NCBI GenBank assembly: GCA_022825235.1
Contig: JAJDYI010000018.1
Location: 1-58,927, forward strand
Length of the DNA: 58,927 nucleotides
Reading direction: 5' to 3'
DNA from: Alphaproteobacteria bacterium
Lineage (GTDB): Bacteria > Pseudomonadota > Alphaproteobacteria > TMED109
The notes under the pieces were generated by a model, which was given only the letters and a program-made list of their open reading frames with translations, had not been told where the DNA came from and did no database searches. Positions 1-58,927 of the stretch are shown here, in pieces. Every line of letters starts with the position of its first letter. The stretch's first letter is position 1. Made by a program: the position numbers and the translations under genes.

Positions 1-4
1 CTGG

Positions 5-403
5 TCACGCAGCCCACCGCCACCCAGCGACGCGCCGCCGAGCTGATCGAAACGTTCCCAGTACCGGGAACCGCCTGAACCGGAAAACCCCCCGCAGGGT
101 CAACGACTTGCTGTCTTCCGGCCCGGGGAACTTCGGGTTAACCGTGATGTCGGACCAGTTGCCGTCGCTGTCACCCGACCAGCGTTCGCACTTCGCCCTG
201 ATCTTGCAGCAGCCAGCAGTCGGGACGGAGATCTGCCGATCCGAACAAGTGTGCTGCGCCGAGCCCGAATACCAGCCGTTATTGCAGTTGATCTGGGTGG
301 TATAGCTCGACATCGATGTGTCGCAGTCGACCGCCTGCGCAGGGGCGCTCAGCAGCACGGCAAGGGCGGCAACGCTCAACGGGCACAGAAGGACTCGGCG
401 CAT
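5..403 (-). CDS. small secreted Cys-rich protein, unknown function
   Basis: A 132-residue protein of unknown role. The chosen ATG has GAGGAG about 6 bases upstream, and the protein begins with a clear Sec signal peptide (MRRVLLCPLSVAALAVLLSA, cleavage expected after AQA). The mature part is rich in Cys and Trp (C-D-T, IN-C-NN, GCCKIRAKCERW), suggesting disulfides in the periplasm or outside the cell. The last ~35 residues (RGVFRFRRFPVLGTF onward) are very Arg-rich and unlike the preceding part, so a late frameshift is possible. A longer in-frame extension upstream exists, but it lacks a ribosome site and is unlike a signal sequence. I do not recognise the family. Confidence 0.55.
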   Translation of the reverse strand: MRRVLLCPLSVAALAVLLSAPAQAVDCDTSMSSYTTQINCNNGWYSGSAQHTCSDRQISVPTAGCCKIRAKCERWSGDSDGNWSDITVNPKFPGPEDSKSLTLRGVFRFRRFPVLGTFRSARRRVAGWRWAA

Positions 404-796
404 GGATACTCCTCGACACAGCAGGGCGCTACCTCGTTCGGCAACGCCGTCCCTCGCACAGATGAAACCGCGCTTGCGGTAGGCGGTGGCCGGGTTAGTG
501 TCCATTCTAACCCGTGCATAGGGAATTACATAATGTACTGCGTAGAAACCTGACTGGATACGCGCGTATGTGATATCGCGCCTGAATGGGTTAGACCCGC
601 CCGGCCTTAAACCAACTTTCTGACTGCCCCGAGGAAACTCAATACACGTCGCACGGATCTAATGTGCCGGAGACGTTTGGTGCAGGCTCATTGACGTCAA
701 CCGTCCTGCCTGGACGAATGCGATTGACGTCTACGTCTTCTGGTACGAAGGTACTATTGGCAAAGTAGCAAGCATGGCCCCGCGGACTTCCGCCGG
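404..796. other. intergenic region with a possible gene-tail remnant
   Basis: No complete gene seen. On the minus strand about 639-775 reads as a protein-like 45-residue tail (ending LDPCDVY) that has no credible start and runs into the amidohydrolase in another frame. The stretch contains a perfect palindrome TTGACGTCAA at 691-700 and a second TTGACGTC at 724-731. This is probably the end of a lost gene. Confidence 0.3.
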
Positions 797-2518
797 TCAG
801 CGGGCGGCCGCTCCGCCACGGATGAGTTGGCCCGGATGCGCGCCCGTAGGCTCCCCCTCTCGTAGCGTGATGGCGCCGTTCACGACGGTGGCGGCGATGC
901 CGTCCGCCTTCTGCACCAGCCGGCGGGCGCCGCCCGGGAGATCGTGATGGACGGTGGGCAGGCGAGGCTGGATGGTCGCCTCGTCGAAGACGACGATGTC
1001 GGCCGCATAACCCGCGCGCAGCAGGCCCCGGTCGTGCAGGTTCCACGCCGCGGCGTTCTGGAACGTGAGCATCCGAACCGCCTCTTCCAGCGTGAAGGCC
1101 TGCTGGTTACGCACCCAGTAACTCAGCATATGGGTCTGGAGTGAGGATCCCATCTCCTGGCAGACGTGCGCCCCCGAATCGGAAAAGGTCGCGAGCGAGC
1201 GGGGGCTTTCCAGCATCCGCCGGACATCGCCTGGAGTCTCGTTCACCAATGGCTGGACAAATAGCAGGTCCTCGTTCTCGGTCATCAGATCAAGCATGAC
1301 CTCGACGGGGTTCCGGTTGGATGATTGCGCGAGGTCCGCAATGCTGGGTTCGTCCCAATGCACGTCGAACATTGGGAACAGGTTGGCGTAGTCAGGCTTG
1401 CGCGGGTTCGTGGTGGCCGCGCCACCGCCCTGGAATTCGCTGCTTCGGGGTTGCATCCCGGCTTCGGCGGCGACCAGGCCGGCGCGTGTTTCCGGGTCGC
1501 AGAAGCGCGCCTGTTGGACGTCGACCGGGAGATCGCGAACGTCACGCCAGGCGGGCAGGGCATCGAACGGCAGGTAGGACTTCAGCGAGAAGAGGGCGTT
1601 GATCGATCGCGTGGTGGCTTGTCCGAAGACCCGTCCTCCCTTGGCCGCCACCCGGTCCATCCATTCGAACTGGTATTCGAGAGGGTTGGGTTCTTCGCCC
1701 TGGCGCGTCGAAAGCACGCCCAGCATGAGGGGGCGGCCACTCGAAACTGCGATCTTGCCCAACTCGTCCAGGCAGGCGCGCTGCGCGGCACCGCCGGAGA
1801 CATCGGGACCGACCTGAAAGATCCCGGCGTTGAGATCGGCCATGGCGTGCACCAGGTGCGCGATTTCCGGCCAGCTGGCGATGCGGCTGGCCACCGGGCC
1901 CCCGTCCGGGCGGATGTGCGTGGTGGCTCTCGACGAGGACAGCCCCATCGCCCCGGCGCGGAGGGCCTCCTGCACGAGGCCCGCCATGCGCTCCAGGTCC
2001 TCCTCATTGGCCTCTTCGTCGAGCGCGCGGTCCCCCATCGCGTACATCCTGAGAGCCGAGTGGCCGATGTAGGAGGCGTAGTTGATGGCCTTGGGAAACG
2101 AATCGACCGCTGCGAGGTATTCCGGGAAGGTTTCCCAGCGCCAGTCGATCCCGGCCACCATGGCTTCCTTCGGGATGTCCTCGACCGCCTCCAGGCACTC
2201 GGCGAACCACTCCCGCTTGTCCGGTTTGCAGGGCGCCAGCGCAAACCCGCAGTTGCCCATGACCACGGTGGTCACGCCGTGCCAGCAGGAGCAGGTTCCG
2301 GCCGGGTCCCACGCCACCTGCGCGTCCATGTGCGTGTGGCCGTCAACGAAGCCGGGTGCGACGATCATGCCTTCGGCGTCGATCGTCTCGTCGGCAGGGC
2401 TGCAGATCCGGCCGATCTCGGCAATTCGGCCTTGCTTGACCCCGATATCGGCCCGGTAGCGGGGCATTCCGGAACCGTCCACCAGAGTGCCGTTGCGGAT
2501 CAGCAGATCAAACGCCAT
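797..2518 (-). CDS. N-acyl-D-amino-acid deacylase family amidohydrolase
   Basis: A 573-residue amidohydrolase-superfamily enzyme resembling D-aminoacylases and D-glutamate/D-aspartate deacylases, which hydrolyse N-acyl-D-amino acids in the cytoplasm. The ATG is followed by the beta-sandwich strand FDLLIRNGTLVDGSGMPRY. The metal-binding HTHMD motif follows (PGFVDGHTHMDAQ), then GNCGFALAPC, where D-aminoacylases use a Cys metal ligand. A late SDSGAHVC supplies the catalytic Asp. C-terminal sequence GYAADIVVFDEATI is the usual return to the beta sandwich. The substrate cannot be fixed from sequence, since this family includes dihydroorotase-like members. The gene stands alone on this strand. Confidence 0.85.
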   Translation of the reverse strand: MAFDLLIRNGTLVDGSGMPRYRADIGVKQGRIAEIGRICSPADETIDAEGMIVAPGFVDGHTHMDAQVAWDPAGTCSCWHGVTTVVMGNCGFALAPCKPDKREWFAECLEAVEDIPKEAMVAGIDWRWETFPEYLAAVDSFPKAINYASYIGHSALRMYAMGDRALDEEANEEDLERMAGLVQEALRAGAMGLSSSRATTHIRPDGGPVASRIASWPEIAHLVHAMADLNAGIFQVGPDVSGGAAQRACLDELGKIAVSSGRPLMLGVLSTRQGEEPNPLEYQFEWMDRVAAKGGRVFGQATTRSINALFSLKSYLPFDALPAWRDVRDLPVDVQQARFCDPETRAGLVAAEAGMQPRSSEFQGGGAATTNPRKPDYANLFPMFDVHWDEPSIADLAQSSNRNPVEVMLDLMTENEDLLFVQPLVNETPGDVRRMLESPRSLATFSDSGAHVCQEMGSSLQTHMLSYWVRNQQAFTLEEAVRMLTFQNAAAWNLHDRGLLRAGYAADIVVFDEATIQPRLPTVHHDLPGGARRLVQKADGIAATVVNGAITLREGEPTGAHPGQLIRGGAAAR

Positions 2519-2687
2519 CGCCCAAAGCCTCGACAGTGCTAGCCATAACGCTATCAGCCGGGAACCCCGGCTACAACGCGTCAAAGTTGCAGAATCACGT
2601 CAATGAACTCCACGAGAGCTGTGAGGCGCAAGCACAGGAATACCCGGCGTGTACGGCCGAGCGCAGGCGGACCCGCGGAGGCCGTGC

Positions 2688-3206
2688 CTATTTCTTGTGG
2701 CCTCGCAGGGCTGCATGGCCGAGAGGAAGGAACAGACGCATCGGGTTGTCCGTGAGCGGTACGAAGCCGAAACTCTCGTAAAGGTGTCTTGCGTCGCTGT
2801 TCGCGGCATCCACAATCAGGGAATGCATGGCCACGGTGTCACCAGCAGCCACTGTACGCTTGACCGCATCGGTGAGAAGCATGCGTCCTAGACCGTGCCC
2901 CTTGGCAGAGCGGTCTACCGCCAGCCGGCCGATCAGGGCGCAGGGCACCGGGTGGCGCGGCAGTTTCCGGGAGAGTTGCTTGGGCAGTGAGGCGAGCTGG
3001 ACCGACAGGGCGCTCAGCGTGTAAAAGCCCAACACAGCACCGGCTTCGCCAGCGGTGCAGACGAACACCTGGGCGATCCGGCGCCGAATATCTTGGCCAG
3101 CCTGGCGCGTAAGATACCGGTCCAGCTCGGGAAGGCCGCAAGAGAAGGTAGCCCGCTCGTGCCGCCTTCCTAGCGGCTCGACGGCGAGCGGACCAAGTTC
3201 AATCAA
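2688..3206 (-). CDS. GNAT-family toxin of a DUF1778 toxin-antitoxin pair
   Basis: A 172-residue GCN5-related acetyltransferase. Family members paired with DUF1778 antitoxins (TacT, AtaT and relatives) acetylate aminoacyl-tRNA and block translation. The acetyl-CoA loop is visible as LIGRLAVDRSAKGHGLGRML, and the C-terminal YESFGF holds the Tyr typical of these toxins. The start is TTG inside a TTGA overlap with the antitoxin stop, so translation is coupled, which is the standard antitoxin-first arrangement. Length fits the family (about 160-175). It appears intact. Assignment as a toxin rests on the partner gene as well as the fold. Confidence 0.88.
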   Translation of the reverse strand: MIELGPLAVEPLGRRHERATFSCGLPELDRYLTRQAGQDIRRRIAQVFVCTAGEAGAVLGFYTLSALSVQLASLPKQLSRKLPRHPVPCALIGRLAVDRSAKGHGLGRMLLTDAVKRTVAAGDTVAMHSLIVDAANSDARHLYESFGFVPLTDNPMRLFLPLGHAALRGHKK

Positions 3207-3490
3207 CGCGACACGACGCGCCGAGTGTGTTCCTCCAGAGCCGCTTGGAGACGGTCGTTCGGCGGCGGCGGATCGGTGAGCGCCTCGAAGAATCGCACCG
3301 CGTCCTCGCGAGCAAGCGCGATGGTTTCGTGACGTCGAACGGTCTTCTCGGCGTTCTCCAGCGCGCTGGACACGATGAAGCTGCTGACGGTCCTGCCTTC
3401 GACGGAGGCCGCCTGTTCAATCCGCCGTTTCGCCGTTTCGCTGAGCCGCAGATTAATGCGCTCGCTTCGGACCGTGTCGGTTTGAGCCAT
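3203..3490 (-). CDS. DUF1778 antitoxin (ribbon-helix-helix)
   Basis: A 95-residue antitoxin with an N-terminal ribbon-helix-helix segment (RINLRLSETAKRRIEQAA), which binds DNA as a dimer. The acidic and helical C-terminal tail (ALAREDAVRFFEALTDPP) is typical of the toxin-neutralising part of DUF1778 proteins. The ATG is preceded by AAGGAGG at good spacing. It overlaps the downstream GNAT gene by four bases. A perfect palindrome just upstream is a likely self-repression operator. Confidence 0.88.
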   Translation of the reverse strand: MAQTDTVRSERINLRLSETAKRRIEQAASVEGRTVSSFIVSSALENAEKTVRRHETIALAREDAVRFFEALTDPPPPNDRLQAALEEHTRRVVSR

Positions 3491-3505
3491 GATTCCCGCC
3501 TCCTT

Positions 3506-3517
3506 CTAGCGCGCTAG
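3506..3517. promoter_or_regulatory. palindromic candidate operator of the DUF1778-GNAT operon
   Basis: CTAGCGCGCTAG is a perfect 12-bp palindrome lying immediately upstream of the AAGGAGG ribosome site of the antitoxin gene. Ribbon-helix-helix antitoxins normally repress their own operon from such sites. The position and symmetry are seen directly; the function is inferred. Confidence 0.5.
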
Positions 3518-3749
3518 TGTACGTCGTTTCGGTGCCTGTAGCAAGGCTGTGGGGCCTTCGTGGACCGTGCACTGCGAGCCACCATCGATCGCATCGCGAT
3601 GTTCTGTCTTCGGCGGCAGCGGTGAAGGATCGGTGGCGCATCGCGTGGGCTCTCTGCGCCGACCCGGAAGAGCTGAGGAAGAGCTTGGCGAAGGTTCGCC
3701 GGTGATTGGAGCAGCGGGGTTGGCGGGAGGCGGTCACGAGAAGCGGGGG

Positions 3750-4586
3750 CTAGCGACTCGTTTTCCGGCAAACCAGCTCGATTGGCACTGTTCGACGCTC
3801 CTTCAGGGCCCGTCCCGTGTTGGCCATCGCCGCTTCGGCAAGTGCGCCATGGACCAGCATGACGGCGCGGTGCGGAGGCTGTCCGCCCGCATCGACCACG
3901 GCACGTGAGCGGGCGGCGTAGGCGAGCGCGGCGTCAGTCGTTTCGCGATGGCTCTCAATCGTGAATCCCGAGGCTTCAAGATTGGCGTAGGTCTCGGCAG
4001 GGGTCGCGAGAAAGCTCGACGCGGCAGTTTGGGCCCAGGGCGTAGGGTAGTCGGGTGCGCCGCCTGGCCCCTGCGCGATCTCGGACAATCTGAACCAGGC
4101 GCCCGGCTTGAGGACGCGGCTGATTTCCCGGAAGAACGCCCGCTTGTCAGCGATGTTCATGGAGACGTTCATGGTGTAGGCGCCGTCGAACGCCGCATCG
4201 TTGAACGGCATCGCCAGTGCGTCGCCCTGCTCGAAGGAAATGTGGTCCGAGAGCCCGAGTCGCGCCGTCAGATGCCGCGCGACCTCGCAGAATTCGGCCG
4301 TCAGGTCGATGCCGCTAACGCGACAATCGAAGCGCGTGGCGAAATACCGCGCCGGCCCGCCGATGCCGCTGCCGACATCCAGAAGATGGTCGGTTGGGGA
4401 GACCTCGAGGCCCTTGACCAGCTCCTCCGTGGCCTCGATGCCCCGTCCATGGAAATGGTCGTACGGGGCCAGAGCCTCGAAGGTCGGCCGCGCGGGATCG
4501 ATCCCGTCCGCTCGCAACCTCGCCTCGAGCCGCGCCAACAGGTCACCGCTCGTGTAATGGCCTGCAATATCCGGTGTCGTGCTCAC
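3750..4586 (-). CDS. class I SAM-dependent methyltransferase
   Basis: A 278-residue methyltransferase. Motif I is LLDVGSGIGGPARYFA, followed by an acidic residue after strand 2 (GIDLTAEFC) and motif IV-like YTMNVSMNIADK, all typical of small-molecule methyltransferases related to sarcosine/dimethylglycine and phospholipid or quinone methyltransferases. N-terminal YDHFHGRGIEAT resembles glycine-betaine-synthesis enzymes. The start is GTG with GAGGAA about 7 bases upstream. A link to osmolyte metabolism would fit the BCCT carrier 13 kb away, but the substrate is not determinable here. Confidence 0.8.
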   Translation of the reverse strand: MSTTPDIAGHYTSGDLLARLEARLRADGIDPARPTFEALAPYDHFHGRGIEATEELVKGLEVSPTDHLLDVGSGIGGPARYFATRFDCRVSGIDLTAEFCEVARHLTARLGLSDHISFEQGDALAMPFNDAAFDGAYTMNVSMNIADKRAFFREISRVLKPGAWFRLSEIAQGPGGAPDYPTPWAQTAASSFLATPAETYANLEASGFTIESHRETTDAALAYAARSRAVVDAGGQPPHRAVMLVHGALAEAAMANTGRALKERRTVPIELVCRKTSR

Positions 4587-4809
4587 GGCCGTTCCTCTTT
4601 TCTTCGGTGCGATTTCCGGCGATTGCGGGACGATCCGGTCGTTCGCCTGCCAAATGCCCCCTCCTGACCGTCCGGCAGAACGCGATCAAGACGCACAGAG
4701 GCCATCTTCCAGGTGTAGGGACGGCGGCCGACCGGCGCCTTCATCGGCCACCGACGCGATTGGTCCGGACGGACCCTGCACTGCAAGTCCACGGCCTGCC
4801 CCCGGGCCA

Positions 4810-5631
4810 TCAATTTCTGGACCACTTGGTGCGGGGAGCCGGTTGGGTCACGCCGTCGACGAGGATGGCATCGACCACCTCGTTGAAGCAGCTCATCATC
4901 GAGGCGATCCGCGGGCACTCGGCGATCGGGCGCGGGTAGCTCCAGACCACGTCCTCGACAGTCCGCTCCGGCATGCGGGCGTCCCAGTACACGGCCTCGC
5001 CCTTGTATGGACAGCGCGTGCGAGTCTGGCTCGGCGCGAGCAGGTCGGTGCGGACGTCCTCGGGCGGGATGTAGTAGCGGACGGGCAAATCGGTTTCGTG
5101 GAGCATCCTGGCCCGGCGTGTGCTAGCGATCACGGTCCCATCGAGAATCACCTCGACCTGCCGAAAGCAGTCGACCACGGCGATGCTCTTTCGCGGGTCA
5201 CGGGCATGGACAAAGACCTGTTCGTCCTCTTCCCACCATTCGTCCATCGCATCCCAATAGAAGGCGATGAGGCCTGCGAGCGGGGCGAGGTGGGGAAATG
5301 GTTCGAGGTACCCCCATGCTGCATTCGTTGCGGTCTTGGGGCCCGCGGACACGGTCCAGTAGCTGGCGTCGCCCTTGTGCGGGCAATGGGTGCTGTGGTC
5401 GGTACGGCGGAGGCATTCCTCTGCGACGTCCCCCCGGGGGAAGTAGTAGACCGGGAGGTGTCCCTTCTCGAGGAGCACACGCGTGTCCATGGAATCGACC
5501 ACCGGAACGCCGCCCAGGAATCCGCGGACGCGCCGACCGATGGGCTCCAGGGAGATCTGGTAGTCGACGGAGGTGCTCCAGGCGCCGTCGATCCTGACCG
5601 CGTGAACGGGCTTTGCAGGCGTCTTGGTCAT
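4810..5631 (-). CDS. tandem DUF427 domain protein
   Basis: A 273-residue cytoplasmic protein with two copies of the DUF427 fold. Each copy carries the hallmark of a strand plus a Cys-Pro-(H/Y)-KG-(D/E)-A motif: HCPHKGDASYW in the first half (about residue 85) and RCPYKGEAVYW in the second (about residue 212). Each is preceded by LPVYYFPRGDV or LPVRYYIPPEDV. DUF427 has no established activity. Single-domain members are common; double-domain proteins such as this are also known in Actinobacteria and Proteobacteria. The ATG chosen gives MTKTPAKPVHAVRI. It is transcribed in the same direction as the dimethylformamidase-like gene 213 bases upstream, possibly as one operon. Confidence 0.8.
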   Translation of the reverse strand: MTKTPAKPVHAVRIDGAWSTSVDYQISLEPIGRRVRGFLGGVPVVDSMDTRVLLEKGHLPVYYFPRGDVAEECLRRTDHSTHCPHKGDASYWTVSAGPKTATNAAWGYLEPFPHLAPLAGLIAFYWDAMDEWWEEDEQVFVHARDPRKSIAVVDCFRQVEVILDGTVIASTRRARMLHETDLPVRYYIPPEDVRTDLLAPSQTRTRCPYKGEAVYWDARMPERTVEDVVWSYPRPIAECPRIASMMSCFNEVVDAILVDGVTQPAPRTKWSRN

Positions 5632-5844
5632 GGGCAAATGCTTCAGATGGTTCCCGCCTCGGCGGGGGCCGGAACACACCCGAGGTGGGTGATGGAGGCC
5701 GAGGGAGTTTGGGCGATTGTAGGCGTTGGCCGCGCCGCCTGAGCTCCGCCGCTGCCGTGCGCCGACGCCATCGCGTTTGGTGCTCGTCCTTCGGCTATCT
5801 GCAGGAGGGGAGGGCCGACCCGTTGCGCGATCGTTTCGTTCCCC

Positions 5845-8058
5845 TCAGGGGACGAAGGGCGCGGGATCGAGGAAGCGGTCGAGGACGTTCTGGGTGATGC
5901 GGGAGATGTTGTTGTCGTAGTCGTTGTGCGAGAGGCTCCCGCAGTACGTGATGGATCCGACCGAGAAGACGGCCCCGCCCCGCCCGGTCTCGAAGAACGC
6001 CATGTCCGAGCGGATCAGGGCGTCGGGCGCCTCGCCCGGCCAGGTCGCCAGATGGGTCAGGAGTTCCTCGGGCACGACCATGAAGGTGTCTCCGTGCTGC
6101 TCGGAGGTCGCGAGTATGATCGTGTTGGGTGGCGAGCCGAGGCGAAGGTCCACCCGATCCAACTCGAAGCCGGCGGCGCCTCCGCCGGAGAGACCGAAGT
6201 TGCCGAGGATGCGGTCGGGTACACCCGCGAAGATCCAGGCCGCACGCGGGTCGTCGGCGCCGGGCGCCCGCACGTAATACGAGCCCACGAACTGTCCCTG
6301 ACCGGAGAACCCGACCCCGACGAGCAGCTGGGGCGGGCGGTCATTCCGCCGCCAGAGACCGCCGTACTCGCCGTCGAAGGCGTTGTAGTACTCGCCCGGC
6401 TCCGCCGCCCATGCCCGGATTCCTCCTTCGGCCCGGCGGATCTCGACCGCACCGGGAGCGGCATTGCTGAGCGCCACCCGCCAGTAGAAGCCGTTGCCGC
6501 CGAGGTACATGAGCCGGCCACCCTCGTCGAGGTGGCGCCCCAGCGCATCGAGGGTGTTCGCCGTGTGGTACTCGGGGTGCGATGGAGTCACGACGACGCG
6601 GTACGGCGAGATGAGCTCGTACCCCTCCCGGTGAAGGTCATGGTCGGTCACGAGGTCACACGCGTAGCCCTTCGTTTCGAGCCAGTCGAGCAGGTGGGTG
6701 TCGGCCGGGAAATGTCGGAGCCCGGATCCCGCTGCGTCCACGTAGCTCAGGAACGCGGAACGGAGGTTCAGCACCGGGCGGCGCTGCGAGGCGAAGCAAA
6801 TGCCGCTGTCGTCGGTATGAAAGTTGTACGTGGACAGACCGTACTCCCGGTGGTCATCCGGCGTGGCGTCGCGCGCGCCCCAATCGCGGGCCCGGGCCCG
6901 GTACTCGTCGTTGGTGACCTCTCGGGAGTAGTTGCCGTAGACGGTGTAGGTAAAGGTGGGAATCAGGACGCACACGTCCGTCCGCCGGGACCCGCGGGGC
7001 GGCAGCACGAAAAAGGGAATCATGTCCTCGTGGCGGCCGCAGGAGAGCCGCACCGCGTAGGCGCCGCTGGCCAGGTCGGCCGGTACCGTGAACGAGAAAT
7101 CCGTATCCCAGCCGCAGTCGTAGAGGTCGTCCTCGTGAAAGTGGATGGCTCCGTACTCGCCTGGCGCATGGCGCCAGCAGTGTTCGCGCCCGCTCCAGTT
7201 GGAGCCCTTCATCGCCCGCGCGGGGAGGTTCAAGAGTTCGCCGTGCCATCCGTTGGGTTCCGTGTCGATCACCCTGAGGGACGGGATCTCAAACGAGAAG
7301 TCCCAGGCCGCGATGACGTCGTTCCGGGATGGCTCCTCCACCGATACGGCTGCACCCGATGCGGCGGCGCCGCGCACGATGGCGGGTCCCTCGATCTTGC
7401 CGTTGAAGTGGCCGCCGACGGGGTTGCCGCCGACCGCCCCGATGAAGATCCTGCCATTTCCCTCTGGCATCAACGCCGTTACCGGCTGACCCGCGGTCCC
7501 CGCGTCATCCACCATGCCGAGCGGGTGCACGGCCCGCTGCCCGACCCGGACCGTGTCGCTTCGCGGGTCGATGCTTGCCCAGACCCGGTACCACGCGCGC
7601 GCACGCAACGGCTTCCCGACCGAAACCGTTTCGACACCGCGCGCAGTGGCTATTCGCACGCTGGCACCGCGCTCGCCGTCGAGAAAGAGCACGGCTCCGC
7701 TGGATTCGTCCAGCCACGACACGATGCCTTGCTCCTCGCGGCCAGGAAGTGTCGGCCAGATCGTTGCCGAAACGGTCATGGGCTCGGCCTTCAGGTGCGC
7801 ACCACGGATCCGCGCATACGAGCCGAGTTCCGCGTCCTGCGCGCGCGACGGCCAGCTTCCCTCGAAGTCGGCCGCCATCGGCACCTCCTTGATGCCGGGG
7901 CCGTCCGGGTTCGGGTCACCCGAGATGACCCGGACGAGCCGTGCCCGGTACGGCTCAGCCGAGCGGCTGCTCACCTTGAAGGAGATGGTCTCGCCGGGGC
8001 GCGCCGACCATCGGTCGGCGTAGCCGATCAGGGCGATCGTGTTGGGGAACTGCGGCAC
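5845..8058 (-). CDS. N,N-dimethylformamidase beta (large) subunit-like hydrolase with LamG-type domain
   Basis: A 737-residue protein matching the large subunit of N,N-dimethylformamidase, an iron amidohydrolase that splits DMF into dimethylamine and formate. An N-terminal beta domain (LIGYADRWSARPGETISFKV) leads to a concanavalin-like sandwich (about 95-270) and a C-terminal catalytic domain. The latter includes CVLIPTFTYTVYGNYSREV, VVTPSHPEYHT and YLGGNGFYW, regions that in the family hold the Tyr/Glu iron ligands. I chose the GTG giving VPQFPNTIALIGYADRW because homologues begin here; upstream in-frame sequence is featureless. The small alpha subunit is not adjacent. The true substrate could be another amide. 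Confidence 0.82.
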   Translation of the reverse strand: MPQFPNTIALIGYADRWSARPGETISFKVSSRSAEPYRARLVRVISGDPNPDGPGIKEVPMAADFEGSWPSRAQDAELGSYARIRGAHLKAEPMTVSATIWPTLPGREEQGIVSWLDESSGAVLFLDGERGASVRIATARGVETVSVGKPLRARAWYRVWASIDPRSDTVRVGQRAVHPLGMVDDAGTAGQPVTALMPEGNGRIFIGAVGGNPVGGHFNGKIEGPAIVRGAAASGAAVSVEEPSRNDVIAAWDFSFEIPSLRVIDTEPNGWHGELLNLPARAMKGSNWSGREHCWRHAPGEYGAIHFHEDDLYDCGWDTDFSFTVPADLASGAYAVRLSCGRHEDMIPFFVLPPRGSRRTDVCVLIPTFTYTVYGNYSREVTNDEYRARARDWGARDATPDDHREYGLSTYNFHTDDSGICFASQRRPVLNLRSAFLSYVDAAGSGLRHFPADTHLLDWLETKGYACDLVTDHDLHREGYELISPYRVVVTPSHPEYHTANTLDALGRHLDEGGRLMYLGGNGFYWRVALSNAAPGAVEIRRAEGGIRAWAAEPGEYYNAFDGEYGGLWRRNDRPPQLLVGVGFSGQGQFVGSYYVRAPGADDPRAAWIFAGVPDRILGNFGLSGGGAAGFELDRVDLRLGSPPNTIILATSEQHGDTFMVVPEELLTHLATWPGEAPDALIRSDMAFFETGRGGAVFSVGSITYCGSLSHNDYDNNISRITQNVLDRFLDPAPFVP

Positions 8059-8704
8059 GCTCGAGCCCGCGCTCCTGTGCGGGAAGGCCCGATCATATCT
8101 TGGTATCGGAAGCCCGGTTCTAGGCAGCTGGAGGATTGCGCCGGGCGCTTGTCCTCCGCCCGGCGCACTGGCAGGCATCCATGGCGCCGGTGCGTGATCC
8201 CGGGAACGAAGTCTCCGTTCCACGGGGGGTCATGAAGCTCAGGCGATGTGTCGGGACCGACGCTCAGAGACTCTGGAGAGCATCCTCGATTACCGAGAAG
8301 GTCCCATGTCCACGGGCCATGCCGGGAGTGAGCGCGAACGCGGGGACTTTGGCCTTATGGTCCCGCCGGTGCCCGTCGACGGTATGATCAAACGGATTCC
8401 CCGGCTTCGCGGCCCGGTGGCAATCCGTCCTCGCGGCAATGCCCGAAGCGAACCGGTCGGCGGAGGGCGGTCAGTCATGTGGTCGGCTGGAGACGAAAAT
8501 GGTCATCGGGTGCGAGCACGGACGCCGACAAATGCACGCGGGGGTGCGCTTGGACGACAGCGGGCGGGCGAGTGGCAGCCCGCAGGCGGTCAGCCGGATG
8601 GCATGGCGGATCGGCACCGGGTTCCGAACCCTGGGTCTCGGCCCGGACCTTACTGGCCCCGCCGCCCCGCGCCACGCTGCATTCCAACAGGGTAGGAAGC
8701 GATC
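8059..8704. other. divergent intergenic region
   Basis: About 650 bases between two divergently transcribed genes. I see no convincing gene on either strand. Promoters for both neighbours are presumably here, but no clear -35/-10 pair stands out in the GC-rich sequence. Confidence 0.4.
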
Positions 8705-11461
8705 ATGACGAACTTTCTTGACTCCCCGACAGTCTGCCGGACCCCTTCGGAGGGCCCCGGCGCTCCCGTTGCCGGTGCACGACGGTCCACGGCAGTAATT
8801 CGTCGAGTTTCCTCCTGCAGAGGGCTCTTCGGGACCAGCGCCCGAGCGCTGCCAGCCGCGGCCTTGACGCTCCTGGTGTTCGGCCTGTTCGTGCTGACCG
8901 GCGTCACCTCCGGCGCGCAGCCGGCGCTGGCGCAGGAAAGCTGTCCGCTCAGTCCCGGCGTCACGCCCCCTCCGGAGCCACCCGTGACAGCGCAAGACGT
9001 GGAAGACGGCAGCGCCACCCTGATGGAATTCGCGCTGGCCGCGAGGGCGCAGTTCAAGAGCAGGGGTTCAGAGACACTGACGTCGGAACAGCTTGCCTTC
9101 GCCGGGTGCCGGCTTCGTCTGGAAGGCGGTCCGTGGCGTTCCGGGTCCACGTATATCGTGACGCTGACCCCCGACGGCCGGGTGTTCCTCCATGGAAGGG
9201 ACATGTCCCTGTCGGCCGGCAGCCTGAAGCCGGCGATTTACGCAGGGATTCTTTCGGCGCTCGGTGTCCCCCGGACAATCCTGGCGGGCCTGAGGTCTCC
9301 GGACCCCGCCGCCAGGGACAGCGCGCAGTCCATGCTGCTCCAGCAGCTGCGAAGTGAACCGCATGCACCGTTCGACCTGACCGGCGCCGTGGCGGGTGTA
9401 CGCCCGGGCATCCCGGGAGCGAGCGGCTACGCAGGCGCTTATGTCTCGGTCAATACGGTGCAGCCGTACGTGCTGCTCGCCGGGTTCGATCTCGACGCAT
9501 CGCACCTGGCGGAAGAAGTCATCGATTACGGCAGTCCGGCGATCACTGCCGAGGAGGTGGTGGATCGCGAGACCCTGAAGACGTTTGTCACGGAAGCGTT
9601 ACGCTTCCTTGTCACCACCCAGAGGAACGTGCGTTCCTTGGCGGAATCCAGAGTGGCGTTGGCGAAGACCAGGCTTGCGCTCAGGGACCCGAACGGGCCA
9701 TGGAGACACGGCTCCGTCTATCTCTACCTGCTGGACCGCACCAGCAACGTCATCCTGTTTCATGGAGCGTTTCCGGACAGGTTCGAACTCCGGCCGCTGG
9801 TGGCGACCGTCCGCGACGTGGTGACCGGAAGGCTGGTCCTGCCGCAGGTCCTCGAGGCGGCGAGCAGCAGCCCGGAAGGCGGCTTCGTGGAGTATTTCTG
9901 GGACGATCCCTCGGACGACAGCGACAGAGCCGACATCCCGAAGCTGGGGTATGCGAGAGAGTTCAAGCGAACGATCACGACCAGCAGAGGGACCGAAATC
10001 AGCACCAACCTCGTCATCGGCTCGGGCGTCTACCTGAGAGCACCCGAGACGACCGCAGCAAACCAGGACGCGGTGGTCGAAGCCGTGCTGCCCCAGATGA
10101 TGCGCGCCATGACCGCGAGCACGGTGGACGCCGTGTCCAGCCGCATCCAGCAGGCGACTTCCGAAACCCCGCCGGCCCGGGAGCTCAGCCTTGCGGGCGC
10201 CTCCACGCTTCCCGACGCCCTGCTGGCCAACCGGCACGCGCTGGAGGGCGGAACCTTCGATCCCGGTCGGCTGCTTGCCGGCTCGTCCTTCACCCTCGCG
10301 CTCGACGCGGCGGACACCGGGAGGCGCGGCCTGATCGGGAACCTGACGCTCTGGGGAAGCGGCGATTACCGCAACTTCTCCGGCGGCAGCCAGGGGGCGC
10401 TGGCCTACGACGGCGACGTGATGAGCGCCAACCTCGGGGTCGACGCCAAACTCGGCACTGACGTGTTGGCCGGCGTGTCGGTGGCGCGGGCACGAGGGAC
10501 CGCGGACTACACGGATCCCAACGCCATCTCGGGCGAACTCACGACGACCCTGACGAGCATCAACCCCTACGTGGGCTGGCAGGCAGCGGGCGATGTGAAC
10601 CTGTGGGCGACGGTGGGCTTCGGCTCGGGCGAGGTCGAGGTCGACGATTCGACGGGCACGCAAGCGAGCGACCTCACGCAGCAGACGGCGGCGGCAGGCG
10701 TCGGCGGGCCGCTCTTGGCCAGCGACCGGCTGATTGCCGGCGGCACCACGAGCCTGAGGATAAAGGGCGAAACCGCCTTCACACGCGCGGAGCTCGACGG
10801 GTCCGAGGTTCTTCAGAGCATGACGCTGAATGCCAACCGGCACCGGCTGATGCTCGAAGGGTCCCATGTCCAGGACCTTGCCTCGGGTGCCACGCTCACA
10901 CCGTCGATCGAGATCGGCGTCCGGAATGACGGCGGGGACGGTGAGACCGGCACCAGTGTCGAAGCCGGTGGCGGGCTGCGCTACGCCGACCAGTCAACCG
11001 GCCTCACCGTCGAAGCCCGAGCCCGGACCTTGCTGGCGCATAGCGGCGACTACGAGGAATGGGGCGTAAGCGGTCTGGTTCGAATCGATCCGGGCCCGGC
11101 CGGCCAGGGGCTCGCGCTCAGCGTGCGGCCGGCGTGGGGCCAGACGGCCAGCGGCGTGCAGCGGTTGTGGCAGACCGGCGTGACCGGAGGGGTGCAACCG
11201 GCTGGCCAGGCGAACGGGCGGCTGGACGCGCGCGTGGGCTACGGACTGGCGTTGTTCGGCGGGCACTTCCTGGGGACGCCGGAGCTGGGGCTTGGGCTCT
11301 CCGAGGTCGGCCATGAATGGCGACTGGGTTGGAGGCTGGGGCTGGCCGGGAGCAAGCGCGTCTCCTTCAACCTCGGCCTCGAGGCGACACGGTGGGAGCC
11401 TGTCGACACCACAATGGCGTCCGAGGACCGGGTCGGGCTCAACGCGACCATGCTCTGGTAG
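8705..11461 (+). CDS. autotransporter-like outer membrane protein with two Cache-like domains
   Basis: A 918-residue exported protein. After an extended N-terminal region there is a hydrophobic signal segment (about 50-77, ending AQPALAQE). Residues about 95-270 and 285-445 each contain a Cache-type sensory fold: TYIVTLTPDGRVFLHGRD in the first, and VYLYLLDRTSNVILFHGAF plus GGFVEYFWDDP, a Lys-Leu-Gly-Tyr and GSGVYLR in the second, as in the Cache_2 family. From about 518 (LLAGSSFTLALDAAD) to the C-terminal ATMLW, alternating aromatic strands form an autotransporter-type beta barrel. AGGAAG precedes the ATG. Cache domains normally sit in chemoreceptors and kinases, so this would be a surface-displayed or periplasmic ligand sensor. 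The Cache call is by pattern; the barrel is secure. Confidence 0.72.
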   Translation: MTNFLDSPTVCRTPSEGPGAPVAGARRSTAVIRRVSSCRGLFGTSARALPAAALTLLVFGLFVLTGVTSGAQPALAQESCPLSPGVTPPPEPPVTAQDVEDGSATLMEFALAARAQFKSRGSETLTSEQLAFAGCRLRLEGGPWRSGSTYIVTLTPDGRVFLHGRDMSLSAGSLKPAIYAGILSALGVPRTILAGLRSPDPAARDSAQSMLLQQLRSEPHAPFDLTGAVAGVRPGIPGASGYAGAYVSVNTVQPYVLLAGFDLDASHLAEEVIDYGSPAITAEEVVDRETLKTFVTEALRFLVTTQRNVRSLAESRVALAKTRLALRDPNGPWRHGSVYLYLLDRTSNVILFHGAFPDRFELRPLVATVRDVVTGRLVLPQVLEAASSSPEGGFVEYFWDDPSDDSDRADIPKLGYAREFKRTITTSRGTEISTNLVIGSGVYLRAPETTAANQDAVVEAVLPQMMRAMTASTVDAVSSRIQQATSETPPARELSLAGASTLPDALLANRHALEGGTFDPGRLLAGSSFTLALDAADTGRRGLIGNLTLWGSGDYRNFSGGSQGALAYDGDVMSANLGVDAKLGTDVLAGVSVARARGTADYTDPNAISGELTTTLTSINPYVGWQAAGDVNLWATVGFGSGEVEVDDSTGTQASDLTQQTAAAGVGGPLLASDRLIAGGTTSLRIKGETAFTRAELDGSEVLQSMTLNANRHRLMLEGSHVQDLASGATLTPSIEIGVRNDGGDGETGTSVEAGGGLRYADQSTGLTVEARARTLLAHSGDYEEWGVSGLVRIDPGPAGQGLALSVRPAWGQTASGVQRLWQTGVTGGVQPAGQANGRLDARVGYGLALFGGHFLGTPELGLGLSEVGHEWRLGWRLGLAGSKRVSFNLGLEATRWEPVDTTMASEDRVGLNATMLW

Positions 11462-11734
11462 GGGAAGGGATCGGCACGCGGGCCTTGCCTTGTTCAGGCC
11501 CGAGGCGGGGAGTGAGGGCGATGATCCCCCCGGGCCGGGCCGCAGTGCGGACCGGGCATTTCGCGGCGAGATTCGCAGCAAGGCGACCGATGCCAGAGCG
11601 ACCGATCCCGACGCACGCCTTGACCGCGCGGGGGCGCCTTCCCGGGGGTGCCGCCGGGTCGAGTCTTCGTTTGTGTTGGCCCTGGCCGCCTGCCACCTCG
11701 TGAGGTTGCCCAGACTGCCGACGGCTGCTCCTCC

Positions 11735-12061
11735 ATGACACGCGACCGCGCATGCGCCCTGATCGGCCACTGGCGGATCGTTGAGGCCGATCTGTGGGAT
11801 CTCGACTACCTCGACCTCGTCGAACCTGCCTACCTCACCATCGAAGACAATGGACACGGCAAGTTTGCCTTCGGGTGCGTGCAGGGGAGCCTCGACTGTG
11901 AGTACTCCAGCCGCACCATCTTCTTCACTTGGCAGGGATATGAAGAAATGGACAAGGTCTGGGGCGACGGGTCAGCAGAACTGGAGGATGACGGTTTCCT
12001 CGATATCGAACTGCGTTTCCATCACGGGGACCACGCAACCCCGAAAGAACAGAGATGCTGA
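11735..12061 (+). CDS. conserved hypothetical small protein
   Basis: A 108-residue soluble protein beginning IGHWRIVEADLWDLDYLDLV, followed by a glycine-rich strand (GHGKFAFGCVQGSLDC) and a C-terminal ELEDDGFLDIELRFHHGD. This resembles a family of small conserved hypothetical proteins found scattered in bacteria next to unrelated genes; no function is known to me. The last residues (ATPKEQRC) differ from the basic ending I expect, so a late frameshift is possible. It converges on the purine permease gene with 16 bases between stops. Confidence 0.6.
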   Translation: MTRDRACALIGHWRIVEADLWDLDYLDLVEPAYLTIEDNGHGKFAFGCVQGSLDCEYSSRTIFFTWQGYEEMDKVWGDGSAELEDDGFLDIELRFHHGDHATPKEQRC

Positions 12062-12077
12062 GTTTGTCAGCGGCTTG

Positions 12078-13376
12078 CTAGAAGTCCTTCAGGAAGTACA
12101 GGAGGCTGGCCGCCGCCAGGAACCCGACCGCCGGGTGCAGCTGGCGGACGTTTCCGGTCACGATCCTGATCACCGCGTAGCTGATGAATCCGATCGCAAT
12201 GCCATTGGCAATGCTGAAGGTGAATGGCATGACGATGGCAGTGAGGACGGCCGGCACGTAGGCTCCGGCGTCGTCCCAGTCCAGGTCCTTCAGCGTGGAG
12301 ACAAATCCGGTTCCCACGAACACGAGCGCCGCCGCCGCCGCCCAGCTCGGGATGGTCTTGACCAGGGGTGCGAGAAAGAGGCACAGCAGGAACAGCACGG
12401 CGCACGTGACGGCGGTCAGTCCGGTTTTCCCGCCTTCCCGTATGCCTGCGCCGCTCTCGATGTAGCTGGTGGTGCTGCTGGTCCCGAGCAGACTGCCGGC
12501 GGTGGTGGCAACGGAGTCCGAGAACACCGCCCGGCCGATGTTCTCGATGCTGCCGTCACCGCGCACCCTGCCGGCCATGACGGCGACGGATGTCAGGGTT
12601 CCGGCGGTGTCAAAGAAGTCAAAGAAGAGAAACGTCAACACGACCACGACCAGGCCCAGTTCGAACACCGCCTGGATGTCGAGTGCGAACAGGGTGGGGG
12701 CTGGGCTGGGCGGCAGCCAGGCGCCGCCGCCCCAGGACGCCTCGCCGACGATCAGGCCGACGACGGTGATCCCGACGATGGAGATCACGATCGCCCCGAT
12801 GATCCGGCGCGACGCAAGCAGTGTCATGGCTACGAAGCCCGCGCAAGCGAGAAACACCGTGGCTTCGGTGAGGTCGCCGATGGCGATGAGCGTGTCGGGA
12901 TTGCCGACCACGATGCCGGCGTTGCGGAGGCCAATGAGCGCAAGGAACAGGCCGATTCCGGCACCGATCCCCAGACGCAGGCTGGTCGGCATGGCCTCGA
13001 GAATCCAGCGTCGAAGCCCGCTCGCGCTCAGGGCCATGAACAGGACGCCCGAACAGAACACGGCGCCAAGTGCGGCCTGCCACGGGTGCCCCATGCCCAG
13101 GACCACGCCGTACGCGAAGAACGCGTTCAGCCCCATGCCGGGGGCAAGCGCCACGGGCCAGTTCGCCCAGAGCCCCATGATGCCGGTGCCGATCGCCGCC
13201 GCGAGGACGGTGGCCGTGAAGACCGCGCCGAAGTCCATGCCGGCGTCACTGAGGATCAGGGGGTTGACGACGACGATGTAGGACATGGTGAGAAAGGTCG
13301 CCGTGCCGGCGACCATCTCCTGCCGAACCGTCGTGCCCTGTTCCTGAAGACCGAAGAAGCGGTCGATGGCATGCAT
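12078..13376 (-). CDS. NCS2/AzgA-family purine permease
   Basis: A 432-residue inner-membrane permease of the AzgA/PbuG branch, which imports adenine, guanine or hypoxanthine with protons. The AzgA signature is clear: QEMVAGTATFLTMSYIVVVNP near the start, ALAPGMGLNAFFAYGVV, then FLFFDFFDTAGTLTSVA and GTSSTTSYIESGAG in the substrate-binding repeat. About 12-14 hydrophobic helices fill the rest. I take the ATG giving MHAIDRFFGLQEQGTTV, with GGGGA about 6 bases upstream, over a TTG 39 bases earlier. Probably monocistronic: 388 bases separate it from the DMT gene upstream. Confidence 0.9.
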   Translation of the reverse strand: MHAIDRFFGLQEQGTTVRQEMVAGTATFLTMSYIVVVNPLILSDAGMDFGAVFTATVLAAAIGTGIMGLWANWPVALAPGMGLNAFFAYGVVLGMGHPWQAALGAVFCSGVLFMALSASGLRRWILEAMPTSLRLGIGAGIGLFLALIGLRNAGIVVGNPDTLIAIGDLTEATVFLACAGFVAMTLLASRRIIGAIVISIVGITVVGLIVGEASWGGGAWLPPSPAPTLFALDIQAVFELGLVVVVLTFLFFDFFDTAGTLTSVAVMAGRVRGDGSIENIGRAVFSDSVATTAGSLLGTSSTTSYIESGAGIREGGKTGLTAVTCAVLFLLCLFLAPLVKTIPSWAAAAALVFVGTGFVSTLKDLDWDDAGAYVPAVLTAIVMPFTFSIANGIAIGFISYAVIRIVTGNVRQLHPAVGFLAAASLLYFLKDF

Positions 13377-13764
13377 GCGGCGGTCCCCGATTGCCTGACG
13401 AAACCGGGCGGTCAAGGAATCCCAGTACTAGCGCATCATGCGATCACGCGTCGCGGTTCACGCCTCCGTCGAGCGTGCGCACGGTTAAGAGGCCCCGGGT
13501 ACTGGACGCGCGAGCCCGGCCCGCGCGGAAACCATTTTCCGGCGGAGTTGGGCTGCGCCCGATGAGAAGGTCCTCGGCTACACCGCCGCCGGGGGCCGGC
13601 TTCCGTCGGTGCCGACGACGCCCGGGCCTGTGGACTGCCGCAGGTCCATCCTGCGCCTGGTTGCCGGCGGTTGATGACGACCTGACACGGGGGATGGCGC
13701 CGCCCGGTGGCGCGTGAACGGTGCCGTGGCAAGGGCGAAAGCCGGTTCCCGTTGGGCGGGAACC
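13377..13764. other. intergenic region
   Basis: 388 bases between the purine permease start and the end of the DMT gene. Very GC-rich, with no convincing gene or hairpin terminator recognised. Confidence 0.35.
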
Positions 13765-14688
13765 TCAGCCGCTGACCAGGATGAGGATGCCGACGGTGAC
13801 GAGGAGGATGCCGGTGACCTCCAGGCGCGAGGTGCGTTCCCTGAAGATGAGGATCCCGGCCGCGAAGGTGAACAGGAGTTCGATCTGTCCGAGTGCTCGG
13901 ACGTAGGCGGCGTTCTGAATCGTCAGGGCCGTGAACCAGCCGATCGACGAGAGCGCGCCCGCCAGCCCTGCGATGCTGGCCCACCGCCACGACCGCAGCA
14001 CGGCGCCGAGCTGGCCGGGCTCGCGCCAGCTCATCCAGGCGGCCATGGCGACGGTCTGGGCCAGGATGGCGCCGGCGAGCGTGAAGCCGGCCTGCATCGG
14101 GAACTCCGGCCCGCCTCCATCAGTAGAGCCATCGAGCGAAAGCGACGCCGCCCGGAAGGCAACCGCCGAAATCCCAAAGAGCGTGCCCGAGAAGATGCCG
14201 ATCAACGCCGTCCGCTCGGTCCAGCCGAGCAGCAGCTTGCGCCATTCGAGCCCGCTCTTCGCGGTCGAGAGCAGCATCACCCCGATCAGGCTGATGAAGA
14301 TCGCGATGCTGCCGGTCAGGCTCAGGCCATCTCCGAGGATGACGAGTCCGAACAGCGCCGCCTGGACCGCCTCCGTCTTGGAGTAGGTGGTGCCGACCGC
14401 GAAGTCCCGGAAGGAGAACAGCCAGACCAGGAGAAATGTCGCACAGATCTGCGCCGCGCCGCCGATGAGAACGTAGATGACGAATGTGGGATTGGGCTCC
14501 GGCCACGCCATGCCGGCGCCGTAGCGCAGCGCGAGGACATAGGCGAACACGACGGGCAAGCCGTAGCCGAACCGCGAGAACGTCGCGCCCGTGTTCGAAA
14601 GGGCACCCTTCAGGTGCTTCTGGACGGCGCTTCGAAGGTTCTGGCAAAAGGCGGCGAAGATCGTGATCGGGATCCACAGCTCGATCAC
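13765..14688 (-). CDS. EamA/DMT-family membrane transporter
   Basis: A 307-residue inner-membrane protein with about ten hydrophobic helices arranged as two EamA repeats, each ending in a short helix before a basic residue (the second at LLVTVGILILVSG). Family members export amino acids, nucleobases or other metabolites. ELWIPITIFAAFCQNLRSAV at the start and YSKTEAVQAALFG in the middle are usual for this group. The ATG overlaps the stop of the upstream DsbA-type gene by four bases, so the two are translationally coupled and probably act on the same compound. Confidence 0.82.
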   Translation of the reverse strand: MIELWIPITIFAAFCQNLRSAVQKHLKGALSNTGATFSRFGYGLPVVFAYVLALRYGAGMAWPEPNPTFVIYVLIGGAAQICATFLLVWLFSFRDFAVGTTYSKTEAVQAALFGLVILGDGLSLTGSIAIFISLIGVMLLSTAKSGLEWRKLLLGWTERTALIGIFSGTLFGISAVAFRAASLSLDGSTDGGGPEFPMQAGFTLAGAILAQTVAMAAWMSWREPGQLGAVLRSWRWASIAGLAGALSSIGWFTALTIQNAAYVRALGQIELLFTFAAGILIFRERTSRLEVTGILLVTVGILILVSG

Positions 14689-15287
14689 TGGGCGAGCGTC
14701 TCCTCGATCCGTTCACGCAACATCGCCAGGCGTTCGCCGCCCCAGAACAGCTCCTCACGGTAGAGGTAGCTGGGCACGCCAAACACGCCGAGCTCTTCCG
14801 CCTCCCGCTGATTGGCGTCGTGGCGCTGACGCCCTTCGTCTTCTGCCCAATCTGCGAAGTCTGCGGCCGGCGCGCCCGCCTCTTCCAGCACTGCGGCGAT
14901 CACGGCCGGATCCTCGATTTCGAGTTCGCGCTTCCAAAAGCGCTCGAACACGCGATCGATGTAGGCCTCGAACCGGTCGTGATCCTGGGCCCGAAGCATG
15001 CCGATATGGGCGATGGAGCTGTCGAAGATCTTCTGCGGGCCGCGCACCGTCAGCCCGACCTGGTTCGCGAGTCGCCGGGCGTCCATGTAGCTGTAGCGCA
15101 CGCGGCGCCACTGGTGTTCGTTCCGGGTCTCTACCGCGCCTAGGAACTCCGGGATCTCCAGGGTGTACGGCTTCCAGACCGGTTCGATGCCCAATTCGGC
15201 CGCGAGCGCACGCGTCGGAGCGATGGCCAGGTAGGCGTAAGGACTCTTGACGTCGATATAGACGGTGAGTTCGGGCGGTGAAGCCAT
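14685..15287 (-). CDS. DsbA-family 2-hydroxychromene-2-carboxylate isomerase-like protein
   Basis: A 200-residue thioredoxin-fold protein of the kappa-GST/HCCA isomerase group. The N-terminal strand is followed by DVKSPYAYLA, where the Ser after Lys replaces the CxxC and binds glutathione. The helical insertion and the C-terminal cis-Pro loop GVFGVPSYLYREELFWGGER complete the fold. Members isomerise 2-hydroxychromene-2-carboxylate in naphthalene catabolism, but many are uncharacterised, and no aromatic ring genes lie nearby. The ATG (MASPPELTVYID) begins right at the fold. It is the first gene of a coupled pair with the DMT transporter. Confidence 0.82.
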   Translation of the reverse strand: MASPPELTVYIDVKSPYAYLAIAPTRALAAELGIEPVWKPYTLEIPEFLGAVETRNEHQWRRVRYSYMDARRLANQVGLTVRGPQKIFDSSIAHIGMLRAQDHDRFEAYIDRVFERFWKRELEIEDPAVIAAVLEEAGAPAADFADWAEDEGRQRHDANQREAEELGVFGVPSYLYREELFWGGERLAMLRERIEETLAQ

Positions 15288-15757
15288 GGGGCCAGGTGTT
15301 TCCTCAAGGGCATTGGCAAGTTGGACTCGGCCCGACACTAGGTTCTGTGAACGGATATGCGCAAGTTGCGGCGGGCCGCATGCAGCTGAAGGTGCGCGGC
15401 GGCGTGGCGAGCGCGCGTTCCATGTTCGGGGAGGACATTGAAGCGGGGCGTCTCGTCGAGGCCTCGAAGCCCGCGTTGGTCCTCCGGGCGCTTGGGCTAC
15501 ACCCCCTGAAGCATGTCGGGGCCCGAGGAAGGGCGGTGCCGCCCGAAGAGCTCGTACGACGGCACGCATTACGCATGAAGCATGCCGCGAACAAGGCCGA
15601 GGCATTCTTGGTGAAAGCAAGGCGGGCACGCTGCCTTTCGCATGGGCGATCGGCGTTGTCGACGGAGCGCCGTCCAAGCGACGAAGACATCACCCTCGTG
15701 TCCTTCAACAGGATGCAGATCGGTTAGTGTCGTGATCGACGACTGGTACTGCCCGCC
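15288..15757. other. divergent intergenic region
   Basis: 470 bases between divergent genes. Long open frames exist on both strands, but none has a family-like sequence or ribosome site, so I leave it without a gene. Confidence 0.35.
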
Positions 15758-17032
15758 ATGCACACGCTCCTCTTTCTCGAACCCGGCCACTTCCACGCAG
15801 CTCTTACCCTGCGTGTGGCGAATCCCCGGATCGACCCCGCCATCCATCTCTATGCCCGCCCCGGCCAGGAGCGCGACGCCTTCTTGGCTCTGGTCCGATC
15901 CTTCAATGCTCGGGATGACCGGCCGACCGACTGGAAGGTTCGAATCCACGAATCGGCCGATCCAGAGCGGGCTCTGGTCGAGGAGCGGCGCGGGAGCATC
16001 GTCATCCTCGCCGGGCGCACGCGGCCCAAACTCGGAGCCATCGCGCGCCTGCACGCGGCGGGGTTGCATGTGCTTGCCGACAAGCCCTGGCTGACCGACG
16101 GCGCCGCCCTCCCCGACCTCGAGCAGGTGACGGCGAGCTGGCCCCTTGCCATGGACATCATGACGTCGCGCCACGAAACGGTGGCGCGGCTGACGCAGAG
16201 AATTGCAGCCGACCCGGAAATGTTCGGCGAGCTCCATGGGCGGGCAAACGAGCCTGCGATCGACATCCAGTCCAAGCACCATCTGCTCAAGATGGTGAAT
16301 GGAGCGCTGCTCCGGCGGCCTTCCTGGTACTACGACACCCGCATCCAGGGCGATGGCCTCGTCGACATCCAGTCCCACATGGTCGACCAGGCTCAGTGGT
16401 TCCTTGGCGACGGCGCGGGCTTCGAGTTCGAGCGGGATTTCGAGCTCGACGATGCGCGCCGCTGGGAGACGCCGGTTCCGCGGGACCTGTTCCGGGCCAG
16501 TACCGGTCTCGACGAATTCCCGGAGTCTCTGGAGCCCCAGGTGGATGCCGGGGTACTGCACCTCGCCTGCAATGGTGAAATCCGGTATCGGCTGCGGGGC
16601 GTGCCCGTCCGTCAGCGGGCGGAGTGGGGGCAGCGCGAGCCGGACGGAGGCGGGGACGTGCACCGGACGACGGTGCGGGGCGAGCACGCGAATCTCACTG
16701 CGCGCAATGGGCCCGAGACGGGCTTCCGGGGAGAGCTGCACGTCGCGCCGCGTGACCCCGGAGCCGGCTTCGAAGCGCGTCTCTCGGAGCGGCTTGCCAC
16801 CTGGGAGGCCGAGATGCCCGGCTTGGCGCATCGCCCCTCTCCCCTTGGACACGAGATCATCATCCCCGACGCAACGCACACGCCGCACGAAGCGCACTTC
16901 GCAATGGTTCTCGACGACTTCCTCGACCTCCTCGACGTGGGTGCATGGCCCGCCGCACTCGCCGCCCGGATTCGTGCGCGTTACACGGTTCTCGCGCGGG
17001 CGCGCGAGCGTTGCTCGCGCGCCCGCGGGTGA
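15758..17032 (+). CDS. Gfo/Idh/MocA-like putative oxidoreductase
   Basis: A 424-residue protein related to the Gfo/Idh/MocA family with a C-terminal putative oxidoreductase domain. The N-terminal Rossmann part begins TLLFLEPGHFHAALTLRV and contains the strand-helix LHAAGLHVLADKPWL, in which the DKP sequence marks the nicotinamide site. Later GLVDIQSHMVDQAQWFLGD fits the alpha/beta domain. The first Rossmann glycine motif is replaced by EPGHFHAA, as in the subfamily that acts on unknown sugars or cyclitols. The last ~12 codons form a long perfect hairpin, listed separately. Confidence 0.75.
   Translation: MHTLLFLEPGHFHAALTLRVANPRIDPAIHLYARPGQERDAFLALVRSFNARDDRPTDWKVRIHESADPERALVEERRGSIVILAGRTRPKLGAIARLHAAGLHVLADKPWLTDGAALPDLEQVTASWPLAMDIMTSRHETVARLTQRIAADPEMFGELHGRANEPAIDIQSKHHLLKMVNGALLRRPSWYYDTRIQGDGLVDIQSHMVDQAQWFLGDGAGFEFERDFELDDARRWETPVPRDLFRASTGLDEFPESLEPQVDAGVLHLACNGEIRYRLRGVPVRQRAEWGQREPDGGGDVHRTTVRGEHANLTARNGPETGFRGELHVAPRDPGAGFEARLSERLATWEAEMPGLAHRPSPLGHEIIIPDATHTPHEAHFAMVLDDFLDLLDVGAWPAALAARIRARYTVLARARERCSRARG
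16995..17027. terminator. 15-bp perfect hairpin at the gene end
   Basis: CGCGGGCGCGCGAGC (16995-17009) pairs perfectly with 17013-17027 around a three-base GTT loop. It lies inside the last codons of the Gfo/Idh/MocA gene and ends three bases before its stop. There is no T-tract, so it may be a transcription barrier or an RNA-stabilising stem rather than a classic terminator. Confidence 0.45.
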
Positions 17033-17615
17033 GGCCTTGTTGCGCAGTACCGGTCCGTAGCGCGGGCCTGACGAGTGCCGAACGATGGGTCCGGGCGGAG
17101 CGAAGCCGGCTGGCTCCGGATCCGGAACCACAGGTGACAGGAACGACAGCTCGGGCCAACGGAGACCAGAGCGGCCATGCCGCCTGCACACGAGAGCGTG
17201 GCAGCCTGGCGAGGTTTGATGAGGTGTTGGACAAGGTTCATCGCGGCGCACTCGGAGCGCGCAGCGCCTCTGCGGGCGTCGGCCGCACGACGTGCGCGTG
17301 TGCCGCGGGTCCAGGTGTTTCCCCGCTCTGCGCCCTATTCGTTGATCTTCAGCATACCGTGGGAGTTGCCCAGGCGGACGGTCTTGCCGGCCCGTGGCAG
17401 GATCGAGCGTCTGACACCGCGCATGCCCTTTTCCGGCCGCCGGTTTCGCCGCTTCTGGTGCGCCCGGCTGGCCGTACATGCTCTGCAGCCGCCAATGCGC
17501 TCGTCATCGAGCCAGGCAGGCCACCGTCGATAGTGCTGACCGGTCGCCATCTGTTACGTTTTCCACCGTAATCATTCGAAAAGATCGTGCTCGGCGCATG
17601 CCGGAGGAGGACATC
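17033..17615. other. intergenic region
   Basis: About 580 bases upstream of the BCCT gene. On the minus strand 17335-17420 ends in a protein-like stretch (KTVRLGNSHGMLKINE), but I cannot tie it to a family or a start. Nothing else recognised. Confidence 0.3.
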
Positions 17616-19259
17616 GTGTCATCAGGAGCAGGAGAAGACCGGGTCGCACAAGCCGGCGTCATGCGTGGACTCCATGCCGGGATGGGCGTGGCGGCGAAGG
17701 GCATGGTGGTCGCCTTCGTGGTCTTTACCGTGCTCAACGTGGAACTCGCGAACGAGATCTATTCGGCAATTCGCGGCTGGATCGAAGCGACGCTCAGCTG
17801 GTACTACGTCATCATCATCGTGGGGCTGATGCTGTTCTGCATCCTTCTCATGTTCTCACGGTTCGGGTCGATCCGCCTGGGCGACGACGATTCGCGGCCC
17901 GAGTTCAGCAACTTCTCCTGGTTCGCGATGCTGTTCTCGGCCGGGGTGGGCATCGGCATCCTGTTCTTCGGCGTCGCCGAGCCGGTTTTCTACTTCGATA
18001 ACTCGGGGGCGTTCGGGTATCCCAACAACCCGCATGCCGACATGGCCGGGGCCACCGCGATGGACATGACCCGCGCGGTGCACGCGATGCGGGTCACCTA
18101 TTTCCACTGGGGCTTCCATGCCTGGGCGGTGTACGTGGTGGTGGGCCTTTGCCTCGCGTATTTCGGCTTCCGGAAGAAGCTGCCGCTCACCATGCGCTCG
18201 TCGCTCTACCCGCTCATCGGCGATCGGATCTACGGGCCCGTGGGCCACGGCGTCGACCTGCTGGCGGTGTTCGGCACGGTCTTCGGGGTGGCGACCTCGC
18301 TCGGACTCGGCGTCAGCCAGATGGCGGTCGGCCTCAACGTGCTGTTCGGTGTCGATTCCGGCGTCCTGACGCAGATTCTGCTGATCGCTGGGATCTCGGT
18401 GATCGCGACCCTGTCGGCGGTCTCGGGCGTCGGGAAGGGCATCCGCATCATCTCGGAGTGGAATATTTGGCTGTCGGTCGTGCTGCTTGCCTTCTTCCTG
18501 TTCGCGGGACCCTTCAAGTGGCTGATGGGGTTCTTCATCACGTCGCTCGGCGACTACATCTGGAACGTGATTCCGATGGGCTTCTGGACCGCCGGCACGG
18601 ACCAGGAGATCGCCTGGCAGGGCGGCTGGACGATCTTCTACTGGGGCTGGTGGATCTCGTGGGCACCCTTCGTGGGCCTGTTCATCGCGCGCATCAGCCG
18701 GGGCCGGACAATCCGGGAGTTCATGGTCGGCGTGATGTTCGTGCCAACCACGATCGGGTTCTTCTGGCTCTGCATGTTTGGCGGCAACGCGATCTACCTG
18801 GAGCTCAACGCGAGTGGCGGCGTCGGCACCGCCGGCATCGTTGATCTGGTGCGGGCATGGGATCTGCCGGCGGCGCTCTACGGGACCATCGAGCGGCTCA
18901 CTGACATTTCCGCACTGCAATGGATCATGTCAGCGCTGGCGACCTTCCTGCTGGTCACGTGGTTCATCACCTCGTCCGATTCCGGGACGCTGGTGATCAC
19001 CACCATGCTGTCGATGGGGGACGACCACCCGCCGCAACGCTTCCGTGTCGTCTGGGGAATGGGCGAGGGCCTGGTGGCCGCGGCGCTGCTCCTCGCGGGC
19101 GGGCTTAGGGCCCTGCAGACCGCATCGATTGCCGCGGCGCTACCGATCTCCCTGGTCATGGTCTTTATGGCCTACGGCCTGCTGAAGTCCCTGACGGAGG
19201 ACAGCTCGGCGGTTCCGGGCCCCGCTTCCGGACGGGGGGCGAGAGAGGTGCCCGCCTAA
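17616..19259 (+). CDS. BCCT-family betaine/carnitine/choline transporter
   Basis: A roughly 547-residue inner-membrane secondary carrier for quaternary-ammonium osmolytes. About 12 helices are visible. The family signature GWWISWAPFVGLFIARISRG lies in helix 8, with FSAGVGIGILFFGVAEP earlier, which lines the Na+/substrate path. I choose the GTG preceded by GGAGGAGG at five bases' spacing over an ATG 18 bases upstream that would overlap this ribosome site. The C-terminal tail is short, so it may lack the osmosensing extension of BetP. It probably imports betaine or a related compound as an osmolyte or carbon source. Monocistronic. Confidence 0.9.
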   Translation: MSSGAGEDRVAQAGVMRGLHAGMGVAAKGMVVAFVVFTVLNVELANEIYSAIRGWIEATLSWYYVIIIVGLMLFCILLMFSRFGSIRLGDDDSRPEFSNFSWFAMLFSAGVGIGILFFGVAEPVFYFDNSGAFGYPNNPHADMAGATAMDMTRAVHAMRVTYFHWGFHAWAVYVVVGLCLAYFGFRKKLPLTMRSSLYPLIGDRIYGPVGHGVDLLAVFGTVFGVATSLGLGVSQMAVGLNVLFGVDSGVLTQILLIAGISVIATLSAVSGVGKGIRIISEWNIWLSVVLLAFFLFAGPFKWLMGFFITSLGDYIWNVIPMGFWTAGTDQEIAWQGGWTIFYWGWWISWAPFVGLFIARISRGRTIREFMVGVMFVPTTIGFFWLCMFGGNAIYLELNASGGVGTAGIVDLVRAWDLPAALYGTIERLTDISALQWIMSALATFLLVTWFITSSDSGTLVITTMLSMGDDHPPQRFRVVWGMGEGLVAAALLLAGGLRALQTASIAAALPISLVMVFMAYGLLKSLTEDSSAVPGPASGRGAREVPA

Positions 19260-19477
19260 GGCGGCTGGCCGCCTGCGGCGTCCCCGGCGACCGCCGTCGG
19301 GCCCGTCAACTGCGCCAAGCGTTCAGCGTGGAGAGGGGGCAGGGATGGCCGCTGCAGCCCAACCTCTCCATCGGCGCCCGCGAGCCCGCGCTGGATGCAG
19401 CAAGACGAAGCCACCGGTCGGAATCGCCTGGCAGGTGCACGGCGGCTCGCCGTGGCCCCCGTCGCGGTTGCGACAAC

Positions 19478-20572
19478 TCAGAACGCGCCGGGTCGCTGGC
19501 GCCGCAGGAACGGCGCCCGGGCGCCGCCCGGATCCATGCCAGGCAGATCATTGGCGGCGGGGTCGTGGCGCCGGACAAGGATGTCCGACCATTCGATGGG
19601 ATGGCCCATGTGCTGAAATAGCCCGAAGCTGCCCTGCCGGTTGCGCGGCAATTCTGGCGGGACCTCCCGGTCCTCTTCCGAGCACAGCCAGTCATGCGGC
19701 TCCGGCGTTCCCTCCGGCCAGATCCGATAGCGGACGCGGCCGATGCCGCCGTGGTTGCAGAACTGGTGGCGCACCCGGTAGGCGCGATCCCGCCGCACCT
19801 CGACCGGCGCGGCCGGATTGGTGGCGACGGCCCATTCCCGCGGGTCCCCCGAATGGTCGCCCCAGGCCAGAAAGGCGCGCCCGCCGTCCGTCGGGCTGAG
19901 GGCGGCCATGCCGGCGCTGCACCAGCCCACCTTGATTCCGCGTCGTGGTTCGCCCTCGGTGAGCCCGGCGAAGAAATCGGCCAGCCCCAGCCACTTGGCG
20001 CCGGCTGTTTCCGTGAAACGGGCCCGAAAGGTCGCCTCCTGGTTGCCGCGCAGCGAACCCAGGAGCAGCAGGGCATCCGGTGCCACCGGCCCCCGGGAAC
20101 GGATCACGTTGGCCTCCGGATCGAGGTCGAAGGCACCGTTGACGGCCTGGCCGATCTCCTGGATCGACCGGTAGGCTGAAAGGTCGCGCAGGTCCAGCGG
20201 AAGGGGGACGGGCTCGGGCATCCAGGTGAAGGCCATGCCCGCCGTGTGAAATGCCCCCGCTGCGTCCTTCACCTCGATGGAGAGCTGGTTCTCGCCGGGC
20301 GCCAGGTCGCCCAGATCGGCTGGAATTTCGATGCAAAATTCTCCCTGATCACGGCACCGGAGCTCCCCGGGAGACTGCTTGTAGCCCCGGATCCAATCCA
20401 CATCCAGATCCGGTTCCTGCTCGACATAGAAGGGTTGAGAGGCGCCACCGTTGAGCATCCATTGGGCCGCTTTGACCGGGAATGAGGCATCCAGGATCCG
20501 GCCAAGCACGGTGAGGTCGTGGTGGCGGCGCCGGAACTGCTGCCGCGATCCGTAGGTGAGCCGGACAGTCAT
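19478..20572 (-). CDS. hypothetical protein with concanavalin-like domain
   Basis: A 364-residue protein without an obvious signal peptide. The N-terminal third (GASQPFYVEQEPDLDVDWIR, then LGDLAPGENQLSIEVKDAAG) looks like an Ig/fibronectin-type beta domain. The C-terminal half (ATFRARFTETAGAKWLGLAD to GSFGLFQHMGHPIEWSDI) has the strand pattern of a LamG/3-keto-disaccharide-hydrolase-like concanavalin sandwich. AGGTGA lies four bases before the chosen ATG. I do not recognise a catalytic motif; it may bind or trim carbohydrate. The tail beyond WSDILVRRHD is proline- and arginine-rich and probably disordered. Confidence 0.65.
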   Translation of the reverse strand: MTVRLTYGSRQQFRRRHHDLTVLGRILDASFPVKAAQWMLNGGASQPFYVEQEPDLDVDWIRGYKQSPGELRCRDQGEFCIEIPADLGDLAPGENQLSIEVKDAAGAFHTAGMAFTWMPEPVPLPLDLRDLSAYRSIQEIGQAVNGAFDLDPEANVIRSRGPVAPDALLLLGSLRGNQEATFRARFTETAGAKWLGLADFFAGLTEGEPRRGIKVGWCSAGMAALSPTDGGRAFLAWGDHSGDPREWAVATNPAAPVEVRRDRAYRVRHQFCNHGGIGRVRYRIWPEGTPEPHDWLCSEEDREVPPELPRNRQGSFGLFQHMGHPIEWSDILVRRHDPAANDLPGMDPGGARAPFLRRQRPGAF

Positions 20573-20769
20573 GTGATCACCTGCATCGTCGACATACGAA
20601 CAGCCCGCAACCCTGGTGGTCCGATCACCACTCACCCGGGCGGGCGAATGCACGGTGCCTGTACCCGGCGTCGGCCGCAAACGGCCCGGGTCTGCCGCGC
20701 CCTCCCGGGCAAGCGGCTTCATCGACAGAAGTATTCTCGCGGCACGCTTTCATGCGGCAGGAGAATGCC

Positions 20770-21855
20770 ATGGCGAGATACCCCGGGACTGAAGGCGAGC
20801 GACGCATCGACGGGCAGCTCCTCGCGGATCAGGTCACGGCGATCTTTGCCGCCTGCGGCATGTCGGGGCCTGACGCCGCCTTGCTGGCGGATTCCCTTGT
20901 GCAGGCGGACCTGAGAGGAATCCATTCGCATGGGGTGCTGCGCGTGCCCGACTATGTCGGGAAGCTGACCCGCGAGGGCGTGAACCCGCGTGGTAAGCCG
21001 CGAATCGTCAGACAGGCCGGCGGCGCCATGGTGGTGGACGGCGACAACAGCATGGGGCAGATCGGCGGGGCCTTTGCAATGCGCCAGGCAATCGAGTGCG
21101 CGCGGAGTTCCGGCGTGGGCGCCGCCGCCGTCGGCGGCAGCAACCATGCCGGCACCATGGGCTTCTATGTCCGGATGGCCGTGGATCACGACATGATCGG
21201 CTTCGCCACGTCCAACGCGCTCCCGACCATGGCTCCCTGGGGCGGGACCGACAAGATCATCGGGCTCAACCCGATCGGCATCGGCATCCCGTCGGACGCC
21301 GAAGCCGACGTGGTGCTCGACATCGCCTTGGGCGCCACCGCCCACGGCAAGATCAGGGTCCACCACCAGAAAGACCAGCCCATTCCGGACCATTGGGCCT
21401 TCGATCGGCAGGGCCGGCCGACCACTGACCCCGCCGCCGCCCTCGAAGGCCTGATTCAGCCCATCGGTGCCTTCAAGGGTCTTGGGCTGGCCGTTTGCAT
21501 GGGGATCCTGTCGAGTCTGCTTTCGGGAGCGGGCTACGGGACCGAATCCGGCAACATGGTGGACGGCGCCGTTGCCGGTGCGGATGGCCAGTTCTACGTG
21601 GCGATCAACGTTGCCTTTTTCGAGGATCTCAACCGCTTCAAGTCCCGCGTGGACGAGGTGGTTCGACAAATTCGGAGGTCGCGGCGGGCAGAGGGTGCGG
21701 CTGCACTGTTCGCCCCTGGCGGCCTCGAGGAACAAACGGCTGCCCGCTACAGGAAAGCGGGGATTCCGCTGAACGACTCGACCCTGGCGGACATTCGGGA
21801 GACCACGGGCCAGCTGGGCGTCCCGGATCTCCTGACCGACGCCGGGTCCCCGTAG
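20770..21855 (+). CDS. Ldh-family (malate/L-sulfolactate type) NAD(P)-dependent oxidoreductase
   Basis: A 361-residue enzyme of the Ldh2/MDH2 family (malate, ureidoglycolate, L-sulfolactate dehydrogenases), a fold distinct from Rossmann dehydrogenases. The family's first active-site block is ADLRGIHSHGVLRVPDYV, with the catalytic His in SHG. Cofactor-binding blocks are VGGSNHAGTMGFY and ATSNALPTMAPWGG followed by GLNPIGIGIP. C-terminal KGLGLAVCMGILSSLLSGAG completes it. AGGAGA precedes the chosen ATG by six bases. Substrate unknown. Confidence 0.87.
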   Translation: MARYPGTEGERRIDGQLLADQVTAIFAACGMSGPDAALLADSLVQADLRGIHSHGVLRVPDYVGKLTREGVNPRGKPRIVRQAGGAMVVDGDNSMGQIGGAFAMRQAIECARSSGVGAAAVGGSNHAGTMGFYVRMAVDHDMIGFATSNALPTMAPWGGTDKIIGLNPIGIGIPSDAEADVVLDIALGATAHGKIRVHHQKDQPIPDHWAFDRQGRPTTDPAAALEGLIQPIGAFKGLGLAVCMGILSSLLSGAGYGTESGNMVDGAVAGADGQFYVAINVAFFEDLNRFKSRVDEVVRQIRRSRRAEGAAALFAPGGLEEQTAARYRKAGIPLNDSTLADIRETTGQLGVPDLLTDAGSP

Positions 21856-22177
21856 AGCACGCTCCTGAGCCCGCCTTGGTGCTCGTGCATCCCGATAAGG
21901 ACTGCGGTTCATTGCGGCTCGGGCAAGTGGCCCAGGCGGGGGTGTTGCGCCCGTGTCCGTGACCATCCGGTCGTTACGTGTGCCACCCGACCCCGCGATG
22001 CCTCCAACCCGTACCGGTCTGGAGCCAGAGGGCCATCTCTGCTTGGTTGATCCGGGCAGGCAGCTTGGCAACGCGAGCCAAGCCTGCAAGATGTCGGACT
22101 AATCTCGGCCGGCCGAGCGCGCCCGGTCCCTTGCCGCGCCCCCGCCCGCCCGCTCGTTTGGAGTGTCTGACCGAAGG
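21856..22177. other. intergenic region
   Basis: 322 GC-rich bases with no gene, hairpin or promoter that I can support. Confidence 0.35.
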
Positions 22178-23326
22178 ATGAACGGAACCGAAACGCTCCT
22201 CGGACTCCTGCACACCATCGGCCTCGAGTCGTGGGTGCTGCAGGTGTTCGTGACCGTGCTCGCCACCGCCGTGCTCGCATTCGCGGTGGGACGCATGGCT
22301 GCGCGGCTTCGCGCCGGGTTTGTGCGCACCCCGGGCGTGTGGGACGAGAGCTTCGTCGATGCGCTCGGTCCGCCCGTGCGCGCGTTCATCTGGATCGCAG
22401 GCCTCGCACTTGCGATCGAGATCATCCGGGAAGAGGTGGGGACCGCGATCTTCGAGGCGGTGGACCCGATCCGCGATGTGGCCCTCATCGCGGCGATCGC
22501 GTGGTTCCCGGTCCGGTTCATCCGCATTGCGGAAACCAACTTCATCGCCGACCGGGAGGCCAAGGGCCAGGAAGTCGACCGGGCCACGCTTGATGCGGTC
22601 GTCAAGCTGCTCAGGCTCTCGGTCATCATCACCGCCTTCTTGGTGGCGCTGCAGACCCTCGGGTTCAGCATCTCCGGCGTGCTTGCCTTTGGCGGCATAG
22701 GCGGCATCGCGGTCGGTTTCGCGGCAAAAGACCTGCTCGCGAACTTCTTCGGTGGGCTGATGATCTATCTCGACCGCCCGTTCTCGGTCGGGGACTGGAT
22801 CCGCTCGCCGGACCGCGAGATCGAAGGCACGGTGGAGCGGATCGGATGGCGCCTGACAGTCATCCGGGGGTTCGACACCCGGCCGCTCTACATCCCGAAC
22901 AGTGCGTTCGCCAACATCGCGGTGGAGAATCCCTCGCGCATGCAGAACCGACGCATCTACGAGACCATCGGCATTCGCTACGCGGATGCGCGGGTGATGG
23001 GCGCGATCGTCGCGGATGTCGAGGCGATGCTGCGCGCGCACGACGACATCGCCGCAGACAAGTTCCTGATGGTCAACTTCGACGCCTTCGCCCCGTCCTC
23101 GCTCGACTTCTTTGTCTACTGCTACACCCGAACGACGCGGTGGGCCGAGTACCACGCGGTGAAGCAGGATGTCCTGCTGCGCATCATCGAGATCATCGGC
23201 CGCCACGGCGCCGAGATCGCGTTCCCGACGTCCACGGTCCACATCGCAGGCGGCCTCCCGCCGTCCGCCGAGACCGCCGCGTCAGAAACCCGCGGCCATG
23301 CGGAGCCCGATTCCGACGCCGGCTGA
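22178..23326 (+). CDS. MscS-family mechanosensitive ion channel
   Basis: A 382-residue small-conductance mechanosensitive channel that opens on hypo-osmotic stress. Helices at about 15-35, 65-85, 95-115 and 145-165 precede the pore helix SGVLAFGGIGGIAVGFAAKD, which has the Gly/Ala-rich TM3 packing, and then LLANFFGGLMIYLDRPFSVG, typical of the beta domain entry. DTRPLYIPNSAFANIAVENP is the conserved MscS beta motif. The start is uncertain: an ATG at 22178 or a GTG 15 bases earlier, neither with an ideal ribosome site. With the BCCT carrier nearby it fits osmotic adaptation, though the two are not an operon. Confidence 0.9.
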   Translation: MNGTETLLGLLHTIGLESWVLQVFVTVLATAVLAFAVGRMAARLRAGFVRTPGVWDESFVDALGPPVRAFIWIAGLALAIEIIREEVGTAIFEAVDPIRDVALIAAIAWFPVRFIRIAETNFIADREAKGQEVDRATLDAVVKLLRLSVIITAFLVALQTLGFSISGVLAFGGIGGIAVGFAAKDLLANFFGGLMIYLDRPFSVGDWIRSPDREIEGTVERIGWRLTVIRGFDTRPLYIPNSAFANIAVENPSRMQNRRIYETIGIRYADARVMGAIVADVEAMLRAHDDIAADKFLMVNFDAFAPSSLDFFVYCYTRTTRWAEYHAVKQDVLLRIIEIIGRHGAEIAFPTSTVHIAGGLPPSAETAASETRGHAEPDSDAG

Positions 23327-23461
23327 GGCGACGGCGTCGTCGTCGGCGGGCGTCGCCATGGAACCGAGGTGGGGTTTCGCGGGAAGGATTCGCTGAAGCG
23401 CTGTTGTTTCCGTCCGGATCGGTCGCGATGGCCCATGCCCGTCCATCGCCTGAACGGTCGC

Positions 23462-25873
23462 CTAACGCCGTTGTTTCCATCGTGCCCAAAAACCCGTGGA
23501 ACCCGTCGCCGCACCGTCCGTACCGCCCGCATCGATCCGCATGAGCAGCGGGGGCAGGATGAAGAAATCGGCGAAGAGCGCCAGCGCGATCACGAGCGCC
23601 GTGAGCCTGCCCATGCTCGAGTTGAGCTCGAAGCTGGAGAGGCTGATCACGAGGAAGCCCGCCACGAGCACGATGGAGGTGGTGAGCAGGGCGTTGCCCA
23701 CGGTGCGGAAGGCCACGCGTACCGCATCCGGCACGGCATGGCCGAGCTCGCGCCGGGCCCGCTGGTACTTGCTCAGGAAGTGCACCGTGTCGTCGACCAC
23801 GATGCCCAGCGTCATGGCCGTCACCATCGAGAGCGACACTCCCACCTGGCCGACCGTCAGCCCCCAGATGCCGAAGCCCAGCGCGCCGGGCACCAGGTTC
23901 GGGACCAGGCTCGTGAAGCCCAGCCGCAGCGACCGCAGCGCGAAGATCAGGACGAAGGAGATGCCGACGAGGGCGAGGGTGGTGCCGAGGAGCATCCCAA
24001 CGATGTTCCGCCGGCCGAGGTTCGCGAACATCAGCGTGGTGCCGGCACTCTCCGGCCGGGCGATGTGGGGCGCATGGTCCGAAAGCCACAGCATCGCCCG
24101 TCGATCGAGATCGATCACTTCGTTCGACGACAGCGTCTGCGTCGCTGCGATCATGCGGGTAGCCGACCGGTCCGGCGCGATCTGGTTGTTGAGATCGAGA
24201 CCGGCGGGGACCGACAGCTCGTAGAGCAGCAGGTACTGCGCAGCCAGCTCCTGGCTGTCGGGCAGGCGGTACTCGGCCGGATCGTCCCCGTGCATGCTCA
24301 TGTTGAGGCGCCGGAAGGTATCGGTGATGACGTTGACGTGGATCGACTCGGGCTGTTCCCCGTACCACGCGGCGAACGCTGCGAGGTCATCGAGGTAGGC
24401 GGGACCGGTGATCCCTCCCGGCTCGCGCGATGCCAGGGAGTACTCCATGGCATACAGGCCGGTGAGGTTCTCGACGATGAAGTCCGCGTCCTGACGAAAC
24501 TCGACGCTCTCGTCGAAGTAGTGGAGGAAGACGTCGTTCAGCTCGTTGCGGGAGATTGACGCGACCAGCGCCACCACCACCACGCCCGACCCCAGGAGCA
24601 ATGTCCGGCGACGGCGGATGACGAACTCCCCGAGCGCGATCATCGCTGCGTCGCGGCGTCGCCGGGTCGCGGGCACCCGGATGGGAAGCAGCGACAGCAA
24701 CGCCGGCAGGAAGGTCACCGAGAAGATGAACGAAGCGCCGACCCCGAACGCCACGAAAGTGCCCAGGTGGCGGAACGGCGGGGCTTCGGAGAAGTGCATG
24801 CTCAAGAAGCCAAGCGAGGTGGTCAGGCTCGCGAGGAACACCGGCTGGAGGTTCACCCGCAGCGCTTCGATGATCGCTTCCTGCTTGCGCGCGTCGGTTC
24901 GGGCGCGCGAGGGAGAGTCTTCGCTGTGCTGGTTCCCGGGCGGGCGGGACGCATCGCCCTGCAGGCATTGCACGAGGGTCGAAAAGACATGCACGCAGCT
25001 CGCGATGGCGACCGTCAGCACGACGATCGGCGCGATGGCGGACACTGACGTCATCGGGAGTCCGACCCAGCCGCCGAGGCCCACGGATGCCATGATCGAC
25101 AGTGCGACCACGAGCATGATGGCGAAGGTTCCGCTGACCCCCCCCGTCAGCAGCACGAGCATCAGCATCATCGCGACGAAGCTCGCCGGCACCAGGATCT
25201 TGAGATCGCTCAGCGACACTTCCATGAAGGCCTGGTTGAAGATCACCTGACCGGTGATCCGCACGTCGATGCCGGGGAAGCGATCGCGAGCCCCGCTGGC
25301 GAGCCGGTCCGCGGCCTCGGCTACCCGGGCCCCTTCGAGCATCTCGTCCTCGCCGGGCAGCTGGACGACGACATTGACGCCGCTGACCCGGCCGTCGCGG
25401 GCGAAGAGGTTTCCCGCAAGGCGCGGCTCGGCGAGGGCGATCGCGCGAACTCGGGAACGTTCCTCGTCGTCCGCGAGGGCTGGTTCGCCCACCAGATCGC
25501 GGATCAGCAGGTCGTCGCCGTCGGCCGTGGCGTGCTGGAAGTTGACAAGCGAGTCGACCCGCGACGCGTACGGAAGCTCCCAGGACTGCCCGGTGAGCCA
25601 GGCAGCGGCTTCGAGCGACAGCGCCGAGGTCGCGTCGTGGTCGTCAGGGACTATGGCGAACAGGACGTTGTCGTTCGTCCCGTACGTGTTGTCCATTGCC
25701 TCGTACGCGAGAAGCTGGGGGTTGTCCTCGTCGAAGTAGATGAGGTAGTCCGCCGAGAACCTGAGAAAGATCGTGCCGCTTGCCGCGGCGCAGGCCACGA
25801 CCACCGTCGCGGCGATGATCGGCCACCGCCACGCGATGACCCAGCCGCCAATCCGCGACTCGAGCGCTTCCAT
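23462..25873 (-). CDS. RND/MMPL superfamily exporter
   Basis: An 803-residue inner-membrane transporter of the MMPL-like branch (COG1033 type, including hopanoid exporter HpnN). One helix at the N-terminus precedes a large periplasmic domain. Five helices follow (about 215-390), then the same topology repeats. The second TM bundle holds MTLGIVVDDTVHFLSKYQRA, whose two Asp residues carry the proton pathway. The ATG giving MEALESRIGGWVIAWRW is chosen over a TTG nine bases upstream. It shares distinctive blocks with the second exporter at 27937 (LAAQYLLLYELS, DLNNQI, RSATRM). Substrate probably a lipid, by family. Confidence 0.85.
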   Translation of the reverse strand: MEALESRIGGWVIAWRWPIIAATVVVACAAASGTIFLRFSADYLIYFDEDNPQLLAYEAMDNTYGTNDNVLFAIVPDDHDATSALSLEAAAWLTGQSWELPYASRVDSLVNFQHATADGDDLLIRDLVGEPALADDEERSRVRAIALAEPRLAGNLFARDGRVSGVNVVVQLPGEDEMLEGARVAEAADRLASGARDRFPGIDVRITGQVIFNQAFMEVSLSDLKILVPASFVAMMLMLVLLTGGVSGTFAIMLVVALSIMASVGLGGWVGLPMTSVSAIAPIVVLTVAIASCVHVFSTLVQCLQGDASRPPGNQHSEDSPSRARTDARKQEAIIEALRVNLQPVFLASLTTSLGFLSMHFSEAPPFRHLGTFVAFGVGASFIFSVTFLPALLSLLPIRVPATRRRRDAAMIALGEFVIRRRRTLLLGSGVVVVALVASISRNELNDVFLHYFDESVEFRQDADFIVENLTGLYAMEYSLASREPGGITGPAYLDDLAAFAAWYGEQPESIHVNVITDTFRRLNMSMHGDDPAEYRLPDSQELAAQYLLLYELSVPAGLDLNNQIAPDRSATRMIAATQTLSSNEVIDLDRRAMLWLSDHAPHIARPESAGTTLMFANLGRRNIVGMLLGTTLALVGISFVLIFALRSLRLGFTSLVPNLVPGALGFGIWGLTVGQVGVSLSMVTAMTLGIVVDDTVHFLSKYQRARRELGHAVPDAVRVAFRTVGNALLTTSIVLVAGFLVISLSSFELNSSMGRLTALVIALALFADFFILPPLLMRIDAGGTDGAATGSTGFWARWKQRR

Positions 25874-26195
25874 GGCCTTCAAGGCTTACCCGGCCCTTCG
25901 TGGTGCCGATCGTGCAAGCGTGCCCGGCCGTCCGGCCCTTCGCTCAGCTTCGGGAACCTGCGTGGAAGATGGCCGATCCAGTAGCCCATGCTCGCCCCAC
26001 GTTCCGCGCAGTCAGACAGGGATACCCGGCGCCTTTCCGTGATCCAATCGGCGCCACGACGAGCGGGTCATGCCTTGGCCGCGCCGCCGGCGGGCGGATT
26101 CCTCTCAGACCCTGACCAGAATAGGCGGAAAGCCGGGTGGGGATCAGGTCGCGAGGAGAAACGCCGACGTTGACCTGAGCGGCGACTCCATTGGT
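25874..26195. other. intergenic region
   Basis: About 320 bases between two genes on the minus strand. No gene or clear terminator found. Confidence 0.35.
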
Positions 26196-27086
26196 TCAAG
26201 CGGGCGGCAGGTGCTCCTGGAACCAGGCGACGGTCTCCCGCATGACCTCGCCGAAGGCCGGCTCCGAGTACACCTCGTAGTGGCCGTAACCCTCCAGCAC
26301 GACCAGCTTCTTGGGCTCCCCGGCTTTCTCATAGAGCAGCCGGGATTCCTCGGGCGGCACGAGGCGGTCGTCGTCGGTTGTGATGAACAGGACCGGGCGC
26401 GGCGCGATCCGGTCCACCACCCATTCGGGATGAAAGCCCAGGGTCTCGTCGACGTACTCGAGAGGGAGGGTGTTGAGCGCGGACGGAACGTTGCGGCGGG
26501 CGGCCGCCGCGAGCTCGGCCGACTGCCGGTCGGGCAGCAGGATCGCATTGCGATCGACGAATTCCGATTCCCCGTCCAGCGTGCGCTTGAGCCGGTCTGC
26601 CGCGGAGCGTTCGAGCAGGTCGAACCACTCATCGGGCCGCCGGACGCTCCGCATCCAGCGCTCTCCGTGGCCGATGCCGACGACACTCACGACGCATCGG
26701 ACCCGCCGGTCGACGGCGCCGGTCCAGACCACCGTCGCCCCGCCATAGCTTGTGCCGTAGATCCCGAGCCGGGCATCGTCCACCGCCGCCTGCGCACCGA
26801 GGAAGGTGAGCGCGGCCTGGACGTCCGTGACCCGGCTGTACGGGGCAAGCCGCGTGCGCGGCCCCTCGCTTTCGCCCCAGCCCTTGTAGTCGAACGTGAG
26901 GACCACGTAGCCGGCCTCGACCAGCACGCGGGCGTTGTCCGGCAGATAGAGGTCCTTCACCCCCGTGTAGCCGTGGCAGAGCACGATGCCGGCTCGCCGT
27001 TCGCCCGCTTGCAGGCTGTCCGGTGCGTACAGGTCGCCGACCATCCTGCAGCCCTCGGAATGGAAGGTGACGGGGGTCACGTTCAT
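26196..27086 (-). CDS. alpha/beta hydrolase
   Basis: A 296-residue alpha/beta-fold hydrolase. The oxyanion strand is IVLCHGYTGVKD, the nucleophile elbow GIYGTSYGGATVV with Ser in GTSYGG, the acid strand VLFITTDDDRLVPP and the catalytic His in EGYGHYEVY. The cap region is short and helical. An ideal AAGGAGGG lies five bases before the ATG. It resembles X-Pro dipeptidyl-peptidase/acyl-hydrolase-like enzymes of unknown substrate. Same strand as the RND exporter 320 bases downstream, so co-transcription is possible. Confidence 0.85.
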   Translation of the reverse strand: MNVTPVTFHSEGCRMVGDLYAPDSLQAGERRAGIVLCHGYTGVKDLYLPDNARVLVEAGYVVLTFDYKGWGESEGPRTRLAPYSRVTDVQAALTFLGAQAAVDDARLGIYGTSYGGATVVWTGAVDRRVRCVVSVVGIGHGERWMRSVRRPDEWFDLLERSAADRLKRTLDGESEFVDRNAILLPDRQSAELAAAARRNVPSALNTLPLEYVDETLGFHPEWVVDRIAPRPVLFITTDDDRLVPPEESRLLYEKAGEPKKLVVLEGYGHYEVYSEPAFGEVMRETVAWFQEHLPPA

Positions 27087-27341
27087 ACGGGCCCTCCTTG
27101 CACAGTCCTGCCGGGAGGGCAGGATAGGCCGACCGCCTAGTTGTAATCTCGGTCGTACGGGACGATCGAGAGATTTCCGGACGCTCCGACAACGAAGTGT
27201 TATGCCCATCCAAAGCCTGTTTCGAACCCGGCAGTCCTTGGCCGAATCAACGGCGCGATTGCCGCTGATTCCTGCTGACGCTGGACACTGGTAGAGTCCG
27301 TTCGCGTCGGCATCAGGGAGACTCGGATCGCTCTCTATTCA

Positions 27342-27704
27342 GTGGATTCGCAACGCTATGTCGACATCATTCCACATGGTGGGAGCTTCGAGCTGTGGCG
27401 TTCGCGGCTGACCAGCGAACAGTTCGATGCCACCTGCAACGAACTTCGCAACATGACCGACGGAATCGAAGTTCCCACGGCCGGATGGATGCCCGGGAAC
27501 AGCTGGATCGGAACACCCTGGGAACCGATTTACACCTACGCCTGCCGGGGCAGCCGGGAGGCGTCGGGCTACTGCTTTGAGTCGTTCGTTTGGGGCATCC
27601 TGCTTGAGCAATCGGATACCTGGGGCTTCGGACGATACGAGAGGTACGGAGTACCAATACGGAGCATGACGTATTTCCAACTGGACAATCCGCAATCCCG
27701 ATGA
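27342..27704 (+). CDS. hypothetical protein, coding-like
   Basis: About 120 residues with strong coding character (YVDIIPHGGSFELWRSRLTS, WMPGNSWIGTPWEPIY, WGFGRYERYGVPI). No signal peptide or known motif. The indicated GTG is only the first usable start; the frame is open upstream through 27291 and RIALYS just before it also reads as protein, so the true N-terminus may be longer with an unusual start, or the gene may have lost its beginning. I do not recognise the family. It lies 232 bases ahead of the second RND exporter on the same strand. Confidence 0.5.
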   Translation: MDSQRYVDIIPHGGSFELWRSRLTSEQFDATCNELRNMTDGIEVPTAGWMPGNSWIGTPWEPIYTYACRGSREASGYCFESFVWGILLEQSDTWGFGRYERYGVPIRSMTYFQLDNPQSR

Positions 27705-27936
27705 TCGGACGGCGGACTTCCTGTCTATTTCCGTGTGCCGTTGAAACGGAACTGCTGGTCGGGGACAACGCCGAACTCGGGGCTGTATCTTGCCCGCATG
27801 GTCTCAACTTCTGAAGCTTCGCGGCCAAGTTCACGATGGTGATGTCCACCCGTAGCGGGTTCTTCAGCGCGTCTGCAGAGGCCCGACAAATGAGCACAAG
27901 AAAAAGCACCGAACCACGAGGGAAGGCCCACAGGAC

Positions 27937-30240
27937 ATGACATCCAGGTTCAAGATCAGTTTTTTCGATCTGGTAGTGGATCGATACTTCTGGACGATGG
28001 CCGCCTCTTTCGTGGTGATCGCGGTGCTCGCCGCGGGAGCGCAGCACCTCGTTACCGTCAAAGTAGGCATCCGAAATCACTTCAGTGAAAATGATCCGCT
28101 CTTGGTCCAACTGGAGCAATTCGAAGAGACCTACGCGGTGTCAGACAGTGTGCTCGTCATTGTCGCCCCGCCAGACGACACTGTCTTCACCCGCGAGGCG
28201 CTCATCGCGATTGATCAGCTGACTGAGGTGTTGTGGCGAACGCCCTATGCCGTCCGTGTCGATTCGATAACCAATTACTTGCACACCGAGGGAGCGGACG
28301 ACAGCCTGATTGTCGGGCAGCTGGTCGACGATGCGGCTTTGTTGGACGAAGCGGAAATCGACCGCATTCGAGAGATTGCGCTCACCGCGCAGGAAACGGC
28401 CGGACGCCTTGTTTCGCGCGACGGTCGCCTGGCCGGACTGATCGTGAGCCTGGCTCTCCCCGATGAGGGAAGGGAACAGACAAGAATCGAAGTGGTTGAC
28501 GACCTTTACGGGTTCGTCAATGCACAGCGCGCGGCCAACCCTGATATCGAATATCACCTCTACGGTGAACTCTTGTTGAATCGAGCGGTTCGTGATGCAC
28601 TGAATGACGATACATCGATTTTGGCACCAATTGCGTTTGCGATGATGGTTCTGACGGCCATCGTGTTACTGCGTTCGGTTTGGAGCGTTTGCGGAATTCT
28701 AGCGATGCTGATCGCCGTGATGGCATCGAGTTTCGGGTTTGCCGGCTGGGCCGGAATAAAGTTCTACGCAGAAAGCGGTGCCGCCCTATTCGTTCTGATG
28801 GCAGTCGCCACCGCACACTCCGTCCACCTAATCCAGGGAATGATGGATGGGATGCTCCGTGGAATGGAACGTACAGCCGCAATTGTCCATTCCCTGCAAA
28901 TAAATGCCCGACCGATATTCCTCACCTCGATCACAACAATGATCGGTTTTCTGAGCCTGAATTTTTCGGAAATGCCCCCATTTCGAGTGATGGGAAATAT
29001 CGTTGCGTTTGGTGCCATGTGCGCATTTGTTTACTCGGTCACGCTGTTACCCGCACTGTTGGCGGTGATGCCCGTGCGGGTAAAGGTCAAACCGAAACAA
29101 GGAATGGAATTTTCCAAGACATTGGGGAATTTCGTTGTTTCCAACAGCACCTTGTTGCTTTGGACTTTTGCCATACTGACTATGGTGAGTGCCATTGGCG
29201 TCTCGAGAATCAATCTGGATGACAACAATAATGCCAAGCTGCTTGACGAAAGCTACGAGCTGCGCCGATCCGGGGATTTCATAAACGAGAACTTTTCCGG
29301 GCTGGATACCTTTGAGTTTTCACTGAGTTCCGGAGTTGAAGGAGGGATCACTGACATAGCGTACCTGCGTCAGGTGGATTCGTTTGCTGATTGGCTTCGC
29401 GAGCAGCCCGGGGTTTCCCATGTCACCTCGATTGCCGATGTCATGAAGCGACTTAATCGGAATCTGCACGATGACGCAAACGACTCCTATGTCCTGCCGG
29501 AAAACTCCGACCTGGCCGCGCAATACCTGGTGCTGTACGAGTTCTCTCTACCGGTTGGCCGTGATCTGAACAATCTCATCAACTTTGAACGTTCGGCCAC
29601 TCGCATGACCGTTGTGATCGAGGGAATGTCGGTCAAAGAGCAAATTGAGCTGGACAATCACGCCTCTGCCTGGCTGCAGGAAAATGCACCGCAAATCCAG
29701 GCTGGAGCGACCGGCGTTACCATTGTCGGCGCGTACTCGGTGATGAGAAACATCGTGAACATGTTAATCGGTACTTTCATTGCGATGTCGATCGTCTCAC
29801 TGCTTTTGATTGTTGCATTCAAAAGCCTTCGTTTCGGACTTCTGAGTTTGGTGCCCAATTTCCTTCCGGCAATCATTGCTATGGGGGCCTGGGGTTACGC
29901 CGTGGGAACCGTTAGTATTGCAGCTTCAATCGTTACCGCTGTGGCATTTGCTATCGTCGTCGATGACACCATCCATCTCCTTTCAAAGTACCTGAATTCA
30001 CGCGCAGAGGGTAAATCACCTGCTGAGGCCATCGTGCCAACCTTCAAACTCGTTGGAAGACCGCTGCTAAGCACCACGCTGATTTTTGCACTGGCATTTT
30101 TTGTCTTTGGTACGTCGGGGCTCGCGACCAATCAGACACTTGGACTGCTGGTCGGAATGACAGTCACCATTGCACTCGTTGCCGATTTTCTCTTGTTCCC
30201 ACCGCTTCTGCTGGCACTCGACAAGGCAAAACAACGGTAG
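27937..30240 (+). CDS. RND/MMPL superfamily exporter, lower-GC paralogue
   Basis: A 767-residue inner-membrane proton-driven exporter with the same two-bundle topology as the gene at 23462 (N-terminal helix 17-40, periplasmic domain, five helices at about 225-370, then the repeat with helices at about 615-760). ATAHSVHLIQGMMDGM and AFAIVVDDTIHLLSKYLNS mark the two proton-relay helices. By family (HpnN, the sterol exporter BstA of Methylococcus) lipid export is plausible. Codon use and GC are visibly lower than in the left part of the window, so it was probably acquired. It converges on the GPP34-P450 gene and may act with the triterpenoid genes. Confidence 0.85.
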   Translation: MTSRFKISFFDLVVDRYFWTMAASFVVIAVLAAGAQHLVTVKVGIRNHFSENDPLLVQLEQFEETYAVSDSVLVIVAPPDDTVFTREALIAIDQLTEVLWRTPYAVRVDSITNYLHTEGADDSLIVGQLVDDAALLDEAEIDRIREIALTAQETAGRLVSRDGRLAGLIVSLALPDEGREQTRIEVVDDLYGFVNAQRAANPDIEYHLYGELLLNRAVRDALNDDTSILAPIAFAMMVLTAIVLLRSVWSVCGILAMLIAVMASSFGFAGWAGIKFYAESGAALFVLMAVATAHSVHLIQGMMDGMLRGMERTAAIVHSLQINARPIFLTSITTMIGFLSLNFSEMPPFRVMGNIVAFGAMCAFVYSVTLLPALLAVMPVRVKVKPKQGMEFSKTLGNFVVSNSTLLLWTFAILTMVSAIGVSRINLDDNNNAKLLDESYELRRSGDFINENFSGLDTFEFSLSSGVEGGITDIAYLRQVDSFADWLREQPGVSHVTSIADVMKRLNRNLHDDANDSYVLPENSDLAAQYLVLYEFSLPVGRDLNNLINFERSATRMTVVIEGMSVKEQIELDNHASAWLQENAPQIQAGATGVTIVGAYSVMRNIVNMLIGTFIAMSIVSLLLIVAFKSLRFGLLSLVPNFLPAIIAMGAWGYAVGTVSIAASIVTAVAFAIVVDDTIHLLSKYLNSRAEGKSPAEAIVPTFKLVGRPLLSTTLIFALAFFVFGTSGLATNQTLGLLVGMTVTIALVADFLLFPPLLLALDKAKQR

Positions 30241-30886
30241 GCGCTTAGCAATGATCCGTTCTGACCTTCTGTCCCCAGGATCCTCGTCGCGTACTGTCAG
30301 CGCTTGAGTGGGCCAACGAATGCCGTGGGGTGCATTTCGACGCCGCGACGCCGTGTATTCGTCAGGTGGACGTAGGGATCGGTGCTGTTGGGCCTGCAGC
30401 TGCCGATCGGGCTTGGAGCATCGTTTCCAAGTTTCGTGGCGCCGTCTCGCAGCCGGCGAACAGTTCGTCTTTCTTGTATTTCGTGAACTGAATGGGCCGT
30501 ATATCGGGGACTGATGCACCCCTTGCAGCAGCAGTGGGTGTACGGAAGATGGCCAATCCTTGCCCGGAACCTTCGGCGACCGCCCTGACACCAAGGCCGG
30601 ATCACTGCCTGACGGTACTCTGCGGGACACGTCTGCCCCAACCTCCAGGGTGGAAGCCAAGGGTGGCAGCAAGACGTTCCGCAGGGAAGGCGTTTCACGT
30701 ACCTACATTGCCTCATTCCATCCGTCTCACGGCCCATTGTTCCCCATGGCAACGTCTGCCCTCGGATGGCGAGGTTCCCGGCCAGCGCCGCTCATCGGTG
30801 ATTGTCCGGAGACCGTGGCGATATCGACGACTGGCCGTCGAACTCACGTCCGTTTTGCTGGTCGGGCCTGCGGGATGGCGAACACT
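30241..30886. other. intergenic region between convergent genes
   Basis: About 650 bases. Several open frames on both strands, none with family-like sequence. It may contain a decayed gene; nothing identifiable. Confidence 0.35.
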
Positions 30887-32905
30887 TCAGGTTGGAAGTT
30901 CGTGCAACTGATTTGCGATGCGGAGTTTGAGTTTTTTCGTAACTGACAATGCCGGAAAAGGGTCGATCTTCAGGTTGTAGTCACTGGGCAACGGCGCGAA
31001 CTCGAAATAGTACGCAATCATCAACATGGTGACTGCCAGCTGCAAATGCACCCATGCCTGTCCTGCACAGGTGTGGGTATCCAGGCCGTACGGAGCGTAT
31101 CCGGGACCTTTATGTTCATTGCGCGGTGAAAGATAGCGGTCAATATCAAATTTGTATGGGTCTGGAAAGCAATCACTCATGTAATGTGTCGCGGTTTGCA
31201 CAATGTACAGCCGTTCCCTGAGCGGCAGTGAATAATTTTCCACAACGCAAGAATTCGCAACATTACGAAGATGCGTACTGATAATCGGATACAGTCGCAG
31301 GCATTCCATAAGAAAACGTCGGGTAACGTCATAATTCTCCGGAGAAAACTTGTCGTTGCCCGGGTCGCCGTCATCGAACATCGCGTTTGCTTCTTCACGA
31401 ATTCTTGCGGTAAGTTGAGGCTGCCTGGCCATTTCGAAAAGAACGAATCCCAACATGTCTCCGAGATAAATGCTCTGAAACACAGGTGTCACGGCCAGCA
31501 TGAACAGCAGGTTTTGCTCCGGTATGAACTGCGGGTCGTTGCCGTGTAAGGCGATCAGTTCGTCTGCCAGTTCCTGGACAACTCCGGTGCGCTGATTGGG
31601 TAGATGGTTCTGCTCGATCCGTCGCATGAGTTCCGGGTAAGCCCGAAAGCGGCGTTTCATGGCAGGCGTGTGTACCAGGAATTTTGGTAGAAAATCCGCG
31701 ACATAACAGATGATCGCCCTTTCATTCCATCTGACCAGATCTTCAAACAGGTCTTGCGCATCCGTACTGACAAGAATTTGAAACATCTGGAAACTGGTCA
31801 TCAGCCGGCTGTCTTGCTGTACATTCAGCTCGGAACCTGCTTGCCACTTTTGGTCGATCATGAATTGGCGACTCAATCGGATTATCTCGTCTCGCCTTTC
31901 ATGGAATCTTGCTTTTGAGTAGACTTTCCCCATAAGCTTTCGCATTCGAAAATGGTCGGCACCATCGAGCGATGGAAGGAGGTTGTTTGCCCCACAGACC
32001 ATTTCCATTTCGCGGAAAAAATTCCCGGATGTCAAAAACTCTCGGGAATTTCGGCGTACCCAGTGATTGATGCTGGGTCCTGCCAGGAATGTTCGTGGCT
32101 TCTGATACGGTAGGCCGATTTGGAAAACCGGACCATATTGTTCGGCAAGGTTCCCAAAGAAAGCCGGCATGTTGCGATCCCATAAATGGCGATTGGCCAG
32201 CAAGCTCTTCAGCGGAATCTTCGGAATCGGCTTTGTCGTGGGCGAGCGCTGCAATGTAGGTGCAACGGAAACTTCCTTCACGGCTGCAGAAATCACCCGA
32301 TTAATCAGTTCCATTTTGCAAACGAGTTCGACTCTCTTTTCCTCTTCCTCTTCCAGATCGAACATAAATCTGACGATATCGCACGCGTTCAAAAGACCGA
32401 TTAGCAGGGAATCCCTCGGGTTTGGAATAACATCAGTGAAAATCACCTCCTCAATTCTTGACCTGATGTACTTTCCCACTGTGTCGCCTTTGGGATATTG
32501 CTGCATGTCCGCATGCCACGGACAGTGATTCGCCGTATAAAACTCACCTTCATGGCGTGTCAGGATTTCCAGCTCAACCAGATGTTTCAGTGTGGCATCG
32601 ATGATGTATTCCGCATGAACTGTAAGCCGTTCAATCCAGTATCGCGGTGCTTTCGGATCGGGATCAGAAGCGATCTCTGTCAGGCATAAATCCAGAACTG
32701 GCTCGCCTGTTGCGGTTGAATCCAGAAGAAAAAGCGATTCCTCGTCGGTATCGATGCGTCCCTTCAGGGAGAGGTCAGCCAGAACTGCGCCGATGGTGGC
32801 ACAATTCAAGGTCCAGCCCTCCACTTGGTGGAAGTAGCCGGTTTGCTCGTTGAGAATCGTCATGATGAATTCTTGCGGGATATTCAGCGGGCGCTTCGAA
32901 ATCAT
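30887..32905 (-). CDS. GPP34 (GOLPH3-like) domain fused to cytochrome P450
   Basis: A 672-residue two-domain protein. Residues about 8-205 match GPP34, the fold of Golgi phosphoprotein 3: IPQEFIMTIL, AVLADLSLKGRIDTDEES, then TGEPVLDLCLTEI, YWIERL and NPRDSLLIGLLNACDIVRFM. Eukaryotic members bind phosphatidylinositol-4-phosphate at membranes. Residues about 225-672 are a cytochrome P450: ExxR helix as FLMECLRLYP (E534, R537) and heme loop YAPYGLDTHTCAG with the thiolate Cys at 613. The expected I-helix acid-alcohol pair (AGxDT) is replaced by AVTPVFQSIYLGDM, suggesting unusual oxygen chemistry. No redox partner adjoins. The ATG lacks a strong ribosome site. GC is low. A role in oxidising a membrane triterpenoid is inferred from the neighbourhood. 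Confidence 0.85.
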   Translation of the reverse strand: MISKRPLNIPQEFIMTILNEQTGYFHQVEGWTLNCATIGAVLADLSLKGRIDTDEESLFLLDSTATGEPVLDLCLTEIASDPDPKAPRYWIERLTVHAEYIIDATLKHLVELEILTRHEGEFYTANHCPWHADMQQYPKGDTVGKYIRSRIEEVIFTDVIPNPRDSLLIGLLNACDIVRFMFDLEEEEEKRVELVCKMELINRVISAAVKEVSVAPTLQRSPTTKPIPKIPLKSLLANRHLWDRNMPAFFGNLAEQYGPVFQIGLPYQKPRTFLAGPSINHWVRRNSREFLTSGNFFREMEMVCGANNLLPSLDGADHFRMRKLMGKVYSKARFHERRDEIIRLSRQFMIDQKWQAGSELNVQQDSRLMTSFQMFQILVSTDAQDLFEDLVRWNERAIICYVADFLPKFLVHTPAMKRRFRAYPELMRRIEQNHLPNQRTGVVQELADELIALHGNDPQFIPEQNLLFMLAVTPVFQSIYLGDMLGFVLFEMARQPQLTARIREEANAMFDDGDPGNDKFSPENYDVTRRFLMECLRLYPIISTHLRNVANSCVVENYSLPLRERLYIVQTATHYMSDCFPDPYKFDIDRYLSPRNEHKGPGYAPYGLDTHTCAGQAWVHLQLAVTMLMIAYYFEFAPLPSDYNLKIDPFPALSVTKKLKLRIANQLHELPT

Positions 32906-33033
32906 GTCAACAACACTCCGATCCCCGTGGTGTCATTCTCTCTCGTGATGCCAATCCCGCTCGCTTCCGGTGCCCTGTTTTCCATCTCTCTACAAGGACT
33001 ACTGGCCGTTTGCTGCAGCGGACCGGGCGGGCA

Positions 33034-33432
33034 TCATTGGCGTTGAGTGGCCCGATGTGGCTCTGGGTTGCTGCTGATGCACGCGCCGAGTGGGGTGAAG
33101 AGCCCGTGCTTGACCCCATGTCTCGAGAGTCGGGAGAAGAAGCCCTCGACGGCATGCATCCACGAGGTCGATGCCGGAGTGAAATGGAACGTCCAGTCGG
33201 AACAGTCCTTCAGCCATTCGTTGACCTCGGCCGACTTGAGGGAGGAGATGTTGTCGAGAGTGACATGTTTCGGAACTTCCGGCGCGATCCCCCCGGCGGC
33301 GCGGTCGAGGAAGGCGAGGAACTCCTGCGAGCGGTGACGCTCGGCCATCGGGTCGGTGACCTTCCGGTGGCGAGGTCGAGAGCCGTCACCCTTCAAGCCA
33401 CGATATGTGGGCTTCACACCGGTGTAAACCAT
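33034..33432 (-). pseudogene. IS630-family transposase remnant
   Basis: The C-terminal catalytic part of an IS630-type DDE transposase: VTLDNISSLKSAEVNEWLKD carries the second Asp, and DWTFHFTPASTSWMHAVEGF the final Glu. The N-terminal DNA-binding domain and first Asp are missing, and the end differs from intact relatives. I find no clear terminal inverted repeats. It is a scar between the P450 gene and the triterpenoid fusion gene. Confidence 0.75.
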
Positions 33433-33567
33433 CGACCCCGGGCGGGCGGGCCCATTCTGGCATGCTAATCATGTACTATATGGCGTACTTTCCGGTACGT
33501 TCTGGATGACCGGTTTATGGTTAAGTGAATTGACCATTTCTGTTGATGTTGTTGGACCTGTGGGGAA

Positions 33568-33940
33568 GTGGTATCGAACGCCAAGCGCACGGAACTGGTC
33601 GGGGCCGGCCGTGGCGCTGCCGGAACAACCGCCTTCGTCGGTGCGAAAGATCGGGTCTGCTGGCAGGACCGCGCCAAGGTGATCAAGGAAACCGACGTGG
33701 ACACGCTGGTGCCGTTCGCCAAGAGGAACACGGCGCAATGGGCGACGGTCTACCCAGATGAGGCTGCCGCTTACGCCTTACCGCCGACTGTGTTCGACGG
33801 CATTCAATCTGCAGCCCACAAGCATTCCGTCAAGGGGCATGTCCCCGATCAGATGCACACCATCGGCGTGGCGTCGTGCTGGTTGATGCTCGAGTGGGAG
33901 CGCCAAGGCACATTCCACGAGGGCCGCCATGAAACACCCA
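33568..33940 (+). pseudogene. IS1595 (ISXO2-like) transposase remnant
   Basis: Matches the middle and C-terminal part of an ISXO2-type transposase: AGRGAAGTTAFVGAKDR, then DTLVPFAKRNTAQWATVYPD and KHSVKGHVPDQMHTIGVASC. In active relatives the last block reads NGIES with catalytic Asn/Glu; here it is IGVAS, so the enzyme is dead. The zinc-ribbon N-terminus is absent. The open frame runs on to 34149 in unrelated sequence. Confidence 0.75.
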
Positions 33941-34210
33941 GTTCGGCACGTCCAGATTTGCGGGGGCAGGCAAAGTCCACGGGACACGGACACGCTCACG
34001 CCAACCGCTGCAGATGCCACGGAGCTGCCCGGCAAGCGGATCGAGTACCGAGTGCTCGTCGCCAACAACTGGCTTTTCCGGCGCCTCGGGACTTGAACTT
34101 CTCTCTCGATATCCGCGTTCCGGATCCGAATTACGGCTGTTCCGGGTGACGGGTCGGGAAACGCCTTGCCCGCTTCGCTGCGGCCGCAGCCCGCGGCCAA
34201 GGGTTTTCCG

Positions 34211-37200
34211 ATGAGCGACACCGCTTCCCGACGGTACGACGTCGCCATCGTCGGCGGTGGTCCGGTCGGCAGCTTGTGCGCGCTCGCTCACGCGCGCAAG
34301 GGCGCCCGCGTGGCTCTCCTCGAAGCGAATCCCAAGGCTTCCGAGCGGATGGCGGGCGAATGGCTGCATCCGCCGGCCGTCAGGATCTTGCAGGATGTCG
34401 GAATCGCCCTCGATACGTTCCCGGACGGCACCGAAGGCAAGGGATTCGTGGTGTTCCCGGAAGACGGCTCGGAACCGATAGCCCTTCCTTATATGGGCGG
34501 ATCCCGCGGCCTGGCGTGCGAGCACGTCTTGCTCGTTGCGAGGTTGCATCAGGCTGTCGAGAACGAGGCGGATATCGACTTTCTTTCCCGTGCGCGCGTA
34601 ACCGCAGTTGGGGACGAGCAGATTGCCTTTACCCTCGACGGCGTTGATCGATCCTTGACTGCCGGGCGGATTATCGGCGCCGATGGCCGGGCCTCGATCG
34701 TGCGTCGATCTTTGGGGTTGTCGACCAGCCCGCAGCTTTGTTCGCTGATGTTGGGGGTCGCCCTGAGAGGCGTAAGCCTGCCGCTGGAAGGCTACGGGCA
34801 CGTGGTGATGGGCGGTCCGGGTCCGGTCCTCATTTACCGTCCGGCGGAAGACACTGTCCGGGTCATGGTCGATGTCCCGCTTGACCGCTGGACCCCCCGG
34901 GACCGGGTCGGCTTCCTGTCGGAAGCCTATTCCGGCGTGTTGCCGGAACCTCTCGGGCACGCGTTCGTCGATGCCTTGCAGATGGGAGATTTCAAGGCCG
35001 CGACCAATCAGTTGAGGCCCCTTGTCTCGTACGGGAACTCGCGGCGCGTGCTGATCGGCGACGCGGCCGGGCATTATCACCCCTTGACGGCGGTGGGGAT
35101 GACCCTCGGTTTCGGCGAAGCGCTCGCGCTCGCCGAGGGCAGGGAATTTCGGGATTTCGTCGCTAGGCGCTATCGAGCGACCAGCAGTCCGGAACTCCTC
35201 GCGATGGGACTCTACGAGGTGTTTGCGGATCATCGGACGGAGGCGGTGGCAGTCAGACAGGCGATCTACCGGGGTTGGCGGGCAAGCACCGCGTATCGCG
35301 ACCACACCACCCGAATACTTGCCTGCGAAGACCGTTCCCCGGTCCAGTTCGGGCTCGCATTTTGCTCGACCATGGTCCGCACGGTTGCCGGGGAAATCTC
35401 GCAATCCGACCGCTCGTTCGCTTCGCGCCAGGCCCGCGACATCCTTCTTGCCCTCGTTGTTCGTCTCTGGTGGCTGTTGCGTGGTGTCCTGCAGCTGTAC
35501 AAGGCGAAAAGCTCGGGCCACGGGCAGGACCCGCCCGCCCGGGACACGTTGGCCCGCGCATTCCTGACTTCCATGCCGTCGAGAGCCGGAGAACCGCGCA
35601 CCGCCCGCCCCAGCGAAATGAAATCGCCCGATGCCGGTCCGGCGCTAGAGGATGCAGCGGCACGCCTTCTCGATCTCCAGAACGCGGACGGCAGCTGGGA
35701 AGGCGAGATGGTCTGGTGTCCCATGCTCACGGCGCAGTATGCACTGCTTCACCACATAATCGGCGAGCCGCTTGATCCGGGAAGGCGGCGCCGGGTGCTG
35801 CGCCAGTTCGAAAGGACCCGTCTCCAGGGAGGCGCATGGGGCCTGCACGAGCATGCGCCGCCAAATCTGTTCGTCACCGCACTCGTTTATGTCGCAGCGC
35901 GGCTGCTCGGCGCACAGCCGGATGACCCCTTGATCGTCCCGTCCCGGCGGTTCATGCAGGCCGAGGGAATCCTTGGCATTCCGAGCTGGGGCAAGTTCTG
36001 GCTGGCGCTCCTTAATCTCTATGACTGGAACGGCGTGAACGCCGTGCTGCCGGAATTGTGGAGCCTGCCGCGGAGGATACCGCTGCATCCCTCCAACTGG
36101 TACTGCCATACCCGACTCATTTACATGGCGATGGCTTCGATTTATGCCCGCCGGTTCCAGGTGCCCGTCACACCGTTGATCGCTGCGTTGCGGGAAGAGC
36201 TTTATCCGCAAGGCTTTGCCAAGGCCGATTTTTCCGCTGCCCGGAACCGGCTTCGGGATGCCGACCTGTTCGCGAGGCCCTCTGTCTGGCTCAGGGCCGG
36301 ATACAAATTTGCGCGGCTGGTTGAGCGGTTCCACAGCAAACGCCTGCGCACACGGTGCATGGACGGAATTCTCGGGCAGATCAGATGGGAGCTGCAGACC
36401 ACCAGCCATACGAGCATTTCGCCGGTCAGCGGCATCCTCAACATTTTGTCACTGTGGCTGCACGATCCGGACGATGCCGATTGCCGGCAGGCGCTATCGA
36501 AAGTGGATGGCTGGATCTGGGAAGACGAAGACGATGGCGCCCGAGTCACAGGAGCAAGAAGCGCTTCGTGGGATACCGGGTTCGCGCTGCAGGCTCTGGC
36601 CGCTGTGCCTGAGACAAACCGGGTTCGGGACGCGCTCCGGCAGGGCGCAGATTTTCTGCTCGGCGAACAGATCAAGACCAGCTTTGAGCGATTTCATGAT
36701 GCCTATCGCGCTGACCCCAGGGGTGGCTGGTGCTTCGCCGGCGGGTGGCATGGCTGGCCGGTCAGCGATTGCACGGCAGAGGCGGTGCTCGGCCTCGTCG
36801 CTGTCCACGGAAATAACGCAGATTCGTCTGTGCTTGCCGAAGCAACCGAGTTCATGTTGCGAAGCCAGAACCGCGACGGCGGCTTCGGCAGTTATGAGGC
36901 CAGACGTTCGACGATGGGTCTGGAGTGGTTAAATCCTGCCGAGATGTTTGGCGAATCGATGACCGAGCATTCTTTTGTCGAATGTACTGCCTCCTGCGTC
37001 GCGGCGCTGTCTGCCTGCCGGGATCGCTTTCCTGAAATCGGTGACAGGCCAGCGGTTGCCGACTCCATTGCCCGGGGCGCCTTGTGGTTGCGCCGGAACC
37101 AGATGGCCGATGGCAGTTGGCGTGGCGTATGGGGGGTCCAGTACATCTATGGCACGCTTTTCGGCATCAGGGGCCTCGTTTCGGCCCGGGCCGGTCCTGG

Positions 37201-37576
37201 TGATCCGGCACTACACGCGGCTTGCCGCTGGCTCCTGGAGCGCCAGCGGCCGGACGGGGGATGGGGTGAACACCACAGCGGCTGCCTGAGCGGTCGCTAC
37301 GTACCGCATCAGGAAAGCCAGGTCACACAGACGGCGTGGGCACTGATCGCACTCCTTGAGGCGGGCGAAACAGACTGGGCTGCGATTTCACGGGGTGCGG
37401 GCTTCCTGCTTGCTGTGCAGGAAGCAGACGGGACTTGGCCCAAGCAGGACATGGCTGGCGTTTTTTTTCGTACCGCACTTCTGGATTATGTGCTGTACCG
37501 CCAGTATTTCCCCCTGCACGCACTTTCTCTCTACGAGCAGCGTCGCCGAAAGCGACTAGCTGTGATCTCTCAATAG
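34211..37576 (+). CDS. squalene epoxidase-type flavoprotein fused to oxidosqualene (sterol-type) cyclase
   Basis: A 1121-residue bifunctional protein. Residues 1-~440 are a squalene-monooxygenase-like flavoprotein: FAD motif VAIVGGGPVGSL, GADG at 156-159, then GDAAGHYHPLTAVGMTLGFG (G283, H290), with PVLIYRPAEDTVRVMVDVP between. Residues ~475-1121 are a triterpene cyclase with QW repeats (QNADGSW at 490, QNRDGGF at 886, others later). Catalytic VSDCTAE (D853, C854) and HSFVECTAS (C925) match oxidosqualene cyclases, whose Asp is hydrogen-bonded by two Cys; hopene cyclases have DxDD. IPSWGKFWLALLNLYDWNG and HPSNWYCHTRLIYM also fit sterol-type cyclases. Together it would convert squalene via 2,3-oxidosqualene to a lanosterol- or cycloartenol-like product. 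The stop codon lies in the terminal repeat of the adjoining IS element. Confidence 0.93.
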   Translation: MSDTASRRYDVAIVGGGPVGSLCALAHARKGARVALLEANPKASERMAGEWLHPPAVRILQDVGIALDTFPDGTEGKGFVVFPEDGSEPIALPYMGGSRGLACEHVLLVARLHQAVENEADIDFLSRARVTAVGDEQIAFTLDGVDRSLTAGRIIGADGRASIVRRSLGLSTSPQLCSLMLGVALRGVSLPLEGYGHVVMGGPGPVLIYRPAEDTVRVMVDVPLDRWTPRDRVGFLSEAYSGVLPEPLGHAFVDALQMGDFKAATNQLRPLVSYGNSRRVLIGDAAGHYHPLTAVGMTLGFGEALALAEGREFRDFVARRYRATSSPELLAMGLYEVFADHRTEAVAVRQAIYRGWRASTAYRDHTTRILACEDRSPVQFGLAFCSTMVRTVAGEISQSDRSFASRQARDILLALVVRLWWLLRGVLQLYKAKSSGHGQDPPARDTLARAFLTSMPSRAGEPRTARPSEMKSPDAGPALEDAAARLLDLQNADGSWEGEMVWCPMLTAQYALLHHIIGEPLDPGRRRRVLRQFERTRLQGGAWGLHEHAPPNLFVTALVYVAARLLGAQPDDPLIVPSRRFMQAEGILGIPSWGKFWLALLNLYDWNGVNAVLPELWSLPRRIPLHPSNWYCHTRLIYMAMASIYARRFQVPVTPLIAALREELYPQGFAKADFSAARNRLRDADLFARPSVWLRAGYKFARLVERFHSKRLRTRCMDGILGQIRWELQTTSHTSISPVSGILNILSLWLHDPDDADCRQALSKVDGWIWEDEDDGARVTGARSASWDTGFALQALAAVPETNRVRDALRQGADFLLGEQIKTSFERFHDAYRADPRGGWCFAGGWHGWPVSDCTAEAVLGLVAVHGNNADSSVLAEATEFMLRSQNRDGGFGSYEARRSTMGLEWLNPAEMFGESMTEHSFVECTASCVAALSACRDRFPEIGDRPAVADSIARGALWLRRNQMADGSWRGVWGVQYIYGTLFGIRGLVSARAGPGDPALHAACRWLLERQRPDGGWGEHHSGCLSGRYVPHQESQVTQTAWALIALLEAGETDWAAISRGAGFLLAVQEADGTWPKQDMAGVFFRTALLDYVLYRQYFPLHALSLYEQRRRKRLAVISQ

Positions 37577-38548
37577 GTTGTCCGTCCGGGACTGATCTCG
37601 GAAGCTGATGGGTGACGAAATCTTGTCAGCGAACCGAGAAGCAAGCCCCGGATGAACGTCCACAAGAATGCAAATCTGACGCCGCGCGGTCGAGGCGAGA
37701 TCGTGCGGCGGGTGGTCGACCTGGGGCAGGCCCCGAAGGCCGTGGCCACGGCCCTCGGGGCCTGTGAACGCACCGTGCGCAAGTGGGTCCGGCGCTTCCA
37801 GACCGAGGGTTACGAAGGCCTCCAGGATCGCTCGTCACGGCCCCACACGCTGCGCCGGCGGCGTTGCACCGGCGCGCAGATCGCCGCCCACCTCGGCGTC
37901 TCCATCGCCACCGTCAGCCGGGTCCTGCTTCGCCTCGGGCTCAACCGCCTCAAGGACCTCGACCCGCCCGAGCCGGTGCGTCGCTACGAGCGCCAGCACC
38001 CCGGAGAGCTCATCCACATCGACATCACGAAGCTCGGCCGCTTCGACCGCCCAGGCCACCGCGTCACCGGCGACCGAACCGGCCAAAGCAACTACCGCGA
38101 CGTTGGCTGGGAGTATCTCCACATCTGCATCGACGATCACTCCCGCGTCGCCTTCAGCCAGATCTTGCCGGACGAGAGGAAGCAGAGCGCCACCGCCTTC
38201 CTCAACGCTGCGGTCGCCTACCACCAGAGCCTCGGCGTCGCCGTCACACGTGTCATGATCGACAACGGCGCTTGCTGCAAGGCCCACACCTTCCGCGCCG
38301 CCCGCAAGGCCGTCGGCCTCAAGCACATCCGGACCAGGCCCTACACCCCAAAGACCAACGGAAAGGCCGAACGCTTCATCCGGACCGCCCTGCGCGCGTG
38401 GGCCTACGCCCGCGCCTATCGAACCTCATCCCAACGCGCTCAGCAGCTGCCACAATGGATGCACCGATACAACTGGCACCGACCACATGGCAGCCTGAAG
38501 GCCAATACCCCCATCAGCAGACTCCGTCTCGCATAGGACAACCTATTG
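37571..38548 (+). mobile_element. IS481-family insertion sequence, 978 bp
   Basis: A compact element bounded by perfect 13-bp terminal inverted repeats: CAATAGGTTGTCC at 37571-37583 and its exact complement at 38536-38548. It encodes one DDE transposase. No target-site duplication is evident. The left repeat overlaps the last codons and stop of the triterpene fusion gene, so insertion was at that gene's 3' end. Confidence 0.85.
37652..38536 (+). CDS. IS481-family transposase, slightly shortened
   Basis: A 294-residue DDE transposase. N-terminal helix-turn-helix (RTVRKWVRRFQTEGYEGLQD) is followed by the catalytic core: HIDITKLGRF (first Asp), RVMIDNGACCKAH (second Asp) and PYTPKTNGKAERFIRTALRA (Glu), then HRYNWHRPHGSLKANTPISR, the usual family ending. 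Relatives have about 20 more residues between DRSSRPH and the TGAQIAAHLGVS helix, so an in-frame deletion in the linker between DNA-binding helices is likely. The catalytic triad is intact. The stop lies at the right inverted repeat. Confidence 0.85.
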   Translation: MNVHKNANLTPRGRGEIVRRVVDLGQAPKAVATALGACERTVRKWVRRFQTEGYEGLQDRSSRPHTLRRRRCTGAQIAAHLGVSIATVSRVLLRLGLNRLKDLDPPEPVRRYERQHPGELIHIDITKLGRFDRPGHRVTGDRTGQSNYRDVGWEYLHICIDDHSRVAFSQILPDERKQSATAFLNAAVAYHQSLGVAVTRVMIDNGACCKAHTFRAARKAVGLKHIRTRPYTPKTNGKAERFIRTALRAWAYARAYRTSSQRAQQLPQWMHRYNWHRPHGSLKANTPISRLRLA

Positions 38549-38696
38549 ATGCTCCACAGCTAGTCCCACCCGCCGCACGCCAACATTCCGCCGGTAGCGA
38601 ACATCCCGTTATCGCTGCCGTGCTCGCTATGGTTCGGCATGGTCGTCGCCACATCTGCAGCTCTCGTGCGGACTGGGGAGATACGGAAGGGAAGCG

Positions 38697-40172
38697 ATGG
38701 AGAACGATGCCTACCGGCGATTGGTTCAGCGTTTCGCGACCATTCACGATGTGAACGCTGCGACCAAGACCCTTGACTGGTATGCCAGGACCAAGGCGCC
38801 GAAGGCTGCACAGACCGGGCTTGGATGCCAGATCGCGACGCTCAGCAAGCAGGCGCACGAGCTGCTCGTGGACCTCAGCTGCGCCGACGACCTTGCGGAC
38901 GCCGAAGCGCGCGAGCCCTGGGAAGCCGCCAATCTGCGCGAAATGCGCCGCCGCCATCGTCTTGCTTCGGTCCTTCCGGCCGATCTCGTGGAGGCTCAGG
39001 TCCGGGCGTCCACCCATGCCCATCTGGTGTGGGAAACTGCCAAGCCGGAGGGGGATTTCGCGGCGTTCCTGCCTGCCCTGCGAGGGGTTCTCGAGCACGT
39101 GAGCACCGGCGCTCGGATACAGGGCCAGGCGCTCGGCCTGTCGCCCTACGATGCGCTGTTGGAGGGGCACGATCCCGGCCGGCGGAATGCGGCCGTGACC
39201 AGCATGTTCGCGGAACTGGAAGCGGTCTTGCCGGGGATTGTCGACGGGGTGCGCGGCGGACCCAAGCCCCCGGGGCCGACAGGAAAGAAACGGAAGCTGA
39301 AGCGTGTCGCCCGGCGGATGATGTCGATGATCGGCCTGCCGGAAACCCACGCTCGCCTGGATACCTCGTCCCACCCGTTCACGGCTGGCGATTCCGACAA
39401 CATTCGCATTACTACCCGATATTCCGGAAGACCGGGTGAAGCCCTGATGGCGGTACTCCATGAATGCGGGCACGCCCTCTACATCGCAGGCTTGCCATCG
39501 GCCCATCTCGGGCAACCGGTGGGGGCGGCCCGGGGCATGACGGTCCACGAGAGCCAGAGCCTGCTGATCGAAATGCTTGTCTGCCGATCACGCGCCTTTG
39601 CCGTTCACTATGCCCGACTGCTCCGGGACGAGTTCGGGGAAGACGGCGCGTGGGATCCGAACCGGTTGCACGAGGTGCTCATCCATGTCGAGCCCGGCGT
39701 CACGCGCGTTGAGGCGGACGAGGTGACCTACCCGCTGCACGTCGTCGTACGGCACCGCTGCGAGACAGCGCTGCTCAACGGGACGCTCGACCCGGCCGAC
39801 TTGTCGGACGCCTTCGACGAGGCGATGGATTCCCTGCTCGGGATCCGTCCCCGGAATCCTGGCGAGGGCTGCCTTCAGGATCCGCACTGGACGCTCATGC
39901 GGGGGTGGGGCTACTTCCCGACCTACGCTCTGGGCTTGCTGATGGCAGCACAACTTTATGAAACCCTACGGGCGGCCCTGCCCGATCTCGACGTCGACCT
40001 TGCACGGGGCGATTTCGCACCACTGGCCGGATGGCTGCGGGAGCATGTGCACGGCCGGGGCTGTTTCGACTCATCGTCGGACGCGCTTCTGGAGCACGCG
40101 ACTGGTCGCCCGCTCGGTACCGGGGCTTTCCTGCGGCACCTGGAACGGCGTTATTTGCCCGGCATGACATGA
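38697..40172 (+). CDS. M32 family metallocarboxypeptidase
   Basis: A 491-residue zinc carboxypeptidase of the Taq/PfuCP family, which removes C-terminal residues from peptides in the cytoplasm. The zinc motif is HECGH (in VLHECGHALYIAGL; the usual form is HExGH), and the third ligand lies in TVHESQSLL. The substrate-pocket region YFPTYALGLLMAAQLYETL is typical. GGAAGGGAAG precedes the ATG. Length matches the family (about 490-510). It stands just right of the IS481 element with 148 bases between. Apparently intact housekeeping gene. Confidence 0.9.
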   Translation: MENDAYRRLVQRFATIHDVNAATKTLDWYARTKAPKAAQTGLGCQIATLSKQAHELLVDLSCADDLADAEAREPWEAANLREMRRRHRLASVLPADLVEAQVRASTHAHLVWETAKPEGDFAAFLPALRGVLEHVSTGARIQGQALGLSPYDALLEGHDPGRRNAAVTSMFAELEAVLPGIVDGVRGGPKPPGPTGKKRKLKRVARRMMSMIGLPETHARLDTSSHPFTAGDSDNIRITTRYSGRPGEALMAVLHECGHALYIAGLPSAHLGQPVGAARGMTVHESQSLLIEMLVCRSRAFAVHYARLLRDEFGEDGAWDPNRLHEVLIHVEPGVTRVEADEVTYPLHVVVRHRCETALLNGTLDPADLSDAFDEAMDSLLGIRPRNPGEGCLQDPHWTLMRGWGYFPTYALGLLMAAQLYETLRAALPDLDVDLARGDFAPLAGWLREHVHGRGCFDSSSDALLEHATGRPLGTGAFLRHLERRYLPGMT

Positions 40173-40369
40173 CATCGGGCCCGGTAACAAACGGGTTCCC
40201 CTGCAGGCGTCGCCGCTCCGCCGTGCTGCCGCCAGTCATGACGGCACCGGCGAATGCCTGCGGGGCGTGTAGCGTATCGCACTACCGTTGAGCGTGAGGA
40301 CCAGACACGAGGGACTGGGGGCGTTGCGCAAACGCGGCGAAGTGGCGCGGCTGCCTGCCGGAATTTCGC

Positions 40370-40573
40370 CGTTCTTTTGCGTCCCGGGCGCTCGCGTTAG
40401 GTGAAGGGTTGCCGATGATCGGAAAATTGCTTGGCTACACTCAGGGGCAAATGACTGCGTGGTACGCTCACCTCGCCCGAGGCACGATGAAGGTGTCGGC
40501 CGCCCGGATTGGCGATAGCATCAACCGCGATTTGGAAGCCGACGGTGAAGTTGCCGGGCAGACTGCGGCATGA
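40370..40573 (+). pseudogene. tyrosine integrase 3'-end remnant
   Basis: Reads FASRALALGEGLPMIGKLLG then MKVSAARIGDSINRDLEADG to a TGA, clearly related to the end of the intact integrase at 45441. The catalytic HxxRH region has become PEFRR, and the second catalytic His (LLGHT) has become Tyr (LLGYT), so it is non-functional. The rest of the gene is gone. It marks an older integration event. Confidence 0.8.
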
Positions 40574-40625
40574 GGCTTGGACGGCTCACGCGTCCCCCTG
40601 ATACCCACGTCGATTGACCTGTCCT
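40370..40625 (+). repeat. copy 1 of a 256-bp direct repeat of an integrase 3' end
   Basis: Aligns without gaps, at a constant offset of 6061 bases, with 46431-46686. The match includes a 36-base identical run (starting 40400 and 46461) and continues past the integrase stop to the shared CCCACGTCGATTGACCTG. It fades just beyond 40625. Confidence 0.85.
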
Positions 40626-40647
40626 TGAGTGACGTTACAATATTGTA
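40614..40647 (+). promoter_or_regulatory. candidate brnTA promoter with overlapping palindrome
   Basis: TTGACC (40614-40619) and TACAAT (40636-40641), 16 bases apart, form a good sigma-70 promoter 17 bases before the BrnT start. The -10 box is half of a perfect 12-bp palindrome TACAATATTGTA (40636-40647), a natural site for autorepression by the BrnA ribbon-helix-helix protein. Function inferred. Confidence 0.5.
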
Positions 40648-40657
40648 GTTACATCTT

Positions 40658-40957
40658 ATGAACGAGGTGCGCTGGACATGGGATGAGAACAAGAACCGCT
40701 CCAATTTGCGAAAGCACGGTCTCAGCTTCGAAACGGCCGCGTTGGTGTTTGCGGATCCGTTGATGGTGCAGCGGCCGGATCCGCATTCGGAGGAAGAACG
40801 GTGGCTCAGCGTGGGCCTCGTCGGCAACGTCGTGATCGTCGTTTCGCACACGTCGCCAGCTCCGGAAACCAGCGCCGAACCCGGAGTGAGGCGGATCATC
40901 AGCGCCAGGAAAGCCACGTCACACGAAAGGAGGGCCTATGAAGAAGGGGAATTCTAG
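40658..40957 (+). CDS. brnT: BrnT-family toxin
   Basis: A 99-residue type II toxin of the RelE-like BrnT family, a ribonuclease that halts translation. The family start is clear: WTWDENKNRSNLRKHGLSFE, then AALVFADPL, and late RRIISARKATSHERRAYEE, which contains the basic and His residues of the active site. The ORF overlaps the BrnA gene by 20 bases. A run of about 12 residues around SPAPETSAEPG is longer than usual before RRIISAR, a possible small insertion. Toxin-first order is normal for BrnTA. Confidence 0.9.
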   Translation: MNEVRWTWDENKNRSNLRKHGLSFETAALVFADPLMVQRPDPHSEEERWLSVGLVGNVVIVVSHTSPAPETSAEPGVRRIISARKATSHERRAYEEGEF

Positions 40958-41228
40958 AACACTCACCCCCCAGCAGAGGACCGAGCTCAAGGCACTCGAG
41001 GCACTTCCTGATCGGGACATCGACACGAGCGAGATCCCCGAGATCCTCGATTGGTCTGGCGCCAGGCGGGGCGCTCTGTATCGCCCAGTGAAACAGCAGA
41101 TTACCCTGCGACTGGATGCGGACGTGGTGGCGTGGTTCAAGGCCAATGTGCAAGGCGGACGTGGATATCAGACTGAGATTAATCGGGTGCTCCGGGAGCA
41201 CGCGAAGGCGGCTTCCAGTCGCGCCTAG
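40938..41228 (+). CDS. brnA: BrnA-family antitoxin
   Basis: A 96-residue antitoxin. The N-terminal part (ELKALEALPDRDIDTSEIPE) wraps the toxin; the C-terminal part (VKQQITLRLDADVVAWFKAN then GRGYQTEINRVLREHA) is a ribbon-helix-helix DNA-binding domain, giving the reversed domain order characteristic of BrnA. The start overlaps the end of brnT, so the two are coupled. Likely represses the palindrome upstream. Confidence 0.9.
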   Translation: MKKGNSRTLTPQQRTELKALEALPDRDIDTSEIPEILDWSGARRGALYRPVKQQITLRLDADVVAWFKANVQGGRGYQTEINRVLREHAKAASSRA

Positions 41229-41230
41229 GG

Positions 41231-41455
41231 TTAGGGCTGGCAGCGTCGCTGCTGCCAGGCGGCGCGGAACGACGGCTTCTCCGCAGCCGTCTCCGACCGT
41301 GCGTCGATGAGGCTGTGGCCGATGGCGGGGCACCTCGCCCAAGCTGGGAGCAGGCCCCAGCGCAGCATGACGAGACGATGCTCGCCGCTCGCGGTGCGGA
41401 AGACGGCAATGTCCTGGTCAGGCGCCAGGTTGTAGCGGGGCCACAGGTTCCGTAG
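41231..41455 (-). pseudogene. truncated SRAP (YedK/HMCES-like) domain
   Basis: RYNLAPDQDIAVFRT, LRWGLLPAWA and AEKPSFRAAWQQRRC are conserved blocks of SOS-response-associated peptidases, which crosslink to abasic sites in single-stranded DNA. The N-terminal MCGR with the catalytic Cys is missing, and the frame stops right after RRC, where PADGFYEW should follow. Both ends are lost, so the gene is dead. Its end abuts brnA, suggesting that insertion of the toxin-antitoxin segment cut it. Confidence 0.75.
41237..41258. terminator. hairpin after brnA
   Basis: CTGGCAGC and GCTGCCAG form an 8-bp stem with a short loop just after the brnA stop. No T-tract follows. It may end brnTA transcription. 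Confidence 0.35.
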
Positions 41456-41595
41456 CGATCGATGGAGGCCATCCATTCGCGGGGTTCGCTCTGCGACGGG
41501 CGCCGAGCGAAACTGCCGCACTTACGCCGAGGTCAGCTGAACCCTGCCACAACGCCTCCATGTTCCTCTTATGGTTCCGTTCTACCCACACACCC

Positions 41596-41967
41596 ATGAG
41601 CGAAAACCACCACCATCATACGGTGGCCCGGGAAGACCTTCTGTGCTCCGTGAAGATGGCGCTCCACATGGCGCGCTACCTCTGGCCAAAGAAGCGGGGG
41701 CCGGGCGACCACGAAGATGCGCGGATCGAACTCATAGCGACCGAGGTGGTCGAGCACCTGGAGCTCTGCGGCATCCGCTGCGTCCGGAAGGGCCCGGCGT
41801 CGCCATACGGCACGCTCGGTCCCCGGCCGGCGCCGCGGCAGGGCGCCAGTGCGGACATGAGGGACCTCGGGTGCGGCAACGTCGCCGAGACCGCCTGCGA
41901 CGTCGGCGAGGTTGAACCGGGTGCTGACTTGGATGCGAACGAAGCTGCACGGCGGGGAGCGGACTGA
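41596..41967 (+). CDS. hypothetical protein
   Basis: About 123 residues starting MSENHHHHTVAREDLLCSV. The first 75 residues (MALHMARYLWPKKRGPGD, then EVVEHLELCGIRCVRK) are coding-like and look helical; the remainder is a low-quality acidic tail that may follow a frameshift. No signal peptide. I do not recognise a family. Confidence 0.4.
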   Translation: MSENHHHHTVAREDLLCSVKMALHMARYLWPKKRGPGDHEDARIELIATEVVEHLELCGIRCVRKGPASPYGTLGPRPAPRQGASADMRDLGCGNVAETACDVGEVEPGADLDANEAARRGAD

Positions 41968-42120
41968 AGGCGTCAGCTTCGACCGAACGGGGAGACCGTT
42001 CGCAACGATACCCCTCGACGCGGAGAGCGTCGGCGGGCCGGGAGCTGTCCGCAAGAGCCTGCTGGGCTGGAGAGACTCCAGAGCCTCGGAGGCCGCGCGG
42101 GCCGTTGCGGCGGGGGCGGA

Positions 42121-42537
42121 TCAGAGATGCTCCGCCGCCTCCCAGCCGAAGAACACGTTCCTGATGTGGTCGCGCGAGAGCGCCCTCAATGCCCTGCCCC
42201 GGGCGATCAGGAGCAGCGTGCCGTCGACGAGTTGCACCATCAGCACGCGGGTCTCGCTGTTCCTGACCTCATTGATCCGGTTGGCGAGCGCCCCCTCGAT
42301 GGATTCGATCTCGGTGCCCCAGATGCTGTCCGTCAGGATCAGGCTGTTCGGCGTGAATTGCGTGATCCTGGGGCGGCCGTCGTCCCGTATCCAGGTGTAG
42401 TCCCAGTGCAGGAACACCCGTACCTCGTCCGCCCGGAAATCGCCCTCCTCGGAACCGCCATAGCCAACCATCGACCCCTGGCTGGCCAGACAGCCCGACA
42501 GAACCGAGACGACGATCGCGGCCGCTATCGCTCGCAT
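42121..42537 (-). CDS. putative lipoprotein
   Basis: A 138-residue protein with a lipoprotein signal: MRAIAAAIVVSVLSGCLAS, with the lipobox LSGC at residues 13-16, so it should be lipidated and anchored in the inner or outer membrane. The mature part (VRVFLHWDYTWIRDDGR, IWGTEIESIEGALANRI) has alternating strands and no known motif. AAGGGAA lies directly before the ATG. Family unknown. Confidence 0.65.
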   Translation of the reverse strand: MRAIAAAIVVSVLSGCLASQGSMVGYGGSEEGDFRADEVRVFLHWDYTWIRDDGRPRITQFTPNSLILTDSIWGTEIESIEGALANRINEVRNSETRVLMVQLVDGTLLLIARGRALRALSRDHIRNVFFGWEAAEHL

Positions 42538-42575
42538 TTCCCTTTCGCCAGCTGCCGTGCGGAACAGGGATGAAT

Positions 42576-42833
42576 TTACGCGAAGCACTGAGCGGGCGCT
42601 CTCCACTGCCTCGCCGAGTACGGTGTCGAGGTCGAGGGTGGCATCGACGCGCAGGCTGGCCGGGTTGAGAGGGGAGCCACTCCGAAATACACGTAGGCCG
42701 CCGCGAGCGCGACCGTTACCCCGATGCCGATGTTGCCATAGAGGGGTTCCACCTGAAGCCCGGTGAACACCGCGAACGAAAGGACGGGCCAGAGCGCGGC
42801 GATCGTTCCGAGATGGGCGAGGATCCCGAGCAT
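42576..42833 (-). CDS. small membrane protein, doubtful C-terminus
   Basis: The first ~50 residues contain two hydrophobic helices (ILAHLGTIAALWPVLSFAVF, IGIGVTVALAAAYVYFGVAP), while the following 35 residues are non-membrane and probably out of frame. A strong GGAGG lies upstream but is spaced for a GTG in a different frame and 15 bases from this ATG. This suggests an indel near the start or that the gene is decaying. Family not recognised. Confidence 0.4.
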   Translation of the reverse strand: MLGILAHLGTIAALWPVLSFAVFTGLQVEPLYGNIGIGVTVALAAAYVYFGVAPLSTRPACASMPPSTSTPYSARQWRAPAQCFA

Positions 42834-42974
42834 CCGGCCGCACTAATTCCTCCGCGATCCCGCTTCGACCGCAGGCATCCGGCGTGGGCCAGTGTTTTCG
42901 GTCGCGCGGGCTGCGGCCGGGTTGTAGCTTGGCTCCCGGGACCCCGGGTGTTCGTGGCGGTCACGGAATACGAC

Positions 42975-43196
42975 ATGGCGGTACAGCAGATATCGTTGCT
43001 TCTCGAGTCCACCATTACCTGTCCGGCGTGCGGCCACTCCAAGACCGAGACGATGCCGACGGACGCCTGTCAGTGGTTCTACGATTGCTGTCATTGCGGA
43101 GCGGTCCTCAAGCCTGTACCCGGGGATTGCTGCGTGTACTGCTCTTATGCCACGGTGCCCTGTCCGCCGGTGCAACAGGGTGCCTGCGAACGATAA
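42975..43196 (+). CDS. small Cys-rich conserved hypothetical protein (GDCCVYCSY motif)
   Basis: A 73-residue protein with two CxxC-type pairs: ITCPACGHSKTETMPTDACQ, then FYDCCHCGAVL and GDCCVYCSYATVPCPPVQ. Nine Cys in total suggest a zinc or other metal site. I recognise this as a widespread conserved hypothetical family, often seen near metal-resistance or membrane-stress genes, with no assigned function. The ATG begins immediately before the conserved region. The small membrane protein on the opposite strand diverges from it. Confidence 0.7.
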   Translation: MAVQQISLLLESTITCPACGHSKTETMPTDACQWFYDCCHCGAVLKPVPGDCCVYCSYATVPCPPVQQGACER

Positions 43197-43728
43197 GAGC
43201 CGCAGCCACGCGGCCAGGGTCTGTTCCCGTTCGGCCCCGTCCAGTGCCAAGAGAGACACCCGTGCAGGCGGCTCTGCGGCAGGGCGGCGGCGCGGACGAA
43301 GGGGACGCCGGGAACGGCTGACGACCAGCGCCGCCGCGCGAGGCAGCACGTGCGTCCTGACGCTCATCAGGTCGAAGTGCATGACGCCCCCGGGACGCAG
43401 CGGATCGTGCCGGGATCTGTCCTGGACGATTGCCGCCCCGCACCGGTAACGAGTTGCCGCAGGCGTCCACGGTGACGCTGTCGACATTCTGCATGCAGCT
43501 CTCGACGAAGCCGGGTGCCCGCCAGCGGACGCGCGGGGTCGTCGGCTCGGACGCAACCGGGCACACGCCGCGGCGAAGTGCAGGTTCGCGTGCCGGGGAG
43601 ACACGGAACACGGAACTCCAGGTCGAGCGCTTCACCGAACCGGGCCGCTACGTTGATCGACGGCTCGTGCCCCTCCGTCACGCTTCGGCCACTGCGCTCA
43701 CGCTCGACGCCGTGGCGAGTTTCGGTGA
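43197..43728. other. degraded region upstream of the orphan barrel
   Basis: About 530 bases of GC-rich sequence with several short open frames. On the plus strand 43685-43750 reads ATALTLDAVASFGEGAGHHA, which would continue into the barrel if one base were restored near 43751. This suggests it is the remains of the passenger end. Nothing else identifiable. Confidence 0.35.
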
Positions 43729-44787
43729 GGGCGCTGGCCATCACGCGCCGGGCGCGAGCTACTCACGGGCTCGTCGTTTGCGTTCACCAGCGGCGATGCC
43801 GAGACCGGGTTTGGCACGGTCTGGGGCTCGGGCGCGCTCACCCGCCTCGACCGGGCCGCGGTGGGCGTCGCGCTCGCGCACAGCAAGGACGACGGCTCGT
43901 ACCGGGGCGCGGGCGGCAGCGAGGTCGAGGCTGCGCTCACCGGGGTCTACCCCTACGGGCGCTACGCGGTGAACCAGCGGCTCTCGCTCTGGGGCATCGC
44001 CGGGTACGGCGCGGGCACGCTCACGCTGACGCCGGACGGCGGCATCGCGGTCGAGACCGACACGGACATGCAGATGGCCGCGGCGGGCGCTCGCGGGGTG
44101 CTGATCGACGCGTCGGCCGGGGGCGGTCCCGAACTTGCGGTGAAGTCCGACGCGCTGCTGCTGCGCATGTCCTCCGACGCCGCGCGCGACGGTGCCGGCG
44201 GGCGGCTCGCCGCTTCGGACGCCGACGTGACCTGGCTCCGGCTCGGGCTGGAAGGGACGTGGCGCGGCATCGCGACCGGCGCCGGGCTCGCGTGGTCCGA
44301 CCCGGCGAGCGGGATCGCGGCCAAGCTCAAGCCCCGCGGCCTGCTGACCCACGAGGCGGACGGGTTCCGCGAGCGCGGCTTCTCGGGCGCGTTCGCCTGG
44401 GACCCCACGCCGGGATCGGACCGCGGTCCGTCGCTGACGCTGACCCAGACGCTGGGGGCTTCGGCATCGGACGGCGTGAACGCGCTGTTCCGGGAAGGCG
44501 CGCCGACGAGGCTCGCGGCCAAGGACACCGGCGGTCCCGACCGGCGCCGCTTCGAGGCGAAGTTCGGCTACGGCACGGGCGCGTTCGGCGACCGGCTCAC
44601 GATGACGCCGGAGCTGGGCATCGGCCTCTCGGACGGCAGCCGCGACTACGGCGTCGGCTGGCGGCTGAACCCCGCGGGCGGCGGGTCGTCGTTCGAGTTG
44701 CGTCTCGACGCGACGCGGCGCGAGGCGGCCAGCGGCGGCGCGGAACCGGAGCACGGGTTCCGGCTCGACCTTAAGGCCCGCTTCTGA
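43729..44787 (+). pseudogene. autotransporter beta-barrel fragment without passenger
   Basis: A C-terminal outer-membrane barrel of about 350 residues: RELLTGSSFAFTSGDAETGF, then WGSGALTRLD and VGVALAHSKDDGSYRG, alternating strands throughout, ending GFRLDLKARF with the terminal Phe needed for BAM recognition. The opening block parallels LLAGSSF in the protein at 8705, so both belong to one barrel family. In this frame the sequence is open only from 43729 and has no signal peptide; a one-base loss near 43751 appears to separate it from its upstream part. An ATG-like start inside (GTG at 43861) would give an unexportable fragment. Confidence 0.7.
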
Positions 44788-44799
44788 GGAGCAGAGCGG

Positions 44800-44825
44800 C
44801 CGGGCGCGCCGGCGGGCGCGCCCGG
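44800..44825 (+). terminator. hairpin after the barrel gene
   Basis: CCGGGCGCGCC and GGCGCGCCCGG form a perfect 11-bp stem with a 4-base loop, 13 bases after the stop. Very stable, without a T-tract. Confidence 0.5.
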
Positions 44826-45179
44826 CGCTGTGTCGGTAGAGATACCCGTACTGTCCCGCGCAGTTTGCGGGCGCCGGGGGTGGGGAAGCGCTTGAAGGAC
44901 GGCCCGCGGGCCTGGCAGGTTCTCCGGCGTCTCCCTTCCGAGCTTCTTGCTCGACCTGCACCCGCTTCTGCAGGCTCCCTTGGAGGGAGGCCGGACCGAA
45001 AACTGCGAGCCCGATGTGCCGTGGTCCGCGATCGAACAGATGTACGGCGGGCGCACGACCGCGCGGAACACCGCCAAAATGAAAAATTCAGTGTTACCTA
45101 TATGTTACCTAGCTGAAATCCAAAGCCTCAATCATTTTGCCACTAATCAGCGCATCCTTTTATATATCATGTGGTTAGA
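44826..45179. other. island boundary region
   Basis: 354 bases whose right third (from about 45070) is abruptly AT-rich (ATATATCATG and similar). No gene supported. It lies just outside the tRNA-Lys fragment. Confidence 0.4.
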
Positions 45180-45224
45180 TGGAGGGCGCACAGGGACTCG
45201 AACCCTGGACCCGCTGATTAAGAG
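45180..45224 (-). other. tRNA-Lys(CUU) 3' fragment, putative attachment site
   Basis: Read on the minus strand, this 45-base segment is the 3' part of tRNA-Lys: anticodon loop with CTT (CTCTTAATC), variable loop, T-arm GGGTTCGAGTCCC and acceptor TGCGCCC plus CCA at the 45180 end. The D-arm and 5' acceptor strand are absent: homology ends at the anticodon stem. This is what remains outside an element that integrated into a tRNA gene, and the integrase follows on the inside. Confidence 0.8.
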
Positions 45225-45440
45225 ACAGCAGCATCTAGTAATCGCCAGCTTTGCCTCAGTTTCGTCTCGCGCTGCCATATGTCGTCAAACTACATGCAAT
45301 ACAATGATCTGAAGAACTCAGGTGAAACCGATCATACGCCAAACACTCACACAAATTGCCAAACATTTGCGTCTAAGTGCTTCCCAATAGCTTCCCAGTT
45401 CGGTACGCTGGGACCCGCTGACTGTTGTGGAGAGGATCGG

Positions 45441-46634
45441 ATGCCAAGTCGAGTGAGGCTCAACAAACGCTTTGTTGACCGTATCGAGAGTGATGGATCA
45501 GAGCGGATTTACTGGGATCACGAGTTGCCCGGTTTTGGTCTGCGAGTTCGGGCTTCAGGCCGGAAGTACTACATTGCTCAAGTCCGCGCCGGAGGACGTC
45601 AACGGCGCCTGACCATCGGCTCGCATGCCCTCGCCCCGGATGCCGCGCGGAAGGAGGCGATGGCATTTATTTCGGAGCTCCGGAACGGCGGTGGCGATGT
45701 ACGCAAAATCGAGGAAACCCGGGAAGAAGCGACCATCAAAGAACTGAGCGACCGATTTCTGGACGAACACGTGAAGCTGCACTGTAAGCCTGCAACCCAA
45801 CGCGAGTACGGCCGCATTGTACGGTCGTTTGTGGTTCCCAACTTGGGCAGGCGGCGGGTTCCCGAAATCCGCCGGAGCGACATCGCTGCCTTGCATCACA
45901 AATTGCGTGACACGCGCTATCAGGCAAACCGGACGCTCGCGGTGCTGTCCAAAATGTTCAATCTCGCTGAGTTGTGGGGGATGCGCCCGGACGGATCAAA
46001 CCCGTGCCTGCACGTGAAGCGCTACAAGGAGGAACAGCGCGAGCGGTTCCTGAGTGCCGCGGAGTTTCAGCGCCTAGGCCGGGTGCTAGACGAGATTCTC
46101 GAAGACGGATCCGAAACCCGATCGGCGGTAACCGCGATCCGCCTGCTGATGCTGACGGGTTGCCGGTGTGCGGAAATCCAGACGCTGCGGTGGGAGCACG
46201 TCGACCTGGAGGCCGGCGAATTGAAGCTCCCGGATACGAAAACTGGGAGGCGGGCGATTCCGCTGGCTCCGTCTGCCGTGCGGCTGCTGGCTGCTCTGCC
46301 GCGTGACGAGGAAAACCCGTGGGTCATTCCAGGGAGACGGCGGGGCATGCACCTCAATGACCTCCGGCATCCCTGGCACCGCATTCGGACGAGAGCGGGC
46401 CTTCCTGGTGTACGCCTCCATGACCTTCGTCACAGTTTCGCATCCAGGGCTCTTGCTCTTGGTGAAGGGTTGCCGATGATCGGAAAATTGCTTGGCCACA
46501 CCCAGGTGCAAACGACCGCGCGATACGCTCACCTTGCCCGCGACACGATGAAGGTGTCGGCCGCCCGGATCGGCGACAGTATCGACCACGACCTGGAGGC
46601 CGATGGCGAAGTTGCCGGGCAGCCTGGGGCGTGA
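45441..46634 (+). CDS. tyrosine-type site-specific integrase
   Basis: A 397-residue integrase of the P4/DUF4102-type group. N-terminal arm-binding domain (DHELPGFGLRVRASGRKYYI), SAM-like core-binding domain (residues about 100-190), and catalytic domain with Arg in LTGCRCAEI, HDLRHSFASRA (His/Arg), LLGHTQVQTTARYAHL (second His and nucleophile Tyr). All catalytic residues are present, so it should be active. GGAGAGG precedes the ATG. It sits 217 bases inside the tRNA-Lys fragment, the usual place for an island integrase. Its 3' end is repeated 6 kb to the left. Confidence 0.92.
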   Translation: MPSRVRLNKRFVDRIESDGSERIYWDHELPGFGLRVRASGRKYYIAQVRAGGRQRRLTIGSHALAPDAARKEAMAFISELRNGGGDVRKIEETREEATIKELSDRFLDEHVKLHCKPATQREYGRIVRSFVVPNLGRRRVPEIRRSDIAALHHKLRDTRYQANRTLAVLSKMFNLAELWGMRPDGSNPCLHVKRYKEEQRERFLSAAEFQRLGRVLDEILEDGSETRSAVTAIRLLMLTGCRCAEIQTLRWEHVDLEAGELKLPDTKTGRRAIPLAPSAVRLLAALPRDEENPWVIPGRRRGMHLNDLRHPWHRIRTRAGLPGVRLHDLRHSFASRALALGEGLPMIGKLLGHTQVQTTARYAHLARDTMKVSAARIGDSIDHDLEADGEVAGQPGA

Positions 46635-46686
46635 TGCTTGACCTGCTCCCAGCTCTCACTGACGCCCACGTCGATTGACCTGCCCT
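46431..46686 (+). repeat. copy 2 of the integrase 3'-end direct repeat
   Basis: Intact counterpart of 40370-40625. Contains the last ~68 codons of the integrase and 52 bases beyond the stop. Confidence 0.85.
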
Positions 46687-47164
46687 CAGGCGACCTGCCT
46701 TCCACCGTCTCGGGAACCTGGTGCGCTGTCTCAAGTTGGACCTGGACTCTTGGGCGGCGAAGCGCCGGGTGAAGACGGCGGCAAAGGCCTGACAGACTCA
46801 AAGCGGCGTGACAGCGGACCAACCTGCGCGCAGCGTGTCCGACTAGCCGTTCGACCACCAAACTTCAGTGCAGGGGTGGTGCCATGTCGCAGCTTCGCCG
46901 TCCAACCCTGCCTCCTCACCAACGTGCGCGCTGTCTCAATGCTGTTCGTCAGCTCGCCTTCATTGATCTTGCAACCCTCGGCCCCGCTCTAACGGGCGAA
47001 GATCACGCTTTTTGTGCCAAGTGCGGGACCAAGTTCATCGTGTTGGGCCAAAGCGATGGGGCCGGCCCCTCCTTCAGTGGACCGCTGCCGCCAATGCAAT
47101 CCATCTCTAGCAACTTCCAAGAGCGCCCGCCGGTAGGCGACCTTATCGGGTCACTCGTGGGGGC
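46635..47164. other. region downstream of the integrase
   Basis: 530 bases with one weak candidate gene (46884-47168, plus strand, listed separately) and otherwise no recognisable content. Confidence 0.3.
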
Positions 47165-47168
47165 CTAG
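46884..47168 (+). CDS. hypothetical protein, weak
   Basis: A 94-residue frame beginning MSQLRRPTLPPHQRARC with one CAKC pair in the middle that could be half of a zinc ribbon. No relatives recognised and no strong ribosome site. The GTG/ATG choice is arbitrary. Its end overlaps the end of the convergent exported-protein gene by four bases. Confidence 0.25.
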   Translation: MSQLRRPTLPPHQRARCLNAVRQLAFIDLATLGPALTGEDHAFCAKCGTKFIVLGQSDGAGPSFSGPLPPMQSISSNFQERPPVGDLIGSLVGA

Positions 47169-47755
47169 TCGAATATTTCCAAGAACCACCCTTTTACTTC
47201 GGGATAGAAGTCGCGAGCAAGAAGACTGCCAAACTCACCGAGAAATCCTTCTGCGAGAAACCTCCCTGTGAGGGAACCAACCGCAACCACATAGAGCCCT
47301 CCTTTTGCGATTAGGAACGCAGGGCTTTGCCTCATCCAAGAGAGATCAGACGGACTCGCGAGTAGTTGACGCGTAGTCATGTCACCAACAATAGATTGAT
47401 CTAGAATCCTTGAACTTTTTTCGATTATTTGCGGATTTTCAACCGGAGTCGCAGGATCTCCGTCGCCACGGTTCAACGACACATTAAGCAGCCCACCGAT
47501 CAGAATCTCCAAGTTGTCCGTCGCGACAGGAGATAGCTCCGCGTCGGCAGTCAGTCGGTCTGCAACCTCCGGATCGTAGATGCTGACACTGACACCCAAA
47601 AACTCTGGAGACCCCTGCACATAGAGCCTTCTATTAGTTGCCGACTGTGCAACTGCATCAGACGAAAAAAATGCCGTTGGGACAATCGGGTAAGCGGCTG
47701 CAGTGGCTGCAAAGGCTCCGCCCTTGATTGCGGTGCGTCGGTCCACCTTTTCCAT
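47165..47755 (-). CDS. exported hypothetical protein with Tat-like signal
   Basis: A 196-residue protein. The N-terminus (DRRTAIKGGAFAATAAAYPI) has twin Arg followed by a hydrophobic stretch and AVAQS cleavage site, suggesting Tat or Sec export. The mature part (YVQGSPEFLGVSVSIYDPEV, ILIGGLLNVSLNRGDG) has no known motif, and the end is hydrophobic. GGAGGAAG lies eight bases before the ATG. Lower GC than the flanking DNA. It follows the peptidoglycan-binding protein gene on the same strand, 251 bases downstream, and may be co-expressed. Confidence 0.6.
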   Translation of the reverse strand: MEKVDRRTAIKGGAFAATAAAYPIVPTAFFSSDAVAQSATNRRLYVQGSPEFLGVSVSIYDPEVADRLTADAELSPVATDNLEILIGGLLNVSLNRGDGDPATPVENPQIIEKSSRILDQSIVGDMTTRQLLASPSDLSWMRQSPAFLIAKGGLYVVAVGSLTGRFLAEGFLGEFGSLLARDFYPEVKGWFLEIFD

Positions 47756-48006
47756 TGTGTCTTCCTCCGTGAAGGTTTTCGATGGGCTTAGCGCGCGGCC
47801 CGGTCTTGGTGCAGTCCTCTCCACGCTTTCCCGGCATCGTCATTGCATTCTCCATAACCACGCTTTTCCTGGCGCAAGAACCGATCACGAGTGCGCTGCA
47901 ATGCAGTTGTCCGCATGAGGGCCAGCGGTAGGTAGCTGAATGCTTGGTCTTCCAATCGGGTGGGTATTGCACACTGGCAGGCCCTCCGTTTTCGCCGGCA
48001 ACATCG

Positions 48007-49356
48007 TTATTGCACGGTTGCTTCGGACGGGACCTCCGATTCATTTGGAGGAAAATACGCCAAGCATCTGAAGTCCCCTGTATTCGCATCCCACTGCATT
48101 TTGTATCGCGTCGCGCCGTTGATGTGGTCATAGCCACAGGCGATGTACTTGATGCGACCGAGTTCCAGCATTGGTGAGTGATCTTGCCCATACACACGGT
48201 CATCACCAGACTTAGGTTCGAGGTATTGACCACCCCAGTAGTAATCCTGTGTGCCCGCACCCCTGCCAACAACAACACTGTGTTCGACCGCATCCATGTA
48301 TCCTCGTCCCGGCGGGCCCGGAATGCACTGCGCGAAATGCCATCCCGGCTTGTACGCGTAGCACCACTGCACATGGACCTTGTGGTTGCAATTGTTGACG
48401 ATGAATTGCATTTTGCCGTTCTTCGAAGGATCGATGGAGACGCAGGAGTTGGCACCAGGTATCGCGATCCAGCCTGGGATCAGGAGGAGATCGCCACTCT
48501 CTTCGCCGTAGTCGGGCCGCGCCCGTTGCGCTTCCGCAAGAGCCGGTCCGTGCGCCGATTGCCATGCTGCGACAGTGTTCAGCGCATTCTGCCCGAACAT
48601 CCGGTCGACCGGACCGGGATCAAGAGCCTGACGCCGCATGGCGGTATGAAGAATCGCCGAGAGCACGTCTCCGAGATCCGCCCCCGCCAGAAAGCCGACT
48701 ACGGCCTGCGATGCTGCGATCGCTGCCAGTGTCTTGGGCCCGATTTTGCCGTCCTTGGGCCCCGGGTCGAAGTCCAACAAGGCGAGTGCCGTCTGCACCA
48801 TGAGTGCAAGCGTTTTCTCGGCGTCGCCTCCCGGAGCAATGCCGCTCCGCTCCATCCACGTCTTGGTAGCGTAGCGCGCTTGCGGACTGAACAACCGATC
48901 CGTGACAGTGCTATCCCCCGAGGATGTCGCCTTTCCATCCCTCGGTAGTCCACTTATGCGTAGTTCTGTCCCCGGGACCCAATTCGTAAAGATACATGCC
49001 CAACGAATACCCTCACATCTGGCTCTCGCGTTACTCAACTCCTCTTCAGCCCACTGCTTCGAACTTGCATGAAAATAGTTCAGACCATAATCGGGGAAAT
49101 AAGACGTTACCCCCAATTTTGCTTCGAGTTGCCGGGCGAACTCTTCCCCGTATTGTTCATATCTTCTTGACTGCTGGGTGAACGTCGACTGAAATGATAT
49201 GATACCGCTGAAATAAATGGCTTCTTCAGTTTGCGAAACAGTCGTAGGAAATACTTCATAGAACACATAATACCGGAACTGTTCTTGTGCCATGGCTGGA
49301 GCACAAAACACCAGCGCCGATAGTACGATTGCACTTCTCACCCAGATTGAGGTCAT
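48007..49356 (-). CDS. secreted protein with two peptidoglycan-binding-like repeats
   Basis: A 449-residue exported protein: signal peptide MTSIWVRSAIVLSALVFCAP ending at AMAQE. The N-terminal 140 residues are of unknown fold. Two PG_binding_1-like repeats follow: TALALLDFDPGPKDGKIGPK and QALDPGPVDRMFGQNALNTV, each with the family's D-G-x-x-G-x-x-T/A pattern. The C-terminal ~130 residues are Cys/Trp/Tyr-rich (IVNNCNHKVHVQWCYAYKPG, CIPGPPGRGY), probably disulfide-bonded. Probably binds cell wall in the periplasm. Function unknown; GC lower than the chromosome average here. Confidence 0.7.
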   Translation of the reverse strand: MTSIWVRSAIVLSALVFCAPAMAQEQFRYYVFYEVFPTTVSQTEEAIYFSGIISFQSTFTQQSRRYEQYGEEFARQLEAKLGVTSYFPDYGLNYFHASSKQWAEEELSNARARCEGIRWACIFTNWVPGTELRISGLPRDGKATSSGDSTVTDRLFSPQARYATKTWMERSGIAPGGDAEKTLALMVQTALALLDFDPGPKDGKIGPKTLAAIAASQAVVGFLAGADLGDVLSAILHTAMRRQALDPGPVDRMFGQNALNTVAAWQSAHGPALAEAQRARPDYGEESGDLLLIPGWIAIPGANSCVSIDPSKNGKMQFIVNNCNHKVHVQWCYAYKPGWHFAQCIPGPPGRGYMDAVEHSVVVGRGAGTQDYYWGGQYLEPKSGDDRVYGQDHSPMLELGRIKYIACGYDHINGATRYKMQWDANTGDFRCLAYFPPNESEVPSEATVQ

Positions 49357-50273
49357 TGGATTTGCCGTGCTCGAGTATGGCTAACAGCCACCACGGAGAC
49401 GGCCAAGGACAGGCATGCGTCGACCACACGCTGCCGCGGTACTGCCCGCCAGGAGCAGACCGACCACGACGACATCATCGGGTCGGCCTCCGGCCGCCCG
49501 CGCCGTCGGCAAGTGGAGAGGCCGGGCAGTTCAAGCGCTCGCGCATGCACTCACCGGCTTCTCGAGCTCGAACGCGGCATCCGGGAACGCCGTCTTTCCC
49601 GCCGGACTTTTGCCGACCGCACAGACATCCATCAGACTGACGCAGTGGCGACCCGAGTAACGGATTGGTCGTAGGCCCGGTACTCGCTGACCCGGGTTGC
49701 TTCGACCGTTGGCCGAGGCATCGGTGAAGATGCGGTCACCAGAACCGGACCTCCACCTGGGTCACGGCGAACCCGGAGGCCGCGGGCGGTGTTTTCGAAG
49801 CTGGGTTCCCAACAGACGCCGAGCGGCGCTTCCTCTCCGACGACGTCCCACTGCGCAAGATCCACCACGCGTGGGGTCATGCTCATGCCGCCATCCATAC
49901 TCACGGGGGAGTCGCCGATGCCCCCATATGCCGTCAGGAACAATCCAGGATTTGCAATCGAAGGAAGTCTGGGTCTCTGTTGAGATGAAGTGGCCAATGT
50001 CATGGTGCCGGCCTTGCAGTCGATCGCGCTACGTTGAATCCACGGCACAACGCCTTGGCGATGCGCTGCTCTCGGATGTGGTCAACCTACGGTTAGCCTA
50101 TCTCCGCCGCGTCGTCCAATTGAACGACATAGACGCGCGCATGCGCTCTGAACTTCCTATGCGTTCGGTTCCGCACGGATGCGCTTCCCGCATCGGTGAT
50201 CCCCGTCTCGCTCCACGTCGCCCTCTCCCGCCACGGCCGCAAGTGCAGGGATCGAGTTCGATCGGGTACGCAG
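49357..50273. other. long intergenic region
   Basis: About 920 bases. The minus-strand frame 49632-50003 has a partly protein-like sequence (GGMSMTPRVVDLAQWDVVGE) but no ribosome site or family match; it may be a decayed gene end. Nothing else recognised. Confidence 0.3.
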
Positions 50274-51425
50274 TCAGTCTCGGGACTCCGGCAGGTTCGA
50301 CAGTGCCTGGATTGCCTGCACGACATCGAATTGCCGCGAGCACCCGAGTTTGGTGAAGATGTGCCTGAGGTGCGTCCGCACGGTGGTGTATTCGCGACCG
50401 GTAGCCGCCGCGATCTGCCGGACGGTCCGACCTTCCGCAAGCTGCACCGCGACCGCGGCCTCCGTCGGTGTGAGCCCCAGTGCCGCCTCGACCAAAAACG
50501 GACTGATTGGCGCCCGCTTCGCAGGGTCGACGATCAGCACAAGGGCGGCCGCGCGCCGGGAGCGACCGTCCATCCCCCAATGGGCCAGCGGCGTCACGTG
50601 CAAGCCAAACCTGGGCATCCACGACTTTCGCCGCACCGTCATCGAGCCGCCCGCACCTTGTTGCCCGAGCCGCGGCAGCGCCCGCGCCAGCAGCTCCTGA
50701 AGCCTGGAGTCGTCCTCCGACCAGGCGGCGTGAAGCTGTCCCCCTTCATCCGATAGCCCGTCGTTGCTGCGCAGCACCTCCCGCCCGCTGTCGTTTGCCG
50801 TCATGATCTGCCCGCGCCGGTCCAGCTGGATGACACCGACGCGACGGTTGTCGAGGAGTTCGATGGCCGAGGCGCCGAAGGCCGCCGCTTCCTCGAGCGC
50901 GGATCGCACCCGGACGTACTGGCGAAGGTGCGGCAGCACACGCGCGATCATCCGGGTCCTGGCGGAGGTCCAGCCGTCCGCGTCCACCGGATCCATGATG
51001 CTCCAGACGATGCGGCTGCCGCGGGGTCCATCCAGGCGCACGCTCAAGCCATTCTGTATGTCGTAGCGTCGGTATCCTTCGTTGTAGGCGAGTGACGTCC
51101 TCAGTTCCCGCTCGCTGAACAGGTCGACCACGGGAACGATCTTGCTGTCGGGGAGTTGCCGCACGCGTGGGAGATGTCCGTCAATGGGGTGGTACAGCCG
51201 AAAGTACTCTTCAGCGTGTTCCGAGCGATGTTCTCCCCGCGCATAGCTTTTCGCAAAGAAGATCTGGACGTTGCCGTCTTCGAGGTCGCGACCGAAGGTC
51301 AGCGTGCTGCCCTTGATCCCGCAGGCCTCATCGATGAGCGCGGAGGCCTCGGGCCAGCGGGCATCGTCGAGCATGGCCTCGTTGAGCAAGGCCACGATGC
51401 GTTCAAAGATATCCAGTTGGGTCAC
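50274..51425 (-). CDS. LuxR-family transcriptional regulator
   Basis: A 383-residue regulator. The C-terminal HTH (about 315-375) reads LTPTEAAVAVQLAEGRTVRQ then TTVRTHLRHIFTKLGCSRQF, a classic LuxR/NarL DNA-recognition unit. A PAS-like central part (GVIQLDRRGQIMTANDSGRE at about 195) may sense a ligand. The N-terminal half is helical (DIFERIVALLNEAM) as in other orphan LuxR proteins without an autoinducer domain. The start is GTG. No target gene can be assigned; it lies alone in the island. Confidence 0.85.
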   Translation of the reverse strand: MTQLDIFERIVALLNEAMLDDARWPEASALIDEACGIKGSTLTFGRDLEDGNVQIFFAKSYARGEHRSEHAEEYFRLYHPIDGHLPRVRQLPDSKIVPVVDLFSERELRTSLAYNEGYRRYDIQNGLSVRLDGPRGSRIVWSIMDPVDADGWTSARTRMIARVLPHLRQYVRVRSALEEAAAFGASAIELLDNRRVGVIQLDRRGQIMTANDSGREVLRSNDGLSDEGGQLHAAWSEDDSRLQELLARALPRLGQQGAGGSMTVRRKSWMPRFGLHVTPLAHWGMDGRSRRAAALVLIVDPAKRAPISPFLVEAALGLTPTEAAVAVQLAEGRTVRQIAAATGREYTTVRTHLRHIFTKLGCSRQFDVVQAIQALSNLPESRD

Positions 51426-51735
51426 CTGACAGCTGCCTTACCGGTGATGTGCCGGGTATTGGCACGTGTTCCTCTGACTAGTCATTTGCGAGACTTGCAT
51501 TTGTCAGCAAACCGAGAACGACCTGCCACCTGCCTCCTCCTCACATGAAGTCCGCAGTGAGGCCGTTTGGCAGGAACCGGGCAAGTGGTCCAGTGTGGCC
51601 CCGAGTGCCGTTTCTGGCGGTCGGCATTTTGCGTGGTCCTGACGGAACCAGGAAGGCAGTGCCTGTGCGTGGACGCGCATGACCTGCAAGCCATCCTTCC
51701 GGCCGCGCTCTGCGGATTGCCGATGTTCTCGTCGA
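51426..51735. other. intergenic region
   Basis: 310 bases with no gene or motif I can support. Confidence 0.35.
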
Positions 51736-52482
51736 TTACTGGCGGTGCCGCTGGTTTCCGATTGTCGGGCCCTGCACGATTTGAACGGGACGAACGTCCA
51801 GAATGGCTTTCAGGGCGGTCTTCAGTACAGGGGTTTCGACGCTGAGGCCAGGGTGTTCGTACGGGTATCTCCAGTCGATGAAGGCCTTCCTGGCTCGGGA
51901 CAACGCAGTCCTTATTCCCGGCCGGTGTGGCAGCTCCGGAAATGTGCCCGGAACCTCGGGCATGTTTGCCTCGATCCGTTCGCGCGTGTCCTTCTTCAGG
52001 CCCTTGAACAGCATCAGCAGGTCGTGCGTGCGAGCGGGTGCCCGACCGTCCCGTTCGTTCCACTGCAGTGCTTTCAACGCGAGTTCGATGGCGAGAGACA
52101 GTAGTACGGGGACCGCTATCGACGATCGGTCGAAATGGGAGGCGCGACCTTCTTCCGGGGTATCGAGACGTTCCACAAGTCGTCCGAGATTGGCTGCCTC
52201 GAGCAGCATCCATTCCGGATGCCAGAAGATCTCCGTTGTCTTTTTCTGATGTCCGGTCACCGGATCGGACTCTTCCGTCGTGAGCAGTGACTGGACTTCG
52301 CACCGCGACAGGTCCAGCCCCGTTCGAAGCGTGAACTCCCTTTGCCAGACGTCTGAGCGGAACCGTGCGTCGTTTTTGACCGGCTGGTGCGCCCGTGCGT
52401 CCGCGTCCGCGGACGCTCCGGCGATGATGGCGATCGCTTCGGCGACCTTCTGCCGGTTTGACTGGTAGTCGTCTTCGGTCAT
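51736..52482 (-). CDS. HEPN-like domain protein
   Basis: A 248-residue cytoplasmic protein. Its centre (SSIAVPVLLSLAIELALKAL followed by PARTHDLLMLFKGLKKDT) has the paired helices of HEPN proteins and the R-x-H-D-L motif seen in AbiV-like and other HEPN proteins. Some of these are RNases in phage defence or toxin-antitoxin systems, others are inert. AGGAAACG precedes the ATG. N-terminal residues 1-75 are acidic and unlike the rest. No obvious antitoxin partner lies beside it. Family assignment is by pattern only. Confidence 0.55.
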   Translation of the reverse strand: MTEDDYQSNRQKVAEAIAIIAGASADADARAHQPVKNDARFRSDVWQREFTLRTGLDLSRCEVQSLLTTEESDPVTGHQKKTTEIFWHPEWMLLEAANLGRLVERLDTPEEGRASHFDRSSIAVPVLLSLAIELALKALQWNERDGRAPARTHDLLMLFKGLKKDTRERIEANMPEVPGTFPELPHRPGIRTALSRARKAFIDWRYPYEHPGLSVETPVLKTALKAILDVRPVQIVQGPTIGNQRHRQ

Positions 52483-52782
52483 GGTCGTTTCCTGTCCGCT
52501 CGTCGTCCGATCGTTTGGTGCACGTCGGCCAGCAGGGCCGCAGTACGCCTGTTGTACGGGAATTCGCAAGCGCGGTGGATCGGCTTCAGGCGGCGTCGCG
52601 GATGAATTCCCGGCGGGCGTCGGTTGAGGACAACCGAGATTCAGGGCGAAATAGTCGGGAATGCTCGGTGGACTGGCATTTCTGACGTGCAGCGGGGTCC
52701 CGATTATTCGCTAGGCTGACCAGGCCAAGTCACGACCTCACGCAAGCAAGGGATTCACCGCACCGAATCCAGGAGGGTTTGG
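52483..52782. other. intergenic region
   Basis: 300 bases between divergent genes; contains no identifiable gene. May include lost resolvase upstream sequence. Confidence 0.3.
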
Positions 52783-53148
52783 TTGGGACGATGTGCAACC
52801 ATCTCTGCCCACGTACCGACCGTGGATCAGTCATGCGCACTGCCGCCCGAGGAAAGCACGGCTGTCGCGGAACGTGTCGCCTATGAGGTCGCGCACGAGG
52901 TTGTGGGCGAGTCCGCGGTGACGGGAACCGGGGTGAAGCCGGGACGGACGGAACGGCGACGCGTGATGGCATTGGCGCGGGCTCGGGACATTGACGCTGT
53001 TCTGGTAACGGAGCTGTCGCGTCGGGGGCGTTCCACTGCGGACCAGCTTCAGCCCCTCCTCGAACTGGAGCGTTGGAAGGTATCGGTCATTGCAGGGAGC
53101 GGCCCGACGTTCGATCTCGGATCGCAGCACGCCGGGAGGAGTCCGTAG
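52783..53148 (+). pseudogene. serine resolvase N-terminal remnant
   Basis: ERRRVMALARARDIDAVLVT, ELSRRGRSTADQLQPLLELE and WKVSVIAGSGPTFDLGS are the catalytic domain of a Tn3-type resolvase. The catalytic Ser block that should read ARVSTVDQS is AHVPTVDQS, replacing Ser by Pro, and the E-helix and C-terminal DNA-binding domain are missing. It cannot recombine. The start shown is a TTG chosen only because the frame opens there. Its stop overlaps the GTG of the next gene. Confidence 0.7.
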
Positions 53149-54470
53149 TGGCGCTCGATCTCGTCCACAAGCGCGACCTGTCGGTGGCGGAGCTCCTCTC
53201 GCCGCAGGTGCAGCACGCCGTCCGGGCGGTGGCGGCCGGCGCCGAGAGCGAACAGCTCAAGCTGCAGGTGCGCCACGTGATGGAACGGGCTCGTGCAGAC
53301 AATCACTGGCTCGGCTGCGATTGCCGCAGCGAGGATGGCCGGCGCCCGGTCGTGGTGCCCTGTCGCAAGAGTCATGGCACCTACTACTGGCAAGTGCTGG
53401 GGCGTGGACAGCTCGCGCATGTCGAGGGATGCGTCTTCCATCGCCCGCCCGCCCAGCGCCGCGAGGATGCTGACCGCTGGAACCGGCCGCCGAGAAGGGC
53501 CCCGGAAGGCTTCTTCGCGGTGCTACGTGACCAGGCCCGGGCCGGGGAGCTGCGGGTTCCGCGTCCCGGCGGTGGCGTGGGGGCGAGAGGCCAGCGGACG
53601 AGGGCCCGCCGGCCGGCGCTGTCGCAGCTTTTGCTGATGCTGTTGGAGAGGGCCGGGCTCACCCGGGTTCGGCCGAACGAGGAGCAGAAGCGGGTCAATG
53701 CAATCGAGGATCTGGCAAGGGAGATCGAGATTGCGCCGGGACGCCCCCTCTCCGAGCTGTGGTTTCCCCGCGCTCCGATGTGGACCAGCACGCTGGTCCA
53801 TGCCCGGGTCCGGGCCGCTGCGAGAGGCTGGCCGGCGGGTCACAAGCCGCAGGGGTTCCTCTGCTGGGCCGTGTCGGAAGTGGACGCGCACGGCGTTGGC
53901 AGGGTCGGCGGGAATGACCGCGTCGAAGTCCGATCGGGGGTCGTTCGGCCGGTCGTCGGCAAGCACCCCATTGCGCCGCCTTACCTCTTCCTCGGGGCGG
54001 TGGGGCTGCCCCAAGGCGAAACCGGCTACCAGTGCCTGGACGCGTACGCGCAGCCGATCGTGGCGAGGGAATGGCCGGTGCCGGTGGATTCGGACTACGA
54101 GCGCCGGGCATTCTGGACACTCAGGACAACCGTCCAGATCCTGGCCGGGACGTTCCCGAATGCCGATTTCGAGCTCGAGAAGCCGGTGTTCGACATCGAG
54201 ACGCCGGAGGGTCCCTGCCTTCCGGACTTCCTCATCCGTGCGCGCCGCCGCGGCGGTGAAGAATTGACATTCGTGGTCGAAGTCATGGGGTTCGAGCGCC
54301 CGGACTACCTTCGCGGCAAGGAGGTGACGCATCCCCGGATGGCGACGCTGGGCATGCTGTGCACGATGCAGGGCCGCGAGTTCGACCGATCGCCCGACGG
54401 AGTGACGGGCGAAGGCCGCAAGGTGACGCAGGCGATCAGGGCAGTGCTCGAGAGGCGCTGGCAGGGGTGA
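53148..54470 (+). CDS. DUF1173-like protein of integrative elements
   Basis: A 440-residue protein. Near the N-terminus Cys pairs (NHWLGCDCRSEDGRRPVVVP, then HVEGCVFHRPP) look like a metal ribbon, as in DUF1173 proteins found on plasmids and integrative elements. C-terminal FELEKPVFDIETPEGPCLPD and TFVVEVMGFERPDYLRGKEV have an acidic D/E-x-x pattern reminiscent of PD-(D/E)xK nucleases (D in LPDF, E-V-M), but this is unproven. GGGAGGAG lies six bases before the GTG. Translation is coupled to the dead resolvase (TAGTG). Function unknown. Confidence 0.65.
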   Translation: MALDLVHKRDLSVAELLSPQVQHAVRAVAAGAESEQLKLQVRHVMERARADNHWLGCDCRSEDGRRPVVVPCRKSHGTYYWQVLGRGQLAHVEGCVFHRPPAQRREDADRWNRPPRRAPEGFFAVLRDQARAGELRVPRPGGGVGARGQRTRARRPALSQLLLMLLERAGLTRVRPNEEQKRVNAIEDLAREIEIAPGRPLSELWFPRAPMWTSTLVHARVRAAARGWPAGHKPQGFLCWAVSEVDAHGVGRVGGNDRVEVRSGVVRPVVGKHPIAPPYLFLGAVGLPQGETGYQCLDAYAQPIVAREWPVPVDSDYERRAFWTLRTTVQILAGTFPNADFELEKPVFDIETPEGPCLPDFLIRARRRGGEELTFVVEVMGFERPDYLRGKEVTHPRMATLGMLCTMQGREFDRSPDGVTGEGRKVTQAIRAVLERRWQG

Positions 54471-55157
54471 ACGCGAAACGCGGACGGCGGCGGGGCCCGT
54501 CCCTCCTCGACCGTCGAGGGCAGTCGACGACGAGCAACTAGATGGACCACAACGGCGCACCCGGGCTGAAGGGTTACTTCGACAATCTTTCCGGGGTATC
54601 CCGTTACATAAGGATGTACTTCGGACAAACACTGCTTGCGAGCGGAGCCTGTTTTTTCGTCATGACTCCTGACGGACCGGTGCTCGTCACCAAATGATAG
54701 CAACTCTGCTGGAGTAGAAATGGCATTTGCCTCTGGCACTCAAGCTCAGCAATTTGATGAAACGCGTCTATTTGTGACTGGAAAACTATCGAGAATTTTT
54801 CAGTTGCATGGTACAGGTGCACGGAAGGTTCCGAGTCCTGACAAGTCAAGGACTCGAGTCAGGTAAGGGAAAGACTTAGAAAAGAGAGCCAGCCATGAAA
54901 CAAATTGCGCTAGGTATATTTCCCTAGGAGGTTTGGAAACAACTGGCGAAGGCGAAATTTGGTGGAGTTAGCTCCTTGATCAGTCTGTTAGAATAGCAGT
55001 TCATTCTAGAAGCGTAATAGGCTTGGGGGGCTGTGAAGAACTCGCAGATTTCGTTTCGGAAGTTAGCCAAATCACGCATGAAGAAAACACGAGAGCGCGG
55101 CTGAGAAGAGATTATCTGTGGCGGCATGATTGTTTTCGTTGGTCAGAGCGAGACCAT
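54471..55157. other. AT-richer gap
   Basis: 687 bases, lower in GC than either side. Only short frames interrupted by stops. No gene, RNA or repeat recognised. Could contain the tail of a lost gene beside the restriction enzyme. Confidence 0.4.
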
Positions 55158-55892
55158 TCACCCTAACTTCTCTTGATGAACACAGGTTGCCGATATGCCA
55201 ATAAGCAACAATGGACACGGGTTGCCAACGCCCCGCCCGATCCGCTCTACAAGTTTGTCCCAGTGAGTTGTCGAATGCCCGAATTTATCCTGCACGAACC
55301 GTCTTGCCCATTCCGCAGCAAATCCCTCACCTGTGCGTTTGACCATACCGCGCTGGCGTCGGGTCGGGGTCAGTCCGAACTGCGTCAAATCATCGAAGCT
55401 CCGCACGTCGTGATTTGCGGCACATGCCTCGATCACATTGACCAGATTTTCCTGCAATGATCTGCCGCGCGTCACAATGACTCCGACACTGATCGCGCCC
55501 TCACTATGCAGCCGTTGGAAGTTCTCAAGATCTCGATCAAAAAACGGATCTTTGTTGTTCCACTCGATTTCAAGGGCTATTACCCCCTTCTCCGCGCGTC
55601 TCACATGATCAATTTCGTGCGAAGTTGCTGTTCGCTCCGTGCCGTCAACTGTCTTGCGGATAACAATATTCTTCTTGGGCCACTTCCGCTTTGTAAGGGA
55701 CCGACGAAGACGTTGGGTGAAGCTGGCCTCGCCACCCCCACCTCGCACCAATTCCACATCTGCAATTCGTACGCCGATAAGCAAGTCACACAACTCGCTC
55801 AGTGGCCCAGGGAAGTCGTTAGTTAGAACCGCCAACGCATGGTTGACGGTCTGGACATCAAATCCCGCGTCCTCAAGACGAGCTAAGCTCAA
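55158..55892 (-). CDS. type II restriction endonuclease, BglII/BstYI-like
   Basis: About 244 residues. The core ALEIEWNNKDPFFDRDLENF, followed by GAISVGVIVTRGR, matches a family of BglII/BstYI-type enzymes; an Asp in HEIDHVRRAEKG lies 12 residues before the E-x-E, consistent with a D-xn-E-x-(E/Q) metal site. The start is uncertain: I choose a TTG at 55892 that overlaps the methyltransferase end by 20 bases and gives a normal length. The open frame extends to 56087, but that part lies wholly within the methyltransferase gene. Cognate site unknown (BglII cuts AGATCT). Confidence 0.75.
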   Translation of the reverse strand: MSLARLEDAGFDVQTVNHALAVLTNDFPGPLSELCDLLIGVRIADVELVRGGGGEASFTQRLRRSLTKRKWPKKNIVIRKTVDGTERTATSHEIDHVRRAEKGVIALEIEWNNKDPFFDRDLENFQRLHSEGAISVGVIVTRGRSLQENLVNVIEACAANHDVRSFDDLTQFGLTPTRRQRGMVKRTGEGFAAEWARRFVQDKFGHSTTHWDKLVERIGRGVGNPCPLLLIGISATCVHQEKLG

Positions 55893-56520
55893 AGCACAGC
55901 TGCGCAGAATTATAGTTGTAGGTAGGCCAGTCGGGTTGATACTCCGCCCCCGCCTGATTTCCCCATACCGTCCAATTGTCGCGAGTTCCTCGACCGAACA
56001 GTTCGAGATACGGCCCCCAACTGCAACTCTCAATAATCCCATATTGCTCATCCGGCTTGCGAGAATGTTCTCGCTTGCGGCTGGCAATCAGGTTTACCTG
56101 GCTCCGACCGGCATCAAGCGTACGGACGTTGGTGCCACGCACCCCAAACAGGATGATCTCGGTAACGTTTCGGAAGTAGAAGCCAACGCCCCGCCCGTCG
56201 GAACCGCCGTCCTTACGGACCTTGTGCCAGACGAGATTGGTCTTGTACTCAAAGCCCCAGGCGGCGAGTACATCCAGACCGTGCGGGAGCAGTGCATTCG
56301 GAACCCACAAGTAACAGTGCGCGGTATCCGTCACATAGTCGGCAACGGGCAGCGCAGCGATTTCTTCGAATGAAAGGGTGTCGTATCTGGAGAGCCTCCG
56401 GTGCTCGGGAGCAACCTTCCCGGTTCGGTTGGCAAAGCGCCACGGAGGATCAGCCAATATCGTTCCAAACCTGTTGTCGCCGAGACATTTTCTTAGATCG
56501 TCCGTCGGTGACGGTGTCAT
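55873..56520 (-). CDS. MT-A70 family DNA adenine methyltransferase
   Basis: A 215-residue methyltransferase. The catalytic motif ILADPPWRFANR (DPPW) and AHCYLWVPNALLPHG, FEYKTNLVWHKVRKDGG and DNWTVWGNQAGA are typical of MT-A70/Ime4-like adenine-N6 methylases used in type II restriction-modification. The ATG has GAAGGAG 12 bases upstream. It precedes and overlaps the restriction enzyme gene, so the pair forms an operon in which protection is translated first. Its 5' end lies 47 bases from a broken integrase. Confidence 0.9.
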   Translation of the reverse strand: MTPSPTDDLRKCLGDNRFGTILADPPWRFANRTGKVAPEHRRLSRYDTLSFEEIAALPVADYVTDTAHCYLWVPNALLPHGLDVLAAWGFEYKTNLVWHKVRKDGGSDGRGVGFYFRNVTEIILFGVRGTNVRTLDAGRSQVNLIASRKREHSRKPDEQYGIIESCSWGPYLELFGRGTRDNWTVWGNQAGAEYQPDWPTYNYNSAQLCFELSSS

Positions 56521-56566
56521 AATGCTGCTTACTCCTTCTCAACTTTCTTGTCCGAAACTAGCACAC

Positions 56567-57476
56567 TCACGGCAAGATGTTCAGCCTTCGTTGGACGGCA
56601 AGAGCGACCCGCTCCGCAACGTGACTCAACGTCGTGTCGTTGAGATGGACGTACCGTTCGGTCGTGCTTGCCGGCCGATGTCCAAGGAGGCGTCCCGCGA
56701 CATGCAGGCTCTCGCCGTTCATGACCGCATGCGAGGCGTGCGAGTGGCGCAGTTCGTGCAGCCGCGCGTCCTCCTCCAGTACCAGTAGAGGTCATTCACG
56801 CCCAATGGCCTGTCCTCACACTTGCCGGGGAACACCCATTCCCCTGACGCAGTTTCGGCAAGGCCGTCCAGTAGCTCCCGCGCCGCCGAGCAGAACGTGC
56901 CTCGGACCGGTCTTCGCGTCGCCGCAGTCCCCTGCACGGGTTGGAGTCCTCACGCCGCAGTCCGAGCACCTCCGCGTGATTCATCATCGACGACAGCACC
57001 GCCAGCTTCCGGTTCGCCGATCCCGCGCTCGTGCCGCTGAGATCGTCGAACCGGTTGCGGACGTCCTTCGCGGTCACCGCATCAATGCGCCGGTCGCCGA
57101 AAGTAGGCAGGATGCACCGATCCATGCCACCGGCGTGCGATCGCCTCGTCGCAGGCTTCCAGCGTTTCGCGCAGTCCGCGAGGAACGCGGATGCGAACAT
57201 CCGCACCGTCGTCGGTGCGCGCTTCGCTTGCGTTTCGGCGAGCAGCGTTCGAGCTGCGTGTCGTGCGTCCTCGACCGTCAGCGCGTCGAGTGTGCCGAGC
57301 GTCCGCTTGACGACGGAGCCGTTGCAGCGCCGGTGCCCGATCCACGTCTTGCGTCCGTTCACGCGTGCCCGCAGCCCGAGCCACGGCGCGGCACTGTCCC
57401 ACAGCACGGCCTCGCGCCTGTCCGTAGGCACGAAGGCAGGGGTTCGCGTTTCCGTGATCTTCGTCTTGTTCGCCAT
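56567..57476 (-). pseudogene. tyrosine integrase broken by frameshifts
   Basis: Starts well (MANKTKITETRTPAFVPTDR with AAGGGACTGGAAC upstream; core-binding FASAFLADCAKRWKPATRRS) and is in frame to NPCRGLRRREDRSEARSARR. It then shifts frame into FCSAARELLDGLAETASGEW and VFPGKCEDRPLGVNDLYWYW. It shifts again into LHELRHSHASHAVMNGESLH, LLGHRPASTTERYVHLND, and ends LNILP at 56567. The last part keeps the HxxR, His and Tyr, but the whole cannot be made. It directly precedes the restriction-modification pair. Confidence 0.85.
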
Positions 57477-57725
57477 GTTCCAGTCCCTTCCGTTCGATTC
57501 GGTCGCGACCGCCGCGGCCAGGTGTCCCGTTGTCGGGGAACACCCAGGACACGCCCGGTAACGGCGACGGGTTCGGAGTTCGGAGCGGTCGGAAGCGGCG
57601 TGCTCAATCGCCGCACGGGCTGCAAGCCCTTGCGACAACCGGGGTTTCAGTGCTCCGCAAATGCGCGGGTGAAGTGAGATTTCCCACGCCGGAGGCGCGG
57701 TTAGGTCACACCTGCCACTGGCGCA

Positions 57726-58003
57726 TTGGGGGCGCGCCGGCGGCGCGGCGGTGGGCTTGCCGCTGCCGCACCACGCCGAGGGACACAACCTGCACGGCTT
57801 GGCCGGCTGCGCCTGCACGACCTGCGCCACACCGTCGCCAGCCAGGCCGTCGTGGCGGGCGAAAACCTGCCGCTGGTCGGCCGGCTCCTCGGGCACCGGC
57901 GCCACTGCGGGCTACGCCCATCTCTTGGACGGCCATCTGGTGACGGCGGCGGAGATGGTCGGGGCGCTGATCGCGCGCGCCATGCTCCAGCCTCCCTCGG
58001 CGG
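57726..58003 (+). pseudogene. second integrase C-terminal remnant
   Basis: RLHDLRHTVASQAVVAGENL then PLVGRLLGHRRH in one frame and TAGYAHLLDGHLVTAAEMVG in another are the His/Arg, His and Tyr catalytic blocks of a tyrosine integrase. A frameshift at about 57900 separates the two parts, and the gene has no N-terminus. It is unlike the copies at 45 and 56.5 kb and points the other way from the latter. Confidence 0.75.
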
Positions 58004-58595
58004 CGACGTCGCCCGGGGATGCGGACCATGATGGCTATAATCAAGATACTGTAGATCACCGTATGGACATTTACAGAAGATAATAGTTGGTTCACGAGTC
58101 CCCGATCGTCACCATTATGCGCCATTCTTCGCCGAACCCTTGCCACGGGTTAGGATTCAAGCATAAAATCATCGTCTACAGCTGATGACATCGACCCGGC
58201 CCGGGCCGGGCGGCTGTGCAATCCACGACGGTAACGCGCAGCCGGTGGCTACGGCGAACCGATCCGGGCGGTCGGTTGGGAACGCGGCCGTGAAACGATC
58301 GGGTTTGCCGGAGAGTCTGCGGGACAAAGCCCTGACACCGGTCCTCCGGGGCGCTGATGCAGTGCAGCGCCCAGGCGCCATCCGTGCGTCTTCCGTCACG
58401 AGGGCGCTCCACCGGGCGGTTGCGGCGCTGCCGTCATTCTCCCGCCGCTCTCGGTCCCGATGCCGGGATCGCGTCCGTGAGCTGACCCCTTGCGGCTCCC
58501 GCAGCCCGCCGTGTGGCGGGACCCATTCCCTCCATGCCTGGCCCAGACTCCGGTCTCCACCCGTGCGCACTCCCGCGGGGGCGTTCGGGCTGCTG
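58004..58595. other. intergenic region with palindrome
   Basis: 592 bases. A perfect 16-base palindrome CCCGGCCCGGGCCGGG lies at 58195-58210. No gene recognised, although long GC-rich frames exist. Confidence 0.35.
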
Positions 58596-58927
58596 ATGAA
58601 CATCGCAGCCACACTCGGGAAGGGGCTGGCCGCGGCAGGACGGGCAGCGGCGCTTGCCATCGGACTTGTGCTGGCAGGAGGCGTGGCGCAAGCAGGGGAA
58701 GACTACAGTTGTGGAGTCGACAAGACGAACTACCCGCCGGGGTCTGAAATCTGGCCCGAAAGCATCAGGTTCAACGATACCGGAATAGCCGAGTTTCGGA
58801 TCGTGCTGAACAGGAAGCCGGAGAGTGGTTTCACGATGAAGCTGAAGCCGGACATTCTTCCAGGGCCGGACGCGGTGTGGGCACAGCGTTGTATGAATAT
58901 CGCGCCTCAACAGCTGGCGTGGGACGA
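58596..58927 (+). CDS. secreted hypothetical protein, cut by the window edge
   Basis: At least 110 residues: signal peptide (GRAAALAIGLVLAGGVAQA, cleavage before GEDYSC), then GVDKTNYPPGSEIWPESIRF and AEFRIVLNRKPESGFTMKLK. The frame is open at the last base, so the C-terminus is unknown. Two Cys in the mature part may pair. Family not recognised. Confidence 0.55.
   Translation, partial: MNIAATLGKGLAAAGRAAALAIGLVLAGGVAQAGEDYSCGVDKTNYPPGSEIWPESIRFNDTGIAEFRIVLNRKPESGFTMKLKPDILPGPDAVWAQRCMNIAPQQLAWD

What the first reader, a model, noticed from the sequence alone, without database searches (positions are those of the whole stretch)
30887..32905. GPP34 (GOLPH3-like) domain fused to a cytochrome P450
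GPP34 binds phosphoinositide at Golgi membranes in eukaryotes, and its bacterial homologues are largely unstudied. Here it forms the N-terminal 200 residues of a P450 next to triterpenoid genes. The GPP34 part could place the P450 on a membrane lipid or present a lipid substrate, a new way of tethering a soluble-type P450.
Basis: partly seen in the sequence, partly recalled or inferred. Interest (0 to 1): 0.88.

Follow-up and report, generated by a model that had tools for sequence, protein, structure and literature searches.

The report
GOLPH3-domain P450 of sponge-symbiont sterol clusters
The gene really does fuse a bacterial relative of the Golgi protein GOLPH3 to a cytochrome P450; the same fusion recurs in at least 80 genomes from seven or more phyla, most of them recognisably sponge symbionts and usually beside sterol-modifying and lipid-transport genes, so it is probably a membrane-docked sterol or triterpenoid oxidase.

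Summary
Window 30887-32905(-) is one 672-aa ORF: GPP34 (PF05719, residues 9-193, E=5e-26) plus a cytochrome P450 (PF00067, E=1e-24) with intact ExxR and haem cysteine. It is no assembly artefact: 80 further full-length copies (46-99% identity) come from at least seven phyla; 66 of the 80 bear bin names of known or likely sponge-metagenome series. Structure prediction and search show a true GOLPH3 fold (Z 20.6) and a P450 fold closest to sterol P450s. Of the 80 loci, 66 carry a sterol-type enzyme and 61 an RND transporter. The window neighbours are a fused squalene epoxidase-oxidosqualene cyclase and an MMPL transporter. It is not CYP51: relatives carry a real CYP51 in the same cluster. GOLPH3's PI4P-binding arginines are absent in every copy examined, while a hydrophobic beta-hairpin is kept; the phosphoinositide idea is not supported, and membrane docking without PI4P is the best reading (inferred, untested). 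Two surprises: the P450 lacks the usual I-helix acid-alcohol pair (invariant Y-x-G-D instead), and the same genome fuses GPP34 to a Rieske domain and to a four-helix membrane domain. Sterol clusters and the epoxidase-cyclase fusion were known; I found no report of GPP34-P450.

The parts
30887..32905 (-). GPP34-cytochrome P450 fusion protein, 672 aa (complete ORF)
   Evidence: 80 full-length relatives
32261..32905 (-). GPP34 (GOLPH3-like) domain, residues 1-215; Pfam match 9-193 = 32327-32881
   Evidence: AF2 model of the domain alone, GOLPH3 Z 20.6
32531..32563 (-). hydrophobic beta-hairpin of GPP34 (residues 115-125), equivalent of the membrane-inserting hairpin of GOLPH3 by alignment; F122 and W/Y123 conserved
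   Evidence: strands E115-118 and E122-125, conservation, GOLPH3 hairpin role from PMC13408441
32240..32260 (-). short linker, residues 216-222 (lowest pLDDT of the model at 218-222)
   Evidence: coordinates
30893..32239 (-). cytochrome P450 domain, residues 223-671
31457..31474 (-). I-helix motif S-I-Y-L-G-D (residues 478-483) where most P450s have A/G-G-x-D/E-T; Y480, G482, D483 invariant in 79/79
31295..31306 (-). ExxR motif of helix K (E534-C-L-R537), invariant
   Evidence: coordinates
31061..31099 (-). haem-binding segment YAPYGLDTHTCAG with the axial Cys613 (31067-31069), invariant
   Evidence: coordinates
34166..37576 (+). squalene epoxidase (PF08491/PF01494) fused to an oxidosqualene cyclase (TIGR03463 727 bits, DCTAE at 36767-36781); probable start Met at 34211
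27937..30240 (+). MMPL/Patched-type RND transporter, convergent with the fusion gene; low GC like the fusion gene

Best explanation
The protein is a haem-thiolate enzyme that acts on membrane-dissolved sterols or related triterpenols in sponge-associated bacteria. The N-terminal GPP34 domain replaces the N-terminal membrane anchor of eukaryotic sterol P450s: it docks on the inner leaflet of the cytoplasmic membrane, probably through its hydrophobic beta-hairpin and without the PI4P site, and holds the P450 substrate entrance at the bilayer where the cyclase product, or a sterol brought in by the RND transporter, is dissolved. In the window's organism the substrate is most likely the direct product of the adjacent epoxidase-cyclase (a lanosterol-type triterpenol), because the genome shows no CYP51, no C14-reductase (ERG24) and no SdmA-grade demethylase. 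In other hosts it is a later sterol intermediate or an acquired sterol that is also methylated at C24. The RND protein is taken to move substrate or product. Shown: architecture, folds (predicted), conserved catalytic residues, linkage to sterol genes and transporter, absence of the PI4P arginines. Inferred: membrane docking, substrate class, transport. Unknown: position oxidised and redox partner; the altered I-helix hints at non-standard oxygen activation.
For: GPP34 and P450 identity and folds. Nearest solved P450s by profile: CYP51 1e-32, then taxadiene hydroxylase, CYP120, CYP46A1. Invariant haem machinery in 79-80 sequences. Neighbourhood of 80 loci: KshA-type Rieske oxygenase 49, MMPL 48, FAD oxidase 44, sterol methyltransferase 39, ERG4/ERG24 reductase 13, AcrB-type RND 13, LolA-like 11, epoxidase-cyclase 9, SdmA-like 6, 3b-HSD-like 5; any sterol-type enzyme 66/80, any RND 61/80. 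L051 is a compact cluster MMPL > GPP34-P450 > HSD > SdmA > ERG24 > CYP51 > epoxidase-cyclase > LolA-like; L052 and L054 have cyclase and fusion co-directional, 85 and 198 bp apart. The KshA-type neighbour's best solved structure is 3-ketosteroid 9a-hydroxylase, E 2e-22. Own genome without ERG24, SdmA-grade or CYP51 hits. PI4P arginines lost, hairpin aromatics kept.
Against: No biochemical data. Only 9 of 80 loci have the cyclase next to the fusion, and in a Chloroflexota sample true oxidosqualene cyclase appears in just 2 of about 23 genomes with the fusion, so many hosts do not make sterols de novo by this test; 17 of the 23 have some cyclase, mostly SHC-like, so hopanoids cannot be excluded. 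14 of 80 loci show no sterol-type enzyme within the held flanks. No ferredoxin or reductase was found among the recurrent neighbours. Membrane docking of bacterial GPP34 has not been shown, and its oligomeric state is unknown. pTM 0.71 leaves the relative placing of the two domains uncertain.
Confidence: 0.6

Rival explanations
1. GPP34 is a protein-protein adaptor: like GOLPH3, which binds basic membrane-proximal tails of Golgi enzymes, it clips the P450 to a membrane partner (RND transporter, sterol reductase or a redox partner), forming a sterol metabolon rather than docking on lipid.
For: GOLPH3 binds short basic tails, probably through an acidic face (PMC8421267). The PI4P arginines are lost while other GPP34 positions (R50, D52, D54, W31, P161, P163, R164) are invariant. 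An RND protein is linked in 61/80 loci.
Against: Partners in the neighbourhood vary (MMPL of two clusters, AcrB type or none), whereas GPP34 is conserved. The same genome carries GPP34 fused to modules with no evident common partner (Rieske; four TM helices).
Confidence: 0.2
2. The P450 acts on hopanoids or other membrane lipids, and sterol genes are incidental neighbours.
For: In Chloroflexota 17 of 23 fusion-bearing genomes have a cyclase, mostly at SHC-like scores, against 34 of 327 others (Fisher 2e-11, phylogeny not controlled). A divergent own-genome copy (L014) adjoins an SHC-type cyclase with a DIDD motif.
Against: Sterol methyltransferase with Sterol_MT_C in 39 loci, ERG24 in 13 and KshA-type Rieske in 49 are steroid-type enzymes. 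The window neighbour is an oxidosqualene cyclase, not SHC.
Confidence: 0.15
3. The GPP34 pocket still recognises a specific anionic or inositol lipid, perhaps of the sponge host.
For: GOLPH3 homology; an invariant Trp31 lies two residues from the aligned W81 position; sponge setting.
Against: R90 equivalent is V/I/A/G/M, R171 equivalent is a gap and R174 equivalent is I/V in all 81 P450-fused copies; R90L alone largely abolishes Golgi localisation of GOLPH3 (PMC13408441).
Confidence: 0.08

Closest known systems
GOLPH3 / Vps74 (PF05719)
   Same: Same fold over about 196 of 216 residues (Z 20.6, rmsd 2.7); hydrophobic beta-hairpin at the equivalent place.
   Different: PI4P arginines absent; loops between core helices shorter; fused to a P450; bacterial.
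Streptomyces SCO4440 (GOLPH3-like, PMC12402492)
   Same: Bacterial GPP34 protein.
Sterol P450s: CYP51 (including the Methylococcus CYP51-ferredoxin fusion), CYP46A1, CYP90B1
   Same: P450 fold, tied structural and profile best hits; sterol-pathway genomic setting.
   Different: 16-20% identity; no acid-alcohol pair in the usual I-helix place; GPP34 instead of an N-terminal TM helix; a separate true CYP51 in the same clusters of relatives.
Clusters of steroid genes of sponge symbionts (Kelly 2022, PMC9531527; msb cluster, PMC7074536; SMT clusters, Brown 2023, PMC10070321)
   Same: ERG24, CYP51, epoxidase-cyclase fusion, SMT and HSD/SdmA genes across many phyla with signs of transfer.
   Different: The passages read mention no GPP34 and no second P450; the window's own genome lacks ERG24 and CYP51.
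BstA / HpnN RND lipid transporters (PMC10942540)
   Same: MMPL-family RND protein beside sterol genes.
   Different: BstA model scores far below its cut-off (33.6 against 1400 bits for L070); substrate unknown.

Membership tests
GPP34 / GOLPH3 (PF05719) | Profile score above the Pfam cut-off | tested here: met
   92.4 bits, cut-off 29.1
GPP34 / GOLPH3 (PF05719) | GOLPH3 fold | tested here: met
   predicted model, Z 20.6 to GOLPH3, next unrelated Z 4.2
GPP34 / GOLPH3 (PF05719) | PI4P-binding residues (W81, R90, R171, R174 of GOLPH3) | tested here: not met
   no Arg at the R90, R171 or R174 equivalents in any of 81 P450-fused copies
GPP34 / GOLPH3 (PF05719) | Membrane-inserting hydrophobic beta-hairpin | tested here: inconclusive
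   two strands with conserved F122, W/Y123 and L125 at the equivalent place; insertion itself untested
Cytochrome P450 | P450 fold with axial Cys segment and ExxR | tested here: met
   C613, H611, G615, E534, R537 invariant; fold Z 34-36
Cytochrome P450 | I-helix acid-alcohol pair of typical monooxygenases | tested here: not met
   S-x-Y-L-G-D in place of A/G-G-x-D/E-T, Y480, G482 and D483 in 79/79; register uncertain by one residue
CYP51 sterol 14-demethylase | Sequence membership in CYP51 | tested here: not met
   window copy scores 40 bits against the symbiont CYP51, true CYP51s 770-1015; the cluster's own CYP51 matches Methylococcus CYP51 at 1e-102
Oxidosqualene cyclase (neighbour) | DCTAE motif and OSC profile | tested here: met
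   DCTAE at residues 868-872; TIGR03463 727 bits, best-scoring model but below its curated cut-off of 851
Ircinia-type steroid gene cluster (ERG24-CYP51-LSS) | The three core genes together | tested here: not met
   own genome without ERG24 or CYP51; present beside the fusion in L051, L081, L099
BstA sterol transporter (neighbour MMPL) | NCBIfam BstA equivalog score | not tested
   the window's own MMPL was not scanned with NCBIfam; relatives L070 (33.6 bits, cut-off 1400) and L050 (no hit) fail it

The most novel reading that the evidence does not exclude
GPP34 is a general bacterial membrane-docking cassette for oxidoreductases, and its P450 fusion founds a horizontally spread enzyme family, largely confined to sponge symbionts, with non-canonical P450 chemistry (invariant Y-x-G-D I-helix) that makes some of the unusual sterols credited to sponges.
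Probability: 0.3. Interest if true: 0.9.

Novelty: new variant of a known kind. Interest (0 to 1): 0.72.

Why it matters
It gives the largely unstudied bacterial GPP34 family a concrete biochemical setting, suggests a way of placing a soluble-type P450 at a membrane without a transmembrane helix, and adds an enzyme to symbiont sterol clusters that bear on the origin of sponge sterols and on sterane biomarkers.

Tried and rejected
Assembly artefact: rejected, 80 independent full-length copies. CYP51 identity: rejected. PI4P binding: not supported. Plasmid or phage cargo: no full-length match in 72,556 plasmid or 50,697 phage records. Single fusion origin: unresolved. P450 halves of the two fusion classes are mutually closest (121-201 bits against at most 45 for unfused P450s), a quick GPP34 tree groups them (98 SH-aLRT), but a careful tree without the long rows does not. 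First neighbour clusters built from stop-to-stop frames were largely antisense shadows and were replaced by called genes. Paper search for 'GPP34' returned mainly an unrelated insecticidal protein of the same name. No Rfam element at 30-38 kb and no tRNA in the window.

Full report
OBSERVATION. The stated ORF is real: 30887-32905 on the minus strand, 672 aa. Pfam gives GPP34 over residues 9-193 (E 5.2e-26) and p450 (E 1.3e-24), both well above the curated cut-offs. The full-length AlphaFold2 model (80-sequence alignment) has mean pLDDT 88.5 and pTM 0.71, with the only stretch under pLDDT 50 at residues 218-222, between the domains. Modelled alone, the GPP34 part (pLDDT 92.4, pTM 0.90) matches GOLPH3 at Z 20.6 over 196 residues and Vps74 at about Z 18, with the next unrelated structure at Z 4.2. 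The P450 part matches CYP46A1, CYP120, CYP51, CYP90B1 and BM3-type P450s in a near tie; by sequence profile the best solved relative is the Methylococcus CYP51 (1e-32).

NOT A ONE-OFF. A scan of about 85,000 species genomes found 420 relatives of the query and kept 80; all 80 cover essentially the whole fusion at 46-99% identity. The submitted names place them in Chloroflexota, Pseudomonadota, Gemmatimonadota, Nitrospirota, Latescibacterota, Binatota and Verrucomicrobiota; the tree needs 12 changes of phylum label where 6 would do, and cross-phylum identity is near 50%, which suggests some lateral transfer but does not prove it, since bins can be misassigned and paralogues split groups. The 'jk18x' bin series is named in a paper on Ircinia sponges (the p16x series is not named there); 28 of the 80 loci bear jk18x or p16x names. 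The RHO/COS/CAR/IRC/APA series (24 loci) fits the sponge species of PMC8163846 by abbreviation (inference). SB06xx (10) and MPN/MPM (4) I take for sponge bins from memory. Fourteen titles were not placed. In a sample of 398 genomes of the window's phylum, P450-sized GPP34 frames occurred only in the window's own genome; in 350 genomes of the phylum of a Chloroflexota locus about 23 had them.

NEIGHBOURHOOD. Genes called around the 80 loci were clustered and identified. Counts by locus: KshA-type Rieske oxygenase 49, MMPL 48, FAD amine-oxidase-like 44, sterol methyltransferase 39, ERG4/ERG24 13, AcrB-type RND 13, LolA-like 11, epoxidase-cyclase 9, SdmA-like 6, HSD-like 5; 66 of 80 have at least one sterol-type enzyme and 61 an RND protein. 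The KshA-type protein's best solved match is 3-ketosteroid 9a-hydroxylase; the FAD oxidase's is LkcE. L051 shows the fusion inside a nearly complete sterol cluster with its own CYP51; L081 and L099 carry the fusion beside the same set. So the fusion is not CYP51 but an additional enzyme. In the window, the epoxidase-cyclase carries DCTAE. The residue two before that motif's Asp is Val; from memory this is the lanosterol-synthase state (Ile in cycloartenol synthases), and PMC7074536 uses such a valine for msbE. The window genome has no hit to ERG24, no SdmA-grade hit and no CYP51; it is a 96% complete draft, so a missed gene is possible.

MECHANISM. Human CYP46A1 and CYP51 align to the model from after their N-terminal membrane segment (the TM helix is established knowledge), whereas here GPP34 occupies the N-terminus. 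GOLPH3 approaches membranes with a hydrophobic hairpin and the PI4P residues W81, R90, R171, R174 (PMC13408441). In 81 P450-fused GPP34 copies the R90 position is V/I/A/G/M, the R171 position is a gap and the R174 position is I/V; stand-alone bacterial GPP34s keep an Arg at the R174 position in 35 of 41. The hairpin keeps F122 (74/79), W or Y at 123 (79/79) and L125 (68/79). I therefore infer docking by the hairpin without PI4P. The P450 keeps ExxR and the haem Cys in every copy, but in 79/79 window-type copies Y480, G482 and D483 stand where an acid-alcohol pair is usual; a second class of fusion (L014, L167, L171) exists, with the ordinary motif read in two of them, GGLDT in L014 and VGLDTT in L167. 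This conserved difference suggests unusual oxygen activation or a non-monooxygenase reaction; it is an inference.

EVOLUTION. The fusion gene and the MMPL gene have GC 0.50 and 0.53 against about 0.66 for most of the window, which suggests recent arrival. An IS481-type transposase follows the cyclase at 37652-38536. The P450-fused GPP34s lie among stand-alone GPP34s of the same kinds of genomes; whether the two P450 classes stem from one fusion is unresolved.

KNOWN VERSUS NEW. Symbiont steroid clusters, their transfer, bacterial SMTs and epoxidase-cyclase fusions are published (PMC9531527, PMC10070321, PMC7074536). Bacterial GPP34 was described in Streptomyces as not previously reported in prokaryotes (PMC12402492). 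The library holds no paper on a GPP34-P450 (three hits, all about insects or pesticides). The library is open-access only, so absence there is weak evidence.

LIMITS. No coordinates were available for surface analysis; habitat was judged from bin names; only the best 80 of 420 relatives were seen; gene calls are my own.

Noticed in passing
own genome: L009, L010, L011, L012, L013, L014, L015, L016: Nine GPP34 loci in one 3.85 Mb genome: one stand-alone, three fused to a four-helix His-bearing membrane domain, one fused to a Rieske domain, four fused to P450 (window, L014, and two cut by contig ends).
   Followed up: partly
L010:1524-4292, L011:469-3171, L013:7603-11019: GPP34-membrane-domain proteins are followed by a multihaem cytochrome c (Pfam-scanned in L010), and in L013 also by a Tll0287-like protein; a redox module I could not name. 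Similar GPP34-membrane fusions occur in L161-L165.
   Followed up: partly
window 27000-33000: Island of low GC (about 50-58%) holding the MMPL and fusion genes in a window of about 66% GC.
   Followed up: partly
window 37652-38536 and 45279-46634: IS481-type transposase directly after the cyclase gene and a phage-type integrase about 7 kb further.
   Followed up: no
window 23462-25882: A second MMPL transporter with a sterol-sensing-domain match, also present in L049.
   Followed up: no
L053:110-4943: Fusion gene and epoxidase-cyclase both broken by frame changes in this small contig (assembly error or decay not distinguished).
   Followed up: no
80 loci, cluster 2 (e.g. L085:12027-13385): LkcE-like FAD oxidase linked to the fusion in 44 loci; function in sterol metabolism unknown.
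   Followed up: partly
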